A stretch of DNA of 44,015 bases from a virus: the IMG/VR virus record IMGVR_UViG_3300025864_000025, positions 1 through 44,015 of that record; one strand, written 5' to 3'. The notes under the pieces were generated by a model. The model did no database searches. It saw only the letters and a program-made list of their open reading frames with translations, and was not told where the DNA came from. A program made the translations under genes and the position numbers. This document shows positions 1 to 44,015 of this stretch, piece after piece. How positions within the stretch are numbered: the stretch's first letter is position 1; the number at the start of each line of letters is the position of its first letter.

Positions 1-127
1 AAACAAAGGACCTCACATGCTCAAGAAGACCGTCACCTACAAGGACTGCGACAACGTCTCGTGCACCGAGAACTTCTACTTCAACCTGACCGAGGCCGAG
101 ATCCTCGAGCTCCAGGTCAGCCGTGCC
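1..127. repeat. Terminal direct repeat, left copy (assembly overlap)
   Basis: These 127 bases are identical to 43889-44015. An exact repeat of 127 bases, a commonly used assembler k-mer length, running from inside a terminator-to-gene spacer into the first 37 codons of a gene, is what a circular contig looks like when it is written out linearly. It could mean true circular permutation, or joined cos ends elsewhere in the circle. It is not evidence for a real 127-bp terminal repeat on virion DNA. Confidence 0.93.
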
Positions 128-625
128 GGCGGCTACGCGGAGTCCATGCAGGTCCTCGTCGATTCGAAGGACCCGCAGCTGATCCTCTCCGTCATCAAGG
201 AGTTCGTCCTCTCGGCCTACGGCGAGCGCGGCGAGGTCAGCCGGAAGTTCTCCAAGAAGCGGGATGACACCGAGGCGTTCTCGCACACCGAGGCGTTCTC
301 GATCATCTTCATGGACCTGTTCAAGAACCCGGATCGCGCAGCCGATTTCTTCAACGGCCTCATGCCGGAGGGCATGATGGAGGCGGGCAAGGCTGAGCAG
401 GCCAAGCAGGCGATGATCAAGGCGCCGGACGACGGACACGAGCCGGGTAACCTCGGGGGCCCGCGTCCCCGGCTCGTTCCGCAGGACCACCTGAAGAAGG
501 CCGAGCCGGTGTTCTCGGTCGTCAAGGACGTCCCCATGCAGACGGAACTGTCGCTCGTCGACTTCACGGCGTTGAGCCAGGCCGATCGTCTGGCATTCAT
601 CGAGGGCGCCGGCAAGATCGTCTAG
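17..625 (+). CDS. Conserved phage protein, tail-assembly-chaperone-like
   Basis: A 202-residue acidic soluble protein. The ATG follows AAAGGA. The N-terminus (KTVTYKDCDN then FYFNLTEAEILEL) and the central block with TEAFSIIFMDLF and FFNGLMP match, from memory, a family in phages of Gram-positive bacteria often labelled tail assembly chaperone. Residues from about 135 to 202 are less conserved and end in a leucine-rich stretch. It sits among small membrane-protein genes, not beside the tail genes, where a different chaperone-like gene (27371-27913) already occupies the usual position. The label is therefore family resemblance, and another role is possible. It is transcribed after the strong terminator at 43837-43877 across the circle join. 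Confidence 0.5.
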   Translation: MLKKTVTYKDCDNVSCTENFYFNLTEAEILELQVSRAGGYAESMQVLVDSKDPQLILSVIKEFVLSAYGERGEVSRKFSKKRDDTEAFSHTEAFSIIFMDLFKNPDRAADFFNGLMPEGMMEAGKAEQAKQAMIKAPDDGHEPGNLGGPRPRLVPQDHLKKAEPVFSVVKDVPMQTELSLVDFTALSQADRLAFIEGAGKIV

Positions 626-634
626 CATTCTCTC

Positions 635-707
635 GGGGGCTGGCGAAAAACTATGTGACGCCTAGCCTTAAACGACAGCATGCACTTCCGCCAAGTGCAA
701 TGCCCCC
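635..707 (+). ncRNA. Structured intergenic segment, possible 3' RNA structure
   Basis: GGGGGC at 635-640 pairs with GCCCCC at 702-707, enclosing a perfect 7-bp hairpin (TGCACTT 681-687 with AAGTGCA 693-699, loop CCGCC). A weak GGC/GCC helix may form at 642-662. The result resembles a three-way junction. There is no T-run, so a classical terminator is unlikely. It lies between the end of the preceding gene and the promoter-like element at 716. Confidence 0.4.
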
Positions 708-715
708 ACCGTCCG

Positions 716-742
716 TCGCACCAAACACATGGCCTATAACGA
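716..742 (+). promoter_or_regulatory. Phage promoter-like element, copy 1
   Basis: TCGC at 716, then ACATGG exactly 11 nt later at 727 and TATAAC at 735. It matches the eleven-copy element of this genome, with C in place of the usual T of TAATGA. It precedes the gene at 769 by a short leader carrying a GAAAGGA ribosome site. Confidence 0.75.
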
Positions 743-768
743 CCAGACACCTCTTGAAAGGAATCGCC

Positions 769-1029
769 ATGAACAAGCTCAAGATCGCCCGACACATCGT
801 CACGTTCTCCACCGACGTCGGCGCCGAGATCGCCGTCAGCAACATCATCCGCAGTATCGTTCCCATGCACAGCAGACTCCCCATCCGGATCTGCCAGCAC
901 ATGGGGCGCTTCGGCCTGATGATGGCTGGCGGCAGCCTCGCAGCCAAGTACGCCGGTGAGACGTTCGACGTGCTTGTTGGAGCCGTCAAGGACGACACGC
1001 CCACGCTGAAAGCCTTCAACCTCAACTGA
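769..1029 (+). CDS. Small hypothetical protein with hydrophobic segment
   Basis: An 86-residue protein of unknown function. The ATG at 769 is chosen because GAAAGGA lies 7-8 bases upstream and the promoter-like element at 716-742 lies just before that. A longer reading from 655 would run through the promoter element. The N-terminus is basic. The region around residues 45-60 (GRFGLMMAGGSLAAKYAG) is small and hydrophobic and could be an amphipathic or membrane-associated helix. It forms its own transcription unit, closed by the terminator at 1035-1068. Confidence 0.7.
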   Translation: MNKLKIARHIVTFSTDVGAEIAVSNIIRSIVPMHSRLPIRICQHMGRFGLMMAGGSLAAKYAGETFDVLVGAVKDDTPTLKAFNLN

Positions 1030-1034
1030 TCACA

Positions 1035-1068
1035 ACAGGGGGCCCTTAATCGGGCCTTCTGTTTTTCT
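1035..1068 (+). terminator. Rho-independent terminator
   Basis: GGCCC (1041-1045) and GGGCC (1052-1056) form a GC-only stem around a TTAATC loop. It is followed by TTCTGTTTTTC. It lies 6 bases after the stop codon of the 769-1029 gene. Confidence 0.75.
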
Positions 1069-1085
1069 TCGAAAGGAATTTGGCA

Positions 1086-1748
1086 ATGGCTACCACACCA
1101 CTTCCCGGTGCCGGTGAGTTCCCGAGCAACGCGCACGCGCAGAAGAAGATCGAGAAGCCCGTCGTCGAGCGCCCCGCGATCAAGAAGGTCGTGACGGGCA
1201 CAGTCGTCGAGCACAAGAAGAGCGCCTGGCAACGCTTCCGTAGCATGTTCACGATCGAGGACGCCGGCAGCGTGATCAAGACGGTCTTCACGGACGTCCT
1301 GCTTCCGTCGGTCAACAACCTGATCGTCGACACGCTCACCACGACCGTCGAGCGTACCTTCGGCAACGGGGGCGTTCAGCGCCAGGGCTACCGTCCGGGG
1401 TCTTCGTACGGGCCGTACACCCCGTACAACCGCGCCCCGCAGTCCACGGCTCCGTGGGGACAGCAACAGCAGGCGCAGCAGCAGATGAGTCGGCGCAGTC
1501 GGCAGACCCATGACTTCCGTGAGTGCGTCATCGACAACCGCCAGGAGGCAGCGATCGTCCTGGACACGCTGACACAGATGGTCGACATGTACGACGTCGC
1601 CACCGTCGCCGACTTCTATGATGCTGTCGGCTTCACCAGCGAGTACACCGATCGCAACTGGGGTTGGAACGACCTCAGGGACGCCCAGATCATGCACGTT
1701 CGTGGGGGCTACCTGATCCAGTTCCCGCAACCCATCCAACTGAAGTAG
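1086..1748 (+). CDS. Hypothetical protein with Gln/Pro-rich linker
   Basis: A 220-residue protein with no recognised family. The ATG at 1086 has GAAAGGAA 7-8 bases upstream. An in-frame TTG at 1080 is less likely. Residues 1-90 are basic and lysine-rich. A low-complexity linker rich in Pro, Tyr, Gly and Gln follows (residues about 95-140, including QQQQAQQQ). The last 80 residues form a compact acidic domain (VDMYDVATVADFYDAVG). The two-domain layout with a flexible linker suggests a binding or adaptor role, which is inference only. No promoter-like element directly precedes it, so transcription may come from read-through of the terminator at 1035 or a promoter I do not recognise. Confidence 0.7.
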   Translation: MATTPLPGAGEFPSNAHAQKKIEKPVVERPAIKKVVTGTVVEHKKSAWQRFRSMFTIEDAGSVIKTVFTDVLLPSVNNLIVDTLTTTVERTFGNGGVQRQGYRPGSSYGPYTPYNRAPQSTAPWGQQQQAQQQMSRRSRQTHDFRECVIDNRQEAAIVLDTLTQMVDMYDVATVADFYDAVGFTSEYTDRNWGWNDLRDAQIMHVRGGYLIQFPQPIQLK

Positions 1749-1791
1749 TACCCCCGCGCGCTTCCTTCTTGCAAAATCGAAAGGTCAAACG

Positions 1792-2670
1792 ATGAACCTC
1801 CAGCCAGTCTACACGGCGCTCTTCAAACTGAAGACCGTCAGCCCCACAGTCCTCACCGTCGTCGGGATTGCCGGCGTCGTCACGGCAACCGTCATGGCCT
1901 GCCGGGCAACTCTCAAGGTCAAGGACGTCATCGAGGAGGCGAACCTCAGCCTGGACATCGTCGAGGAGGACAAGCAACTCACTACGTCCAAGGGTGGCTA
2001 CGTCTTCTCCCAGAGTGAGATCAGCCGCCAGAAGGCCAAGGTCATCCTCCACACCGCGTGGGACCTCACGGTTCTCTACGGGCCGGCAGTCGTCGTTGGG
2101 GTCGTCTCCATCGGGGCTATTGCTGGGGGTCACGGCATCCTGCTCAAGCGGAACGCGGCTCTCGCCGGCGCGCTCACACTCACCGAGAAGGCCTTCGACA
2201 ACTACCGCAAGGCGGTTGCCAAGGAGATCGGCGAGGTGCGGGAGAAGGAGATTCGCTACGACACGACGGAGGATCGTGGCGACACCGTTGCAGTCAAGAA
2301 CATCGCCGAGATCGACCCGTCCAAGCGGAGGCCGTATGCTCGGATGTTCGAGCATGGCAACCCGAACTGGGAACGCAACTCCGACTACAACCACATGTTC
2401 CTCACGGCACAGCAGGAGTACGCCAACCAGAAGTTCCAGCGTCAGGGTTGGCTCTTGCTCAACGACGTTCTCCACGCCCTCGGGTTCGAGAAGACCTCCA
2501 CTGGTGCGGTTGTCGGTTGGGCGAAGGGGCACGGAGACGACTTCGTGGACTTCGGTGTTTATGAGTTGGAGGCCTCGCCCGAGGACCATTTGAATGCCTC
2601 GGAACAGACCTACCTTCTCGACTTCAACGTCGCCGGCGTTGTCTACACCATGATCGGAGAGGACACCTGA
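1792..2670 (+). CDS. DUF6353-type phage membrane protein, copy A
   Basis: A 292-residue protein with two predicted membrane segments: residues about 17-37 (PTVLTVVGIAGVVTATVMAC) and about 88-112 (LYGPAVVVGVVSIGAIAGGHG). These are followed by an Ala-rich segment containing ALTLTEKAFDNYRK and a soluble C-terminal domain. The same order occurs in the gene at 42735-43514, so the two are paralogues. The layout matches the phage family I know as DUF6353, whose function is not established. It begins an overlapping operon: its TGA shares its last base with the ATG at 2670. Confidence 0.75.
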   Translation: MNLQPVYTALFKLKTVSPTVLTVVGIAGVVTATVMACRATLKVKDVIEEANLSLDIVEEDKQLTTSKGGYVFSQSEISRQKAKVILHTAWDLTVLYGPAVVVGVVSIGAIAGGHGILLKRNAALAGALTLTEKAFDNYRKAVAKEIGEVREKEIRYDTTEDRGDTVAVKNIAEIDPSKRRPYARMFEHGNPNWERNSDYNHMFLTAQQEYANQKFQRQGWLLLNDVLHALGFEKTSTGAVVGWAKGHGDDFVDFGVYELEASPEDHLNASEQTYLLDFNVAGVVYTMIGEDT

Positions 2671-2903
2671 TGGACGCACCGAAGCCCTGCCCCCCAAAGG
2701 GGTACCTCGACGCCAAGATCCTTGAGATGGAGATCGTCAGCGCTGCTGAGGCCGTCGCTTCGCTCAGGGCGTGGGTCAAGAAGCCCGCGTTCGTCCCCAA
2801 GCCGCACCTGACTCAGCGGCCGTTCATCGCCCCAGAGCTCGTTTCCTTCCGCAAGGGGATGCAGCACCACGCCCAGCCCAATGAAAGGAGAGGTAACTCA
2901 TGA
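2670..2903 (+). CDS. Small hypothetical protein
   Basis: A 77-residue protein, Pro- and Lys-rich, with no recognised domain. It is tightly coupled: the ATG overlaps the preceding stop by one base, and its TGA (2901-2903) overlaps the next ATG (2900) in an ATGA junction. Such translational coupling supports a real gene despite its short length. Confidence 0.65.
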   Translation: MDAPKPCPPKGYLDAKILEMEIVSAAEAVASLRAWVKKPAFVPKPHLTQRPFIAPELVSFRKGMQHHAQPNERRGNS

Positions 2904-3724
2904 ACATCGTACTCATCAGGGCCCTCTGCGGGGCAGCCATCGGCGCCGCCGTCTCAGGGGTGATGCTCGTTGGCTTCAAGATCGGGGAGTCGAAGGGCCG
3001 TGAGAGGGCCTGGATCGACGCCGACAAGCAGATGGCGGAGATGGAAGACCGTCTCAAGCGCCTCTACAAGATCGGGGAGTGGCAGAACCCCGTCAACTTC
3101 GCTGAGGACACAGAGCGTCCCGAAAGCATGGATTCTCCGGAACACGAACTCGCTAGGCGTCGTGCACGTGCTGCTGCAGAGGTCGATCCTGGTATGCTCG
3201 AGAAGCTCAACGAGCACGTCCAGTCCCAGGGCTACGCGCTTCACGAGGACTCTGCTGTGCCGTCCGGAAGAACCATATTCGATCGGTACAGGAACGAGGA
3301 CCTCGACGCCGAGGACGGAATGGCTGAGGCGCGTCTCGATGCTCTGCGGGAGGAGGTCGAGGGCGTCACTCCGAACATGGAGGACCCCGAGCCCTACGTC
3401 ATCTCTGAGGAGGAGTTCGGGTACGACAAGGAGAACTACACCAAGATATCCTTGTCGTACTACCCGGTCGATGGGGTTGTCGCTGACGAGCAGGATCGCG
3501 TCGTCGAGGATGTCGAGAGTTCGATCGGGATTCGTAACCTCGACGGGTTCGACACCGATGGTAATGGCGGCGACACAGTGATTCACGTCCGCAACAACCG
3601 GCTCCAGGCTGACTTCGAGATCGCCATCGAAGAGGGGTCCTACCGTGAGACTGTCATGGGTCTCGACGCCGGCCCGGTCATGGAGCGGCGTGGACGTAAA
3701 AGCCGGGGCTCTCAGGACGAGTAG
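2900..3724 (+). CDS. Membrane-anchored conserved phage protein
   Basis: A 274-residue protein. Residues 4-28 (VLIRALCGAAIGAAVSGVML) form one N-terminal membrane anchor. A charged, probably helical segment follows. The C-terminal domain, from about residue 165, contains PYVISEEEFGYD, SLSYYPVDGVVADEQDRVVE and VIHVRNNRLQADFEI. This domain resembles one I recall next to DUF6353 proteins in phages of Gram-positive bacteria; its function is unknown. The acidic C-terminal part is presumably cytoplasmic. The stop overlaps the GTG of the next gene by one base. Confidence 0.75.
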   Translation: MNIVLIRALCGAAIGAAVSGVMLVGFKIGESKGRERAWIDADKQMAEMEDRLKRLYKIGEWQNPVNFAEDTERPESMDSPEHELARRRARAAAEVDPGMLEKLNEHVQSQGYALHEDSAVPSGRTIFDRYRNEDLDAEDGMAEARLDALREEVEGVTPNMEDPEPYVISEEEFGYDKENYTKISLSYYPVDGVVADEQDRVVEDVESSIGIRNLDGFDTDGNGGDTVIHVRNNRLQADFEIAIEEGSYRETVMGLDAGPVMERRGRKSRGSQDE

Positions 3725-4263
3725 TGCCCGGCACGATTGATGACCGCTACTTCGAATGGTTGTATGCCAAATTCGGAGCGGTAAGCAACAGGAACCCTGC
3801 TCACTCATACTGGAACTTGTTCAGGCAACTCTACTCTCGGGAGTTTGTCTGGTTCGTTCCGAACGATGATAACCGTGTGGAGGATGGTAAAGAACTCCGA
3901 CGCGATTTCATCGACGAGCAGGGGACCGACGGGGTCGACGCCAACTGGCTAGGCCTTGGGTGCTCAGTGCTGGAGATGTTAGTCGCTCTAGCAGGCCGGG
4001 CTTCCTTCGAGACTTCTAGGGAGCCCGGCGAGTGGATCTGGCAATTCCTCAACAACCTGAATTTCGACGAGTACAACGACGCAGCGTGGCACAAGTATTG
4101 CGCCAGTAGGATAACCAGGGCGTTAGACACCTTCGTCTTTCGAACGTATTCTCCAACGGGTATCGGAGGGGTGTTCCCTCTCCGGGCTGCTACGGAGGAT
4201 CAACGAAAGGTGGAACTCTGGTACCAAATGTCCGCGTACCTGTTGGAAAACAACCAGTACTAG
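3724..4263 (+). CDS. Conserved phage protein upstream of polymerase
   Basis: A 179-residue soluble protein rich in Trp and Tyr. The GTG start overlaps the previous stop by one base. Recognisable blocks are YFEWLYAKFG near the N-terminus, VPNDDNRVEDGKELR, CSVLEMLVALAGR, and GIGGVFPLR before the C-terminus. I recall the same block order in uncharacterised proteins of phages infecting Gram-positive bacteria, lying near replication genes. The function is unknown. It closes the 1.8-4.3 kb operon, 18 bases before the polymerase fusion gene. Confidence 0.7.
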   Translation: MPGTIDDRYFEWLYAKFGAVSNRNPAHSYWNLFRQLYSREFVWFVPNDDNRVEDGKELRRDFIDEQGTDGVDANWLGLGCSVLEMLVALAGRASFETSREPGEWIWQFLNNLNFDEYNDAAWHKYCASRITRALDTFVFRTYSPTGIGGVFPLRAATEDQRKVELWYQMSAYLLENNQY

Positions 4264-4281
4264 CGTAGGGAGGAGGTAACC

Positions 4282-7200
4282 TTGGATTTCTATCGAATTG
4301 CTGAGCGACAGGCCAACAAGAACGGGGTCCTTGAGGTCTTTCCAGACTTCAAAGTCATCCGATCGAAGGACCTCATGGTTCGAGGCCGGTCGTTCTACGC
4401 AATCTGGGACGAAGAAAAGGGTCTGTGGTCCACTGACGAGTACGATGTTCAGCGGCTCATTGACGACGACCTCTTCGAATACCAAAAGGAGAATGACGGG
4501 CCCATCACGCTCAAGTTGATGGGGCAATTCAGCAGCAACAGTTGGCTGCAGTTCCGGAACTACGTGGGGCACCTGTCCGATGCCAATTCCCAGCTGGACG
4601 AGCACCTCACCTTCGCCAACTCGGCAGTGAAGAAGAGCGACTTCGTTAGTCGTCGACTTCCGTACGCCCTTGAAGGCGGAGACATCAGTGCGTACAAAGG
4701 GATGTTTGAACTTCTGTATGCACCTGAGGAACTGGAGAAGTTGGAGTGGGCCATTGGCTCCATCATCGCCGGGGACGCACGCTACATCCAGAAGTTCTTC
4801 GTGCTGTACGGCGAGGGCGGGACAGGCAAATCCACCTGGCTCAACCTCGTGCAGGCACTCTTCGACGGGTACTACACCGCCTTTGAGGCTAAGGCTCTGA
4901 CTGGGACTAGCAACGCATTCGCCACGGAGGCGTTCAAGTCCAATCCCCTGGTTGCGATCCAACATGACGGGGACCTCAGCAAAATCGAGGACAACACCAA
5001 GCTCAACTCGATCATCTCTCACGAGGAGATGACGATGAATGAGAAGTACAGGCCGTCATACACGGCTCGCAGCAATGCAATGCTTCTCATGGGTACGAAC
5101 AAGCCTGTCAAGATCTCGGATGGTAAGTCGGGAATCATCCGGCGCCTGATCGATGTCCGTCCGACAGGTAAGACACATTCGCCTCGTAAGTACGCGGCAT
5201 ATGTTTCACAAATGTCGTTCGAACTCGGCGCGATTGCCCAGCACTGCCTGAACACATATCTCGCGATGGGTAAGAACTACTACGCGGGGTACAAGCCGGT
5301 AGAGATGATGTTGCAGACAGACATATTCTTCAACTTCATCGAGGACACGTACATCACCTTTCAGTCGCAGGATGGGACGACCCTGTCTCAGGCCTACGAG
5401 CTCTACAAGGTGTTCTGCGATGAGTCCAACATCGAGTACCGCCTGGCACGTCACAAGTTCAGGGACGAACTCAAGAACTACTTCAGCGGCTTCGACGAGC
5501 GATTCGAGGTTGACGGCATCCGAGTGCGCAGTTGGTACTCGGGGTTCAAGGCCGAGCGTTTCAAGGTGAAGGTCGGAGAGGATGCACGCACATTCTCTCT
5601 TGTCATGGATGACACCGAGTCCCTGATGGACGACCTCTTGAGCGCCCAACCTGCACAGTACTCCAATGCCGAAGGGACGCCGACCAAGAAGTGGGAGTAC
5701 GTCACCACCACGTTGGCGGATCTCGACACGTCGAGGGAGCACTACGTCAAGGTTCCTACGAACCACATCATCATTGACTTCGACCTTAAGGACGCTGATG
5801 GCAACAAATCCTCCGAGCGAAACCTCGAGGCAGCTTCTACGTGGCCAGCCACCTACGCTGAGTTCAGCAAGGGCGGTGCGGGTATTCATCTTCACTATAC
5901 CTATGAAGGGGATGCCTCTGATCTTGCCCGAGTCTTTGATAGCGGCATCGAGATCAAGGTATTCAACGGCGATGCCTCTCTCCGACGACGGGTTAGCAGA
6001 TGTAACTCCGTGCCAGTGGCAACGATTCGCGAGGGACTACCCGTAAGGGAGAAGAAAGTGATTTCTGAAGAGACGATCAAGAGTGAACGTGCTCTTCGGG
6101 ACCTCGTCATGCGCAACCTCCGAAAGGAGATCCACCCAAGCACCAAGCCGTCGATCGACTTCATCCACCAGATTCTGGATGACGCCTACAAGTCGGGGTT
6201 GGAGTACGACCTCATAGACCTGCGGTCGAGGATCCTGTCGTTCGCCAACAGCAGCAGTAACCAGGCGATGCTTTGTGTTAAGAGCGTTCAGACGATGCAG
6301 TTCAAGTCGGAGAACGTTCTCGAGTCCATGAAGAGCCTGCCCAAAGACGAACGTTTGGTCATCTTCGATCTGGAGGTGTTTCCGAACCTCTTCATCATCT
6401 GCTGGAAGTACAGCGGCGAGAAGACCGTCGTTCGCATGGTCAACCCGACCGCTCAGCAGGTAGAGACGCTCTTTGCGTTGAAACTTATTGGGTACAACTG
6501 CCGCAGGTATGACAACCATATCCTGTACGCAGCGTACATGGGCTACACCAACCATCAACTCTACGAACTCAGCCAGAAGCTGATCAATGGCCACGGGCCG
6601 GGCGCGTACTTTGCGCAGGCCTATAACATCTCGTACGCTGACATCTACGACTTCTCGTCGAAGAAGCAGTCCCTCAAGAAGTTTGAGATCGAGTTGGGCC
6701 TGACACATGTGGAGTCAGAGTTGCCTTGGGATCTTCCGGTTGACCCGGCCCTTTGGCAGCAGGTTGAGGACTACTGCGTCAATGATGTGAATGCGACCGA
6801 TGCGGTGCTTCTTGACCGCTGGCAGGACTTTGTTGCTCGGCAGATCCTTGCTGATCTCTCAGGTCTGTCGGTCAACTCGACGACGCAGCAGCACACCTCG
6901 AAGATCGTGTTCGGGGATGACCGGCGACCGCAGGACAAGTTCAAGTATACCCATCTTGCGGAGATGTTCCCTGGCTACAGGTACGACATGGGGACGTCAA
7001 CGTATAGGGACGAGATCGTTGGAGAAGGCGGTCTCGTTAGGGCAAAGCCAGGCATGTACGAGAACGTGGCGTTGCTCGACGTAGCGTCGATGCATCCCAC
7101 AAGTATCGAGCAGTTGGACATGTTTGGGGAGTACACAAAGAACTTCTCCCAGTTGAAAGCCGCTCGCATCGCCATCAAGCACCATCAGTATGACGAAGCC

Positions 7201-8046
7201 AAAAAAATGCTCGGGGGGAAACTTTCCAGGCATCTTTCTGATGAGGCCCAAGCGGAAGCGTTGTCCTACGCTCTGAAGATCGTGATCAACATCGTTTACG
7301 GTCTGACGAGCGCTAAGTTCGACAATTCCTTCCGGGATCCGCGTAATATCGACAACATAGTTGCCAAGCGGGGCGCTCTCTTCATGATTGACTTGATGCA
7401 TTTCGTCGAAGAGCAGGGCTTTGTTGTTGCCCATATCAAGACGGACTCCATCAAGATCCCAAATGCAACTCCTGAGATCATCGAGCAAGTCATGGGTTTC
7501 GGAAGGAGCTATGGGTATGACTTCGAGCATGAGGCAACGTACGAGAAGTTCTGCCTCGTCAATGACGCTGTCTATATCGCGAAGTATGCGTGGGCGGCGA
7601 GTTCGAAGATCAAGCCCGGTGATTGGACTGCGGTTGGGGCTCAGTTCCAGCACCCATATGTCTACAAGACGCTCTTCACGGGCGACCCCATCAAGTTCGA
7701 AGACATGTGCGAGACCAAGACTGTCAGTACGGCGCTTTACCTCGACTTTGGGGTGGAAATGCCGATGTTCAACTACGACGGAGACAACAAGCACTTCGTC
7801 GGCCGTGCGGGCATGTTTGTTCCCATTCTGCCCGATTGTGGTGGAGGGTCTCTTCTACGCGTCGACAAAGATGGGGTGCGTTTTCATTCCGCCACCGGCG
7901 CCAAGAACTACCTTTGGAAGGAAGCAGAGGTAGTCAAGACACAGAAGTTGCAGGACGACATCGATCTCAGTTTCTTCGAGACTCTCGTGTATGAGGCTCG
8001 GCAGCAACTAGACAAGTTCTGCGACGCAACCATCTTCCTTTCGTAA
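4282..8046 (+). CDS. SF3 helicase - AEP-type primase - family B DNA polymerase fusion
   Basis: A 1254-residue replisome protein with a TTG start behind AGGAGGT. Residues 1-430 form an SF3/D5-like helicase: Walker A GEGGTGKST (177-185), acidic QHDGD (227-231), and sensor-1 GTN (271-273). Residues about 440-600 resemble an archaeo-eukaryotic primase: IIIDFD (D499, D501), SKGGAGIHLHY (H536, H538), then IEIKVF (E557). Residues 690-1254 form a family B polymerase. Its 3'-5' exonuclease motifs are FDLEVF (D696, E698), GYNCRRYD (D744) and YCVND (D835). Its polymerase motifs are A LLDVASMHPTSI (D933), B K999-N1003-Y1006-G1007 and C HIKTDSIKI (D1055). Together these could unwind, prime and copy phage DNA. 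Motif C has Lys in place of the first Asp of DTDS. I recall the same three-part arrangement in other phages, so it is probably a real family and not a chimera. Confidence 0.92.
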   Translation: MDFYRIAERQANKNGVLEVFPDFKVIRSKDLMVRGRSFYAIWDEEKGLWSTDEYDVQRLIDDDLFEYQKENDGPITLKLMGQFSSNSWLQFRNYVGHLSDANSQLDEHLTFANSAVKKSDFVSRRLPYALEGGDISAYKGMFELLYAPEELEKLEWAIGSIIAGDARYIQKFFVLYGEGGTGKSTWLNLVQALFDGYYTAFEAKALTGTSNAFATEAFKSNPLVAIQHDGDLSKIEDNTKLNSIISHEEMTMNEKYRPSYTARSNAMLLMGTNKPVKISDGKSGIIRRLIDVRPTGKTHSPRKYAAYVSQMSFELGAIAQHCLNTYLAMGKNYYAGYKPVEMMLQTDIFFNFIEDTYITFQSQDGTTLSQAYELYKVFCDESNIEYRLARHKFRDELKNYFSGFDERFEVDGIRVRSWYSGFKAERFKVKVGEDARTFSLVMDDTESLMDDLLSAQPAQYSNAEGTPTKKWEYVTTTLADLDTSREHYVKVPTNHIIIDFDLKDADGNKSSERNLEAASTWPATYAEFSKGGAGIHLHYTYEGDASDLARVFDSGIEIKVFNGDASLRRRVSRCNSVPVATIREGLPVREKKVISEETIKSERALRDLVMRNLRKEIHPSTKPSIDFIHQILDDAYKSGLEYDLIDLRSRILSFANSSSNQAMLCVKSVQTMQFKSENVLESMKSLPKDERLVIFDLEVFPNLFIICWKYSGEKTVVRMVNPTAQQVETLFALKLIGYNCRRYDNHILYAAYMGYTNHQLYELSQKLINGHGPGAYFAQAYNISYADIYDFSSKKQSLKKFEIELGLTHVESELPWDLPVDPALWQQVEDYCVNDVNATDAVLLDRWQDFVARQILADLSGLSVNSTTQQHTSKIVFGDDRRPQDKFKYTHLAEMFPGYRYDMGTSTYRDEIVGEGGLVRAKPGMYENVALLDVASMHPTSIEQLDMFGEYTKNFSQLKAARIAIKHHQYDEAKKMLGGKLSRHLSDEAQAEALSYALKIVINIVYGLTSAKFDNSFRDPRNIDNIVAKRGALFMIDLMHFVEEQGFVVAHIKTDSIKIPNATPEIIEQVMGFGRSYGYDFEHEATYEKFCLVNDAVYIAKYAWAASSKIKPGDWTAVGAQFQHPYVYKTLFTGDPIKFEDMCETKTVSTALYLDFGVEMPMFNYDGDNKHFVGRAGMFVPILPDCGGGSLLRVDKDGVRFHSATGAKNYLWKEAEVVKTQKLQDDIDLSFFETLVYEARQQLDKFCDATIFLS

Positions 8047-8063
8047 CTAGCCAGAGGAGAGTC

Positions 8064-8375
8064 ATGAGGGTCACGAAACACCTGCCTGTTCTCATGCGTG
8101 ATGATTTCCACGAGGTCGTGACTGTTGGTAATGCTTTTTACAACAGCCGTGGAGACATCACGTTCCAAATCGTCCTAAGGAACAATAACGGCGACCACGG
8201 GATGCTCTCCAGCGCCATCGAGCTGGGTCTCGTCGAGGCTTTGAAGATCGAGCCCGTGGCGTCGGATCTCAGGAAACAGATCGAGGCCTACGAGCAGGTC
8301 GCCTTGGAGGCAGCCGTCATCGACCTTGACTTGTCCGCCGCCGAAGTTCTAGAAGAAGGAGTGCCCCATGAGTGA
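8064..8375 (+). CDS. Small conserved hypothetical protein
   Basis: A 103-residue acidic protein, with a GAGGAG site before the ATG. The N-terminal half looks like beta strands (VVTVGNAFYNSRGDITFQIV) and the C-terminal half is a long acidic helix. Its stop overlaps the next start by 8 bases, so the two are co-translated. It lies between the polymerase fusion and the probable ssDNA-binding protein, so a replication accessory role is plausible but inferred only from position. Confidence 0.65.
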   Translation: MRVTKHLPVLMRDDFHEVVTVGNAFYNSRGDITFQIVLRNNNGDHGMLSSAIELGLVEALKIEPVASDLRKQIEAYEQVALEAAVIDLDLSAAEVLEEGVPHE

Positions 8376-8847
8376 ACTGCAGCCCGTCGTCATGAAGAAC
8401 GTGCGGATCCTGTTCCCCAACTTCGCCGGCAAGGAGGACATGTATAACCGAGCTGGCGATCGGAACTTCAACATCGCGATCCCTCTGGACGTGGCCGCGG
8501 CCATGAAGAGGGACGGCTGGAACGTCAAGTTGCGTGACGGACGCGAGGAGGGTGACGACCAGACAGCCAAACTCGAGGTCGCCGTCAGCTACAAGGTACG
8601 TCCGCCGAAGATCTGGGTCATCAACAGCCGTGGGCGTCGAGCGATCGGCGAGTCCGAGGTGGAGACCCTGGACTACATGGAGATCATCAACGCCGACGTG
8701 ATCATCAACCCCTACATGTGGGCCATCCAGGCGGGAACCCCCCAAGAGAAGTCGGGCATCAAGGCCTACCTGGGCACCCTGGGTGTCACGATCAAGGAAG
8801 ATCTCCTCGAGATCGAGTGGGCCGACATTCCGATCATCGGCAACTGA
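8368..8847 (+). CDS. Probable single-stranded DNA-binding protein
   Basis: A 159-residue protein. The strand-rich sequence with VKNVRILFPNF-like N-terminus (here MKNVRILFPNFAG), DGWNVKLRDGR, LEVAVSYKVRPPKIWVI and DVIINPYMWAIQ follows the block order of phage proteins annotated as ssDNA-binding or DUF2815-like. Such proteins have an OB-like fold and coat single strands during replication or recombination. The neighbours (polymerase fusion upstream, helicase and nucleases downstream) agree with this. I cannot verify DNA binding. An uncharacterised replication accessory protein is the alternative. Confidence 0.65.
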   Translation: MSELQPVVMKNVRILFPNFAGKEDMYNRAGDRNFNIAIPLDVAAAMKRDGWNVKLRDGREEGDDQTAKLEVAVSYKVRPPKIWVINSRGRRAIGESEVETLDYMEIINADVIINPYMWAIQAGTPQEKSGIKAYLGTLGVTIKEDLLEIEWADIPIIGN

Positions 8848-8928
8848 TGGCCTAACCGCTGGACGTCCTGGGTATGACGTTGAAGTAAACTGCCCACCCT
8901 TGCCGAGCCACTACTGAAGGGAACTATC

Positions 8929-9111
8929 ATGAGTGTGTCTGACGTTGTCCGTAAGACGCCTATCGTGCACGCCCAGTGCCCGGCGCATAGCAACCATGCG
9001 TTGTGCGGCGCTCGCGTTGCTTACATGGACCCCGATGTTGACGTGGTGACTGCGAAATACCCCGAGATCACCACGTGCTTGACGTGCTTGGCATGGCTCG
9101 ACAAGAAATGA
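8929..9111 (+). CDS. Small Cys/His-rich protein
   Basis: A 60-residue protein with AAGGGAA before the ATG. The spaced residues C17, H20, H23, C26 and the late CLTC pair (T-T-C-L-T-C) could bind a zinc ion. The family is not recognised. The stop TGA overlaps the next ATG (ATGA), so it is coupled to another Cys-rich gene. It starts a new cluster after an 81-base gap with no clear terminator. Confidence 0.65.
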   Translation: MSVSDVVRKTPIVHAQCPAHSNHALCGARVAYMDPDVDVVTAKYPEITTCLTCLAWLDKK

Positions 9112-9419
9112 CTGTCATAGACGTTGTGACCACCCTTCCCCGCTGCGTGTCCTGTGACCATCCGATGCGTGGTTCTCGGGCTTTCGCAGCGGACTACCCT
9201 GGGTCGCGCATTATGAGCGGGAAAGGGATCTGCAAGACGTGTGCACGCATCTCCCGAGAGGAACTTCATCCCGAGAACAAACCCGTTCAGGACAATAGCT
9301 GGCGCTTCATGCACTACCGGTGCATCCGCTGTGGCATTGACGTCTGGACAGAGGGCGCCGCGTGCACGGACTGCCGACGGTCTGATTCAGTCCTCGTGAA
9401 GAAGTGGACAGTCGCATAG
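9108..9419 (+). CDS. Zinc-ribbon-like small protein
   Basis: A 103-residue protein with CVSC (about residue 13), CKTC, CIRC and CTDC pairs, giving two likely zinc ribbons separated by about 30 residues. The ATG at 9108 overlaps the previous stop in the form ATGA; an upstream ATG at 9093 is less likely. Zinc ribbons in small phage proteins often contact nucleic acid or host RNA polymerase, but no specific role can be assigned. The 3' end of the gene runs into the promoter-like element at 9412. Confidence 0.65.
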   Translation: MTVIDVVTTLPRCVSCDHPMRGSRAFAADYPGSRIMSGKGICKTCARISREELHPENKPVQDNSWRFMHYRCIRCGIDVWTEGAACTDCRRSDSVLVKKWTVA

Positions 9420-9438
9420 TATACATGGCTCTTAATGA
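9412..9438 (+). promoter_or_regulatory. Phage promoter-like element, copy 2
   Basis: TCGC at 9412, ACATGG at 9423, then CTCTTAATGA. The spacing is the same as in the other ten copies. It overlaps the last codons of the preceding gene and precedes the gene at 9460. It is the only copy outside the 40.5-44/0-1 kb cluster. Confidence 0.75.
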
Positions 9439-9459
9439 GACCCCTCAGAAAGGACCACC

Positions 9460-9690
9460 ATGACCAAAGTTGTTGCCAACATCGTCAAGTTGACCCCGGA
9501 CGCCAGAGAGTTCCTCGAGATTGTGCACTTCCCCGAAATCCCGGAGATCGCGAATTACATCGTGTTCTTCGACGACGGGGATGCGCAGTTCTTGGAGGAG
9601 CTTTCGTACCCGATGGTCGGCTTCACGCCGCCGCACTTCTCCATGCTCGTCACCTACAGAGACATCTGTCTCGAAATTCCCGCCGCATAA
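9460..9690 (+). CDS. Small hypothetical protein
   Basis: A 76-residue acidic protein with AGAAAGGA before the ATG. It is rich in Phe, Pro and Glu (VHFPEIPEIANYIVFFDDG) and probably a small alpha/beta fold. No family is recognised. It has its own promoter-like element and a hairpin with a T-run after it, so it is a single-gene unit like those at 41-44 kb. Confidence 0.65.
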   Translation: MTKVVANIVKLTPDAREFLEIVHFPEIPEIANYIVFFDDGDAQFLEELSYPMVGFTPPHFSMLVTYRDICLEIPAA

Positions 9691-9695
9691 GCGGG

Positions 9696-9730
9696 AGAAG
9701 GAGGAACCCATCACAGGGCTTCTCTTTTTT
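9696..9730 (+). terminator. Probable terminator
   Basis: GAGAAG and GAACCC on the left pair with GGG and CTTCTC on the right (around 9716-9724), with an interior mismatch. TTTTTT follows at 9725-9730. It lies immediately after the 9460-9690 gene. Confidence 0.55.
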
Positions 9731-9755
9731 CCTACGAGTATTAGGAAGGATCGTC

Positions 9756-9947
9756 ATGACAGTGATGCCGAGTTTTGTTGGGACCGACGGCAAAACGCAA
9801 TACGCTTGGGCCAAGATGAGTTGCGAGTTGGGAACAATACACCACCGCTATCATCTGCCACACGTTTGGGACAGCCCCGTGCTGCGTTATGGCCCCTACT
9901 TTTGTCCTGGTCGTGTTGACCCGGAGGCGGCGAACGGCGACATCTAA
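9756..9947 (+). CDS. Small hypothetical protein
   Basis: A 63-residue protein beginning MTVMPSFVGTDGK, with TTAGGAAGGA before the ATG at 9756. It is rich in His, Tyr and Trp (HHRYHLPHVW) and has two Cys, but shows no clear zinc-finger pattern. A longer reading from 9435 would pass through the previous gene and terminator and is rejected. It ends 14 bases before the helicase gene. The AAGGAGG serving that gene overlaps this stop codon. Confidence 0.55.
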   Translation: MTVMPSFVGTDGKTQYAWAKMSCELGTIHHRYHLPHVWDSPVLRYGPYFCPGRVDPEAANGDI

Positions 9948-9961
9948 GGAGGTACCTTGCC

Positions 9962-11194
9962 ATGACTGGACTCGAGCCGCATCAACTTAAGGCGATTCGT
10001 GAACTGCACGACGGATGCATCCTTCGAGGGGGCGTTGGCGTTGGTAAGACGCGTGTAGCACTGGTCTACTTCTACGTCCACATCGCTCATGGTCTGGTCA
10101 AGGTAAATGGTGTCGGCGACTGGGAACCGCCAAAGACCCCCCTCCCTCTTTATGTCATCACTACTGCCAAGAAGCGCGATGATCTTGACTGGGAGGAAGA
10201 GGCTGCCAAGATAGGACTGACTACTGACGCGCAGACTAGGGACGCGATTGGCATTAGTATGCGCGTTGACTCCTGGAACAACATCAGACAGTACGAGGAT
10301 GTTAAGGACGCGTACTTCATCTTCGACGAGCAGCGGTTGGTGGGTTCTGGCGCATGGGTGAAAGCCTTCTACAAGATCGCCAAGAACAATAGCTGGATCA
10401 TCCTTAGTGCCACGCCAGGAGACACGTGGATGGACTATGTACCCGTGTTCGTAGCCAACGGGTACTACAAGAATAAGACAGAGTTCACACGTGAGCATGT
10501 CGTCTGGAAGCAGTACAGGAAGTTCCCGGTTGTGGATCGGTATGTGGCCACTAGGAAACTCGAGAGGCTGCGCGGTGGCTTACTGGTCGAGATGCCGTAC
10601 GAACGCCACACAGTGCGCCATGTCAAACACGTCACCGTCGAGTATGACGAGGCTATGTACGACCTAGTTACCAAGAAGCGTTGGGATGTGTTCAACGAGA
10701 AGCCGCTCAAGGATGTCAGCCAGATGTTCGTAGCCATGAGGAGGGTTGTCAACAACGACATCTCCAGGCTTGGGGCGGTCCTGAAGTTGTACGAGACTCA
10801 CCCTCGCCTGATCGTGTTCTACAACTTCGACTACGAGTTGGCAACGCTAAGGACGTTGACCAACATTGGCGTCCCTACGGCTGAGTGGAACGGTCACAAG
10901 CATGAGCCAGTCCCTACAGGGGAGAAGTGGGTCTATCTGGTCCAGTACACTGCCGGGGCTGAGGGGTGGAATTGCGTTGACACTGACGCGGTTGTGTTTT
11001 GGTCTCTGAATTACTCGTATAAGATCAACGAGCAAGCAAAGGGGCGAATTGACCGGCTTAACACTCCTTACGTAGATCTGTACTACTATCTCCTGCTTTC
11101 GCGATCTCCTATAGATGCGGGGATCCTGAAAGCACTAGGGACGAAGAAGTCCTTTAACGAGAGAAAAGCCGCCGAAAAGTGGTTTGCGACGTGA
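9962..11194 (+). CDS. SF2 (SNF2-like) DNA helicase
   Basis: A 410-residue ATPase with AAGGAGG upstream of the ATG. N-terminal lobe: Walker A GGVGVGKT (23-30), Walker B FDEQ (D122-E123-Q124, replacing DEAD/DEAH), and motif III SATPG (149-153). C-terminal lobe: TAGAEGWNC, and motif VI INEQAKGRIDR (355-365) with the arginine finger. It is compact, lacking extra N- or C-terminal domains. Phage helicases of this type usually act in replication fork remodelling or recombination and are often followed by a VRR-NUC gene, as here at 11909. An HNH gene and an inverted-repeat region lie between the two. Confidence 0.87.
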   Translation: MTGLEPHQLKAIRELHDGCILRGGVGVGKTRVALVYFYVHIAHGLVKVNGVGDWEPPKTPLPLYVITTAKKRDDLDWEEEAAKIGLTTDAQTRDAIGISMRVDSWNNIRQYEDVKDAYFIFDEQRLVGSGAWVKAFYKIAKNNSWIILSATPGDTWMDYVPVFVANGYYKNKTEFTREHVVWKQYRKFPVVDRYVATRKLERLRGGLLVEMPYERHTVRHVKHVTVEYDEAMYDLVTKKRWDVFNEKPLKDVSQMFVAMRRVVNNDISRLGAVLKLYETHPRLIVFYNFDYELATLRTLTNIGVPTAEWNGHKHEPVPTGEKWVYLVQYTAGAEGWNCVDTDAVVFWSLNYSYKINEQAKGRIDRLNTPYVDLYYYLLLSRSPIDAGILKALGTKKSFNERKAAEKWFAT

Positions 11195-11324
11195 TCTCGG
11201 TCAAAAACCCACTAAAATCGTCAAAAACTTTCTCAGAGATCGAATCAAGTATTAGTATAGGACTAATACTCATAGTGGGTTTACCAAAGAGTTTTGGCGA
11301 GAATTAGTGGGTTTTTGACCGAGA
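11195..11324. repeat. Nested inverted repeats, possible origin or regulatory structure
   Basis: The outer arms 11195-11215 and 11304-11324 are perfect 21-nt inverted repeats (core AAAAACCCACT/AGTGGGTTTTT). Inside lies a perfect 9-bp pair, AGTATTAGT (11248-11256) and ACTAATACT (11262-11270), with an ATAGG loop. TCAAAAAC occurs twice in the left half and AGTGGGTTT twice in the right half. The block is AT-rich in a GC-rich genome and lies wholly between the helicase stop and the HNH ribosome site. Confidence 0.85.
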
Positions 11325-11338
11325 AGTCTGGAGGCAAG

Positions 11339-11827
11339 ATGGAAGTGTGGGGTAAGATAGAGGACTTTCCTCCATATGAGGTGAGTGATGAAGGGCGAAT
11401 TCGTAATGCTGACACCGGAAAACAGCTCGGAATCTACGACAACGGGCATGGAATCCTGCAAGTGGTTCTTAGGCGAGGAGGCTGCAACCATGCTCGGGCA
11501 GTCCATCGCCTCGTGGCAACAACTTTTTTCGATCCAGCCCCATACGATTGCGTTCCTATGTATCGTGACGGGGACCACTATAACAATCGTGCCAGCAACC
11601 TGGTCTGGAAGCCTCGTTGGTTCGCAGTCAGATGGACTAAGCAAGGACACGCCACGCCTACTGATTTTCGTCGAATCCGAGTGGTTCGAACCGGGGTTGT
11701 TTACGAGAATAGCCTGGAATGCGCAAAAGCCATCGGCGGGTTGGAGGAATTAGTTCTCCTGACTGCTCAGAGTTTGTGGAGAACCAGTTACATGGGGCAC
11801 CACTTTGAGTTTCTCGATCCGCACTAA
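11339..11827 (+). CDS. HNH homing-type endonuclease (NUMOD4-HNH), degenerate active site
   Basis: A 162-residue protein. ATG 11339 follows GGAGG; a TTG at 11294 would lie inside the inverted repeat. The N-terminus EVWGKIEDFPPYEVSDEG with RIRN is a NUMOD4 motif. The HNH_3-like core follows: AVHRLVATTFF, then VPMYRDGDHYNNRASNLVW. In active relatives the second block starts NHxDG; here it is M-Y-R-D-G, so the expected His is Tyr. A C-terminal segment (ENSLECAKAIGGLEE) resembles a NUMOD1-type DNA-binding helix. Such genes are usually selfish mobile elements. The repeat ACTAATACTCA occurs at 11262 and again across this gene's stop codon at 11823, which fits insertion between the helicase and nuclease genes. 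Confidence 0.8.
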   Translation: MEVWGKIEDFPPYEVSDEGRIRNADTGKQLGIYDNGHGILQVVLRRGGCNHARAVHRLVATTFFDPAPYDCVPMYRDGDHYNNRASNLVWKPRWFAVRWTKQGHATPTDFRRIRVVRTGVVYENSLECAKAIGGLEELVLLTAQSLWRTSYMGHHFEFLDPH

Positions 11828-11833
11828 TACTCA
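11823..11833. repeat. Direct repeat flanking the HNH gene (second copy)
   Basis: ACTAATACTCA here matches 11262-11272. The pair brackets the HNH gene at a distance of 561 bases. The copy on this side contains the gene's TAA stop. Confidence 0.6.
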
Positions 11834-11871
11834 GTAGTTTCGCACACACGGCATGTAATAGAAGGAGTGAG

Positions 11872-11916
11872 ATGTCCATAACTCGTCTTTCCCTTTTCGG
11901 AGGCTCAGATGCGTAG
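11872..11916 (+). CDS. Possible 14-residue leader peptide
   Basis: An ATG with GAAGGAG upstream opens a 14-codon frame (MSITRLSLFGGSDA). It ends with a TAG that overlaps the start region of the nuclease gene at 11909, whose own GGAGG lies inside this frame. The arrangement would couple translation of the two. It could also be a chance reading frame upstream of the true start. Confidence 0.35.
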   Translation: MSITRLSLFGGSDA

Positions 11917-12238
11917 AAAGCCGCTTGAGAGCAATTTCCAGAAGCATGTCATCGACACACTTGGTGGGATGCTTCCTGGGTGTTTGGTTCTCAAGAATGA
12001 CTCGTCGTACATGCAGGGCGTGCCTGATTTGTTGGTGCTCTGGAAAAATCGTTGGGCAACACTGGAAGTGAAGAGAAGCATTCACGAGGTGTGCCAGCCC
12101 AACCAAGAGTACTACATCACTCTCATGAACAACATGTCTTTCTCCGCGATGATCTGCCCCGAAAACGAACAGGATGTGCTCCATGCGCTTCACGAGGCAT
12201 TCAGAGTTGGAAGGCTTTCACGCCTTTCTCAGTGCTAG
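11909..12238 (+). CDS. VRR-NUC domain nuclease
   Basis: A 109-residue single-domain nuclease of the PD-(D/E)XK superfamily, as found in FAN1 and in many phages. Visible motifs are E7 in the first helix, SSYMQGVPDLL (D40), LEVK (E53, K55), and QPNQEYY. These give the expected E...PD...ExK metal-binding set, so it is probably active. Stand-alone VRR-NUC proteins pair with phage SF2 helicases and are thought to process branched DNA. The helicase here lies just upstream, beyond the HNH gene. GGAGG precedes the ATG at 11909. Confidence 0.88.
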   Translation: MRRKPLESNFQKHVIDTLGGMLPGCLVLKNDSSYMQGVPDLLVLWKNRWATLEVKRSIHEVCQPNQEYYITLMNNMSFSAMICPENEQDVLHALHEAFRVGRLSRLSQC

Positions 12239-12740
12239 TAAGCATCACTGGGTCAACTACAGTGATGAGAAGCTGGACCGGGCCTACGTCGCGAACATGG
12301 CGGCACAACGCGGCACAGCACTCCATGATCTGGCGCGTGATCTGATTCGAATGGGAGTCAAACTCCCTCGCACTCCGAAGACGATCAACATGTATGTCAA
12401 CGATGGGATTGGATTTCGTATGGTGCCAGAACAGGTGCTGTACTACTCGCCCAACGCGTTTGGCACTGCTGACACGATCTCGTTCCGCAAGGACTGCCTT
12501 CGTATCAGCGACTTGAAGACTGGGATCACACCCACTTCGATGCGCCAATTGATGGTGTACATGGCGTTCTTCTGCCTGGAGTACCGGGTCAAGCCTAGTG
12601 AGATTGCGGCTGAACTTCGGATCTATCAGAATGATGAGGTCAAACTCTGCATCCCGGAGGTTGATGAGATCTTGCACATCATGGATCGCATCATCTCGTT
12701 TGACAAGCGGATCAACACCATGCGAGAGGAGGACCTGTAA
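12174..12740 (+). CDS. PD-(D/E)XK exonuclease-like protein
   Basis: Up to 188 residues. Motifs, numbered from the ATG at 12174: RGTALHDLA (H51), FGTADTISF (D100), ISDLKTG (D113, K115), and MRQLMVYMAFFCLEYRV (Q125, Y129). This H-D-DxK-QxxxY set is that of RecB/Cas4-type nucleases acting on DNA ends. The start is uncertain: 12174 overlaps the VRR-NUC gene by 65 bases with a poor ribosome site, and a TTG at 12207 just before EGFHAFLS is a good alternative. The stop overlaps the next ATG by one base. It probably works with the helicase and VRR-NUC in recombination or DNA-end processing. Confidence 0.8.
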   Translation: MCSMRFTRHSELEGFHAFLSASKHHWVNYSDEKLDRAYVANMAAQRGTALHDLARDLIRMGVKLPRTPKTINMYVNDGIGFRMVPEQVLYYSPNAFGTADTISFRKDCLRISDLKTGITPTSMRQLMVYMAFFCLEYRVKPSEIAAELRIYQNDEVKLCIPEVDEILHIMDRIISFDKRINTMREEDL

Positions 12741-15451
12741 TGAGTGAGGAATTTCTTGCGCACATCGGCGTTCTCCATCGTTCGGGTCGGTACCCTTGGG
12801 GAAGTGGAAGAACTCCGCACCAGCGCAATCGCATGTTCATCGACACGGTGGAACAGCACCACCAAGATGGCATGAGCGAATCGGAGATTGCCAAGGCGTA
12901 TGAGTTGACCACCACCCAACTTCGCGCGCTCAAGACCATCGCAAAGACAGAACAACGTCAGGCCAATGTTGCCATGGCTCTGCGACTCAGAGAGCCTCCA
13001 CGATCGCTTTCAAATGTGGCAATTGGCGCCAAGATGGGCATTCCTGAGTCGTCTGTTCGTAGTCTCTTGAACCCAGCGTTGCAAGAGAAGAACGACATCC
13101 TTGCAACAACGGCCTCCATGCTGCGTGACAACATTCAGAACTTGGGTGCGATTCAGGTCGGCATTGGTGTGGAAACACACTTGGGCATCAGTAAGGAGAA
13201 ACTCGCTACTGCAGTTGCTGTGCTGCAGGAAGAGGGTTACGCCTTCCACAAGATCCAGACAGACCAGTTGACCACAGGTAAGAAGACCATCATCAAGGTC
13301 TTGGCACCTCCCGGGACAACCTATGTGGATCTTGTCAAGGACACGAGTCAGATACACTTGATGAAGCAGGTGTCGTCCTATTCTGAAGATGGAGGGCGTA
13401 CTTTCGAGTCCATTAACTCGACGCCAACCAACTTTAGTTCCAAGCGATTGGCCATTCGCTACAAGGAACAAGGTGGCGATCAAGCAGATGGAATCCTCTT
13501 CATCCGTCCTGGTGTTCCTGACGTGTCTCTTGGCGGCGGGCTCTACAAGCAGGTTCGTGTTGCTGTTGATGGCACGCACTACATCAAGGGCATGGCCATG
13601 TACAAGGATGACCTTCCCGCGGGCATCGACATCGAGTTCAACACGCCAAAGCATGACACAGGCAACAAACTCGAAGCACTGAAGCCTCTCAAGTCGGACA
13701 AGGATCTTCCTTTTGGGTCTATTGTTCGGCAGTCTCACTACATCGATGCTTCTGGAAAGAGGAAACTCTCAGCGATAAACATCGTCAACGATGAGGCTGA
13801 TTGGGATGAGTGGTCTCGTAATCTTGCGTCTCAGATGCTTTCTAAGCAGAAGCCAGAGTTAGCCAAGCAGCAATTGGCGATGACTTTTGAGCGCAAGAAG
13901 TTACAGTTTGACGAGATCATGTCGCTTACCAATCCGGCGGTCAAGAGAAAGATGCTTGAGGAATTGGCAGACAGTGCTGATTCAGCAGCCATGCATCTCA
14001 AAGCAGCCGCTCTTCCTGGTCAGAAGACGCACGTCATTCTGCCTTTCAGCAGCCTCAAGCCAGATGAGATCTACGCGCCGAACTACACAGATGGCACGCA
14101 TGTCGTTCTCATTCGATACCCCCATGGTGGGATCTTCGAGATTCCGGAACTGGTGGTCAACAACCGAAGCAGGAAGATCAAAGCCATCATAGGCAACGCT
14201 GTGGTTGCTGTCGGCATTCACCCAAGTGTTGCTGAGAAACTCTCTGGTGCTGATTTTGACGGTGACACCGTTGTGGTCATTCCCAATCAGCCACGTGGGT
14301 TGCACTCTATTCAGACTTCGGATTCTCTTGATGGGCTCAGAAACTTTGATCCAAAGAGGGCATACCCGAAGTATGAAGGCATGAAGGTCATGACTAGTGA
14401 TGGCACCCAACAGCAAATGGGTAACATCACAAATCTGATCACAGACATGAACATCAAGGGCGCCACACACGCCGAACTTGCTCGTGCTGTTCGCCATTCC
14501 ATGGTAGTGATTGACGCTGAGAAGAAGGAGCTCAACTACAAGCAATCAGCCAAAGATCATGGCATTGCAGAACTGAAAGCCAAGTATCAGGCGAAACCTG
14601 ATGGTTCTGCTGGCGGGGCGTCAACTCTAATCTCAAGAGCCGCTTCTGAAGTGCGTGTTGATCAGCGAAAGCAACTGTCAGGCGCAAGAGGCATTAACCC
14701 TGTCACAGGCGAAAAGGTGTACGAGTACTCGGGAAAGACGTACCCGAAAAGGACTACAAGCAAGCGTACAGGAATAGTCACAGAACGCACCATCAAAAAG
14801 ACAGTGATGTCTACAAGGATGGCAGAGACTCCTGATGCGCGCACTCTTGTGTCTTCTAATGGCGGGAAAGTCATAGAGAGAGTCTATGCTGATCACGCTA
14901 ATCGTCTCAAAGCCCTAGCCAACACTGCACGTAAGGAGACTCTAAATATAAAATCAACCCCATACAGTCCTTCTGCAAAGACCGCCTATGCAAAAGAAGT
15001 GGCCTCTTTGGCGCAGAAGCTAAATACTGCCCAGAGAAACGCCCCCCTTGAGCGTCAAGCCCAACTCGTAGGCAAGTCGATTGTCAAGGCTAAGTTAGAT
15101 GACAATCCAGGAATGTCGTCTTCTGAACTCAAGAAGGTTCAAGGTCGTGCACTACTAGATGCACGTAATGCCTTGGATGCCAAGAAACAGAAGATTGAGA
15201 TTACCAAGTCTGAGTGGGATGCTATTCAAGCAGGCGCCATTACTAACAACCGGCTTACTGAGATCCTAAGGCATACGGATCCAGACAAAGTCAAAGCGTT
15301 GGCCCTGCCACGCATCAACCCTGTTATGAGTAAGGTCATGCTAACACGTGCCCTATCTATGCAGGCATTGGGCTACACACAGGCAGAGATCTCTACACAA
15401 CTGGGCATACCTGCTACTACAATAGGTAGTGCTCTTATGAAGGAAGGTTAG
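12740..15451 (+). CDS. Double-psi-barrel RNA polymerase-like protein (YonO/QDE-1-like)
   Basis: A 903-residue protein. The key block GIHPSVAEKL then SGADFDGDTVVVIP (DFDGD at 505-509) parallels the bacterial beta' block with HPLVCAAFNADFDGDQMAV. The three Asp residues are the metal ligands of RNA synthesis in multisubunit RNA polymerases and in single-chain YonO/crAss-type phage enzymes. Preceding blocks LKAAALPGQKTHVILPFSS and YAPNYTDGTHVVLIRYPHGG probably belong to the barrel region. The N-terminus has FLAHIG (5-10) and SGRYPWGSG (15-23), then helix-turn-helix-like segments near 45-65 and 95-115. A further one, GYTQAEISTQLGIPATTIGS, ends the protein. It starts on the previous stop codon. Polymerase activity is inferred from the signature. 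The N-terminal peptide resembles one in the structural protein at 19522. Confidence 0.78.
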   Translation: MSEEFLAHIGVLHRSGRYPWGSGRTPHQRNRMFIDTVEQHHQDGMSESEIAKAYELTTTQLRALKTIAKTEQRQANVAMALRLREPPRSLSNVAIGAKMGIPESSVRSLLNPALQEKNDILATTASMLRDNIQNLGAIQVGIGVETHLGISKEKLATAVAVLQEEGYAFHKIQTDQLTTGKKTIIKVLAPPGTTYVDLVKDTSQIHLMKQVSSYSEDGGRTFESINSTPTNFSSKRLAIRYKEQGGDQADGILFIRPGVPDVSLGGGLYKQVRVAVDGTHYIKGMAMYKDDLPAGIDIEFNTPKHDTGNKLEALKPLKSDKDLPFGSIVRQSHYIDASGKRKLSAINIVNDEADWDEWSRNLASQMLSKQKPELAKQQLAMTFERKKLQFDEIMSLTNPAVKRKMLEELADSADSAAMHLKAAALPGQKTHVILPFSSLKPDEIYAPNYTDGTHVVLIRYPHGGIFEIPELVVNNRSRKIKAIIGNAVVAVGIHPSVAEKLSGADFDGDTVVVIPNQPRGLHSIQTSDSLDGLRNFDPKRAYPKYEGMKVMTSDGTQQQMGNITNLITDMNIKGATHAELARAVRHSMVVIDAEKKELNYKQSAKDHGIAELKAKYQAKPDGSAGGASTLISRAASEVRVDQRKQLSGARGINPVTGEKVYEYSGKTYPKRTTSKRTGIVTERTIKKTVMSTRMAETPDARTLVSSNGGKVIERVYADHANRLKALANTARKETLNIKSTPYSPSAKTAYAKEVASLAQKLNTAQRNAPLERQAQLVGKSIVKAKLDDNPGMSSSELKKVQGRALLDARNALDAKKQKIEITKSEWDAIQAGAITNNRLTEILRHTDPDKVKALALPRINPVMSKVMLTRALSMQALGYTQAEISTQLGIPATTIGSALMKEG

Positions 15452-15455
15452 CACA

Positions 15456-15734
15456 ATGAGCAATAGTACAGATCGTACAGTGTACATGCTTACTACTGTT
15501 GACAATCCTTTCAATCCTTTTGAACAGTTCATTGAGTGGTACAACTTTGATGTGCAGGCAGGGCATGGCACGTCCTCTTTGCTTGCAAGAATTACAAGAA
15601 GTTCTGATGAACTGTCCGATCGTGATCAAGCATTAGAGATTGATCATGCAATGAACGAGATTGTGCAAGAAAACGTTCATGGCGTGCATCGTAAAGTCTC
15701 TGCTGCCTCTTGGCCTCTTTCCGCTGACTCCTGA
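15456..15734 (+). CDS. Small conserved phage protein
   Basis: A 92-residue acidic protein. The block YMLTTVDNPFNPFEQFIEWY then FDVQAGHGTSSLLARI then SSDELSD resembles small proteins I recall just upstream of the terminase region in phages of Gram-positive bacteria; their function is unknown. It starts 4 bases after the polymerase-like gene, with AAGGAAGG upstream of the ATG. The frame stays open for 47 codons beyond its TGA (to 15878) with a Gly- then Pro/Ser-rich reading, so a longer read-through product is possible. Confidence 0.7.
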   Translation: MSNSTDRTVYMLTTVDNPFNPFEQFIEWYNFDVQAGHGTSSLLARITRSSDELSDRDQALEIDHAMNEIVQENVHGVHRKVSAASWPLSADS

Positions 15735-15905
15735 AAGGGAGGGGGAGGGGGCCTCGCAATTTCGACCCCCCCCTCTGCATCGCCGCCCTCCTCGAAAATC
15801 CTCCGGCGGGGCAAAAACTGGGAGCAATCCCGATCGAACCCCGAGGGTAGTATCCAGAAGGTCTCAGAAGAGGGATGAACAACCACCCAAGTAGGCACAA
15901 CCGGT
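15735..15905. other. G-tract/C-tract intergenic region, possible cos or packaging site
   Basis: Two G-runs broken by an A (15741-15751) are followed 14 bases later by eight consecutive C (15766-15773). GAGGGGG can therefore pair with CCCCCTC. A second GC-rich block (GCCGCCC, then CCTCCGGCGGGG) follows near 15781-15811. It lies between the early/replication genes and the small terminase with its adjacent HNH gene, where cos sites of HNH-containing phages are often found. No nick site can be read from sequence. An in-frame extension of the preceding gene also crosses it. Confidence 0.35.
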
Positions 15906-16010
15906 CCCGATACTGTTAAACAGAGCGCCAGTTTCTGGCAATGACACCAAGGATTCGTCACCCTTGGCTCTTTTCACGAGGGGATTGGCGCTCTGTTTAA
16001 CAGTGTCGGG
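15906..16010. repeat. 25-bp inverted repeat with internal hairpin
   Basis: The arms 15906-15930 and 15986-16010 (core GTTAAACAGAGCGCCA and its complement) differ at one position, a G-T pair in RNA. Pairing extends about 3 bp further outward. The 55-base interior holds CCAAGG/CCTTGG. No target-site duplication is evident at the flanks, and CCTTTCT follows. It could be a strong RNA hairpin, a recombination site or the remains of a small mobile element. It sits just upstream of the SGNH cassette. Confidence 0.85.
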
Positions 16011-16036
16011 GCCTTTCTAAGGAATGAGGTTCCGCA

Positions 16037-16213
16037 ATGCCCACAGAACCGATTTACCCGCCAAGAATTGAACATCAAAAAACAATCAATGACATCATTG
16101 ACGCGCGCATTGCGCTCCATATGTCAGACGGTTATTTTGTAGTCGATAACCTGGACGTCTTAGATAACCTCGATGGTTCGTTCACTATTCGGCAAGGAGT
16201 AGGCCATGTCTAG
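16037..16213 (+). CDS. Small protein related to tail-tube C-terminal repeat
   Basis: A 58-residue frame starting MPTEPIYPPRIEHQKTIND, with AAGGAATGAGG upstream of the ATG. Its C-terminus VLDNLDGSFTIRQ matches the end of the tail-tube paralogue at 27934-28869 (VIDNGDGSFTIQ), both in protein and in DNA. In the paralogue a TAA follows; here the frame runs 5 codons further and overlaps the hydrolase start. It may be a remnant of a duplicated tail gene that now serves as a translated leader for the SGNH gene. Confidence 0.55.
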   Translation: MPTEPIYPPRIEHQKTINDIIDARIALHMSDGYFVVDNLDVLDNLDGSFTIRQGVGHV

Positions 16214-16233
16214 AATTGAAAGCTTGACAACTG
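16157..16233 (+). repeat. Duplicated tail-fibre boundary, copy 1
   Basis: These 77 bases align without gaps to 28831-28907 with 9 mismatches (about 88% identity). They span the end of one reading frame, the ribosome site, and the first 9-10 codons of a gene starting M(S/A)RIESLTT. Confidence 0.9.
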
Positions 16234-17609
16234 CCGGAATTCACGCCCTTCGTGACGAGACGTTGGCGCAGTTAAGTGCCACCTATACCCCGTCCCCCGG
16301 CCCGGCGTGGGCGACCCGCGCAGCGCACTTCGACCCGACCACCGGGGCGTACAACCTCAACGCCCGCACCCTCGCCCGCGTTCGTGAGGCGAAGGCCCGC
16401 GCGGTCGGTGGCGCCGGGTCGCTGCACGTCTCTGTGCTCGGCGACTCCACCACCATGCAGGCCACCTACACCGACTCCGCAGCCGTCCAGGCCTGGCCCG
16501 CACGGATGCGTGACCACCTAATCCGCACCCTCGGGCTGACCAGTGGCGGCACCGGCCTGATGGGCATGTGGGAGCAGTTCGGCGGGTGGGACTTCTCGCC
16601 CACCACGTCCCCCGTCTGGCCGCACCTCACGTGGAACGAAGTGTCGGGACAGGGCGAACTGCAGAAGACCGGCGCCGGGATCTACGGGATCTACGGCTAC
16701 AACTGTGTCGGAATCTTTTCGGGCGCGTCTGCCCCCTTCACGTCGGTGCAGCTCAACCCGGTCGGCAGCCAGATGGTCGACGAGATCTGGGTCTACCTGC
16801 TCGCCGCCGGCGGCGACATTCTCGTCGATGTCACGGACGGCACCACGACCCACAAGTTCCAGATCGCTGGCTACTACGGCAAGACCGTCACGCCGCAGAG
16901 CGGGTACACCGCCGTCGCGTGCGAGGCGGGCTACGTCCAGTCGTCCGACCCGGCGACCGCCGGTGGCATCTGTGTCGCCAAACTCGTCGTCCCCGTGCAG
17001 GACAACTGGACGGCTAGCGTCCGCAGCACCCCGTCCGGCGTCGCGTATCTGACCATGCTGGAAGCGCGCCTCTCGACCGGCACCCTGCGCGTGTCGAATC
17101 TCGCACAGGGCGGGCTCTCCCTGTCCAGCATCCTCACGGCCAACGCCGAGAGCACGGGCAACGGCGGGATGCCTCAGGGCATCGACACTCCCGGCGCTGA
17201 CCTCGCGATCATCGCGCTCGGTCTCAACGACTGGCAGACCCACGGGTCCGTCTCCACCTTCAAAGCGAACCTGACCACCCTCGTCGCACGGCAGCGCTTC
17301 GTCGGCACCACGGGCGACACGGACACCGGCACCGGAGCCGCAGGCGACGCGCTACTCGTCATCCAGCCGACCCCCGACCTGACACGGCTGCCCGCCACGG
17401 GTGGCAACGTGCCGCCGTTGGCCGACTTCTGGCGCGCGATGTACGAGGTGGCCGACGAGCAGGACGTGGCGCTGCTCGACCAGTCCTGGCGCTGGACCGA
17501 CTACACCACCAGCGCGCCCATGTACCGGGCCGACGACCCGATCCACGGCAACGAGATCGGCCACGCCGACCTCGGGATCAGCATCGGGTCGGTGCTCGCC
17601 CGGATCTGA
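16206..17609 (+). CDS. SGNH/GDSL-type hydrolase, probable receptor-binding or depolymerase protein
   Basis: A 467-residue protein. The first ~22 residues (MSRIESLTTAGIHALRDE) match the start of the fibre gene at 28880. The catalytic domain shows SVLGDSTTM (Ser81, block I), LGLNDW (Asn341, block III), and DDPIHGNEIGH (Asp444, His447, block V). An oxyanion Gly block probably lies around GGLSLSS. This is a serine esterase fold that often deacetylates or cleaves surface glycans. A beta-rich domain is inserted between blocks I and III (about 150-280). After codon 22 the GC content jumps well above the neighbours, and GTTAAGTGCC occurs at both ends of the high-GC part, suggesting acquisition. It is separated from the other tail genes by the terminase/head module. 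Confidence 0.8.
   Translation: MSRIESLTTAGIHALRDETLAQLSATYTPSPGPAWATRAAHFDPTTGAYNLNARTLARVREAKARAVGGAGSLHVSVLGDSTTMQATYTDSAAVQAWPARMRDHLIRTLGLTSGGTGLMGMWEQFGGWDFSPTTSPVWPHLTWNEVSGQGELQKTGAGIYGIYGYNCVGIFSGASAPFTSVQLNPVGSQMVDEIWVYLLAAGGDILVDVTDGTTTHKFQIAGYYGKTVTPQSGYTAVACEAGYVQSSDPATAGGICVAKLVVPVQDNWTASVRSTPSGVAYLTMLEARLSTGTLRVSNLAQGGLSLSSILTANAESTGNGGMPQGIDTPGADLAIIALGLNDWQTHGSVSTFKANLTTLVARQRFVGTTGDTDTGTGAAGDALLVIQPTPDLTRLPATGGNVPPLADFWRAMYEVADEQDVALLDQSWRWTDYTTSAPMYRADDPIHGNEIGHADLGISIGSVLARI
16271..16280. repeat. Direct repeat at left edge of high-GC segment
   Basis: GTTAAGTGCC here recurs at 17616-17625, just after the hydrolase stop codon. The two copies bracket the high-GC part of the gene (about 1.33 kb). 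Ten bases can match by chance, but the coincidence with the composition change is notable. Confidence 0.6.
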
Positions 17610-17615
17610 CCCAGC

Positions 17616-17633
17616 GTTAAGTGCCCGCTTAAC
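17616..17633. repeat. Right direct repeat and hairpin after hydrolase gene
   Basis: GTTAAGTGCC (17616-17625) is the second copy of the repeat at 16271. With the following bases it forms the hairpin GTTAAG-TGCCCG-CTTAAC. A similar GTTAA...TTAACTA hairpin follows the spike gene near 30208, so both receptor-binding cassettes end alike. Confidence 0.6.
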
Positions 17634-17654
17634 TACACGACAAGGAGGTGAACT

Positions 17655-17999
17655 ATGGCGGTCGGCCGTAAACACACAGAAGCACCGAGGACGCGTCGAC
17701 CGCCTGCTACCACGCCCGAAGGTCGAGAAGACCAACTGATCGCTGCGGCAGTGGATTTAGCAGAGAGACAACTTCTAGATGGCACTGCGTCTGCTCAGGT
17801 GCAAACGCACTATCTCAAGTTGGGTTCAACAAGAGAGAAACTCGAGCAAGAACGTCTCCGACGAGAGAACATTCTCCTAGCCTCGCGTGCGAGCGCTATC
17901 GAGTCGGCGGCAAGAGTTGAAGAACTCATGAAGGACGCGATCAACGCCTTCCGAGGTTACTCTGGCCAAACCCCGGAGCAAGAGTCCTATGAGAATTAG
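17655..17999 (+). CDS. Terminase small subunit-like protein
   Basis: A 114-residue helical protein behind a strong AAGGAGGTGAACT site. The sequence TPEGREDQLIAAAVDLAERQLLDGTASAQVQTHYLKLGSTREKLE, in segments, resembles small terminase or DNA-packaging proteins I recall from phages of Gram-positive bacteria. The long amphipathic helix after residue 60 (EQERLRRENILL) suits oligomerisation. It is followed directly by an HNH endonuclease and, 2.7 kb later, the large terminase, which supports a packaging role in recognising DNA. DNA binding is inferred. The stop overlaps the next ATG by 11 bases. Confidence 0.7.
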   Translation: MAVGRKHTEAPRTRRPPATTPEGREDQLIAAAVDLAERQLLDGTASAQVQTHYLKLGSTREKLEQERLRRENILLASRASAIESAARVEELMKDAINAFRGYSGQTPEQESYEN

Positions 18000-18399
18000 G
18001 ACTTATTCAGAGTTGAGGAGATTCAATTCCTTCCTCGACCGATTCGAGTACTTGAAATTGCTCGGAGAGGTTGGGGGCAGTACGTTCGGTTACGACCGTT
18101 GGCTGAACCAGAACTTCTACCGATCACATCAATGGAGACAGGTCCGTAACTACGTCATAGCAAGAGACGTTGGCATGGACCTTGGCGTTGATGGATTTGA
18201 GATCCATGATCGAATCATCATTCACCACATGAACCCGATGAGCGTCAACGACATCGAACATAGCGATGACAAGATCCTGGAGCCCGAGTTCCTCATTACC
18301 ACCACGCATCGAACACACAACGCCATCCACTACGGAGACCAAAGTCTACTGCCGAAGCTTTTTGTTGAGCGTCGGCCTGGCGACACACGTCTCTGGTAA
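17989..18399 (+). CDS. HNH endonuclease of packaging region
   Basis: A 136-residue protein. The core HDRIIIHHMNPMSVNDI carries the catalytic H-H pair, and LITTTHRTHNAIHYGD carries the closing N/H residues of the HNH motif. The N-terminal part (FGYDRWLNQNFYRSHQWRQVRNYVIARD) matches phage HNH proteins that lie beside terminase genes. In HK97-like phages such HNH proteins act with the terminase complex in cos cleavage and maturation. Position and overlap with the small terminase favour that role over a homing one, unlike the degenerate HNH protein at 11339. Confidence 0.85.
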   Translation: MRIRTYSELRRFNSFLDRFEYLKLLGEVGGSTFGYDRWLNQNFYRSHQWRQVRNYVIARDVGMDLGVDGFEIHDRIIIHHMNPMSVNDIEHSDDKILEPEFLITTTHRTHNAIHYGDQSLLPKLFVERRPGDTRLW

Positions 18400-18413
18400 C
18401 CAAAGGAGTTGAC

Positions 18414-19139
18414 GTGACTTTCTCTTCCCTCATCTCTGGCACGATTCCTCACTGCGACAAGTGGAACCCTCGACCAGGCAAGATCACTCGTGCTGTCCAG
18501 CACCACTGGGCGGACATTACCATGGGTGGCGAGCAGAGTCTGGCAAACCCTAGGCGCAGGGCTTCGGTGAACTACCTCATCCACAACGACGGCGTCATCA
18601 TCGGGCAAGTTCCTGAGGAGTTCCGTCCCTGGACCACCGGTAGTTCTTCGGCGGACAATCCGTCGATCACTTTCGAGGTCCAGAATGAGACTGGGGCGCC
18701 TGAGTGGAAAGTGTCCACCGCAGCACGCATCTCGATCGCTCGACTTCTCGCCGACATCGCAACACGCCGCAACTTCGGATCACTCAACCGAATCAACTAC
18801 CGAGGTCACCGCGAGTTCGCCGCTACGGCGTGTCCCGGGCCGTACCTCTATCCGCGGCTTCAGGCCATCTGTGACGCAGCGAACGCCATCAAGAACGGCG
18901 TTGACCCAGCACCCAAACCCCGCCCCACCCCAAGCCCACAACAGGAGGACGACGACATGAGGATCTTTCGCCGCAAATCAGATGGCGCCGTGGTTCTCGC
19001 TGCCCCGGGTCACGTCACGGTGCTCAACATGGCGCAGTGGCAGACCTGGACGAACCTCGGCGTAGCGACGCAGGAGATGGACGACTATCCGCTCGAGGTA
19101 GTTCTCGCGTCCTTGCGCCCGACTGCGCCGCAGGTCTGA
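18414..19139 (+). CDS. N-acetylmuramoyl-L-alanine amidase endolysin
   Basis: A 241-residue lysin with a GTG start behind AAAGGAG. The amidase_2/PGRP-type domain covers residues 1-165: zinc ligands H30 (in QHHW), H132 (GHREF) and C140 (TACPG), with NYLIHNDGVIIGQ between them. It would cut the bond between the glycan and the peptide of the cell wall. A Pro-rich linker (about 168-178) leads to a C-terminal domain of about 60 residues (MRIFRRKSDGAVV and following) that probably binds the wall. An in-frame ATG with GGAGG at 18957 could make that domain separately. There is no signal peptide, so release depends on a holin; the holin gene is far away at 40152. A lysin within the terminase module is unusual. 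Confidence 0.88.
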   Translation: MTFSSLISGTIPHCDKWNPRPGKITRAVQHHWADITMGGEQSLANPRRRASVNYLIHNDGVIIGQVPEEFRPWTTGSSSADNPSITFEVQNETGAPEWKVSTAARISIARLLADIATRRNFGSLNRINYRGHREFAATACPGPYLYPRLQAICDAANAIKNGVDPAPKPRPTPSPQQEDDDMRIFRRKSDGAVVLAAPGHVTVLNMAQWQTWTNLGVATQEMDDYPLEVVLASLRPTAPQV

Positions 19140-19177
19140 CACCCGCGCAACACAAGACAATAAGGAGGTGAATTACG

Positions 19178-19570
19178 ATGGACAGCATCTTGGACTCAAC
19201 GAAAAAAGTTCTCGGCATCGATCCGGCGTACACGGCCTTTGACGTCGACGTCATCATGCACATCAACTCGACGTTCAGCAAGTTGCACCAGCTCGGGATA
19301 GGGCCGACAGAAGGCTTCATCATCGAGGACAACACGGCCGTTTGGATTGATTTTCTTGGCGATTTGGCGCCGACACTCAGCAGTGTGCAGTCCTTCATGT
19401 ACCTGAGTGTTCGTCTCCTCTTCGATCCGCCGGCAACGTCCTACGCGATCGCGGCTTTCGAACGTCAACTTGACGAACTCGGTTGGCGCATCAACGCACG
19501 AAGAGAGGAGGTGGAGCACCCATGGGTAGCACCAGTGATTCCGGAGGACCCGGAGGAACCAGTTTGGTGA
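19178..19570 (+). CDS. Head-tail connector-like protein
   Basis: A 130-residue protein behind AAGGAGGTGAATTACG. The block FDVDVIMHINSTFSKLHQLGIGP then EGFIIED then WIDFLGD then VRLLFDPPATSYAI is characteristic of a family common beside phage head genes and often annotated as gp6-like connector. Gp6 proteins form a ring below the portal. It lies upstream of the large terminase and portal, where connector genes normally lie downstream, so the call rests on family resemblance. The C-terminal Pro/Glu-rich tail overlaps the next gene by 49 bases. Confidence 0.6.
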   Translation: MDSILDSTKKVLGIDPAYTAFDVDVIMHINSTFSKLHQLGIGPTEGFIIEDNTAVWIDFLGDLAPTLSSVQSFMYLSVRLLFDPPATSYAIAAFERQLDELGWRINARREEVEHPWVAPVIPEDPEEPVW

Positions 19571-20670
19571 TCGATTCGGTCGACGACTTCCTTGCCCACA
19601 TGGGCGTCAAGGGAATGCGTTGGGGCGTTCGTCGACATCTGTCAAAGATCGATGGGGCCGGCGCTCGGAAAGCATTTCTCACCGAGTACGACAAGAAGTG
19701 GCTCGCCAAGATCGAGAAGAACCCCAAACTCGGTCTCATTGGAAAACGCGCCGCCAGAGAGGCAAGAAAGCAGACCCGCAAGCTGAAGAAGGAATACAAA
19801 GCTTCGGGCATGAACATCAAGAAGGACAAAATAGCCAAGAGTCGCTATGAGAGAGATCTCAAGGTTGCTCTTGAAGGCGCGATGGAGACTGCCGCGTACA
19901 GGACGCACAAGTTCTCTCCGTCTAGAGTTCTTGAGGTCCAGGTCACGAGAAATAGTGATTGGTCGCTTCAGGCAACGGTTGTTCCTCGAGTCAACGCCAA
20001 ACTGGCAAAGCAGACCTCGAAGATCGTGAAGGCCGAGGACCGCAGAGTCAAGGCTACCGTGAAAGCGGATGCAAAGGCTGCCAAGGCGGCTGTGACCCAC
20101 GCTGATATTGCTGAAGTCACGGTCGATGATCTGATAGGCATGGCCTTTGACATCCCTGTCGACGAAGAAGGCTTTGCGCTGGACGTAACAATGGTCGGCG
20201 AGGATCTAGTCCAGGATGATCTGGATGTTGATGATTTTCTCGTTCATCACGGAATCAAAGGCATGAGGTGGGGCGTTAGGAAGCAGGGCCCCTCCGCTGG
20301 ACGATCCGCTCCGCCGGCCAAGGTCTCATCCAAAAAGGCGTCCGCGCCCGAGGGTAAGCCCGTGATCGGCAAGAGCGGGCGGATCGTCACAGCGCCCAAG
20401 AGGACCGTCACGGTCGTCGGTAAGAAGACGGGCCATTCGATGTCCGACGAGGAGTTGCGTAAGGCGATCAACCGAATCGACATGGAGCGGAAGTTCACTC
20501 AGTTGACGAAGGCACCGCCGAGCAAGCAGCATGCTGCGATGAAATTCGTGGCGGACATTCTCGCGGACGTTGGCAAGCAGCAGGCGAAAGTCCTTCTCGG
20601 CGCAATCGCCACAAAACAAATGGCGAAGAGGGGGCTCATCGTACCCAAGGCAGAGAAGAAGAAGGAATAG
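19522..20670 (+). CDS. Structural-type protein with two GxKGMRWGVR peptides
   Basis: A 382-residue, very Lys/Ala-rich basic protein. ATG 19522 follows GAGGAGGTGGAG; a TTG at 19483 is less likely. The peptide FLAHMGVKGMRWGVRR occurs near residue 23, and FLVHHGIKGMRWGVRK near residue 243, each after an acidic stretch (SVDDF, DVDDF). Between them lie a coiled-coil-like basic segment and an acidic segment. The C-terminal third is another basic helical region. This peptide is found near the ends of many phage head or minor structural proteins; its role is not established. The duplication suggests two fused copies of one module. A virion protein is the best guess. Confidence 0.65.
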   Translation: MGSTSDSGGPGGTSLVIDSVDDFLAHMGVKGMRWGVRRHLSKIDGAGARKAFLTEYDKKWLAKIEKNPKLGLIGKRAAREARKQTRKLKKEYKASGMNIKKDKIAKSRYERDLKVALEGAMETAAYRTHKFSPSRVLEVQVTRNSDWSLQATVVPRVNAKLAKQTSKIVKAEDRRVKATVKADAKAAKAAVTHADIAEVTVDDLIGMAFDIPVDEEGFALDVTMVGEDLVQDDLDVDDFLVHHGIKGMRWGVRKQGPSAGRSAPPAKVSSKKASAPEGKPVIGKSGRIVTAPKRTVTVVGKKTGHSMSDEELRKAINRIDMERKFTQLTKAPPSKQHAAMKFVADILADVGKQQAKVLLGAIATKQMAKRGLIVPKAEKKKE

Positions 20671-20687
20671 AAGAAGGGAGGTGTGCA

Positions 20688-22439
20688 ATGGGGCTGTCGA
20701 ACACAGCAACGCCCATTTACTACGGCCGGTTTCGCGACAAAGTGCTCCGCGGTGAGATTCCTGTAAACCGTGAGATCGCAATGGAGATGAACCGCATCGA
20801 TGGTCTCATTGCCAATCCTGACTACTACTACGACGATCTTGCCGTTGAGGGTTTCGTGCTATATTGTGAAGGTGAACTAACCCTCACCGATGGGACCGAT
20901 CTACACCTTCTCGATTCGTTCAAGGTGTGGGCAGAAGAGATCTTCGGTTGGTACTACTTCGATGACCGCACGGTCTACGTCCCGAACCCGCACGGGCGCG
21001 AGGGGCACTTCGTCCACAAGCGAGTCAAAATCCGTCTCGTACGAAAGCAGTACTTGATCGTTGCGCGTGGCGCAGCCAAGTCGATGTACGCGGAGTGCAT
21101 TCAGAGTTATTTCCTCAACATCGACACGGACACAACGCACCAGATCACCACAGCGCCAACAATGAAGCAGGCAGAGGAGGTCATGGCCCCCTTTCGAACT
21201 GCCATCACCCGCTCGCGAGGACCACTCTTCAAGTTCCTCACAGAGGGTTCGCTTCAGAACACGACGGGCTCCAGGGCTCTTCGCCAGAAGTTGGTGTCAA
21301 CCAAGAAGGGCATTGAGAACTTTCTGACTGGGTCTCTGCTTGAGATCCGCCCCATGTCGATCAACAAACTGCAGGGTCTTCGCCCGAAGGTGTCGACGGT
21401 CGACGAGTGGCTGTCCGGTGACGTTCGAGAGGACGTTGTTGGGGCAATCGAGCAGGGTGCGTCGAAGTTGGACGACTATCTGATCGTTGCTATCAGCTCA
21501 GAAGGAACTGTTCGGAACGGTAGTGGCGACACTATCAAACTAGAGCTCGCTAAGATCCTCAAGGGCGAATTCTACGCGCCACAGTACTCGATCTGGCACT
21601 ACAAGTTGGACGAACTTGAGGAAGTTGCAGATCCGTCCATGTGGGTGAAGGCTCAGCCGAACATTGGGCTGACCGTAACCTACGAGACTTACCAGATGGA
21701 CGTGCAACGCGCCGAGAATGCGCCGGCGGCTAGGAACGACATCCTCGCTAAGAGGTTTGGGATTCCGATGGAAGGGTTCACGTATTTCTTCACATACGAC
21801 GAGACTCTCCCACACACGAAGCACCCCCACCGCTTCAAAGGGATGGTTTGCGCCATGGGCGCCGACCTTTCCATGGGGGATGACTTCTGCGCATTCACGT
21901 TCCTGTTCCCGTTGCGTGGTTTCGAGTTCGGTGTCAAGACTCGAAGTTACATTTCGTCGCTCACACTGCACAAACTCCCGGGCGCCATGCGCGCGAAGTA
22001 CGAGGAGTTCATCCGAGAAGGAAGTTTGCACGTTCTTGAGTGCACAGTTCTGGACATGATGGAGGTTTACGAAGACCTCGAGCAGCATATCGAAGCGATG
22101 GAGTACGATGTCCGAGCAATGGGTTACGACCCCTACAACGCAAAGGAGTTCGTTGAGCGCTGGGTGATGGAGAACGGCCCCTTTGGCGTTGAGAAAGTCA
22201 TTCAGGGCGCAAAGACTGAGTCGGTTCCTCTTGGGGAATTGAAGCACCTCAGTGGCGAGCGCCTTCTCATATTCGACGAGGACTTGATGACCTTCGCCAT
22301 GGGTAACGCCATCACGATGCAGGACACCAACGGCAACCGTAAGCTCATGAAGTTGAGGCAGGACGCGAAGATCGATAACGTGTCGGCCTTACTTGACGCG
22401 TGGGTTGCGTACAAGGCGAACAAGGAGAACATGGAATGA
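20688..22439 (+). CDS. terL: Terminase large subunit
   Basis: A 583-residue packaging motor and nuclease with GGGAGGTG before the ATG. ATPase domain: Walker A-like ARGAAKS (126-132) and Walker B STVDEW (236-241) with the catalytic Glu240. RNase H-like nuclease domain: GADLSMGDD (D394), GYDPYNAK (D482), and the C-terminal NVSALLDAW (D571). These give the three acidic metal ligands. The length is normal for the HK97-like TerL family. It translocates DNA through the portal encoded 24 bases downstream. The small terminase lies 2.7 kb upstream, separated by HNH, lysin and structural genes. Confidence 0.95.
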   Translation: MGLSNTATPIYYGRFRDKVLRGEIPVNREIAMEMNRIDGLIANPDYYYDDLAVEGFVLYCEGELTLTDGTDLHLLDSFKVWAEEIFGWYYFDDRTVYVPNPHGREGHFVHKRVKIRLVRKQYLIVARGAAKSMYAECIQSYFLNIDTDTTHQITTAPTMKQAEEVMAPFRTAITRSRGPLFKFLTEGSLQNTTGSRALRQKLVSTKKGIENFLTGSLLEIRPMSINKLQGLRPKVSTVDEWLSGDVREDVVGAIEQGASKLDDYLIVAISSEGTVRNGSGDTIKLELAKILKGEFYAPQYSIWHYKLDELEEVADPSMWVKAQPNIGLTVTYETYQMDVQRAENAPAARNDILAKRFGIPMEGFTYFFTYDETLPHTKHPHRFKGMVCAMGADLSMGDDFCAFTFLFPLRGFEFGVKTRSYISSLTLHKLPGAMRAKYEEFIREGSLHVLECTVLDMMEVYEDLEQHIEAMEYDVRAMGYDPYNAKEFVERWVMENGPFGVEKVIQGAKTESVPLGELKHLSGERLLIFDEDLMTFAMGNAITMQDTNGNRKLMKLRQDAKIDNVSALLDAWVAYKANKENME

Positions 22440-22463
22440 TGACTAGACGAAAGGGGGTGAGCT

Positions 22464-23789
22464 ATGGGTATTCGTGACCAACTCAAGCACGCGTGGAACG
22501 CATTCACGAGTGTCTCCGATGAAACCGTCAGTTACTACGACTACGGCGCGAGTAGTTACGGGGCGCAACCTGGTCAATCGCGCTTCTTGTTCACGAACGA
22601 CCGCTCCATCGTTGGAGTAACGATCATGCGAATGGGCATCGACGTTGCCGCAGTGAACATGTACCACGCGCGTCTCGACGACAACGGATACTTCCAGGAG
22701 GCGATCGATAGCGGCCTGAACAACTGTTTGTCTGTCGAGGCCAATGTCGACCAGGACGCGCGAGCGTTCATACAGGACGTTGTGATGACGATGTGTGACA
22801 AAGGCGTCGTCGCCCTGATCCCAATCGACACGTCGATCAGCCCACTGAACACTGGCGGGTACGACATTCGAACGGTGCGCGTCGGCGAGGTCATCACCTG
22901 GTACCCGACCAAGGTCACCGTGCGTGTCTACAACGAACTCACAGGGCTCAAGGAAGACATTACCCTTCCGAAGAGTCTCGTCGCCATCGTCCTGAACCCG
23001 CTTTACTCGGTGATGAACGAAACAAACTCGACTCTGCAGCGATTGATCAGAAAACTGACTCTCTTGGATTCAGTCGACGATCAGTCAGGCTCCGGAAAGA
23101 TTGACATCATCATCCAGATGCCATACGCGGTGAAGTCCGAGACTCGGAAGCAGCAAGCCGAGCAACGACGGGTCACGTTGGAAGATCAGATGAAGAATTC
23201 GAAGTACGGTGTCGGCTACATCGATGCCACCGAGAAGATCACTCAGTTGAACCGTCCGGCAGAGAACAACTTACTTGGCCAGGTCCAGTACCTGACGGAG
23301 ATGCTCTACGGCCAGCTAGGGATCACCGCTGATGTCATGACCGGCACCGCTGACGAGGCGACCATGCTCAACTACTACAACCGCACGATCGAACCGATCC
23401 TGGGCGCTATCGCAGGAGCCATGAAGCGAACCTTCCTCACAAAGACGGCTCGTTCTCAGAAGCAGTCGGTCGTGTACATTCGGGATCCGTTCAAACTCGT
23501 ACCGATTGCCGCTCTCGCTGACATTGCGGACAAGTTCACCCGCAACGAGATCGTCTCGTCGAATGAGATGCGCGGAATCCTAGGCATTCGTCCTTCCAAG
23601 GATCCGAAGGCCGACGAACTCCGGAACAAGAACATTCCAGAGCCAGTTCCTGCTGCACCAGAACTACCGGCAGGTTCAGCGCCGGCTCAACTCGATGCAC
23701 CACCCCAACCATTGGCAATCGAGGCCTCGCCAGGCTCGAGAGTCAAGCAGATCATGGAAGGACAAGTGACCAATCAAAATGGCACCTGA
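22464..23789 (+). CDS. Portal protein
   Basis: A 441-residue protein with AAAGGGGGTGAGCT before the ATG. Its position directly after TerL, its length, and blocks such as FTNDRSIVGVTIMRMGIDVA near the N-terminus and LTEMLYGQLGITADVMTGTADEATML with NRTIEPILGAIAGAMKRTFL near residues 270-325 are typical of HK97-type portals. The last ~55 residues are Pro/Ala-rich and disordered. A dodecameric ring at the capsid vertex is the family role. The stop overlaps the protease-capsid start by 11 bases. Confidence 0.9.
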   Translation: MGIRDQLKHAWNAFTSVSDETVSYYDYGASSYGAQPGQSRFLFTNDRSIVGVTIMRMGIDVAAVNMYHARLDDNGYFQEAIDSGLNNCLSVEANVDQDARAFIQDVVMTMCDKGVVALIPIDTSISPLNTGGYDIRTVRVGEVITWYPTKVTVRVYNELTGLKEDITLPKSLVAIVLNPLYSVMNETNSTLQRLIRKLTLLDSVDDQSGSGKIDIIIQMPYAVKSETRKQQAEQRRVTLEDQMKNSKYGVGYIDATEKITQLNRPAENNLLGQVQYLTEMLYGQLGITADVMTGTADEATMLNYYNRTIEPILGAIAGAMKRTFLTKTARSQKQSVVYIRDPFKLVPIAALADIADKFTRNEIVSSNEMRGILGIRPSKDPKADELRNKNIPEPVPAAPELPAGSAPAQLDAPPQPLAIEASPGSRVKQIMEGQVTNQNGT

Positions 23790-25809
23790 AGTAGCAGACT
23801 TCAGCGGCTACGCCACCGTGCACGACACGCTGTGTACTGACGGTCGGACGATCACGTCCGCAGCCTTCAAGCACATGGACGGGATGAAGGTCCCGCTCGT
23901 CTGGCAGCACCAGCACAACGACCCGGAGAACATTCTCGGTCACGCCATGCTGGAGTACCGTACCAAGGGCGTCTACGTCTACGGGTACTTCAACGGTACG
24001 CCCAAGGGCCAGAACTCCAAGTTGATGATCGAGCACCAGGACATCGACGCGCTCTCCATCTTCGCCAATCACCTCGTCGAGAAGAGCAAGGTCGTTTCTC
24101 ACGGGGACATCAAGGAAGTCAGTCTCGTCATCGCGGGTGCAAACCCCGGTGCGATGATCGACAACGTGTACGTTCGGCACGACGACGATGACGGTTTCGA
24201 GGTCGTCGAAGGCGAAGCGGTCATCTACACCGACACGACCCTCGAACACGAGGACAAGCCGGTGGTGGAAGAGGTCGTTCACGTCGACGCAACCACAACC
24301 GCACCCGCCCCAGAGGCGACGGCTCAGGAAGTCTTTGACTCCCTGGACCAGACCCAGAAGGACGTCGTGTACTACATGATTGAGGAGGCCCTCAACAAGC
24401 CGGCTCCCTCGGAAGCAGCACCGCAGGACGCCGCCGCCGCACAGAGCGCTGTCGACGAGAATGACCCCAAGAACATCGAGCACCAGGAAGGCACCGACAT
24501 GACCGGCTCGCGCAACCTCTTCGAGAACAATGGCACCACCGGTGGCGCGGCTCCCGCCAAGACGACCCTCTCCCACGACGACCTCCGCCAGATCATGACC
24601 GACGCCAAGACCTCGGGCAGCTTCAAGAACACCGTCGAGGCCTACGCGCTCGCGCACGGCATCGAGAACCTCGAGGTCCTGTTCCCGGACGCGAAGTCGA
24701 TCGCCGACCGCCCCGAGTTCATCAAGCGCCGGACCGAGTGGGTCGCCGGCGTCCTCGCGGGCACGCGGCACACGCCGTTCTCGCGGATCAAGACCCTCTT
24801 CGCCGACATCACGTTCGACGAGGCCCGCGCCAAGGGTTACATCAAGGGCCACCTGAAGAAGGAGGAGTTCTTCTCCGTCTCCAAGCGCGTCACGACTCCG
24901 ACCACGATCTACAAGAAGCAGAAGTTGGACCGTGACGACATCGTCGACATCACCGACTTCGACGTCGTGGCCTGGCTCAAGTACGAGATCCGTCTCATGC
25001 TCGACGAGGAGATCGCCCGAGCCGTGCTCATCGGTGACGGTCGAGACGCCGGCGACGAGGACAAGATCAAGGACCCGGTCGGCGCGAACGAGGGAGCGGG
25101 CATCCGTTCCGTCCTCCACGACCACGAGCTCTTCGTCACCACTGTCAACCTCAACATCGACGACGCACTCTCCACGCAGGTCGAGCTGGTCGACGGCATC
25201 ATCGGCGCCATGTCGTACTACAAGGGCTCGGGTTCGCCCACGCTCTACACGACGCTGTCGCGTCTCACGAAGATCCTCCTGACCCGTGACACGCTGGGTC
25301 GGCGGCTGTGGAAGACCGCTGGCGAGCTCGCCTCGGAACTCATGGTCTCGAACATCGTCTGCGTCGAGGTCATGGAGGAGGAGACGGATCTCATCGGGAT
25401 CATCGTCAACCTCACGGACTACAACATCGGTGCCGACAAGGGCGGGGAGATCAACTTCTTCGACGACTTCGACATCGACTACAACCAGAACAAGTACCTC
25501 ATGGAGACCCGTGTCTCCGGTGCTCTGGTGAAGTGGAAGGCTGCCATCGTGATCAAGGCAACGGCTGCGGCCAACGTCCTGGTTGCCCCGACGGTCCCGA
25601 CCTTCGTCGTGGCCACTGGTGTCGCCACGATCCCGACCAAGACCGGTGTCGTCTACCAGAACGGTGACACCGACGCCACACTCAACGCGGGTGCTCAGGC
25701 GGCCATCGCCGCTGGCGCCACGTTGCTGGTCCACGCCGTCCCGGCGTCGGGCTACTACTTCGCCGACAACGCGAACGACGACTGGACGTTCACTCGCGCG
25801 TCTGCCTAA
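23779..25809 (+). CDS. Prohead protease - major capsid protein fusion with C-terminal Ig-like domain
   Basis: A 676-residue protein. Residues 1-145 form an S78-type prohead protease: PLVWQHQHNDPENILGHA (catalytic His44 or His46) and IKEVSLVIAGANPGA (Ser115). Residues about 146-240 are acidic, helical and scaffold-like, ending in QEG before MTGSRN at 241, which is the probable cleavage region. The HK97-fold capsid domain runs from about 241 to 595 (for example FADITFDEARAKGYIKG and VAWLKYEIRLMLDEEIARA). Residues about 596-676 (VPTFVVATGVATIPT through DDWTFTRA) are a small beta domain also present at the end of the tail protein at 26448. An internal ATG at 24499 is a possible separate capsid start but lacks a strong ribosome site. 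The fusion would supply protease, scaffold and capsid in fixed ratio. Confidence 0.9.
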   Translation: MAPEVADFSGYATVHDTLCTDGRTITSAAFKHMDGMKVPLVWQHQHNDPENILGHAMLEYRTKGVYVYGYFNGTPKGQNSKLMIEHQDIDALSIFANHLVEKSKVVSHGDIKEVSLVIAGANPGAMIDNVYVRHDDDDGFEVVEGEAVIYTDTTLEHEDKPVVEEVVHVDATTTAPAPEATAQEVFDSLDQTQKDVVYYMIEEALNKPAPSEAAPQDAAAAQSAVDENDPKNIEHQEGTDMTGSRNLFENNGTTGGAAPAKTTLSHDDLRQIMTDAKTSGSFKNTVEAYALAHGIENLEVLFPDAKSIADRPEFIKRRTEWVAGVLAGTRHTPFSRIKTLFADITFDEARAKGYIKGHLKKEEFFSVSKRVTTPTTIYKKQKLDRDDIVDITDFDVVAWLKYEIRLMLDEEIARAVLIGDGRDAGDEDKIKDPVGANEGAGIRSVLHDHELFVTTVNLNIDDALSTQVELVDGIIGAMSYYKGSGSPTLYTTLSRLTKILLTRDTLGRRLWKTAGELASELMVSNIVCVEVMEEETDLIGIIVNLTDYNIGADKGGEINFFDDFDIDYNQNKYLMETRVSGALVKWKAAIVIKATAAANVLVAPTVPTFVVATGVATIPTKTGVVYQNGDTDATLNAGAQAAIAAGATLLVHAVPASGYYFADNANDDWTFTRASA

Positions 25810-25824
25810 TCGGAGGTCTAGCGC

Positions 25825-26172
25825 ATGACAAAGTTCTTCGGTGAGATCGGGTACAGCACAGGAACCGTAGAGTCCGCGCCGGGTGTTTGGACGAATGCGA
25901 TCGTAGAGTACCCTCTCTATGGTGACGTCATTCGGAACGCCCGGCTTCTCCAGGAAGATGCGACGGTCAACCCGGACATCTCTGTGGGGAACTCTATTTC
26001 CATCGTGGCTGATGCCTACGCCAGGGAACACTTCTTTGCCATGCGGTACATCAGGTGGGCGGGGACTCTGTGGACAGTTCAGTCTGTCGAAGTGCAGAGT
26101 CCCCGCCTCATCTTGAGACTGGGGGGTGTTTACAATGGGCCGACGGCTCCTGCTCCACCAGATCCTGATTGA
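25825..26172 (+). CDS. Head-tail connector/closure protein
   Basis: A 115-residue protein after GGAGG. The block GEIGYSTGTVESAPGVWTNAIVE then YGDVIRNARLLQ then YIRWAGTLWTVQSVEVQ then PRLILRLGGVYNG matches a family (DUF7253-like) I recall directly after phage capsid genes. Its predicted beta-barrel form suits head closure, the stopper below the connector. The start is well supported by spacing after the capsid stop. It overlaps the next gene by 38 bases. Confidence 0.72.
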   Translation: MTKFFGEIGYSTGTVESAPGVWTNAIVEYPLYGDVIRNARLLQEDATVNPDISVGNSISIVADAYAREHFFAMRYIRWAGTLWTVQSVEVQSPRLILRLGGVYNGPTAPAPPDPD

Positions 26173-26434
26173 TCTGACAGAGCACGTCTATTTCCAGCCT
26201 CCCGAAGGTCTCTCGATGGTCTATCCGTGTATCGTGTACCAACGCGATTACGCAGACACTAAATTCGCAGACAACGGGGTGTACAGCCACGACAAACGCT
26301 ACCAAGTCACGGTAATCGATCGGGATCCCGATAGCGATATTCCGGGCAAGGTCGCAGCGTTGCCGAAGTGCCTTTTCTCGAGGTTCTTCGCAGCGGAACA
26401 GCTCAATCACGACATCTACTCGCTCTACTTCTGA
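26135..26434 (+). CDS. Tail terminator/neck-type protein
   Basis: A 99-residue protein. ATG 26135 is chosen (GGGGGTG about 10 bases upstream); a GTG at 26126 is the alternative. The blocks MGRRLLLHQILIDL, VYFQPPEGLSMVYPCIVYQRD and KRYQVTVIDRDPDSDIPGKVAALP fit a family in phages of Gram-positive bacteria that lies between connector and tail-tube genes. Tail terminators (gpU-like) occupy that place and cap the tube. The call depends on position and remembered resemblance. Confidence 0.65.
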   Translation: MGRRLLLHQILIDLTEHVYFQPPEGLSMVYPCIVYQRDYADTKFADNGVYSHDKRYQVTVIDRDPDSDIPGKVAALPKCLFSRFFAAEQLNHDIYSLYF

Positions 26435-26447
26435 AAGGATTTACCTC

Positions 26448-27338
26448 ATGACTCTCCTTCTCTGGGACCAGGTCAGCGAGCGTCTCTACGAGACCGGTGT
26501 TGACAAGGGCGTCCTCTACATCCCCACGGCAGGCGTCTACGACGTCGGCTACGCATGGAACGGCCTCACGACCGTCACCGAGTCGCCCTCTGGCGCCGAG
26601 GCCACCGCGCAGTACGCGGACAACATGAAGTACCTGAACCTTATCTCGGCCGAGGACTTCGGCGGCACCATCGAGGCGCTGATGTACCCATCGCAGTTCG
26701 CTCTGTGCGACGGAACAGCGTTCCCGTCAGCGGGTATCTCCGTTGGTCAACAGGCGAGAAGGTCCTTTGGTCTGGCGTACCGCACGCGTCTTGGCAACGA
26801 CACCCTGGGCACGGACTACGCCTACAAGCTCCACCTGGTCTACGGCGCAACTGCCGCCCCGTCGGAGAAGGCGTTCGCATCGATCAATGACTCGCCTGAG
26901 GCCATGACCTTCAGCTGGGCCTTCACCACCATTCCGGTCCCAGTCACGGACCTCAAGCCGTCGGCGATCCTCGTGATCGACTCGAGCAAGGTCCCGTCTG
27001 CGGGCCTCACCGCGCTCGAGAACGCTCTGTATGGTACCGCGGGCACGACTCCGCGTCTTCCGCTTCCGGACGAGGTCATCTCGTTGCTCTCGGGTGGCGC
27101 ACCGACCGTCGTGACCACCACGGCCCCGACCTTCGTCTCTACCACGGGGGTCATCACCATCCCGACCGTCTCTGGTGTCACGTACCGTCGTTCCGACACC
27201 AACGCGATCGTCACCGGAACCACGACCATCGCGGGTATTTCCGGCGCCTTCCTCACCATCAAGGCCACTCCGACCAACGGGACGTTTGTCTTCTCGCCGC
27301 AATCGGACGACGACTGGACGTACGTTCGTACCGCCTGA
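26448..27338 (+). CDS. Major tail (tube) protein with C-terminal Ig-like domain
   Basis: A 296-residue protein behind GAAAGGA. Residues 1-215 are the tube domain: WDQVSERLYETGVDKGVLY, AWNGLTTVTESPSGAE, ALCDGTAFPSAG, and QQARRSFGLAYRTRLGND. Residues about 225-296 repeat the capsid's last domain (APTFVSTTGVITIPT, GVTY, DDWTYVRTA). Such add-on domains usually decorate the outside of tails. The tube domain is paralogous to that of the 27934-28869 gene. Its high-GC composition resembles that of the capsid gene and suits a highly expressed structural gene. Confidence 0.87.
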   Translation: MTLLLWDQVSERLYETGVDKGVLYIPTAGVYDVGYAWNGLTTVTESPSGAEATAQYADNMKYLNLISAEDFGGTIEALMYPSQFALCDGTAFPSAGISVGQQARRSFGLAYRTRLGNDTLGTDYAYKLHLVYGATAAPSEKAFASINDSPEAMTFSWAFTTIPVPVTDLKPSAILVIDSSKVPSAGLTALENALYGTAGTTPRLPLPDEVISLLSGGAPTVVTTTAPTFVSTTGVITIPTVSGVTYRRSDTNAIVTGTTTIAGISGAFLTIKATPTNGTFVFSPQSDDDWTYVRTA

Positions 27339-27370
27339 TCCAAGACCGACACCGATAGGGAGGCCAGGGA

Positions 27371-27913
27371 GTGCTCATCATCAACGTTCCAGGAAGCGAA
27401 TTCTACGACGACACGTCGGAGGAGTTTGTCACTGTGGGGGAAGCACAGTTGGAACTAGAGCACTCCCTGGTCTCGCTATCAAAATGGGAGTCAATCTGGG
27501 AGAAGCCGTTCCTTGGCAAGGGCGATAAAACAACGGAGGAGGTCCTTGCATACATCCAATGCATGTGCTTGACCCCCAACATTCCTCCGGAGGTTTTTGC
27601 CAGGCTTTCTAAGGACAACCTCGAAACAATCAACACGTACATCAACGCCAAGATGACTGCTACTTGGTTCCGTGAGGCGACTTCGAGCGCGCCTTCACGC
27701 GAGATCATCACCGCGGAACTCATCTACTACTGGATGGTCACGTTGACCATTCCGTTCGAGTGTGAGACATGGCATCTTGAGCGATTGTTCACGCTGATCA
27801 AAGTGTGTAGCCTTAAGAATTCCCCTAAGAAGGGGACTGCTCGGCACGGAGAAGCGCAACGTCGTACTCAACTGAACGAAGAACGTAAGGCAATGTACAA
27901 GTCTGCAGGTTAA
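27371..27913 (+). CDS. Tail assembly chaperone-like protein
   Basis: A 180-residue protein with a GTG start. The blocks LELEHSLVSLSKWESIWEKPFL, EEVLAYIQCMCLTPNIPPEVF, MTATWFREA and REIITAELIYYWMVTLTIPFECETWHLERL recall proteins encoded between tail tube and tape measure in phages of Gram-positive bacteria. They probably act as the chaperone binding the tape measure. I see no overlapping second frame, so the usual frameshifted G/GT pair is not evident. The C-terminus is Lys/Arg-rich. Another chaperone-like gene lies at 17-625. Confidence 0.65.
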   Translation: MLIINVPGSEFYDDTSEEFVTVGEAQLELEHSLVSLSKWESIWEKPFLGKGDKTTEEVLAYIQCMCLTPNIPPEVFARLSKDNLETINTYINAKMTATWFREATSSAPSREIITAELIYYWMVTLTIPFECETWHLERLFTLIKVCSLKNSPKKGTARHGEAQRRTQLNEERKAMYKSAG

Positions 27914-27933
27914 CCGAGAGGAGGAACGCCAGC

Positions 27934-28869
27934 ATGGCAAGAGTGATCTGGGGTGCTCCCGGCGAACGTTTCTACGAGTCTGGTCTAGACCGTGGTGTTC
28001 TTTACCCCTCTGTTGGCCCTGGGGTTCCTTGGAACGGTCTCGTCTCGGTGCAAGAAGTAGCTTCAGGGGGAGAACCGACTGGCTTCTACGTCGACGGGGT
28101 CAAGTACTCGAACACAGCGTCAACAGAAGAATTCGAGGCCACACTCGAGGCGTACTCGTGTCCATTAGAGTTTGGTCTTTGCGATGGAACAATTTCGATC
28201 TCGAACGGGCTCTTCTTGGGCCATCAACCTCGACGAAGTTTTGGTTTGGCCTATCGGTCACAGATTGGGAACGATCTTGATGACTCGAACCAGGGATACA
28301 AGATTCATTTGATTTACAACGCCCTGGCCAAGCCAACCGATCGAACACACAAGTCGTTCAATGACTCTGTGGAACCGTCCATATTTAGTTGGGGGATCAC
28401 AACAACGCCGCCAACGATTTACGGATTCCGGCCAACTGCGCATTTCATGATCGATACAAGAATGGCAGACAGTACGCGTTTGTCTGACATCGAGAACATC
28501 TTGTATGGATCCGCAGAATCGACGGCAAGACTTCCAACACCTGCTGAACTTCTTGAAATGTTTGCCGGGCTTGTTGCTCTGAACATTGTCGTTGTCGGCG
28601 ACGGTTCGTACATTGCTGAAGGAACTACGGTTACTTTGCTGTCGCCAGGTTACTTCGCAATCGATCACCCAAGCGTTGTAGACAACGGCGATGGTTCGTT
28701 CGCCATTCTTGACACATTAATTAGTTTCGTTGCTCTGGACGTTGTCGTTGACGGTGACGGTTCGTTCACTGCTGAAGGAACCGCGGTTGACCTTATGGAT
28801 CAAGATACCTTTGCGGTTGATGATCCGAACGTCATAGATAACGGCGATGGTTCGTTCACTATTCAGTAA
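27934..28869 (+). CDS. Second tail-tube-like protein with C-terminal repeats
   Basis: A 311-residue paralogue of the major tail protein: RFYESGLDRGVLYPS, PWNGLVSVQEVASGGEP, FGLCDGTISISNG and QPRRSFGLAYRSQIGND align with the 26448 gene block by block. In place of the Ig-like domain it has two tandem repeats (about residues 214-258 and 266-311), each with a V-V-V-x-G-D-G-S core and ending DNGDGSFAI or DNGDGSFTI. A base of the tail tube carrying fibres, or a minor tube subunit, would fit. The fibre gene follows 10 bases later. The last repeat is copied at 16037-16213. Confidence 0.75.
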   Translation: MARVIWGAPGERFYESGLDRGVLYPSVGPGVPWNGLVSVQEVASGGEPTGFYVDGVKYSNTASTEEFEATLEAYSCPLEFGLCDGTISISNGLFLGHQPRRSFGLAYRSQIGNDLDDSNQGYKIHLIYNALAKPTDRTHKSFNDSVEPSIFSWGITTTPPTIYGFRPTAHFMIDTRMADSTRLSDIENILYGSAESTARLPTPAELLEMFAGLVALNIVVVGDGSYIAEGTTVTLLSPGYFAIDHPSVVDNGDGSFAILDTLISFVALDVVVDGDGSFTAEGTAVDLMDQDTFAVDDPNVIDNGDGSFTIQ

Positions 28870-28907
28870 GGAGTAGACCGTGGCTAGAATTGAAAGTTTG
28901 ACAACTG
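28831..28907 (+). repeat. Duplicated tail-fibre boundary, copy 2
   Basis: Aligns to 16157-16233 with 9 mismatches in 77 bases. It is probably the parental copy, because here it lies among tail genes and the upstream frame ends cleanly with TAA. Confidence 0.9.
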
Positions 28908-29245
28908 AGCGTATTGAAGAATTGATCGCTGCCTCGGTAGTACCGTTTGGCACAACTTTGGCCACGGTTGTCCAAGGCAACGATGCCCGTGTTGTCAACG
29001 CTGTTCAAAACACTTGTACGATCAACGGGCACGCGTTGTCGTCGTCGATAACGCTCGACGCGGCAGACGTTGGCGCAGTTGCAAGTCCTCTTGATTACGC
29101 GAGCGCTGCACCAGGTAGTATGTTTGCTTGGTACAGCGCCACATCTCGGCCGTCCTCGCGGGAAGATCTTTGCTTCAACTTCTTCTGTTCTGCCGATCCG
29201 GTGGCAGTCATGGTGGTCACTATGGACAACTGGTTCCAGAGATGA
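28880..29245 (+). CDS. Tail fibre-type adaptor protein
   Basis: A 121-residue protein with a GTG start behind AAGGAG. The N-terminus MARIESLTTERIEELIAAS is shared with the SGNH hydrolase at 16206. Next comes a fibre-like segment with INGHALSSSITLDAADVGAV, a motif common in phage fibre stalks. The C-terminal ~45 residues contain Trp and Phe clusters. It overlaps the spike gene in an ATGA junction. Together the two could form one fibre, the short protein anchoring the spike to the tail. Confidence 0.65.
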   Translation: MARIESLTTERIEELIAASVVPFGTTLATVVQGNDARVVNAVQNTCTINGHALSSSITLDAADVGAVASPLDYASAAPGSMFAWYSATSRPSSREDLCFNFFCSADPVAVMVVTMDNWFQR

Positions 29246-30204
29246 CCACGCTTCGCGAAGACGTTTGGTACCGGGGCAATGCAACGACGCTGATTCGGCA
29301 TGGACGTGCAGATAACGTCGAAGACGGTTTCCAGCACCGGGTCACAAAACCCCTTGCGACGGGGGGTTCTCGTAACGTTGGCCCTCGTGTAGGACTTGAC
29401 CCCGCGGACTTCACCGTAGTCAACAGTGACATGGATATCACGTCGGCCAACGCGCACTACGACCACCTGTGGGTCAATGGGCACTTGGAGGTCCATGCTG
29501 CGGGCGTCACTATCGACGACCTTGTTGTCCGGACCCCGTACACCACGACTGCACGAAACGGTCTATATGTTGTCTCTGGGTCGGCGGCCATTACCTTCGC
29601 CGATATTGGCGTTCAAGCAGGCGCAGAGACGTACAACCAGACCACTGGGGTCCGGGGACGTAACTTCACACTGAAACGTTCCCACGTCCATGGTTTCATC
29701 GACGCGACCATGCCCTATGGGGCGTCGCCATCTGATTACGCTATCTACGAGGATTGCGTACTCGAATGCGGGCCTCACTATGCGAACCCACCGGATACGT
29801 CACACACGGACGGGTCGCACTCGGACGCCTGCCAGTGTGAGGGAAATGTGTCCTTGTCGATTACCGGATGTTCCCTTTTCGGTGGGTACACGTCGTGTTT
29901 GCTCCTGACGAACAACGTTGCTGGTGGTTACGGGTACGCGGTTGCCGAAGACAACTGGCTGGACAAGTACGAGTCTGTCATGGGCGCGTTCCTTAACATA
30001 TCAGCCGCAGATGTCAACGGTTTGTCCATGAAGCGGAACCGAGTCTCCCGTGGCACAGTATCGGGGAGGATCGTCGTCTCGGCTACGAACAAGGTTGCTA
30101 CGTCATTCGGCATGGTTGGTACGACGGGCAATTGCACTGGGTGGACACCTGGCGCTGATTGTAACGTCTTTGAGGATAACGGCGCCCCCGTCTACCCCCA
30201 GTAA
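29242..30204 (+). CDS. Right-handed beta-helix tail spike
   Basis: 320 residues from the ATG at 29242, which overlaps the previous stop as ATGA. The sequence shows repeating short strands and turns typical of pectate-lyase-like beta-helices: LWVNGHLEVHAAGVTIDDLVV, NGLYVVSGSAAITFADIGV, FTLKRSHVHGFIDA, IYEDCVLECG, SLSITGCSLFGG and GLSMKRNRVSRG. The aligned D/H cluster DTSHTDGSHSDACQ near residue 190 could be a catalytic or metal-binding face. Phage spikes of this fold bind or cleave host surface glycans. There is no chaperone domain at the C-terminus. The substrate is unknown. Confidence 0.72.
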   Translation: MTTLREDVWYRGNATTLIRHGRADNVEDGFQHRVTKPLATGGSRNVGPRVGLDPADFTVVNSDMDITSANAHYDHLWVNGHLEVHAAGVTIDDLVVRTPYTTTARNGLYVVSGSAAITFADIGVQAGAETYNQTTGVRGRNFTLKRSHVHGFIDATMPYGASPSDYAIYEDCVLECGPHYANPPDTSHTDGSHSDACQCEGNVSLSITGCSLFGGYTSCLLLTNNVAGGYGYAVAEDNWLDKYESVMGAFLNISAADVNGLSMKRNRVSRGTVSGRIVVSATNKVATSFGMVGTTGNCTGWTPGADCNVFEDNGAPVYPQ

Positions 30205-30226
30205 CAGTTAAGGGAGTTGTTAACTA

Positions 30227-31282
30227 ATGACGCTTTATCAGAACACCGCTGAGCGTACAGACCTTGCCGACGGGCACTCAATTACCACGGCATCCGATAC
30301 GGCTGACACTGGCGGCGCTGCAGGTAATGCGTTGGTGTTTACCCAAGCTGGCTCCGGAACACTGAACATCACAACGACGGCTTTGCGCAACACCAGGTCT
30401 TACCTGATGACTGCTCCCGTTACGTCGTCGGCATCGTCCCTCGACTGGTACGGATTCAGTTCAAACAGCTGTTCGTTCGATGCGGTGGTCGGGGCTGCTA
30501 CCGTCCCGTCTGCTGAGATTCGCTTCATAGAGGTGCAGACGGGTACGGGGACAACACAGGCGTGCCGGATCGCTATCGAGGTTAATGGCGCGGTCCGCTT
30601 GTACGACGCAGCAGGCGCAACTCTATATACGTCCACGGCCCACATACCTCTTGACGGGACCGCATGGCGGATTTCCGTCGGCGTTGTCAAGGGCACGACC
30701 ACTAGCAACGGGGAACTCCACGTCCGATTGTTCACAGGTTCGGCCGTCGACACGACTACACCAACTGAGGTGTACAATAACACGGCTTGTAATGCGGGCA
30801 CGACGACCGTGTACGGGGTACGTGTCGGAAAAACCAACACCGCGCCGACATGGGCTTCTTGGAAGCTCGATAACCTGCAACTGGACGACACGACGTCGGC
30901 CGTACTGGCCCCGATCGCTGCGAACACCGCGCCAACGGCGACCATTACCGCATCTCCGGGAGGCATCGTAGAACCGGGCGGGACGGTCACCTTGACGTTG
31001 GGTGGGACTGACCCTCAAAGTGACGCGCTAACATGCACAGTGCGCCAGATAGGCACTCCGACAGTCAGTCTTTCTGGTTCAGGAAACGTGGGTAGCACTC
31101 GTACGTTTGTTGCGCCCGCGCACAAGGATGGTTTGACCTTGCAGTTTGGAAACGTCGTCAATGACGGCGCTCTCAACTCATCCGAAGCCACAGTTGACGT
31201 GGTAATTGGCCCCCACAACGAGTGGTACAAGGGCACTGACGGCGTGTTGCACGCTCAGTATGTGAAGTACAAGTCCGCCTAG
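30227..31282 (+). CDS. Minor tail protein with lectin-like and Ig-like domains
   Basis: A 351-residue secreted-type beta protein without a signal peptide. Residues about 1-230 look like a concanavalin/laminin-G-like jelly roll (FIEVQTGTGTTQACRIAIEV, LDGTAWRISVGVVKG, ASWKLDNLQLDD). Residues about 235-330 (NTAPTATITASPGGIVEPGG, TLTLGGTDPQSDALTC) resemble a PKD/Ig-like domain. The C-terminus ends HNEWYKGTDGVLHAQYVKY, possibly a docking tag. It probably binds glycans on the host wall. It starts after AGGGAG and a GTTAA...TTAAC hairpin. Confidence 0.65.
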   Translation: MTLYQNTAERTDLADGHSITTASDTADTGGAAGNALVFTQAGSGTLNITTTALRNTRSYLMTAPVTSSASSLDWYGFSSNSCSFDAVVGAATVPSAEIRFIEVQTGTGTTQACRIAIEVNGAVRLYDAAGATLYTSTAHIPLDGTAWRISVGVVKGTTTSNGELHVRLFTGSAVDTTTPTEVYNNTACNAGTTTVYGVRVGKTNTAPTWASWKLDNLQLDDTTSAVLAPIAANTAPTATITASPGGIVEPGGTVTLTLGGTDPQSDALTCTVRQIGTPTVSLSGSGNVGSTRTFVAPAHKDGLTLQFGNVVNDGALNSSEATVDVVIGPHNEWYKGTDGVLHAQYVKYKSA

Positions 31283-31297
31283 TCAAAAGGAGTCATT

Positions 31298-31675
31298 GTG
31301 ATCACATTCGAGAGCACTGGCTCCTGGGGGAAGACCGATTCATTTTTGGCGGCCATCAAGAGCAAGAAGATCTATGCTGCCCTTGACCAGGCGGGCAAGC
31401 AAGGTGTCAGTGTACTTTCGTCGGCTACACCGAAGGAGACCGGTCTTAGCGCCCAGTCCTGGTCGTACAAGGTCGAACATGCCTCTGGCCAGGAGTCTAT
31501 TACCTGGTACAACAGTCATGTGGTCGACGGTCTCCCGATCGTAGTTCTTCTGCAGTACGGGCATGGCACCGGGACTGGCGGATACGTCCAGGGTCGAGAC
31601 TTCATCAATCCTGCACTACGCCCGGTCTTTGACAAGATAGCCGACGAGGTTTGGAAGGCGGTGACTTCAGCATGA
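31298..31675 (+). CDS. HK97 gp10-like neck/tail-completion protein
   Basis: A 125-residue protein with a GTG start behind AAAGGAG. ATPKETGLSAQSWSYKVEH, SITWYNSHVVDGLPIVVLLQYGHGTGTGGYVQGRDFINPAL and KIADEVWKAV are characteristic of gp10-like (HK97_gp10/minor capsid) proteins that close the head-tail joint. Normally this gene lies between the connector and tail-tube genes. Here it lies directly before the tape measure, with its TGA overlapping that gene's ATG. Displacement by the inserted fibre genes is the likely reason. Confidence 0.78.
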   Translation: MITFESTGSWGKTDSFLAAIKSKKIYAALDQAGKQGVSVLSSATPKETGLSAQSWSYKVEHASGQESITWYNSHVVDGLPIVVLLQYGHGTGTGGYVQGRDFINPALRPVFDKIADEVWKAVTSA

Positions 31676-34600
31676 GCAGCATCGATGAGCGCGTTGTCGG
31701 CATGAGGTTCAACAACGCGCAGTTCGAAGCCGGCGCCAAGACCTCGATGTCTACCCTGGACAAGTTGAAGGCCAGTTTGAACTTCGACGGTGCGAAGAAG
31801 GGGATCGACAACCTTTCAACGGCGGCTAAGGGTCTTGACCTGAGCGGTCTGGGCAAGGTCGCCGATGGAGTTGCTACTCGGTTCAGTGCGATGGAAGTTG
31901 TTGCTGTTGGCGCGCTTCTCAACATCGGCGCCAAAGCAGTTCAAATGGGCGCGTCGATGATCAAATCCCTGACCCTTGATCCGATCATGGCTGGGTTCGG
32001 CGAGTATGAACTCAAAATGGGATCAATTCAGACCATCTTGGCGAATACTGCCAGGTACGGAACGAAACTCCCCGAGGTCACCGCGGCGCTCGACGACCTG
32101 AACACCTACTCAGACAAGACCATCTACAACTTCGGAGACATGACCAAGAACGTCGGTCTGTTCACCAACGCTGGAATCGGCATCAAGGATGCGACGTCCA
32201 TGATCAAGGGGTTCTCTAACGCTGCTGCCGCGTCAGGCACAACCGCAGAGGGCGCTGCTGGCGCTGCGTATCAACTTTCTCAAGCGCTGTCGACGGGCAA
32301 GGTCACGCTGATGGACTGGCGATCGTTGACCAATGTCGGCATGGGCAACAAGAACATGCAGGATGGCGTCATTCAACTCGCCACAGCAATGGGCACCTTC
32401 AAGGGGACTGGCACGGATGCCAATGCGGTAGCCAAGGACTTCAACGGCTCGCTCGAAAAGGGCTGGCTGAAGGCCGACGTCATGTCCAACTACCTGAAGA
32501 TCATGGCTGGCGATATGGACGCTGGCGCGATGGCTGCGCTTGGCTTGTCGCAGGCTCAGATCGACGGTTTTACATCCTCGGCGCAGACCGCTCAGGATGC
32601 GGCAACAAAGGTCCGTACTTTCACGCAGTTGATCGGGACCATGCGTGAGGCCGTTGGGTCTACATGGGCGCAGACTGCTGAAATCGTCCTCGGAGACTTT
32701 GAGTCGGCTACAGGCCTCTTCACCAGCATCAACGACAAGGTTGGCGCGGTCATTGGCAAGATGGGCGCTGCTCGTAATGCCATGCTTCAGGGATGGAGCG
32801 ATCTTGGTGGTCGCCAGGACCTCATCGATATCGGCGACAACATCTGGAAGTCGATCTCGAACATCATCGCCCCTATCACGCAGGCATGGGCCAAGATCTT
32901 CCCGGCCGATGGGGGCAAAGGACTCAAGGGCTTCACCGGTGCCATCAAGACTGTTACGGACGTCCTGGTCAAGATCACGTCGGGCTTGGTCAACCTCGCC
33001 CCGATATTCGAGATCGTGTTCGGCGTCTTCAAGTTCGGCATGTCCATAGTCTCTGGGCTTGCCGGATATCTGGTCAACCTCTTCGCCGTCATCGGCGGAA
33101 TAGGTACCGGTACTACCCTCGGGCTTGTCGGAGGGTTTGCGGCTCTGATCGCCAAGGTCATCGAGTTCATCAACGCTGGCCAGTACGTCCAGAAGTTCTT
33201 CGCTGCGCTCCAGGGTTACCAGACGGCCGTTCTGGCTCCGATGGTGGACTTCGTCAATCGGATCGCGCAGGCTTTTCAGCTGCTCGTGAAGGGAGACACG
33301 CAAGGGTTCTTCGACGGGATCAAGAACAGCGTTCAGGCGTTTGCTCCACTGGTCGCATTGATCAGCGCAAAGGTGCAGGCACTCGCTGCATATTTCAAGG
33401 GCCTTGCCGCGTCGATCCAGAACATGGGCACCGACATGCAGGGGCCGATGGGAACGGTGGTCTCGCTCCTCCAGAAGGCCTCGGGATATTTGGTCAACTT
33501 CGCTGCGGGCATCAAGGGCGTATCGGATATCCTCACAAAGGGCGACTTCGGTGGAGCCTCTAAGACCTTCGGGTTCGACGAGGACTCCAAGGCTGTTGGC
33601 GTTCTGTTCGGCATTCGAGACGCGCTTACTGGCGTCAAGACTGCTTCAGACAACGTCACTACCAGCGCAACAGGTCTGGTAAGCACGTTCAAGGGCGGCG
33701 TCAGTGACACCGGCACACAGGTGGTCACCATCTGGCAGCGAATTGCAGATGCGTTCAAAGCGGTCAGCACCTGGCTTGCACCCGCGGTTGCAGGGTTCAA
33801 CTCGTTCCTCAGTTGGATCGGTGGACAGGTCAAGAAGGTCATCAGCGACCTCAGTGGTCAGGACATGTTGGCTCTGATCAACACCGGGCTGTTCATGGCT
33901 GCATATTTGTCCATCAAGAAGTTCATGGACAGTTTCCGGACGCTCTTTACATCGGCATCGAGGACGTTCGACAACATCGGGGCGATATTCGCGACCCTGA
34001 ATGCCAACCTCGTGGCAATGCAAGATAATGTCAAGGCTGGTACCTTGATGAAGATCGGCATTGCCATCGCCCTTCTTGCGGCCTCTATCTGGGTCTTGTC
34101 CACGATCAAGGTGGGCGACCTTACTGCGGCGACAGTTGCAATCGCGCTGTTGCTCAAGATGCTGATGCTGTCGATGGAGAGTTTCGCGTCGTCAGTACAG
34201 CCCGTCGAGACGGCGAAGATCCTTGCGCTTGGTGTAACTCTCACGTTAGTCGCTGTCGCAGTCCTGCTTCTCTCGGCAGCACTCAAGATATTTGCAGCCA
34301 TGTCCTGGGAGGAACTCGCCAAGGGTGTTCTGACGTTGGGAATTGTTCTCAAGATCCTGACTTCAGAAATGGACCAAATGCCTGTTGAGAGTATGCTAAA
34401 GAACGCAGCAGCTCTTGTGGTCATCGCAATTGCAATGCAGCTATTCGCAGTGGCAATTCTGGCTTTCTCGGCCATGGATATTGGGACGGTCGCCGAAGGA
34501 CTGGCTTATATTGCAGCCTCGCTTGTTGTTCTGGGTCTAGCCATGAAGGTTATGCCCGAGGAGAGCATGCTCAAGAATGCAGCAGCCATAGCGGTCTTGT

Positions 34601-36249
34601 CCGTCGCGCTCCTGCTCCTTGCCGTGGTAATTAAGACGTTTGCAGCATTGGATGTGCAAACGGTTGCAGAGGCAATGGCTTACATCGGCGTGTCTCTACT
34701 CGTCCTTGGCGTTGGCATGATGTTCATGCAGAACGCGATGTCGGGGGCGCTTGCTCTCGTGGTGGTTTCAGTAGGACTCATGCTTCTCGCAAAGGCTCTG
34801 CAGATGTTTGCGAGCATTGACATTGGCACCATCGTGAAGGCGCTTCTCACACTCGTTGCGATGATAGTTATCATGGCCGTCGCGGCAGTAGCGTTGACGC
34901 CTATCATTCCAATCATGATTGCTTTGGGCCTTGCCCTTGCGCTTCTGGGTGGCGCGTTATTCCTTGCAGGTGCTGGAGCGATGTTATTCGCGCTAGCTTT
35001 CACCATGCTCGGCGCTGCTGGACTTGCTGGAGCGGCTGGCTTTACTGCAGCCATGATGGCGATTCTGCAGATTCTTCCACTGGCAGCACAACAGCTTGGG
35101 CTCGCAATTCTGGCCTTCGCTGTCGTTATATCTGAAGGTGGTCCGGCGATTGTCGCAGCGCTAACTACGTTGCTTCTGTCGCTGATTGCTGCGATTGTCG
35201 CAGCGGTTCCTCCGTTCATCGACGCGTGTGTGGTTCTCATCCTGAAGTTGCTCGAGGCCATCGTAACGCTAACCCAGCCCATCATCGACACCATGATCGT
35301 GCTCATCAAGGCGTTGGTCAACGCTATCGTCGTTCTGATTCCGTTCTTCGTGGACGCGGGTCTTAAGATTGTCACTGGAGTCCTAAACGGCATCAGTAAC
35401 AACATCGGCAGGATCATTACCGCGGGAACCAACCTCGTGGTTAACTTCCTCAACGGCCTCAACGCCAACATGGGGCGGATCATTTCTGCGGGTACCGATC
35501 TCATCATCACCTTCGTCACAGGCATTGGCAACGCCGCTGGGCGAATCGCAGAAGCGGCCATGAGTACAGTCGTCAAGTTCGTCAACAGTTTGGCCTCGTC
35601 CATTCGCTCGAATTCGGGAGCGATGAACACCGCAGGTAGCAACCTCGCTGGCGCAATTGTTGACGGAATCACGTCTGGCCTCAGAGCAGGTGTGGGCAGT
35701 GTCGTTGGCGCTGCCGGCAGGCTTGTCGCTGGCATCCCTGACGCCATCAAGAGCATCTTGCACATCAACTCCCCATCGAAGGTCACGAGGAAGATTGCTC
35801 TTGGCGTCGGTGAGGGTGTTGTACTGGGCATCGATGACATGGGCATGGCCGTCTACAACGCGGCCACGAGGACTGGGAACCAGGCAGTCCAGGGATTGAA
35901 TAAGGGGATGTCAAACGCCTCCGACCTCGCTTTGGGTGTCAATCTCAACCCGGTCATCAAGCCCGTGCTGGACCTCACGGACGTCCAGGCTGGCGCAAAG
36001 CAGATGAACAGTCTGCTGGCCGCTCAACCAATCATGGGGGTAACCTCATCAAACAGCGCCCGGGACATTTCTACATCCACTCAGGCAGCACAGGAAGCCA
36101 TATCTGTGGCGACTGAAGCTCCTGAGAGCGCCATCACGTACAACCAGTACAACACCTCGCCGAAGGAAATCTCTCCGGCTGAGGTCTACCGTCAAACCAA
36201 GAACCAGTTGTCAGTCCAAGCAGAGAGGTTACGGGCAAATGCTCACTAA
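31672..36249 (+). CDS. Tail tape measure protein
   Basis: A 1525-residue protein. ATG 31672 overlaps the previous stop as ATGA; a TTG at 31651 is rejected. The N-terminus RVVGMRFNNAQFEAGAKTSMSTLDKLKASL and the block MTKNVGLFTNAGIGIKDATSMIKGFSNAAAASG are typical of the family. Residues about 790-1260 hold many hydrophobic helices, possibly for insertion in the host membrane. The C-terminus contains INSPSKVTRKIALGVGEG, a common tape-measure signature. At about 0.15 nm per residue it predicts a tail of roughly 230 nm. No lysozyme or peptidase domain is evident. Confidence 0.94.
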   Translation: MSSIDERVVGMRFNNAQFEAGAKTSMSTLDKLKASLNFDGAKKGIDNLSTAAKGLDLSGLGKVADGVATRFSAMEVVAVGALLNIGAKAVQMGASMIKSLTLDPIMAGFGEYELKMGSIQTILANTARYGTKLPEVTAALDDLNTYSDKTIYNFGDMTKNVGLFTNAGIGIKDATSMIKGFSNAAAASGTTAEGAAGAAYQLSQALSTGKVTLMDWRSLTNVGMGNKNMQDGVIQLATAMGTFKGTGTDANAVAKDFNGSLEKGWLKADVMSNYLKIMAGDMDAGAMAALGLSQAQIDGFTSSAQTAQDAATKVRTFTQLIGTMREAVGSTWAQTAEIVLGDFESATGLFTSINDKVGAVIGKMGAARNAMLQGWSDLGGRQDLIDIGDNIWKSISNIIAPITQAWAKIFPADGGKGLKGFTGAIKTVTDVLVKITSGLVNLAPIFEIVFGVFKFGMSIVSGLAGYLVNLFAVIGGIGTGTTLGLVGGFAALIAKVIEFINAGQYVQKFFAALQGYQTAVLAPMVDFVNRIAQAFQLLVKGDTQGFFDGIKNSVQAFAPLVALISAKVQALAAYFKGLAASIQNMGTDMQGPMGTVVSLLQKASGYLVNFAAGIKGVSDILTKGDFGGASKTFGFDEDSKAVGVLFGIRDALTGVKTASDNVTTSATGLVSTFKGGVSDTGTQVVTIWQRIADAFKAVSTWLAPAVAGFNSFLSWIGGQVKKVISDLSGQDMLALINTGLFMAAYLSIKKFMDSFRTLFTSASRTFDNIGAIFATLNANLVAMQDNVKAGTLMKIGIAIALLAASIWVLSTIKVGDLTAATVAIALLLKMLMLSMESFASSVQPVETAKILALGVTLTLVAVAVLLLSAALKIFAAMSWEELAKGVLTLGIVLKILTSEMDQMPVESMLKNAAALVVIAIAMQLFAVAILAFSAMDIGTVAEGLAYIAASLVVLGLAMKVMPEESMLKNAAAIAVLSVALLLLAVVIKTFAALDVQTVAEAMAYIGVSLLVLGVGMMFMQNAMSGALALVVVSVGLMLLAKALQMFASIDIGTIVKALLTLVAMIVIMAVAAVALTPIIPIMIALGLALALLGGALFLAGAGAMLFALAFTMLGAAGLAGAAGFTAAMMAILQILPLAAQQLGLAILAFAVVISEGGPAIVAALTTLLLSLIAAIVAAVPPFIDACVVLILKLLEAIVTLTQPIIDTMIVLIKALVNAIVVLIPFFVDAGLKIVTGVLNGISNNIGRIITAGTNLVVNFLNGLNANMGRIISAGTDLIITFVTGIGNAAGRIAEAAMSTVVKFVNSLASSIRSNSGAMNTAGSNLAGAIVDGITSGLRAGVGSVVGAAGRLVAGIPDAIKSILHINSPSKVTRKIALGVGEGVVLGIDDMGMAVYNAATRTGNQAVQGLNKGMSNASDLALGVNLNPVIKPVLDLTDVQAGAKQMNSLLAAQPIMGVTSSNSARDISTSTQAAQEAISVATEAPESAITYNQYNTSPKEISPAEVYRQTKNQLSVQAERLRANAH

Positions 36250-37060
36250 GGTCGAAGTTGTTACCTTGCAGGGCACGACCCTGTCGCTTCCTCTCGACGA
36301 TACCAGCGCCGGCTTTGTGGTGCAGGACATCACGGGGCTGGATCCTGTCAAGAGCACGATCGTTCGCTCGAAGTTTGCTCAGATCGACGGCACAAAGCGC
36401 CAGAGCAGCTCTCGAGAGGACCGCAACATTGTGCTCACGGTAGGGTTCGCCCCCGACTACGCGACGACTGACATTCGGGCCCTCAGGAACTATCTGTACC
36501 AGTACCTGATGCCGAAGTCTGCAGTTCTGCTGAAGTTCTACATGGACGGCGTCCTCTTCGTTCAGGTTCAGGCCGAGGTGGAGTCTTGCGAGGCCCCGCT
36601 CTTCGCCAAGGATCCTCAGGTCGCCATATCCTTGATTGCGTTCGACCCAGATTTCAGCGCACCGAACTCGGTGGTCGTGGAGGACAACACGGTCTCTACG
36701 ACCACCGAGCGATCGGTGCCCTACGCCGGGTCGTCTCCCGTTGGTTTCAAGTTCAGGCTGCTGGCCAATCGTGCTCTCACAACATTCACGATCTACAACC
36801 GAACGGCAAGCGGGGTTATCTACTCGCTCGAGTACGTCGGAGACCTTGTCTCTGGCGACGTGTTGGAGATCGACACGCTCAACGGGGCAAAGGGCGCTTG
36901 GCTTACCCATGCGAGCGCCATATCCTCCGTGCTCTACGGTGTGTCTCCAGTCTCTACCTGGGTGAACTTCTTCCCAGGAACGAACCATATCCGTGTCGCT
37001 GCGGCTGGTGCAGCAGTTCCGTACACGGTCGAGTACCTCGCTAAGTATGGAGGGCTGTGA
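36239..37060 (+). CDS. Distal tail protein (Dit-like)
   Basis: A 273-residue protein whose ATG overlaps the tape measure stop by 11 bases. The first domain (GFVVQDITGLDPVKSTIVRSKFAQIDG, REDRNIVLTVGF, LRNYLYQYLMPKSAVLLKFY) is the usual Dit N-terminal fold that forms the ring at the tube tip. The second half is a beta-rich (galectin-like) domain with TFTIYNRTASGVIYSLEYVGD and LEIDTLNGAKGAWLT. Position directly after the tape measure and size both fit. Confidence 0.85.
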   Translation: MLTKVEVVTLQGTTLSLPLDDTSAGFVVQDITGLDPVKSTIVRSKFAQIDGTKRQSSSREDRNIVLTVGFAPDYATTDIRALRNYLYQYLMPKSAVLLKFYMDGVLFVQVQAEVESCEAPLFAKDPQVAISLIAFDPDFSAPNSVVVEDNTVSTTTERSVPYAGSSPVGFKFRLLANRALTTFTIYNRTASGVIYSLEYVGDLVSGDVLEIDTLNGAKGAWLTHASAISSVLYGVSPVSTWVNFFPGTNHIRVAAAGAAVPYTVEYLAKYGGL

Positions 37061-38235
37061 TGGAGTTCTTTACGCTGGACAACCAGCTTCGGAGGATCGC
37101 CATATTTGACATGTATGAGTCTCTCGTCTGGACTGAGCGGTTCAGACTTGCCGGCGACTTCCAGTTGGAGATTGCCTCTGATAGAAACTCCAGATCGGCG
37201 ATAGTCCCTGGCACGTTTTGCACGGTTGATAACACTGACCGGGTATGTCAGATCGACACAGTCGTAGATACGCTCAACTCCGATGGGACCCGGGTGTTGA
37301 AGGTTTCTGGAAGAGGCGTCGAGGCAGTAGTTCTCGGCGATCGTGTTGCCACACCTGGTCTAGTGAGTCTCACAGCAACACCCAAGTGGGACATCACGGG
37401 ACTCCCAGCAGCAATTGCGCGAAAGGTCTTCACTGATATTTGCATTACGAAGATCAACAACGCAAGCGATGGAGTCCCGTTCTACACGGCGGGAACCATA
37501 TTTACTGCTGGAACGATCGCAGAGCCGTCTGAAGAAATCACGATTTCGCTGGACATCGACTCGGTGTATAACGTGCTCGTGAAGTTGTGCGACTTGTACA
37601 AGATGGGCTTTCGTTTGGTCCGAAATGCGGATGCTTCTCAGCTCTACTTCGACGTGTACACCGGGGACGATCATACCACTCTGCAGTCAGTTCGCCCGGC
37701 TGTGGTGTTCTCTCCTGAACTGGACAATCTGTCAGACACCTCAGAACTCACCTCAGTTGCGCTGCAGAAGACCGTGGCGTACGTGATGTCTAAGAACGGC
37801 TCGGCGATTGCCTATGGAATTGGGTGGGACGCAGCGAGTGCTGTTGGGTTCAACCGGCGAGTCATGTACGTAAACGCAGATGACATTGATCTTGTTGCGG
37901 GAGCCCCGTTAACAGCGGCTCTCATACAGCGAGGTAAGGAAAAGCTTGCTGAGAACCAGGTAGTTATCGCCTTTGATGGCGAGGTCCCACAGTTTGGTTC
38001 ATATTCGTATGGGCCAAATGGAGACTACGACCTAGGCGACCTCGTAGAGGTACGCAGCTCAGACGGTCTCGCGACCAACATGCGAGTCGACGAGCAGATC
38101 CGAACGTCCGATGCATCAGGCGAGAAATCCTACCCAACGCTCGTGAGCGAACTTCTCATTACACCTGGATCCTGGCTTTCCTGGGATACTCTGGGGTACT
38201 GGAACGACGCTCTTGGGGATTGGGCCGACGTGTAA
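37060..38235 (+). CDS. ReqiPepy6 Gp37-like tail protein
   Basis: A 391-residue protein. ATG 37060 is preferred (GGAGG about 8 bases upstream); a GTG at 37057 is adjacent. FFTLDNQLRRIAIFDMYESLVWTERFRLAGDFQLEI, VDNTDRVCQID, KVSGRGVEAVVLGDRV, GPNGDYDLGDLVEV and the end PGSWLSWDTLGYWNDALGD fit the Siphovirus Gp37-like family. That family occupies the Tal/tail-hub place in actinophages and related phages. It probably forms the hub below Dit. No peptidase motif is visible. Confidence 0.82.
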   Translation: MEFFTLDNQLRRIAIFDMYESLVWTERFRLAGDFQLEIASDRNSRSAIVPGTFCTVDNTDRVCQIDTVVDTLNSDGTRVLKVSGRGVEAVVLGDRVATPGLVSLTATPKWDITGLPAAIARKVFTDICITKINNASDGVPFYTAGTIFTAGTIAEPSEEITISLDIDSVYNVLVKLCDLYKMGFRLVRNADASQLYFDVYTGDDHTTLQSVRPAVVFSPELDNLSDTSELTSVALQKTVAYVMSKNGSAIAYGIGWDAASAVGFNRRVMYVNADDIDLVAGAPLTAALIQRGKEKLAENQVVIAFDGEVPQFGSYSYGPNGDYDLGDLVEVRSSDGLATNMRVDEQIRTSDASGEKSYPTLVSELLITPGSWLSWDTLGYWNDALGDWADV

Positions 38236-38255
38236 CACGAGCAGGAGGTTTTACC

Positions 38256-38498
38256 ATGGCTGTGGGAGACGACGCAACGGCAGCAGGATTCCCGCTCGTT
38301 CCAGACACGGGCCAGGAGTTGGCAAAAGTCCGTTACGGTGCGCAGGAGATCAACCGTACACGTGACTACATCGCACAGACCAAGGGGCTGTTCCCAATCT
38401 CAAAGGCCGCATTCAGGACCTCTGCGGGGATCAGTTCGGGCACTGCTGACCCAAGTGGCGGGTCTCCGGGGGACATCTACTTCAAGACGCTGCCCTGA
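38256..38498 (+). CDS. Small structural protein
   Basis: An 80-residue protein from ATG 38256, after a strong GCAGGAGG. The frame is open upstream to 38220, but no better start exists there. Sequence: a flexible Gly/Ala-rich beginning, a helix (GAQEINRTRDYIAQTKG), then a Gly/Ser-rich end with SGGSPGDIYFKTLP, which is common at fibre-type protein ends. Its stop shares one base with the next ATG. It is probably a small tail-tip component. Confidence 0.65.
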   Translation: MAVGDDATAAGFPLVPDTGQELAKVRYGAQEINRTRDYIAQTKGLFPISKAAFRTSAGISSGTADPSGGSPGDIYFKTLP

Positions 38499-39562
38499 TG
38501 TCTGGGTGGTACAACGGTAACAGAATTTCCTACGGCGCCGGCGGTCATTGGTACGCCCAGTTGTTCGTTACCGACGATGGCGCAAAACAAATCTCGACAA
38601 CGCCACTGCGTATCTCATATCGGATAGTCTTTGAGAACACCGTGACAGACTCGATGAACGCGATTAACGGCTCCGACCCGGCGGGATCCTGGTCTGCAGA
38701 TAACCACTCGTTCAGCGGAGCGGGTAACTACCTCATCGCCCAGCGAGACTTCGAGTGCACTATAGTCTACGGCGGTAGCTCGGCGCACATCACAATGTCT
38801 GCCTCTGGGTTGCCTGGTGGTGGGACGTCCACTGTAACTGTCGACTACCCAATGCCCGGACGGCAGTACACCAACCCGAGTGCGCCTCCAACATCCGTAG
38901 ACTTCATCACGGCTACTAGTGCTCGCATTGTCGTTGGAGCCTCTACGGACGGCGGCGGTGCGGGCATATCCAACTACTTCGCCTACATCCTCACGAACAA
39001 CGCGTGGCCATACGAGGGCGGAAACGTTGTAGCGGAGGCATCCGGTGGAACCTTCACTGCTACGAATCTTCAACGAGCCCACTGGTACTGCTACACAGCT
39101 CGAGTTCTCAGCACTGCTGGGATCTACTCTGCGTGGTATCCCATGCAGAGCTTCTACACCCTAGCCACGGTGCCAGATCCGACAAGTGCGGTTACCCTCA
39201 CTGCCATCACACAAAACAGCATGGCCACGCAGTTCTATGGTCGTAGTGATGGTGGTGCAACAATCACTCGTTGGGAACTCGGCTACGGCACCAGTCCGAC
39301 CGCTCCGCAAACGGTAGTAACGTCCAACGGGACGCTCACTGTCAACGGCCTACTGCCTGGAACTGATTACTATTTCTGGTCTCGAGGTGTAAATGCTCGA
39401 GGTACTGGCGGATGGTCTGCACGGTCAACAGCCAAGACGTTGCCCGGTGTCTACGTCAACGTCGGTGGTGTGTGGAAAAACGCCATCCCGTACGTCAACG
39501 TTGGGGGCGTATGGAAGCAAGCCATTCGGGTCATCAACATCAACAACGTGTGGAGGCAGTGA
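38498..39562 (+). CDS. Fibronectin type III minor tail protein with C-terminal GGVWK repeats
   Basis: A 354-residue protein. The N-terminal ~125 residues form a beta domain. Two FN3 domains follow (about 128-220: SAPPTSVDFITATSARIVV; about 225-312: NGLLPGTDYYFWSRGVNARG). The last 40 residues are tandem units: VYVNVGGVWKNA, PYVNVGGVWKQA, RVININNVWRQ. Such repeats end many actinophage and other minor tail proteins and probably stabilise trimers or contact the cell. The overlap with the previous stop and the immediate start of the next gene show a compact operon. Confidence 0.8.
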   Translation: MSGWYNGNRISYGAGGHWYAQLFVTDDGAKQISTTPLRISYRIVFENTVTDSMNAINGSDPAGSWSADNHSFSGAGNYLIAQRDFECTIVYGGSSAHITMSASGLPGGGTSTVTVDYPMPGRQYTNPSAPPTSVDFITATSARIVVGASTDGGGAGISNYFAYILTNNAWPYEGGNVVAEASGGTFTATNLQRAHWYCYTARVLSTAGIYSAWYPMQSFYTLATVPDPTSAVTLTAITQNSMATQFYGRSDGGATITRWELGYGTSPTAPQTVVTSNGTLTVNGLLPGTDYYFWSRGVNARGTGGWSARSTAKTLPGVYVNVGGVWKNAIPYVNVGGVWKQAIRVININNVWRQ

Positions 39563-40129
39563 GTGAGCAAACGACGAGCACCGGCGACGGAAACACCGCT
39601 GGCAGACCCGACCGCGTTGACGATGGCGATGGTTCTTCGGGAAACTGAGGCCGTCCGCGACGAGATAACTCGGAGAGAAGGCCACCTTCGCGAGTTGATC
39701 TCAGAGAAGTTCGCTTCAGTCTCCACGCAATTCAAAGAGCGTGACACCCGACAGGAGCGCGAGACCCGGAACTCCGAATTGGCAGTGACTGCGGCCTTCC
39801 AGGCCCAGGAAAAGCAGGCAGTCGCCCAAGACAAGTCAAATGGTCTGGCGATCACCAAATCGGAGAACGCGACAGCTGAGACAATCAAGACAAACCGTGA
39901 TTTGTCGATCAGCGAGACTCGGTCATTGGCCAAGTCCGTGGACGACCTGAAGTTGCAGGTCAACACCATCATCGCCTCGGGGATGACCGTCAAAGAACAA
40001 CAGGGCGCGCAACACGCCGTGCACACGGACACGCGTGGTTTAGTCAGCATGATTGTCGGCATCGTAGGAGGTTCGATAGGCCTGATCTCGTTCGTGGCGT
40101 GGATATTTGAGTCGATGTCCAAGGGTTGA
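39563..40129 (+). CDS. Coiled-coil protein with C-terminal membrane anchor
   Basis: A 188-residue protein. The GTG start directly follows the previous stop (TGAGTG). Residues 20-145 are charged and heptad-like (ETEAVRDEITRREGHLREL and NRDLSISETRSLAKSVDDLKLQV). Residues about 161-182 (LVSMIVGIVGGSIGLISFVAWIF) form one membrane segment with a short cytoplasmic end. The place next to the r1t-type holin suggests a lysis accessory (second holin or spanin-like tether), but no family proof is visible. Confidence 0.6.
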   Translation: MSKRRAPATETPLADPTALTMAMVLRETEAVRDEITRREGHLRELISEKFASVSTQFKERDTRQERETRNSELAVTAAFQAQEKQAVAQDKSNGLAITKSENATAETIKTNRDLSISETRSLAKSVDDLKLQVNTIIASGMTVKEQQGAQHAVHTDTRGLVSMIVGIVGGSIGLISFVAWIFESMSKG

Positions 40130-40151
40130 ACCATATCTGCAAGGAGGTAGC

Positions 40152-40478
40152 ATGATCAACCGCAGTCTGTACGACGTTCTGAAATGGATCGCGCAGATCC
40201 TTCTTCCTGCTCTAGGGACGCTCTACTTCGCCTTGTCGACGATCTGGGGCCTTCCCGCGGGTGAGCAGGTGATTGGCACCATCACAGTGATTGACGTCTT
40301 CCTCGGTGCCCTTCTGAGCATCTCAACTTCTGCCTACAACAAGAGCGACGCCAAGTACGACGGGGAGGTCCTGACTTCCGGTAACCCGGAGGTGCCCCCC
40401 AGTCTCGTCTTCAACGGCCCTCTCTCCTTGTTGATCCAGAAGCCGGAGATCTGCCTCAAGGTCGTGCCTCCCCTCTGA
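40152..40478 (+). CDS. r1t-type holin
   Basis: A 108-residue protein from ATG 40152 with AAGGAGG upstream. MINRSLYDVLKWIAQILLPALGTLYFALSTIWGLP (segment 1) and IGTITVIDVFLGALLSIS (segment 2), after a short G-E-Q loop, are the two membrane helices typical of Phage_r1t_holin. The C-terminal ~45 residues are polar. It would permeabilise the membrane and let the amidase at 18414 reach the wall. Its stop codon is overlapped by a promoter-like element, so it closes the late operon. Confidence 0.85.
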   Translation: MINRSLYDVLKWIAQILLPALGTLYFALSTIWGLPAGEQVIGTITVIDVFLGALLSISTSAYNKSDAKYDGEVLTSGNPEVPPSLVFNGPLSLLIQKPEICLKVVPPL

Positions 40479-40504
40479 CGCGGGAGATACATGGGTCATA
40501 GTGA
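40478..40504 (+). promoter_or_regulatory. Phage promoter-like element, copy 3
   Basis: ACGC at 40478 (variant of TCGC), ACATGG at 40489, then GTCATAGTGA. Downstream GACCC can pair with GGGTC around the TATA-like part. It overlaps the holin stop codon and drives the gene at 40527. Confidence 0.75.
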
Positions 40505-40526
40505 GACCCTCTTGAAAGGAGAGCCC

Positions 40527-40829
40527 ATGTTCAAACGCAAGAAGCCAGTCCCTGACGACCTCGACGATGCCATCCACGACGCCCACGCCTTCCTCAAAGG
40601 TGCGACCGACGGCTCCGATGAGTACACGAAAACGGTCGACCAGCTCGTCAAGCTCTACAAGATGAAGGACTCCCAGGAGCCCCGCAATCGCGTGAGCAAA
40701 GACGGCCTGATCGCCGCTGCCGCGTCTGTCGGTTCCGTCGTCCTCATCCTCCTGTTCGAGGGTGTGGGCCGTGGAATCATCACGACCAAGTCGCTGGGCT
40801 TCTCGCCCAAGCCGAAGAACCCGCGCTAA
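40527..40829 (+). CDS. Small membrane protein, conserved in actinophages
   Basis: 100 residues from ATG 40527 with GAAAGGAGAG upstream. A charged N-terminal half (VPDDLDDAIHDAH, DEYTKTVDQLVKLYKMKD) is followed by VSKDGLIAAAASVGSVVLILLF as one membrane segment and the end ITTKSLGFSPKPK. I recall this layout in small uncharacterised actinophage proteins. It is the first gene of the small-gene cluster and has its own promoter-like element and a long hairpin after it. Confidence 0.75.
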   Translation: MFKRKKPVPDDLDDAIHDAHAFLKGATDGSDEYTKTVDQLVKLYKMKDSQEPRNRVSKDGLIAAAASVGSVVLILLFEGVGRGIITTKSLGFSPKPKNPR

Positions 40830-40843
40830 CCAGCAAGACCCTC

Positions 40844-40895
40844 AGAACGTAGAGGCCATGTGTGGACCTAAAAACCCACATGGCCTCTACGTTCT
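40844..40895 (+). terminator. Long hairpin, probable terminator
   Basis: The arms 40844-40862 and 40877-40895 are perfect 19-bp complements (core CGTAGAGGCCATG). Two further G-C pairs follow beyond a bulged T. The loop contains ACCTAAAAA. No T-run follows directly, so processing or bidirectional termination is possible. The right arm leads into ACATGGGTTGTAAAAT, a degenerate echo of the promoter-like element. Confidence 0.65.
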
Positions 40896-40947
40896 ACATG
40901 GGTTGTAAAATTTTCCCGAGGGGGTCAAATCCGTGGAACAAAACAAC

Positions 40948-40974
40948 TCGCGAGAACTACATGGGCTTTAATGA
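40948..40974 (+). promoter_or_regulatory. Phage promoter-like element, copy 4
   Basis: TCGC at 40948, ACATGG at 40959, GCTTTAATGA following. It precedes the gene at 41002. Confidence 0.78.
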
Positions 40975-41001
40975 GACCACCCCCTCTAACAAAGGAATAC
41001 C

Positions 41002-41208
41002 ATGTCGAAGACCACTTCGCTCAAGGTCTTGAAGTTCGCCCCCGGCGTACACCACTTCCACTCCCACGAGGACTACCAGCGCTACTACAAGCACCGGCCA
41101 TCCATCAAGGAGTTGCTGCGGTTCGCGCCCAACGGCGACATCAAGATCGAGATCACGAGGCACCTCCTCGGTGTGTACTACACCTACAAGATCGTGTCCG
41201 TCTCCTGA
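41002..41208 (+). CDS. Small basic hypothetical protein
   Basis: A 68-residue protein with CAAAGGAA before the ATG. It is rich in His, Tyr and Lys (GVHHFHSHEDYQRYYKHRP). The C-terminal half is strand-rich (DIKIEITRHLLGVYYTYKIV). It is soluble, with no recognised family. It is a single-gene unit between promoter copy 4 and the terminator at 41213-41240. Confidence 0.68.
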   Translation: MSKTTSLKVLKFAPGVHHFHSHEDYQRYYKHRPSIKELLRFAPNGDIKIEITRHLLGVYYTYKIVSVS

Positions 41209-41212
41209 GACT

Positions 41213-41240
41213 GAGCCCCCAACAAGGGCTCTTTCTTTTC
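41213..41240 (+). terminator. Rho-independent terminator
   Basis: GAGCCC (41213-41218) pairs with GGGCTC (41226-41231) around CCAACAA. TTTCTTTTC follows. Promoter copy 5 starts within the T-run. Confidence 0.88.
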
Positions 41241-41265
41241 GCGAGGGATACATGGGTCATAATGA
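41239..41265 (+). promoter_or_regulatory. Phage promoter-like element, copy 5
   Basis: TCGC at 41239, ACATGG at 41250, GTCATAATGA following. It directly abuts the preceding terminator and precedes the 43-residue gene at 41292. Confidence 0.8.
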
Positions 41266-41291
41266 CACCCCCTCAACAGAACGGAACCGAA

Positions 41292-41423
41292 ATGACAAAC
41301 AACATTCGCCCATCCGATGCAGCCAAGGCCGGCCTGTCCGTCACCATCCTTGTGGCGCTCATGCTGCTCCCCGTGCTCATCATCGCGTGGGCGGCCAAGT
41401 GGATCTATCGATCCCGCCGTTAG
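41292..41423 (+). CDS. 43-residue single-pass membrane protein
   Basis: MTNNIRPSDAAKAGLSVTIL continues into one membrane helix (about residues 14-36, ending AWAAKWIYRSRR) with a basic C-terminus, indicating N-out/C-in. The ribosome site is weak (ACGGAACC), but the promoter-like element upstream, the good membrane pattern and the structured terminator downstream support a real gene. It resembles toxin-sized phage membrane peptides; its function is unknown. Confidence 0.62.
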   Translation: MTNNIRPSDAAKAGLSVTILVALMLLPVLIIAWAAKWIYRSRR

Positions 41424-41436
41424 GGCGATCAAATCT

Positions 41437-41513
41437 GAAGGCCCCAGGAATGGGTAAGCGATCGGCAGGCTTAACTGTCCCGACCGCCGAAGTTCCTGGG
41501 GTCTTCTCTTTTT
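41437..41513 (+). ncRNA. Structured 3' RNA / terminator A
   Basis: GAAGGCCCCAGGAA (41437-41450) pairs with TTCCTGGGGTCTTC (41493-41506), 14 bp with one G-T. The 42-base apical region has TCGGC/GCCGA pairing. TCTTTTT follows. The loop is far larger than those of the simple terminators nearby. The GCCCCAG/CTGGGG-TCTTC stem recurs at 41719-41794. Confidence 0.7.
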
Positions 41514-41514
41514 G

Positions 41515-41541
41515 TCGCAGGATTTACATGGCGCTTAATGA
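41515..41541 (+). promoter_or_regulatory. Phage promoter-like element, copy 6
   Basis: TCGC at 41515, ACATGG at 41526, CGCTTAATGA following. The first bases after it (GAAGA) begin a non-coding structured segment. Confidence 0.8.
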
Positions 41542-41622
41542 AGACCCATATCTTGTACCCGCCCAACTCCTGAGAGTGGCTGATACTGCATCCGATTGCA
41601 AAGATACGGCTCTTCACTTTTT
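41540..41622 (+). ncRNA. Predicted small structured RNA B
   Basis: It starts at the G of TAATGA. GAAGA (41540-41544), CC and TATCTT pair with AAGATA, GG and TCTTC (ending 41615), with two mismatches. Inside are two short hairpins: ACTC-CTGA-GAGT (extendable by CC/GG past a bulged A) and TGCA-TCCGAT-TGCA. This is a three-way junction. CACTTTTTG ends it like a terminator. It has a promoter-like element, no open frame with a ribosome site, and about 80 nt length. Confidence 0.62.
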
Positions 41623-41624
41623 GC

Positions 41625-41651
41625 TCGCAAGAATTACATGGGTCTTAATGA
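41625..41651 (+). promoter_or_regulatory. Phage promoter-like element, copy 7
   Basis: TCGC at 41625, ACATGG at 41636, GTCTTAATGA following. It starts 3 bases after the T-run of RNA B. Confidence 0.8.
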
Positions 41652-41800
41652 AGAATGGAACGTAAACCGTCCGTGACACCCTTGTCGCCGATTGTAAGAA
41701 TCCATCTTCAAATGGAGAGCCCCAGAATGTTTTGGACTACGCTTGATCGATTCACCATCAAGATCGCCTCTAGTTCCTGAACGCTGGGGTCTTCATTTTT
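41650..41800 (+). ncRNA. Predicted small structured RNA C
   Basis: The 5' stem GAAGA-TGGA (41650-41659, one bulged A) pairs with TCCATCTTC (41701-41709). The 3' stem CCCCAG (41720-41725) pairs with CTGGGG (41784-41789) and is followed by TCTTCATTTTTT. The 5' end GAAGA and the 3' stem copy features of RNAs B and A. There is no ribosome site and no convincing reading frame over ~150 nt between two promoter-like elements. Confidence 0.6.
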
Positions 41801-41803
41801 TGT

Positions 41804-41830
41804 CCGCAAGAATCACATGGCTCATAATGA
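41804..41830 (+). promoter_or_regulatory. Phage promoter-like element, copy 8
   Basis: CCGC at 41804 (variant), ACATGG at 41815, CTCATAATGA following. It precedes the gene at 41860. Confidence 0.78.
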
Positions 41831-41859
41831 CATCCCCTACGCTTTGAAAGGACACTACC

Positions 41860-42102
41860 GTGACCGAGAACCAGCCTCAGGAGCCCGTCACCGTTGTCTT
41901 GCTCCAAGACTCCCCCACCACCAAGCAGCAGCTCACGTCCGCCGCGATCCAGATCGGTGCCGCACTCGCGGTCCCCGTCTTGTTCGTCGTCGGCCTCGGC
42001 GCTGTCGGTGTGGTGAGCTCCGTCAAGGACAAGATCGCGGCGCGTAAGCTCCGGAAGCACGGACCCGACCTCACCGTCGTCCCTCTGAACCCGGAGGACT
42101 AG
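41860..42102 (+). CDS. Single-pass small membrane protein
   Basis: An 80-residue protein with a GTG start after GAAAGGA. A polar N-terminus (TENQPQEPVTVVLLQD) leads to a hydrophobic helix about residues 28-52 (QIGAALAVPVLFVVGLGAVG), then a basic segment (KDKIAARKLRKHG). The function is unknown. It resembles in build the proteins at 43602 and 40527, with short N-terminal Pro/Gln regions and one membrane span. The terminator follows 8 bases after the stop. Confidence 0.7.
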   Translation: MTENQPQEPVTVVLLQDSPTTKQQLTSAAIQIGAALAVPVLFVVGLGAVGVVSSVKDKIAARKLRKHGPDLTVVPLNPED

Positions 42103-42109
42103 AACGTCT

Positions 42110-42141
42110 GGCTACCCCTAAAAAGGTAGCCTTTCGTTTTT
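42110..42141 (+). terminator. Rho-independent terminator
   Basis: GGCTACC (42110-42116) pairs with GGTAGCC (42125-42131) around the loop CCTAAAAA. TTTCGTTTTTC follows. Confidence 0.92.
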
Positions 42142-42143
42142 CT

Positions 42144-42170
42144 TCGCACGAAACACATGGGTCTTAATGA
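42144..42170 (+). promoter_or_regulatory. Phage promoter-like element, copy 9
   Basis: TCGC at 42144, ACATGG at 42155, GTCTTAATGA following. GACC downstream mirrors GGTC upstream of the TAAT core. Confidence 0.8.
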
Positions 42171-42197
42171 CATGACCCTACTCCGAAAGGAAATCTC

Positions 42198-42311
42198 ATG
42201 AACAACCAAAAATACGGCCTCTTCCGCTTCCTGGTTGACTGTGTTCTCACGGTCATCACCGGAGGCCTCTGGCTCATCTGGGTGTTCGTCCGCGAGATCC
42301 GCAAGGGCTAG
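42198..42311 (+). CDS. 37-residue membrane peptide
   Basis: The sequence MNNQKYGLFRFLVDCVLTVI, then TGGLWLIWVFVREIRKG, is one hydrophobic span ending in basic residues. CGAAAGGAAAT gives a good ribosome site. It is enclosed by promoter copy 9 and the terminator at 42319, so it is a complete one-gene unit. Similar tiny proteins with a GGLWLIW core occur in other actinophages as I recall. A host-membrane or exclusion role would be speculation. Confidence 0.7.
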   Translation: MNNQKYGLFRFLVDCVLTVITGGLWLIWVFVREIRKG

Positions 42312-42318
42312 ACAGACT

Positions 42319-42351
42319 GGAGACCCCTAACAAGGTCTCCTTTCTTTTCTG
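42319..42351 (+). terminator. Rho-independent terminator
   Basis: GGAGACC (42319-42325) pairs with GGTCTCC (42334-42340) around the loop CCTAACAA. TTTCTTTTC follows. Confidence 0.92.
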
Positions 42352-42377
42352 CACGACCCAACCCGAAAGGTAGTACC

Positions 42378-42563
42378 ATGGACGACACTGAGGCTGAGAT
42401 TGCCTTGCTCAACGCCATCCAGCATGTCTTGGACGCGTGGCGGTTTGCCGGCATCAACCCGAACTACCACGCTCAGCAGAAGAGGGAACTCCAGAAGAAG
42501 TGGCCGGTGCTCTACAAGGCGCTGGTTGCTCTCGACCAGAAGGCTGGCGCGCCCTCGCAGTAA
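42378..42563 (+). CDS. Small soluble hypothetical protein
   Basis: A 61-residue helical protein (EIALLNAIQHVLDAWRF, QQKRELQKKWPVLYKALVAL). GAAAGGTAG precedes the ATG. There is no promoter-like element between it and the upstream terminator, so it depends on read-through or an unseen promoter. Its last codons carry the start of promoter copy 10. Confidence 0.65.
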   Translation: MDDTEAEIALLNAIQHVLDAWRFAGINPNYHAQQKRELQKKWPVLYKALVALDQKAGAPSQ

Positions 42564-42581
42564 ACACACGGGTCATAATGA
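42555..42581 (+). promoter_or_regulatory. Phage promoter-like element, copy 10
   Basis: TCGC at 42555, ACACGG at 42566 (ACATGG variant), GTCATAATGA following. CGGGTC and GACCCG (42587-42592) form a perfect 6-bp inverted repeat around the TATA-like core. Confidence 0.78.
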
Positions 42582-42715
42582 GAATAGACCCGCAAGGGTA
42601 CTGAGACACGAATGCGCAGGTCCGAACCCTGCCCAGTGTGGCGCCACGGAAAAAACAGACGCTTAACGAACTGACTTTAGTTGGGCCAGTTACCTGTTCT
42701 CATCTTTTTTCTGAG
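42582..42715 (+). ncRNA. Structured leader upstream of DUF6353 copy B
   Basis: ACCC-GCAA-GGGT gives a GNRA tetraloop hairpin near 42588-42599. GCAGG-TCCGAAC-CCTGC (42616-42632) has the exact 5-bp/7-nt form of a tRNA T-arm. GTGGCGCCAC is a 10-base palindrome (42638-42647). AACTG/CAGTT pairing and TTTTTT follow near 42669-42712. About 130 bases before the ribosome site are non-coding. It may be a regulated leader or a small RNA with its own terminator. Confidence 0.5.
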
Positions 42716-42734
42716 CCTCTTGAAAGGAGGATCG

Positions 42735-43514
42735 ATGCAGATCGGTAGCATCATCAAGGCCACGCAACTCGTGGTCAAGCACAACGCGCCGGCAATCCTC
42801 ACCGCTGTCGCAGTCGCAGGGACGATCACCACGGGACTCTTTGCGGCCAACGCTGGCGCCAAGGCATCTCGTGCCATATCCCGCGAGGAGATCCGTCATG
42901 GGCACCCCATCAGTGGGCCCGCGGAACTCACCGTCAAGGAGAAGGTCAGGATTGTATGGCCACTCTTCATGCCCGCAGTCGGGATGGGTGTCCTTACGGT
43001 CGCGTGCACCATCGGCGCGAACCACATCGGCGGACGACGCGCAGCAGCACTCGCTGGCGCATATTCGCTCTCTGAGAAGGCGTTCTCGGAGTACAAGGAC
43101 AAGGTCACTGAGACCATCGGCAAGAAGAAGGAGGAGAAGGTCCGGGACGCTGTCGCCCAGGACCAAGTCACTCGGAACCCGCCGACAACCACCGAGATCG
43201 TCATCACGGACACCCAGGACGTCGTCTGCTATGACGCCATATCTGGTCGGTACTTCACGACCAGCATGGAGAAGCTTCACGGGGCCAGGAACGACCTCAA
43301 CAAGCAGATCCTCGACGATGGGTACGCGTCCCTGAACGAGTTCTGGGATCTCCTCGGTCTCGATGGAACCACGATCGGCGAGGAACTTGGCTGGTCGTCT
43401 GACCACCTGCTCGAGCTCCACATCACCACGACGCTGGCTAAGGACGGCAAACCCTGTCTCTCGCTGGGGTATATTCGCGCTCCGGAAGCGAACTACTACA
43501 AGGCGTTTCACTGA
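42735..43514 (+). CDS. DUF6353-type phage membrane protein, copy B
   Basis: 259 residues from ATG 42735 after GAAAGGAGG. It has two membrane segments: about 15-37 (APAILTAVAVAGTITTGLFA) and about 74-95 (WPLFMPAVGMGVLTVACTIGA). GRRAAALAGAYSLSEKAFSEYKDKV follows, aligning with the same block of the 1792-2670 protein. The C-terminal domain (FTTSMEKLHGARNDLNKQIL, YASLNEFWDLLGLD, LGWSSD, LELHITTTL) is more typical of DUF6353 than copy A. The function is unknown. Two diverged copies in one small genome suggest distinct partners. Confidence 0.8.
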   Translation: MQIGSIIKATQLVVKHNAPAILTAVAVAGTITTGLFAANAGAKASRAISREEIRHGHPISGPAELTVKEKVRIVWPLFMPAVGMGVLTVACTIGANHIGGRRAAALAGAYSLSEKAFSEYKDKVTETIGKKKEEKVRDAVAQDQVTRNPPTTTEIVITDTQDVVCYDAISGRYFTTSMEKLHGARNDLNKQILDDGYASLNEFWDLLGLDGTTIGEELGWSSDHLLELHITTTLAKDGKPCLSLGYIRAPEANYYKAFH

Positions 43515-43551
43515 ACTCTCCGATGCATGCGTGAGTGACTGCTCGTAGTCC

Positions 43552-43578
43552 TCGCAAGAAACACACGGCTCATAATGA
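43552..43578 (+). promoter_or_regulatory. Phage promoter-like element, copy 11
   Basis: TCGC at 43552, ACACGG at 43563, CTCATAATGA following. It precedes the gene at 43602. Confidence 0.8.
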
Positions 43579-43601
43579 CATCCCCTACGAAAGGACCCAC
43601 C

Positions 43602-43802
43602 ATGGACCAGCAGGAACCCGTCATCATCGTCGAGACCCCCAGCCGTCTCCGGTCGATCATCACCTCTCGCCCCGTGAAGTACCTCGGAGCGGCAGTCGCC
43701 GGCGCCCTCAGCGTCGTCGCCCTGTCCGCCCTGCGGAACCACGCTCAGGTCGAGGGAGCGATGCTCGTCCTCGAGTCGGAAACGGACTCGACGGAGGACT
43801 GA
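43602..43802 (+). CDS. Single-pass small membrane protein
   Basis: 66 residues from ATG 43602 with GAAAGGA upstream. MDQQEPVIIVETPSRLRS is followed by a basic stretch, then YLGAAVAGALSVVALSAL as the membrane span and an acidic C-terminus (LVLESETDSTED). It is built like the 41860 protein, which also begins with Gln-Pro-Glu-Pro-Val. Its unit is closed by the terminator at 43837. Its function is unknown. Confidence 0.7.
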   Translation: MDQQEPVIIVETPSRLRSIITSRPVKYLGAAVAGALSVVALSALRNHAQVEGAMLVLESETDSTED

Positions 43803-43836
43803 CCTCCCAGATCCATCTGCCCCCGCAGGTTGTCGA

Positions 43837-43877
43837 GGAACCCTATGCCCTAAAAAGCGTAGGGTTCCTTTTCTTTT
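43837..43877 (+). terminator. Strong rho-independent terminator
   Basis: GGAACCCTATGC (43837-43848) pairs with GCGTAGGGTTCC (43857-43868), 12 bp with one G-T, loop CCTAAAAA. TTTTCTTTTC follows. Confidence 0.95.
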
Positions 43878-43888
43878 CGCCCACTTCA

Positions 43889-44015
43889 AAACAAAGGACC
43901 TCACATGCTCAAGAAGACCGTCACCTACAAGGACTGCGACAACGTCTCGTGCACCGAGAACTTCTACTTCAACCTGACCGAGGCCGAGATCCTCGAGCTC
44001 CAGGTCAGCCGTGCC
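43889..44015. repeat. Terminal direct repeat, right copy
   Basis: Identical to 1-127; see the left copy. It joins the contig into a circle and places the gene at 17 directly after the terminator at 43837-43877. Confidence 0.93.
43905..44015 (+). CDS. Partial repeat of the chaperone-like gene (first 37 codons)
   Basis: This is the same gene as 17-625, cut by the end of the contig; it is not a second gene. It ends after the codons for VSRA. Confidence 0.93.
   Translation, partial: MLKKTVTYKDCDNVSCTENFYFNLTEAEILELQVSRA

Follow-up and report, generated by a model that had tools for sequence, protein, structure and literature searches.

Positions 4282 to 8046 of the window, by which we mean the whole stretch of 44,015 nucleotides of viral DNA analysed here, hold one long open reading frame, and the question raised by this locus is whether a single viral protein carries a helicase, a primase and a family B DNA polymerase (PolB), and which genes accompany it. 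A first-pass annotation had read these three enzymes in one polypeptide without internal stops. This is borne out by the sequence, the predicted fold and the homology to a biochemically tested relative, which agree with one another, and the three-enzyme reading is therefore supported.

One gene of a named family

Read directly from the sequence, the frame runs through 1254 codons without interruption. Its start is a TTG codon with an AGGAGG sequence ahead of it, and GP55 of Lactococcus phage 1706 and other homologues begin at the same M/LDFY in the alignment. The gene and its parts, with the corresponding residues of GP55, are as follows.

4271..4276, + strand: Shine-Dalgarno sequence AGGAGG, 5 nt 5' of the TTG start, read directly
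4282..8046, + strand: gene of the HelPrimPolB replicase (1254 aa), from the TTG start through the stop
4282..5571, + strand: SF3 (D5/P4-type) helicase, aa 1-430, with Pfam DUF5906 and TIGR01613 matches and a SaPI5 fold match
4810-4836, + strand: Walker A of the SF3 helicase domain, aa 177-185; K183 is K189 in GP55
within aa 1-430, + strand: arginines R287/R288 of the SF3 helicase domain
5599..6081, + strand: AEP (PriS-like) primase, aa 440-600, with D499/D501, H536/H538, E557 and an NrS-1 fold match; D501 is D509 in GP55
6082..6336, + strand: aHD (alpha-helical domain), aa 601-685, helices in the model; Y642 and F654 are aligned to Y655 and F667 of GP55
6349..6861, + strand: 3'-5' exonuclease subdomain of PolB, aa 690-860, with D696, E698, D744 and Y831/D835; D696/E698 are D712/E714 in GP55
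6862..8046, + strand: PolB polymerase subdomain, aa 861-1254, with a KOD PolB fold match
7078-7080, + strand: PolB motif A, D933, which is D949 in GP55
K999-N1003-Y1006-G1007, + strand: PolB motif B
7438-7449, + strand: PolB motif C, KTDS, aa 1053-1056

The residues that the annotation had named, i.e., Walker A 177-185 (GEGGTGKST), D499/D501, H536/H538, E557, D696, E698, D744 and D835, proved to be right, and two features that it had left unmentioned can be added: the helical aHD between primase and PolB, and a motif C in which KTDS replaces DTDS and is invariant in the HelPrimPolB family. The SF3 feature set is complete (K183 of Walker A, an acidic Walker B at D229/D231, an Asn sensor N273 and an arginine finger R287/R288). 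AEP motifs I-III (DxD, H, E) and the Tyr/Phe pair of the aHD are all present at the residues listed above, as are the 3'-5' exonuclease motifs, PolB motifs A and B and the deviant motif C. The order within the single ORF is SF3 helicase, AEP, aHD and PolB, as in HelPrimPolB, and the fold match together with the catalytic triad places the PriS-like primase in the AEP superfamily.

The protein is a member of the HelPrimPolB/GP55 family (phrog_4210), which has already been named and characterised, and it is nothing new in kind. A chance match is excluded, because the phrog_4210 profile spans residues 1-1253, i.e., end to end, at 1975 bits. The tblastn search matched 340 phage records, 252 of which cover 80% or more of the query at a single place, and these were mainly Arthrobacter, Gordonia and Streptomyces phages with the annotation 'DNA primase/polymerase'. 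An alignment-based scan of IMG/VR matched at least 599 stretches (the alignment search was required there, GP55 as the sole query finding nothing beyond GP55 itself), and relatives are encoded by 161 stretches of bacterial genome contigs, many of them of Lachnospiraceae and Oscillospiraceae. On the basis of these counts, the family is a large one, found across gut and soil phages. The statement in the first-pass annotation that similar fusions occur in gut phages, and that this one is not unique, was correct, with the scope now extending to actinophages. Its view of a probably under-described family no longer holds, since Kazlauskas et al. named HelPrimPolB in 2020, placed the group in the PolB phylogeny and remarked on its deviant motif C (PMC7544198), and one member was characterised in 2025 (PMC12205980).

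That member is GP55, which Zhang et al. (NAR) purified at full length as an active four-activity replicase: its unwinding is UTP/dTTP-dependent, its RNA priming prefers the site 5'-CCAAC-3', and it performs DNA synthesis and 3'-5' exonuclease proofreading (PMC12205980). D509 is required for RNA primer synthesis, and the aHD was described as a new helical domain required for priming, in which Y655/F667 are essential (PMC12205980). Over 1184 aligned residues, BLAST gives 40% identity between the window replicase and GP55, and all the mapped GP55 residues shown to matter are conserved in it. The two proteins have the identical order of SF3 helicase, PriS-like domain, aHD, exonuclease and PolB, with an SSB in the same genome; they differ in that the window replicase is 63 residues shorter and its C-terminal part past residue 1154 was unaligned by BLAST.

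The HelPrimPolB group as described earlier (PMC7544198) likewise has an SF3 helicase and PrimPol N-terminal to a PolB with a deviant motif C, and we found no feature distinguishing the window replicase from it; the protein falls among actinophage and metagenome members, the nearest of which have 60-64% identity. Full-length homologues of Arthrobacter phages Qui and Mudcat, Gordonia phage Tanis and Streptomyces phage CricKo (50-61% identity, with the same upstream gene) differ only in sequence, and their 'DNA primase/polymerase' annotation omits the helicase. NrS-1 PrimPol, pRN1 ORF904, poxvirus D5, ASFV PrimPol and SaPI5 Rep share AEP and/or SF3 helicase folds with it and are related modules outside the family; in NrS-1, ASFV PrimPol and D5 the primase is ahead of the helicase, and PolB is absent. 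In the NrS-1/pRN1-type PrimPol-helicases, the AEP precedes the helicase and serves as the replicative polymerase without a separate PolB; the window replicase is not of this type, because its order is helicase-AEP-PolB and the AEP and SF3 folds alone are in common.

Genes beside the replicase

The genes that travel with the replicase are the following.

2900..3724, + strand: phrog_4695 protein, 274 aa, function unknown, with an N-terminal hydrophobic segment; second conserved gene upstream
3724..4263, + strand: phrog_4678 protein, 179 aa, function unknown; conserved, directly upstream of the replicase
8368..8847, + strand: phage ssDNA-binding protein (SSB), PF24083, 159 aa, E 5.9e-48
9962..11194, + strand: SF2-type helicase, phrog_62, linked in many relatives

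In three sets of loci, the SSB was downstream of the replicase in 66/66 (near relatives), 60/62 and 54/58, and the SF2-type helicase was near it in 46/66, 61/62 and 58/58. The annotation had seen a whole core replisome in this protein, accompanied by an SSB alone; the SSB is present, but "alone" was too strong, because the replicase also travels with the SF2 helicase and with two genes conserved upstream of it. Profile searches of the replicase neighbourhood identified neither a clamp nor an initiator.

The window protein almost certainly replicates the genome of a tailed phage, as a member of the HelPrimPolB (GP55) family. It is highly unlikely to be an accessory or repair polymerase instead, a reading opposed by the conserved block with the SSB and SF2 helicase, by the window ORFs read or profiled, among which no second replicative polymerase or primase was recognised, and by GP55, which copies whole M13 ssDNA de novo (PMC12205980).

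Three other observations concern the rest of the window. A NUMOD4-HNH endonuclease gene of the homing-endonuclease type lies at 11294-11827, between the SF2 helicase and nuclease genes. A 903-aa protein at 12740-15451 matches phrog_4291, 'RNA-dependent RNA polymerase', and has sigma-70 region 4-like helix-turn-helix matches and an ADFDGD motif, which is known from two-barrel RNA polymerases; this is perhaps a single-chain RNA polymerase encoded by the phage. At opposite window ends, 1792-2670 and 42681-43514, are two proteins that appear to be related and have hydrophobic segments (GGHGILLKRNAALAGA / GANHIGGRRAAALAGA), which suggests that they arose by duplication.

Upstream of the replicase, phrog_4678 was found in 64/65, 64/70 and 65/67 loci of three sets, about as constantly as the SSB, and in two thirds of the loci having it the distance to the replicase frame was 300 nt or less; phrog_4695 is likewise a near-constant upstream neighbour. 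In the phage collection, phrog_4678 was present in 238 records with counts equal to those of the replicase (Arthrobacter 95, Gordonia 55, Streptomyces 54, Siphovirus 12, Curtobacterium 7 and Rhodococcus 4), the identity of the records being judged from the equal counts and the examples read. Among 299 genomes of one bacterial family, seven have phrog_4678, five of them with the full replicase adjacent; of the remaining two, G221 has it at the end of a contig (positions 278-823) and G266 has it with only about the first 56 replicase residues. One more genome lacks phrog_4678 and has a replicase frame that is more divergent and contains a stop, and the others of the 299 have neither a full-length replicase nor phrog_4678. 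The gene is thus found almost exclusively alongside the replicase, near one to one.

The two upstream genes are separate in the window, whereas in phage 1706, which had seemed to be without phrog_4678, a phrog_4678-like domain is part of a membrane-anchored protein, GP53. The C-terminal half of GP53 matched the phrog_4678 profile in hhalign with a probability of 96 and a score of 63, against scores of at most 24 for six other neighbour profiles and the reversed profile. A phrog_4695-like N-terminus of GP53 was unsupported in the profile comparison (P 3), and the C-terminal match alone stood. The N-terminus of GP53 contains a strongly hydrophobic segment, and an N-terminal segment of this kind is present in 142 of 177 phrog_4695 proteins. 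NCBIfam and Pfam yielded no function for either phrog_4678 or phrog_4695.

On the basis of the near-constant adjacency, the near-exclusive co-occurrence and the fusion of a phrog_4678-like domain to a membrane segment in GP53, we tentatively propose, giving it somewhat less than an even chance, that the replicase does not suffice on its own in the cell and that phrog_4678 with the membrane-anchored phrog_4695 forms a dedicated partner, which would recruit or regulate HelPrimPolB at the membrane or origin. The membrane link is drawn from the GP53 match and the hydrophobic segments of GP53 and phrog_4695, and we regard such a membrane-linked partner as a fair hypothesis and not a result.

Replicases carried as two genes

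The replicase is one unbroken ORF in 236 of the 238 informative loci of the first sets, and we found it as two genes in three relatives.

L077 (= L247), 4896-9200: split replicase with two small ORFs between the halves
L249, 2718-7300: split replicase with an HNH/NUMOD-type endonuclease gene between the halves
L266, 2681-7300: split replicase with an HNH/NUMOD-type endonuclease gene between the halves

The break point in all three lies between window-equivalent residues 893 and 896, which is the exonuclease-polymerase border, and every catalytic residue is kept. In the tree, every split form has another intact replicase as its sister (support 0.97-1.0), and insertions at one replicase site have apparently happened repeatedly. 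Group I introns were rejected, because there was no Rfam intron match and each half begins with a start codon of its own; ribosome sites are visible at the split halves in at least L077 and L249. Two further loci, L253 and L237, were rejected as real fissions and not counted, because their overlapping reading frames (at an A-run in L253) are probable frameshifts. At 4442-4562 of L253, the helicase and the primase-polymerase are in overlapping frames at an A-rich stretch with AAAAAAG; the overlap is probably a sequencing frameshift, and AAAAAAG also resembles a slippery site. Split PolB genes associated with homing endonucleases are known in T4-like Aeromonas phages, and 43A and 43B of Aeromonas phage 25 are reported to purify together and to be active (PMC2988022). 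The HelPrimPolB splits differ from 43A/43B in that the exonuclease remains with the helicase and primase.

These natural splits at the exonuclease-polymerase border, the low-confidence linkers of the model at the helicase/primase and aHD/PolB junctions, and the function of GP55 primase and polymerase in trans (PMC12205980) could be taken to mean that the product of the long ORF is cleaved after translation into helicase, primase and polymerase proteins. We consider this extremely unlikely, because GP55 was active at full length, its helicase activity was only minimal after removal of PolB (PMC12205980), one ORF is kept in nearly all the informative loci, and evidence for a protease site is absent. 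No sign emerged of the proteolysis into independent proteins that the first-pass annotation had set against its own reading, and what was found is gene fission in a few relatives.

Folds, conserved residues and domain history

Structure prediction, which had been suggested as a check, was run, and the primase region was modelled as an AEP; the other fold that the annotation had named as a refutation did not appear. The AlphaFold (AF2) model of primase and aHD, residues 425-690, has a mean pLDDT of 90.6, and its best solved match is NrS-1 PrimPol (6a9w, Z 9.8, 141 residues, 3.5 A), followed by pRN1 ORF904 (Z 6.7), cyanophage S-2L PrimPol, CRISPR-associated Prim-Pol (CAPP) and eukaryotic PriS; Foldseek agrees with these AEP-type matches. 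The aHD, modelled jointly with the primase, gave helical rows in the fold comparison with Z about 6 or less, which carry no information on its fold. For residues 57-1254, the AlphaFold model has a pLDDT of 86.4 and a pTM of 0.53, so that the fold of each domain can be trusted, whereas the position of the domains relative to one another cannot. The helicase model matched the SaPI5 primase-helicase (7ola, Z 21.8) and the poxvirus D5/E5 and ASFV PrimPol helicases (Z 18-19), and the PolB model matched KOD PolB (Z 16.5 over 452 residues).

In the alignment of 234 homologues, the invariant residues are G177/G182/K183 of Walker A, N273 and R287/R288 in the helicase; D696, E698, D744, Y831 and D835 in the exonuclease; and D933, K999, N1003, Y1006 and K1053-T-D-S1056 in the polymerase. 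In the primase, D499, D501, H536 and E557 are invariant and H538 is kept in 232/234, the counts for D499/D501 and H536/H538 being partly circular because motifs with them fetched some of the loci, whereas the other motifs are independent; Y642/F654 of the aHD are nearly invariant. Motif C of most PolBs has two aspartates, and the window replicase has lysine in the first place. A dead polymerase was ruled out by the invariance of KTDS in the 234 sequences and its presence in GP55; since GP55 is active with the same KTDS, this motif characterises the family and does not mark a defect.

Although the primase domain has no Pfam match and its phrog_3022 match is weak (E 3.5e-4), it is scarcely credible that the middle part is an AEP that has decayed or taken on another role, in what is in effect a helicase-polymerase primed by the host primase, given the residues just described, the confident model with NrS-1 PrimPol at the top, and the D509-dependent production of RNA primers by the homologous GP55 domain (PMC12205980).

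Unrelated histories of the domains were rejected; pairwise inter-domain distances correlate (r 0.60-0.83). The domain phylogenies that had been suggested for examining a shared history were also run. Well-supported splits in conflict amounted to 40-43% between the helicase and PolB trees (16-28% for random same-size column partitions), 20-25% between helicase and primase+aHD (3-10% for random partitions) and 25-31% between primase+aHD and PolB (3-17%). Neither distances nor trees gave a sign of a recent fusion. The domain fusion is an old one that the members share, and the domains have a mostly common history, with some module exchange inside the family.

For the window protein as genome replicase, we infer all four activities and their coordination. 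The N-terminal SF3 domain would open the duplex and contribute strand displacement. Together with the helical aHD, the PriS-like domain would place short RNA primers on the exposed single strands, and the C-terminal PolB would extend these primers and proofread via its exonuclease; the chain is probably dimeric, so that one chain would prime while the other extends. Given the 40% identity, the helicase nucleotide preference and the priming sequence may differ from those of GP55. One point counts against this explanation: GP55 was mostly dimeric and not a hexamer of the SF3 kind (PMC12205980), which bears on how the helicase would load.

The window enzyme adds one well-supported, rather divergent (40%) relative to the GP55 family, and the comparison displays the constancy of GP55-tested residues across this family of all-in-one replicases, which may serve primer-free DNA copying. 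The split forms are two-chain versions of the enzyme that occur in nature, with the cut exactly at the exonuclease-polymerase border, and, if the partner proposal is true, phrog_4678 and phrog_4695 would be an undescribed part of the minimal replisome. The partner gene and the split forms, both testable at the bench, are more useful for later work than the enzyme itself.

Follow-up and report, generated by a model that had tools for sequence, protein, structure and literature searches.

A copied tail-fibre gene start in front of an SGNH hydrolase gene near the predicted left end of an actinobacteriophage-like genome

Background

The stretch of DNA analysed here, 44,015 nucleotides from IMG/VR record IMGVR_UViG_3300025864_000025 (hereafter the window), carries a gene for an SGNH/GDSL hydrolase that begins like a tail-fibre gene and then turns sharply GC-rich, which raises the question of where the parts of this gene came from and what its product may do. 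A preliminary description took it for an acquired receptor-binding or surface-glycan esterase module mounted on the tail by its N-terminus, and placed it between an RNAP-like gene and the terminase, far from the tail genes.

The virus is actinobacteriophage-like, and its genome (recorded as that of a virus, here that of a phage; 56% GC) is closed by a 127-bp exact end repeat. Its relatives are siphophages (Streptomyces phage Bilo, Arthrobacter phages Gordon and Zeina, and Gordonia phage Schwartz33), which have in common a 900-aa RNAP-like protein, a gene at the terS position, an HNH gene, an endolysin, a terminase and a capsid-protease fusion. In the window, the protein encoded by positions 12740-15451 is 903 aa long, contains a DFDGD motif, has HTH-like ends and matches a PHROG named 'RNA-dependent RNA polymerase'; for the relatives of this protein, present in 250 phage records, the usual annotation is HTH protein. 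The window also has ten copies of a 37-nt promoter-like repeat (CGCAAGAATCACATGGCTCATAATGA...), one at 9413 and the other nine in the final 3 kb (40479-43589).

The SGNH hydrolase gene and its composition

The gene (16206-17609; plus strand, as are all features below to which a strand is assigned) encodes 467 amino acids, and its identification as an SGNH hydrolase was borne out by a match to Pfam Lipase_GDSL_2 (PF13472; E = 4.8e-9, 37.4 bits against a curated cut-off of 32.9). Membership was judged by the four blocks GDS(L), Gly, GxND and DxxH, all of which are directly seen to be intact (GDS at residues 79-81, QGG at 301, GLND at 339 and DPIH at 444), and their key residues are conserved in the nearest homologue, L001. 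The protein also matches the 'tail protein' family phrog_15881 (E = 3.9e-12), and its one match among PDB sequences was YxiM (2o14; E = 4.6e-5).

The sharp rise in GC that had been described was confirmed. The high-GC part begins at about 16281, reaches 69.1% over 16281-17609 and is the richest 1.3-kb stretch in the genome; the GC content of the gene has z = 3.3, and the maximum-likelihood change points fall at 16288 and 17604. The proposed check of GC together with codon use showed the GC content to be exceptional, but GC3 and codon usage to be less so: the GC3 of 0.89 (z = 2.0) is similar to that of gene 17-625 and the capsid gene, and the codon usage is the second most deviant among the long genes, with the capsid gene close behind. 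GC3 and codon usage were rejected as proof of foreign origin, because other genes are about equally extreme; since the capsid gene is nearly as deviant in codon usage, the mosaic boundaries are a better argument for a foreign origin than composition is.

A word search found GTTAAGTGCC, which had been noticed at both edges of the high-GC part, exactly at 16271-16280 and 17616-17625 and nowhere else within one mismatch. The right copy is part of the palindrome GTTAAGtgcccgCTTAAC (half of GTTAAG-N6-CTTAAC), and a word of at least 10 common to the two 60-nt edges, which were picked after the fact, occurred in 0.5% of shuffles, so that the repeat is weak evidence for the borders of a cassette and reveals no cassette mechanism. 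We rejected its interpretation as att sites or a target-site duplication, because it is 10 bp long, the insert has no visible recombinase or transposase, and the right copy is palindromic. A search for a donor in bacterial and archaeal genomes and plasmids gave no homologue, the genomes being scanned by two short peptide patterns only.

The copied start of the fibre gene

Comparison of repeats showed that 98 nt around the start of the SGNH gene (16136-16233) duplicate the stretch where the major-tail-protein gene meets the fibre gene (28810-28907), with 82 of 98 positions identical (84%; blastn E = 2e-25) and a longest exact run of 20 nt. The other copy runs from the last part of the major-tail-protein gene into the start of the short tail-fibre gene that follows it (28880-29245), the product of which has a related N-terminus. 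The copied block, directly observed with its ribosome-binding site, consists of the last major-tail-protein codons, the Shine-Dalgarno sequence AAGGAGTAG and the opening 28 nt of the fibre gene (25/28 identical), and thus covers 70 nt upstream of the SGNH start plus the first codons. Its edges are sharp, the identity being 18/60 before and 15/38 after the block. By this DNA copy the gene has its start in common with the phage's own fibre gene, one of the features by which we judged whether it belongs with the fibres of this phage group. Adjoining the duplicated junction, the major-tail-protein gene itself has at its 3' end (28550-28861) a tandem repeat of 156 nt (71%).

The preliminary description had counted about 22 fibre-like codons. 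The copy is real, but only 28 nt, or 9-10 codons, of it lie inside the gene, and the larger part lies upstream. Between the first 22 residues of the SGNH protein (MSRIESLTTAGIHALRDETLAQ; 16206-16271), the proposed tail mount, and those of the fibre (MARIESLTTERIEELIAASVVP), 10 of 22 positions agree in the ungapped sequences; only the 9-10 N-terminal residues are strongly alike, with a weaker positional resemblance up to codon 22. Further on, an exact 16-nt match (16258-16273) to the interior of the fibre gene (29065-29080) ends at the start of the high-GC part, and was reached in none of 2000 shuffles against the fibre gene or 150 against the genome; as it lies in a different frame, it points to history rather than function.

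The 58-aa open reading frame that overlaps the gene start (16038-16214) ends with about 24 codons copied from the 3' end of the major-tail-protein gene (repeat D4), the original stop codon TAA of which reads CAA within the frame; it is possibly a remnant of recombination. Searches for homologues of the 58-aa product gave no significant match, and its interpretation as an older fibre remnant of the left end was rejected, the N-terminal matches to fibres located before terS at three loci (L179, L181 and L182) being not significant (E ~2-4).

The same duplication at the DNA level was not seen in 54 other loci, most of which end short of the tail genes. A profile made from the fibre N-termini of 14 relatives did not list the SGNH protein at E < 10; the window's own fibre was itself marginal (E ~0.03), which makes this profile a weak test for this branch.

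The cos site and the left end of the genome

Many linear contigs of relatives end about 300 bp past the RNAP gene at ...CTCTGCAT, which corresponds to window position 15780, and others begin at the equivalent of 15790. The record of Streptomyces phage Bilo ends with ...GCATCGCCGCCCT and starts with CCTATATTTTCC, where the window reads GCAT-CGCCGCCCT-CCTCGAAAATCC. From these contig ends and the Bilo record, we infer that CGCCGCCCT, which is identical in the window and Bilo, is a 9-base 3' cos overhang at 15781-15789 (strand not assigned); an overhang of this length and polarity has been published for Arthrobacter phage Gordon (PMC5513430). The mature left end would then run from 15790 and the right end would lie at 15789, which would put the RNAP and SGNH genes at either end of the DNA in the virion, with the SGNH gene as the leftmost large gene of the predicted linear genome and RNAP at the right end. 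The location between the RNAP-like gene and the terminase, far from the tail genes, is thus an artefact of circular closure across cos, and at the left end fibre-like genes are common.

Comparison of leaders showed that a sequence conserved after cos in the relatives (AAAATCCTCCGGCGGGG; 15790-15902) is followed in the window by a very stable long hairpin with a stem of about 34 bp (15903-16013; inverted repeat I1, -74 kcal/mol, z = -8.4), in which no Rfam family scored over its cut-off. In several relatives, too, the interval from cos to the first packaging gene contains very stable long hairpins, unrelated in sequence (L171:395-530, L176:885-1095, L047:11075-11190 and L043:5845-5912; z from -5.8 to -12.2 with that of the window), the folded ones having been picked for inverted repeats, which were present in 8 of the 21 leaders inspected at the threshold used. 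They may represent a leader RNA element common to the phage family. Elsewhere in the window, the interval between a helicase gene and an HNH-like gene holds a perfect 21-bp inverted repeat with an 88-nt loop (11195-11324), which has a folding energy of -61 kcal/mol (z = -8.4).

The SGNH gene is followed by a gene matching phrog_4259 (17655-17999), the leftmost gene in many relatives, which we call terS by its place. Among 31 loci joined to RNAP (one of them, L170, being the window itself), the interval from cos to terS is shorter than 200 bp in 17 and at least 400 bp in 7; among 65 contigs that start at the leader, as assigned by a loose motif test, it is short in 31 and long in 30, and under a stricter test, applied to the smaller, earlier set, the numbers were 37 short and 14 long. 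About half of the relatives have terS directly after cos, and the others hold diverse genes, many of them fibre-like. This variability was observed directly, by the proposed comparison of related phages for presence, absence or different hydrolases. For 58 proteins from long sites, a non-random set selected visually for length or a fibre-like appearance and including loci at which the left end is unproven, tail fibre families were the commonest PHROG matches, and Pfam matches included collagen, the S74 chaperone, GDSL (2) and Mtd_N. The SGNH gene also stands at a fibre locus of the group in that many left-end genes before terS are fibre-like; in one relative, L200, two such genes (284-1306 and 1638-2144) carry a fibre N-terminus that is found after the major tail protein in others. 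Two unrelated SGNH proteins occupy the site in relatives, namely that of L195 and the Gordonia phage gp3 with an Mtd_N anchor. A gp3 is present before terS in Schwartz33 and 25 other records; within the Gordonia Deejayvirinae, Schwartz33 has the Mtd_N plus SGNH gene and Conley shows none. Some left ends carry endolysin or membrane-protein genes instead, and the site is therefore variable in general, not for fibres only.

Homologues of the enzyme body

The nearest homologue, L001 (IMG/VR contig 3300030048_000052), is 57% identical over residues 19-467 with intact motifs, and its gene sits after a tail-side gene and before a minor-tail-like gene. It differs from the window gene in having its own short N-terminus, a place in the tail operon of a different siphophage, and 61% GC in a contig of 65% GC. 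The different first residues and the tail-operon place mark the enzyme body as a module in its own right, distinct from the mount. A deeper search with a 4-sequence alignment found L001 again and nothing further. The family phrog_15881 is matched by the SGNH proteins of the window, L001, Mbo2, Lilmac1015, Erutan and L195, and the N-terminal parts of the Lilmac1015 and Erutan proteins match tail or minor-tail PHROGs.

Discussion

We consider that the gene probably encodes an acquired accessory tail fibre with an SGNH esterase body, mounted via the copied N-terminus and either receptor-binding or surface-modifying, and we assign this reading a probability of about 0.68. It is supported by the 98-nt duplication together with the 16-mer that reaches the high-GC edge, by the tail-operon place of the nearest homologue and the 'tail protein' PHROG of the SGNH homologues, and by the occupation of the same site in relatives by other fibres, by an unrelated anchor plus SGNH protein, or by nothing. 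In the inferred order of events, ectopic recombination would have carried the junction of the major-tail-protein and fibre genes to the left end, where an SGNH body of another phage would have been attached to it. Through its copied N-terminal peptide (M-x-RIESLTT...), the protein might then dock on the tail where the normal fibre docks, and the SGNH body might bind a cell-surface glycan or lipid and remove acyl groups, most likely O-acetyl, during adsorption. Of the preliminary proposal, the acquired surface esterase with a putative tail mount thus stands as the best-supported reading; the stated location is misleading, and the edge repeats do not demonstrate a cassette mechanism. Counting against the fibre are the shortness of the strongly matching N-terminus and the failure of the fibre profile to find it; the arrangement is known from one contig only.

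The main rival, which we regard as unlikely, is an esterase of the lysis side with a LysB-like role, which would strip outer-envelope lipids or wall acyl groups late in infection together with the amidase (18414-19139). Its appeal lies in the neighbourhood, since the endolysin gene is the third downstream, past terS and HNH, and in the Mbo2 homologue (32% identical), which is annotated as 'LysB mycolate esterase' and is encoded a few genes after the endolysin and holin. LysB enzymes (mycolylarabinogalactan esterases), however, have an alpha/beta-hydrolase (cutinase-like) fold and not that of SGNH, and Lipase_GDSL_2 is the only Pfam match of our protein, which places it outside the LysB family. 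Nor would a lysis enzyme need a copied fibre start, and it would not be expected from homologues in tail operons or fused to tail-like N-termini, or from fibres at the same site in relatives. The placement of the endolysin upstream of the terminase in the related AM and AU Arthrobacter phages (PMC5513430) is consistent with a lysis role.

It is also conceivable that the fibre start was captured only as a source of a ribosome-binding site and a translation start, and that the product is a free enzyme altering the host surface, for instance in the exclusion of superinfecting phages. The duplication is indeed best conserved around the Shine-Dalgarno sequence and the first 28 nt and departs from the fibre beyond, but inspection by eye shows no signal peptide, the copy also brought with it the upstream end of the tail gene, which a capture for translation does not need, and the homologues are tail-associated; we thus hold this explanation to be improbable. 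An artefact, either a chimeric assembly of two phages at short repeats or a high GC content due to amino-acid make-up, is very improbable. A single contig, a GC3 that is not unique within the genome and short edge words would allow it, but the exact runs (20 nt in the 98-nt repeat, 16 and 10 nt at the edges) are short for assembly k-mers, the frame stays open, and the change points in GC fall at the ends of the gene.

More tentatively, the interval from cos to the first packaging gene could be an exchange site for spare receptor-binding proteins throughout this widespread family of RNAP-bearing cos siphophages, and the present phage could have refilled it by duplicating the docking end of its resident fibre, with two different fibres then competing for or sharing one docking site; we see this as possible rather than probable. 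If the mounting is confirmed, the interval between cos and terS would be a predictable position at which to seek host-range genes across hundreds of actinobacteriophages, whose genes of this kind are annotated only as hydrolase or hypothetical. The locus is a readable example of a possible route to an additional host-surface enzyme, with the docking end of a fibre copied beside a foreign enzyme at a genome end.

Among known genes, gp3 of Schwartz33 (Kenoshavirus) comes close in arrangement and belongs to the same genome family, with RNAP at the right end, the order terS-terminase-capsid fusion, and a left-end gene before terS that joins a tail anchor to an SGNH domain. It differs in its Mtd_N anchor, in an overall identity of about 18% and in the presence of further genes between it and terS; it is annotated as 'hydrolase', and its homologues also as 'hyaluronidase' or 'tail fiber protein'. 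Gene 033 of Rhodococcus phage Mbo2 and gp34 of Arthrobacter phage Lilmac1015 have an SGNH body about 30% identical and in the same PHROG, with other N-termini and other genome positions. In coliphage G7C (gp63.1) and in the receptor-binding proteins of Klebsiella prophages, which were compared with the window gene by description, an SGNH esterase forms the fibre body and is attached N-terminally (PMC13123978, PMC6872550). These act on Gram-negative hosts with O-acetylated LPS or capsule, and their esterase activity has been demonstrated (PMC13123978). Attachment of receptor-binding proteins through a short, conserved peptide at the N-terminus is known from K1-5 and KP32-type phages, a hepta- or undecapeptide serving this purpose in K1-5 (PMC6872550). 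Anchor swapping and SGNH receptor-binding proteins are thus already known (PMC6872550, PMC13123978), and the interest of the present case lies in a gene start that can be traced to the phage's own fibre and in the position of the gene close to cos.

Follow-up and report, generated by a model that had tools for sequence, protein, structure and literature searches.

CsrB and RsmZ are repeat-hairpin RNAs that serve as protein sponges. Among phages, RNA genes of a different kind have been linked to host defence: phage tRNAs are associated with evasion of tRNA nucleases and of tRNA-targeting defences (PMC10264068; PMC11555353). Single-chain two-barrel RNA polymerases are known from YonO and from the non-virion RNA polymerase of Thermus phage P23-45, and in the case of YonO transcription begins upstream of an unannotated non-coding RNA (PMC5467207, PMC10770324). 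A promoter-like sequence has been described in the related Gordonia phage Vardy, which carries a 50-bp intergenic TATAAT-bearing repeat that was interpreted there as a sigma-70 promoter (PMC9671010).

The locus described here lies in a stretch of 44,015 nucleotides (hereafter the window). Because its first 127 bases are identical to its last 127 and it comes from an IMG/VR virus record (IMGVR_UViG_3300025864_000025), the window appears to be a complete phage record; its genes for structural proteins and DNA metabolism are similar to those found in siphophages of actinobacteria. Small genes, most of them with a promoter and hairpin terminator of their own, form an array in the right part (40479-43578), and the product of most array cassettes is a small protein. 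One small gene is followed, at 40844-40895, by an inverted repeat of 19 perfectly matched bp around a 14-nt loop, which exceeds the array's other terminators in length. The protein encoded at 17-625, when used as a route to relatives, led only to the same phage, and nucleotide searches in phages with the region and with cassette D (see below) gave just short promoter or terminator matches; relatives were instead found through a conserved neighbouring gene that encodes a DUF6353 protein. The features discussed below are as follows; individual related loci are given by L numbers.

12740..15451, + strand: gene for a 903-aa predicted two-barrel RNA polymerase, the presumed user of the promoter (PHROG 4291; sigma-region-4-like HTHs near both ends)
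41437..41512, + strand: segment A, the long structured end hairpin of the preceding small ORF's transcript (z -5.80; no promoter match upstream)
41516..41541, + strand: promoter element of cassette B (promoter scan)
41540..41621, + strand: candidate RNA cassette B (z -4.21; GAAGA start pairs with TCTTC ahead of the T-run; two inner arms)
41626..41651, + strand: promoter element of cassette C (promoter scan)
41650..41800, + strand: cassette C, RNA gene or tiny peptide gene (z -4.66; two structured halves, then a T-run)
41727..41780, + strand: 17-codon ORF inside C with GGAG upstream, possible peptide MFWTTLDRFTIKIASSS (ORF and ribosome-site scan)
42556..42581, + strand: promoter element of cassette D (promoter scan)
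42580..42712, + strand: RNA cassette D, of a conserved RNA family (GAGAA start pairs with TTCTC ahead of the T-run)
42600..42637, + strand: core of D, a 4-bp stem, linker AGACACGAATGC and T-arm-like hairpin GCAGG-TCCGAAC-CCTGC (42.7 bits)
42669..42691, + strand: 3' hairpin of D, AACTG...CAGTT, with conserved loop TTTAGTTGG (in relatives, the loop is the pseudoknot partner of the linker)
42735..43514, + strand: DUF6353 gene, directly 3' of D (E 4e-78)

The promoter element and a predicted two-barrel polymerase

The promoter-like element recognized in the initial annotation of this DNA proved to be real and strand-specific. A matrix built from nine copies in the window located the 26-bp element (consensus CGCAAGAATTACATGGCTTATAATGA) at 700 sites in 115 related loci. 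In the sampled relatives the sites lie nearly all on the coding strand, and 79 held-out viral loci, fetched via the neighbouring DUF6353 protein and left out of matrix building, gave 393 forward matches as against 0 reverse matches. The conserved stretch opens with TCGC, whose first base lies 19 nt upstream of TATAAT, and continues for about four bases beyond TATAAT; it contains no TTGACA box, TCGC and ACA being conserved instead. The sigma-70 consensus calls for a TTGACA-like box 16-18 nt ahead of TATAAT; among the array promoters scanned with it, the copy at 41800-41828 alone passed. A promoter pattern ending in AAGA was dropped, most of its 23 matches being due to chance.

The predicted polymerase falls in a protein group (PHROG 4291) that carries the name RNA-dependent RNA polymerase, and its DFDGD catalytic motif is invariant in 21 aligned homologues. 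A sequence search against the PDB gave no match, and matches came from fold comparison alone: the structural model, of modest confidence (pLDDT 68.5, pTM 0.37), best matches polymerases of the P23-45 group of phages (Z 12.3 and 11.9) and RDR2 and QDE-1 (Z 10-12). By this model, the product is predicted to have a double-psi beta-barrel polymerase fold. Relatives occur in 250 phage records, and many of them are annotated merely as helix-turn-helix protein; in the records of L033 and L048 the match is in two pieces, split near residue 551, a possible insertion beside the catalytic region. The polymerase was found in 9 of 14 contigs with the promoter, the rest being fragments, versus 0 of 6 contigs with chance matches, and the phage's two-barrel polymerase probably reads the promoter.

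Candidate RNA cassettes in the window

The three segments that had been described as structured, A, B and C, are real, in that each folds more stably than all of 200 shuffles (z of -5.80, -4.21 and -4.66, respectively). A promoter had been placed ahead of each; this is borne out for B and C, and A has no upstream match. Segment A begins 13 nt past the stop codon (41421-41423) of the ORF ending at 41423, and it is the end hairpin of that ORF's transcript, not an independent cassette. B and C do start straight after the promoter core, as had been noticed, and the GAAGA at their start pairs with a downstream TCTTC. In B, this pairing extends to TGAAGA with TCTTCA immediately 5' of the T-run. In C, the partner is an internal TCTTC near 41705; the first half (41650-41709, z -4.12) is followed by a second (41711-41796, z -3.07) closed by a stem of its own, AAATGGAGAGCCCCAG/CTGGGGTCTTCATTT. 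The GCCCCAG...CTGGGGTCTTC stem said to be common to A and C is also present. The proposal that A, B and C arose by duplication and divergence has found no support: they share terminator/promoter junctions only, the best common run outside the junctions is 17 nt, and homology is not demonstrable.

The region had also been taken to hold no convincing gene. This stands for B, in which a search for an ORF with a ribosome site found none, and is less clear for C, in which GGAG and ATG precede the 17-codon ORF, so that C may be a peptide gene. The ORF sits in the stem of C, and a tiny peptide with a sequestered ribosome site is possible. No convincing homologues of A, B or C were found in related loci; as individual RNAs, B and C are predicted from the sequence and unproven.

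Cassette D, which was absent from the earlier reading, is a fourth ORF-free unit and the only one of the four with homologues, beginning with a match to L047/L048 (E 2e-14). The core of its family consists of a 4-bp stem, a linker AGACACKAATGY (GACACKAATG-type) and a hairpin whose loop resembles a T-loop (TTCGAAT, TCCGAAC, TGAAAAT or TTGAAATC). Among 13 lineages, drawn from viromes and from Arthrobacter, Gordonia and Rhodococcus phages and aligned by manual registration of the columns with removal of single inserted bases, 100% of cells are paired and two-sided changes occur in 8 of 9 pairs. A covariance model of D was run over 558 kb of held-out loci. It found nine sites, each of them on the coding strand at a distance of 33-58 nt downstream of a promoter match. 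Eight are new members (six of them at E < 1e-3); the ninth, L093, is ReqiPoco6 itself, a genome that the training set already contained. The window's own core, likewise a training member, scores 42.7 bits (E 3e-9), with its promoter at 42556. The compensatory changes that a covariance model had been expected to reveal thus appear when the model is run on D and its relatives: in the joint set of 21 sequences, in an alignment fitted to the model, 180/180 cells are paired and two-sided changes occur in 9/9 pairs, with 53 double-changed cells versus 13.6 in shuffles and 0 of 500 shuffles reaching the observed value.

The linker and the downstream loop obey a pseudoknot rule, by which CKAA of the linker pairs with TTAG when K is T and with TTCG when K is G. 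The pairing is exact in 9 of 13 relatives (shuffled mean 1.9, maximum 7), and later members such as L066 and L129 also follow the rule. In the window's own D, CGAA faces TTAG with one G.A mismatch, and the fold z is weak (-1.44). D-loop/T-loop kissing within D is not claimed, because the T-loop changes without a matching change. No Rfam family corresponds to D, and the D model found no match in 39 genome loci with DUF6353, mostly from Firmicutes. D is a member of a conserved RNA family absent from Rfam.

ORF-free cassettes in related phages

Such units are frequent across the relatives. By a mechanical filter that will misplace a few units either way, and with some loci being near-duplicates, 115 of the 700 promoter sites, in 62 of the 115 loci, are not followed by an ORF that has a ribosome site. 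The first bases of these units (GAGAAG, GAAGAG, GAGAGG, GAAAGG and others) pair with bases just 5' of the T-run. The frequency of this pairing is highest precisely at the G that follows TATAAT, where it is found in 41% of ORF-free versus 8% of ORF units; the 41% is likely an underestimate, since the 3' ends were set mechanically. In 2000/2000 shuffles, swapped ends pair less well than a unit's own, and the ends therefore covary. The position of the peak suggests that the transcript probably starts at this G; initiation directly after TATAAT is unusual for a host sigma promoter. Several Streptomyces-phage relatives have the promoter array with no clear RNA cassette. The core idea of the initial annotation, structured small phage RNAs driven by a promoter, holds and applies lineage-wide across related loci. 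The existence of phage RNA genes in the array is well supported, and the evidence for a class of RNA cassettes, which appears to be undescribed among open-licence papers, is strong.

Searches of the window and its relatives against Rfam, at gathering and at relaxed thresholds, gave tRNA matches in sister cassettes only; A through D themselves, examined as tRNAs with a cloverleaf and 7-nt anticodon loop, gave no ARAGORN call and no Rfam tRNA match. Of 55 cassettes, 6 contain a canonical T-arm (some of the six being related to each other), versus 0.2 in shuffles, a density about 18 times that in genomes at large. The cassettes of Gordonia phages contain a full cloverleaf with a 4-bp anticodon arm and a 4-nt loop (GCAA, ACAA or GAAA); this arm and loop, in place of a 7-nt anticodon loop, are found in Hydrus, L061, L071 and L131. 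The Gordonia cloverleaf keeps the universal elbow bases, begins at the promoter and ends in a terminator without CCA. It scores 42.6 bits as an Rfam tRNA, ARAGORN calls no tRNA in it, and it matches 34 Gordonia phage records with no annotated feature beneath. In L013 there is a 53-nt version that lacks an anticodon arm and has D-like and T-like arms, and a 60-nt form is found in Inked, Loretta and Caterpillar. The cloverleaf of ReqiPoco6 was rejected as an anticodon-less case: ARAGORN reads it as tRNA-Ala(AGC), so that this cassette is ambiguous and could be either a normal tRNA or an intermediate form, and the anticodon-less claim rests on the Gordonia phages.

Other cassettes have two or three near-identical hairpins (L039 26567, L067 7166, L071 7263, L054 4257, L076 2395 and L058 15730), and that of phage Qui carries GTGAAAAAGATCGCWCTGACGATCAC three times, like the binding-site arrays of protein sponges. 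Separately, one RNA cassette is common to L038 22926 and L045 4145 (Argan, Arcadia); it carries a conserved motif, AAGGTATC...TTCTACGTA, and is another candidate for an RNA family. Annotated protein genes overlie RNA cassettes at L004 5371-5634 (Inked gene 42) and, on the minus strand, L043 5771-6049 (Loretta gene 41); both are probably spurious, because nothing is annotated there in most relatives.

Possible functions and comparison with known systems

The favoured reading, to which we assign a probability of roughly 55%, is that the array consists of short cassettes of which D, B and probably C make structured RNAs that act as decoys. Each cassette, made up of a promoter, a short transcript and a terminator, would be transcribed by the phage's own two-barrel polymerase from the G right after TATAAT. 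What the sequences show is the layout, its strand bias, and the structures with their covariation and conservation; transcription itself and its timing are inferred. Since the first 5-8 nt pair with the terminator base in most cassettes, the finished RNA would be end-closed and protected, and closed ends would yield stable RNAs. Across relatives, the shell and the genome position are constant and the core is variable (T-arm plus pseudoknot in the D family, cloverleaf tRNA mimics, tandem identical hairpins), a pattern suggestive of stable RNAs that tie up host RNA-binding proteins as decoys or sponges. The most likely targets would be proteins that recognize the tRNA elbow, either tRNA-targeting defence nucleases or tRNA-processing enzymes, and the non-decoding tRNA-shaped RNAs would be best explained as bait for readers of the tRNA elbow or acceptor. 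A decoy or protein-binding role, one of several suggested at the outset, is plausible and has gained weight from the tRNA-like sister cassettes; it would be read from the resemblance of these cassettes rather than from B or C. More tentatively, there may be a lineage-wide class of end-closed decoy RNAs made by the two-barrel polymerase, including the pseudoknotted T-loop family and the anticodon-less tRNA mimics, that disarms tRNA-recognizing host proteins. The weakest link is the placement of B and C as lineage-specific members of the same class, because homologues of these two were not found.

The cassettes could alternatively release, between promoter and terminator, antisense small RNAs that base-pair with host or phage mRNAs. 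Their size of 55-150 nt and terminator-ended form match bacterial small RNAs, the conserved linker and loop of D are unpaired, and B at 41561-41568 (GCCCAACT) is a perfect complement of AGTTGGGC in the D loop (42680-42687). However, an 8-nt match of this kind is close to chance expectation (the D site itself is conserved), the linker and loop pair together, the structure of D is retained while its sequence drifts, and the cores of the cassettes are wholly different from one another, all of which makes antisense action unlikely. Somewhat less likely still, B and C may be promoters and terminators left over after decay of small-protein genes, or C a tiny peptide gene. Most array cassettes do encode small proteins, C has its 17-codon ORF behind GGAG, and B and C have no homologues found in related loci; yet B and C fold significantly, ORF-free cassettes with covarying ends in 62/115 loci are not expected from decay, and the conservation of the D family shows cassettes of this type being retained as RNA genes. 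Finally, regulators that bind the phage or host polymerase and switch between them can be largely discounted: end-closed RNAs resemble the outline of 6S RNA and these occur in phages with an unusual polymerase, under its presumed promoter, but the cassettes have no common core and no gathering-level Rfam match to 6S or any other non-tRNA family.

About 250 sequenced phages of Arthrobacter, Gordonia, Streptomyces, Rhodococcus and others encode such a predicted polymerase, and many of those sampled have RNA cassettes in unannotated stretches or under doubtful genes. The decoy reading would point to an overlooked RNA-based manipulation of the host, and the RNAs, if decoys, would be ready natural inhibitors of bacterial defence or tRNA enzymes.

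Two kinds of known RNA were considered and set aside. For a type III toxin-antitoxin RNA, neither 41437-41800 nor 42580-42712 contains units repeated in tandem, and the gene after D encodes DUF6353. For an RNA anti-CRISPR or CRISPR-repeat mimic, the sole match is CRISPR-DR36 at 42586-42607 (E 1.5, chance level and far below gathering), and the hairpin beneath it is not conserved in relatives. The tandem cassettes L039_26567, L067_7166, L071_7263 and L054_4257 resemble CsrB/RsmZ in their two or three near-identical hairpins; they differ in that the repeat loops vary between phages and match no family, and B, C and D have no such repeats. Phage tRNAs that evade defences (PMC10264068; PMC11555353) are likewise tRNA-shaped phage RNA genes with a plausible tie to tRNA-targeting host enzymes, and the Rfam tRNA model matches two of the sister cassettes. 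Those tRNAs decode, whereas the Gordonia-phage cassettes have a 4-nt loop, terminator closure and no CCA; D has just a T-arm-like hairpin, and B and C have none. The 50-bp repeat of Vardy (PMC9671010) comes from the same lineage and the same part of the genome, and it too is a TATAAT repeat interpreted as a promoter. What was reported there is only five copies in a single phage, described as sigma-70 promoters driving protein genes; the RNA cassettes went unnoticed, the Vardy cloverleaf lying in an unannotated gap. With YonO and the P23-45 polymerase (PMC5467207, PMC10770324), the window's enzyme would share the single-chain two-barrel form, and it differs in having sigma-region-4-like HTHs near both chain ends and a conserved candidate promoter seen across the genome. 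The start proposed after TATAAT would provide a concrete hypothesis for promoter recognition by a YonO-like polymerase, a question left open in PMC5467207.
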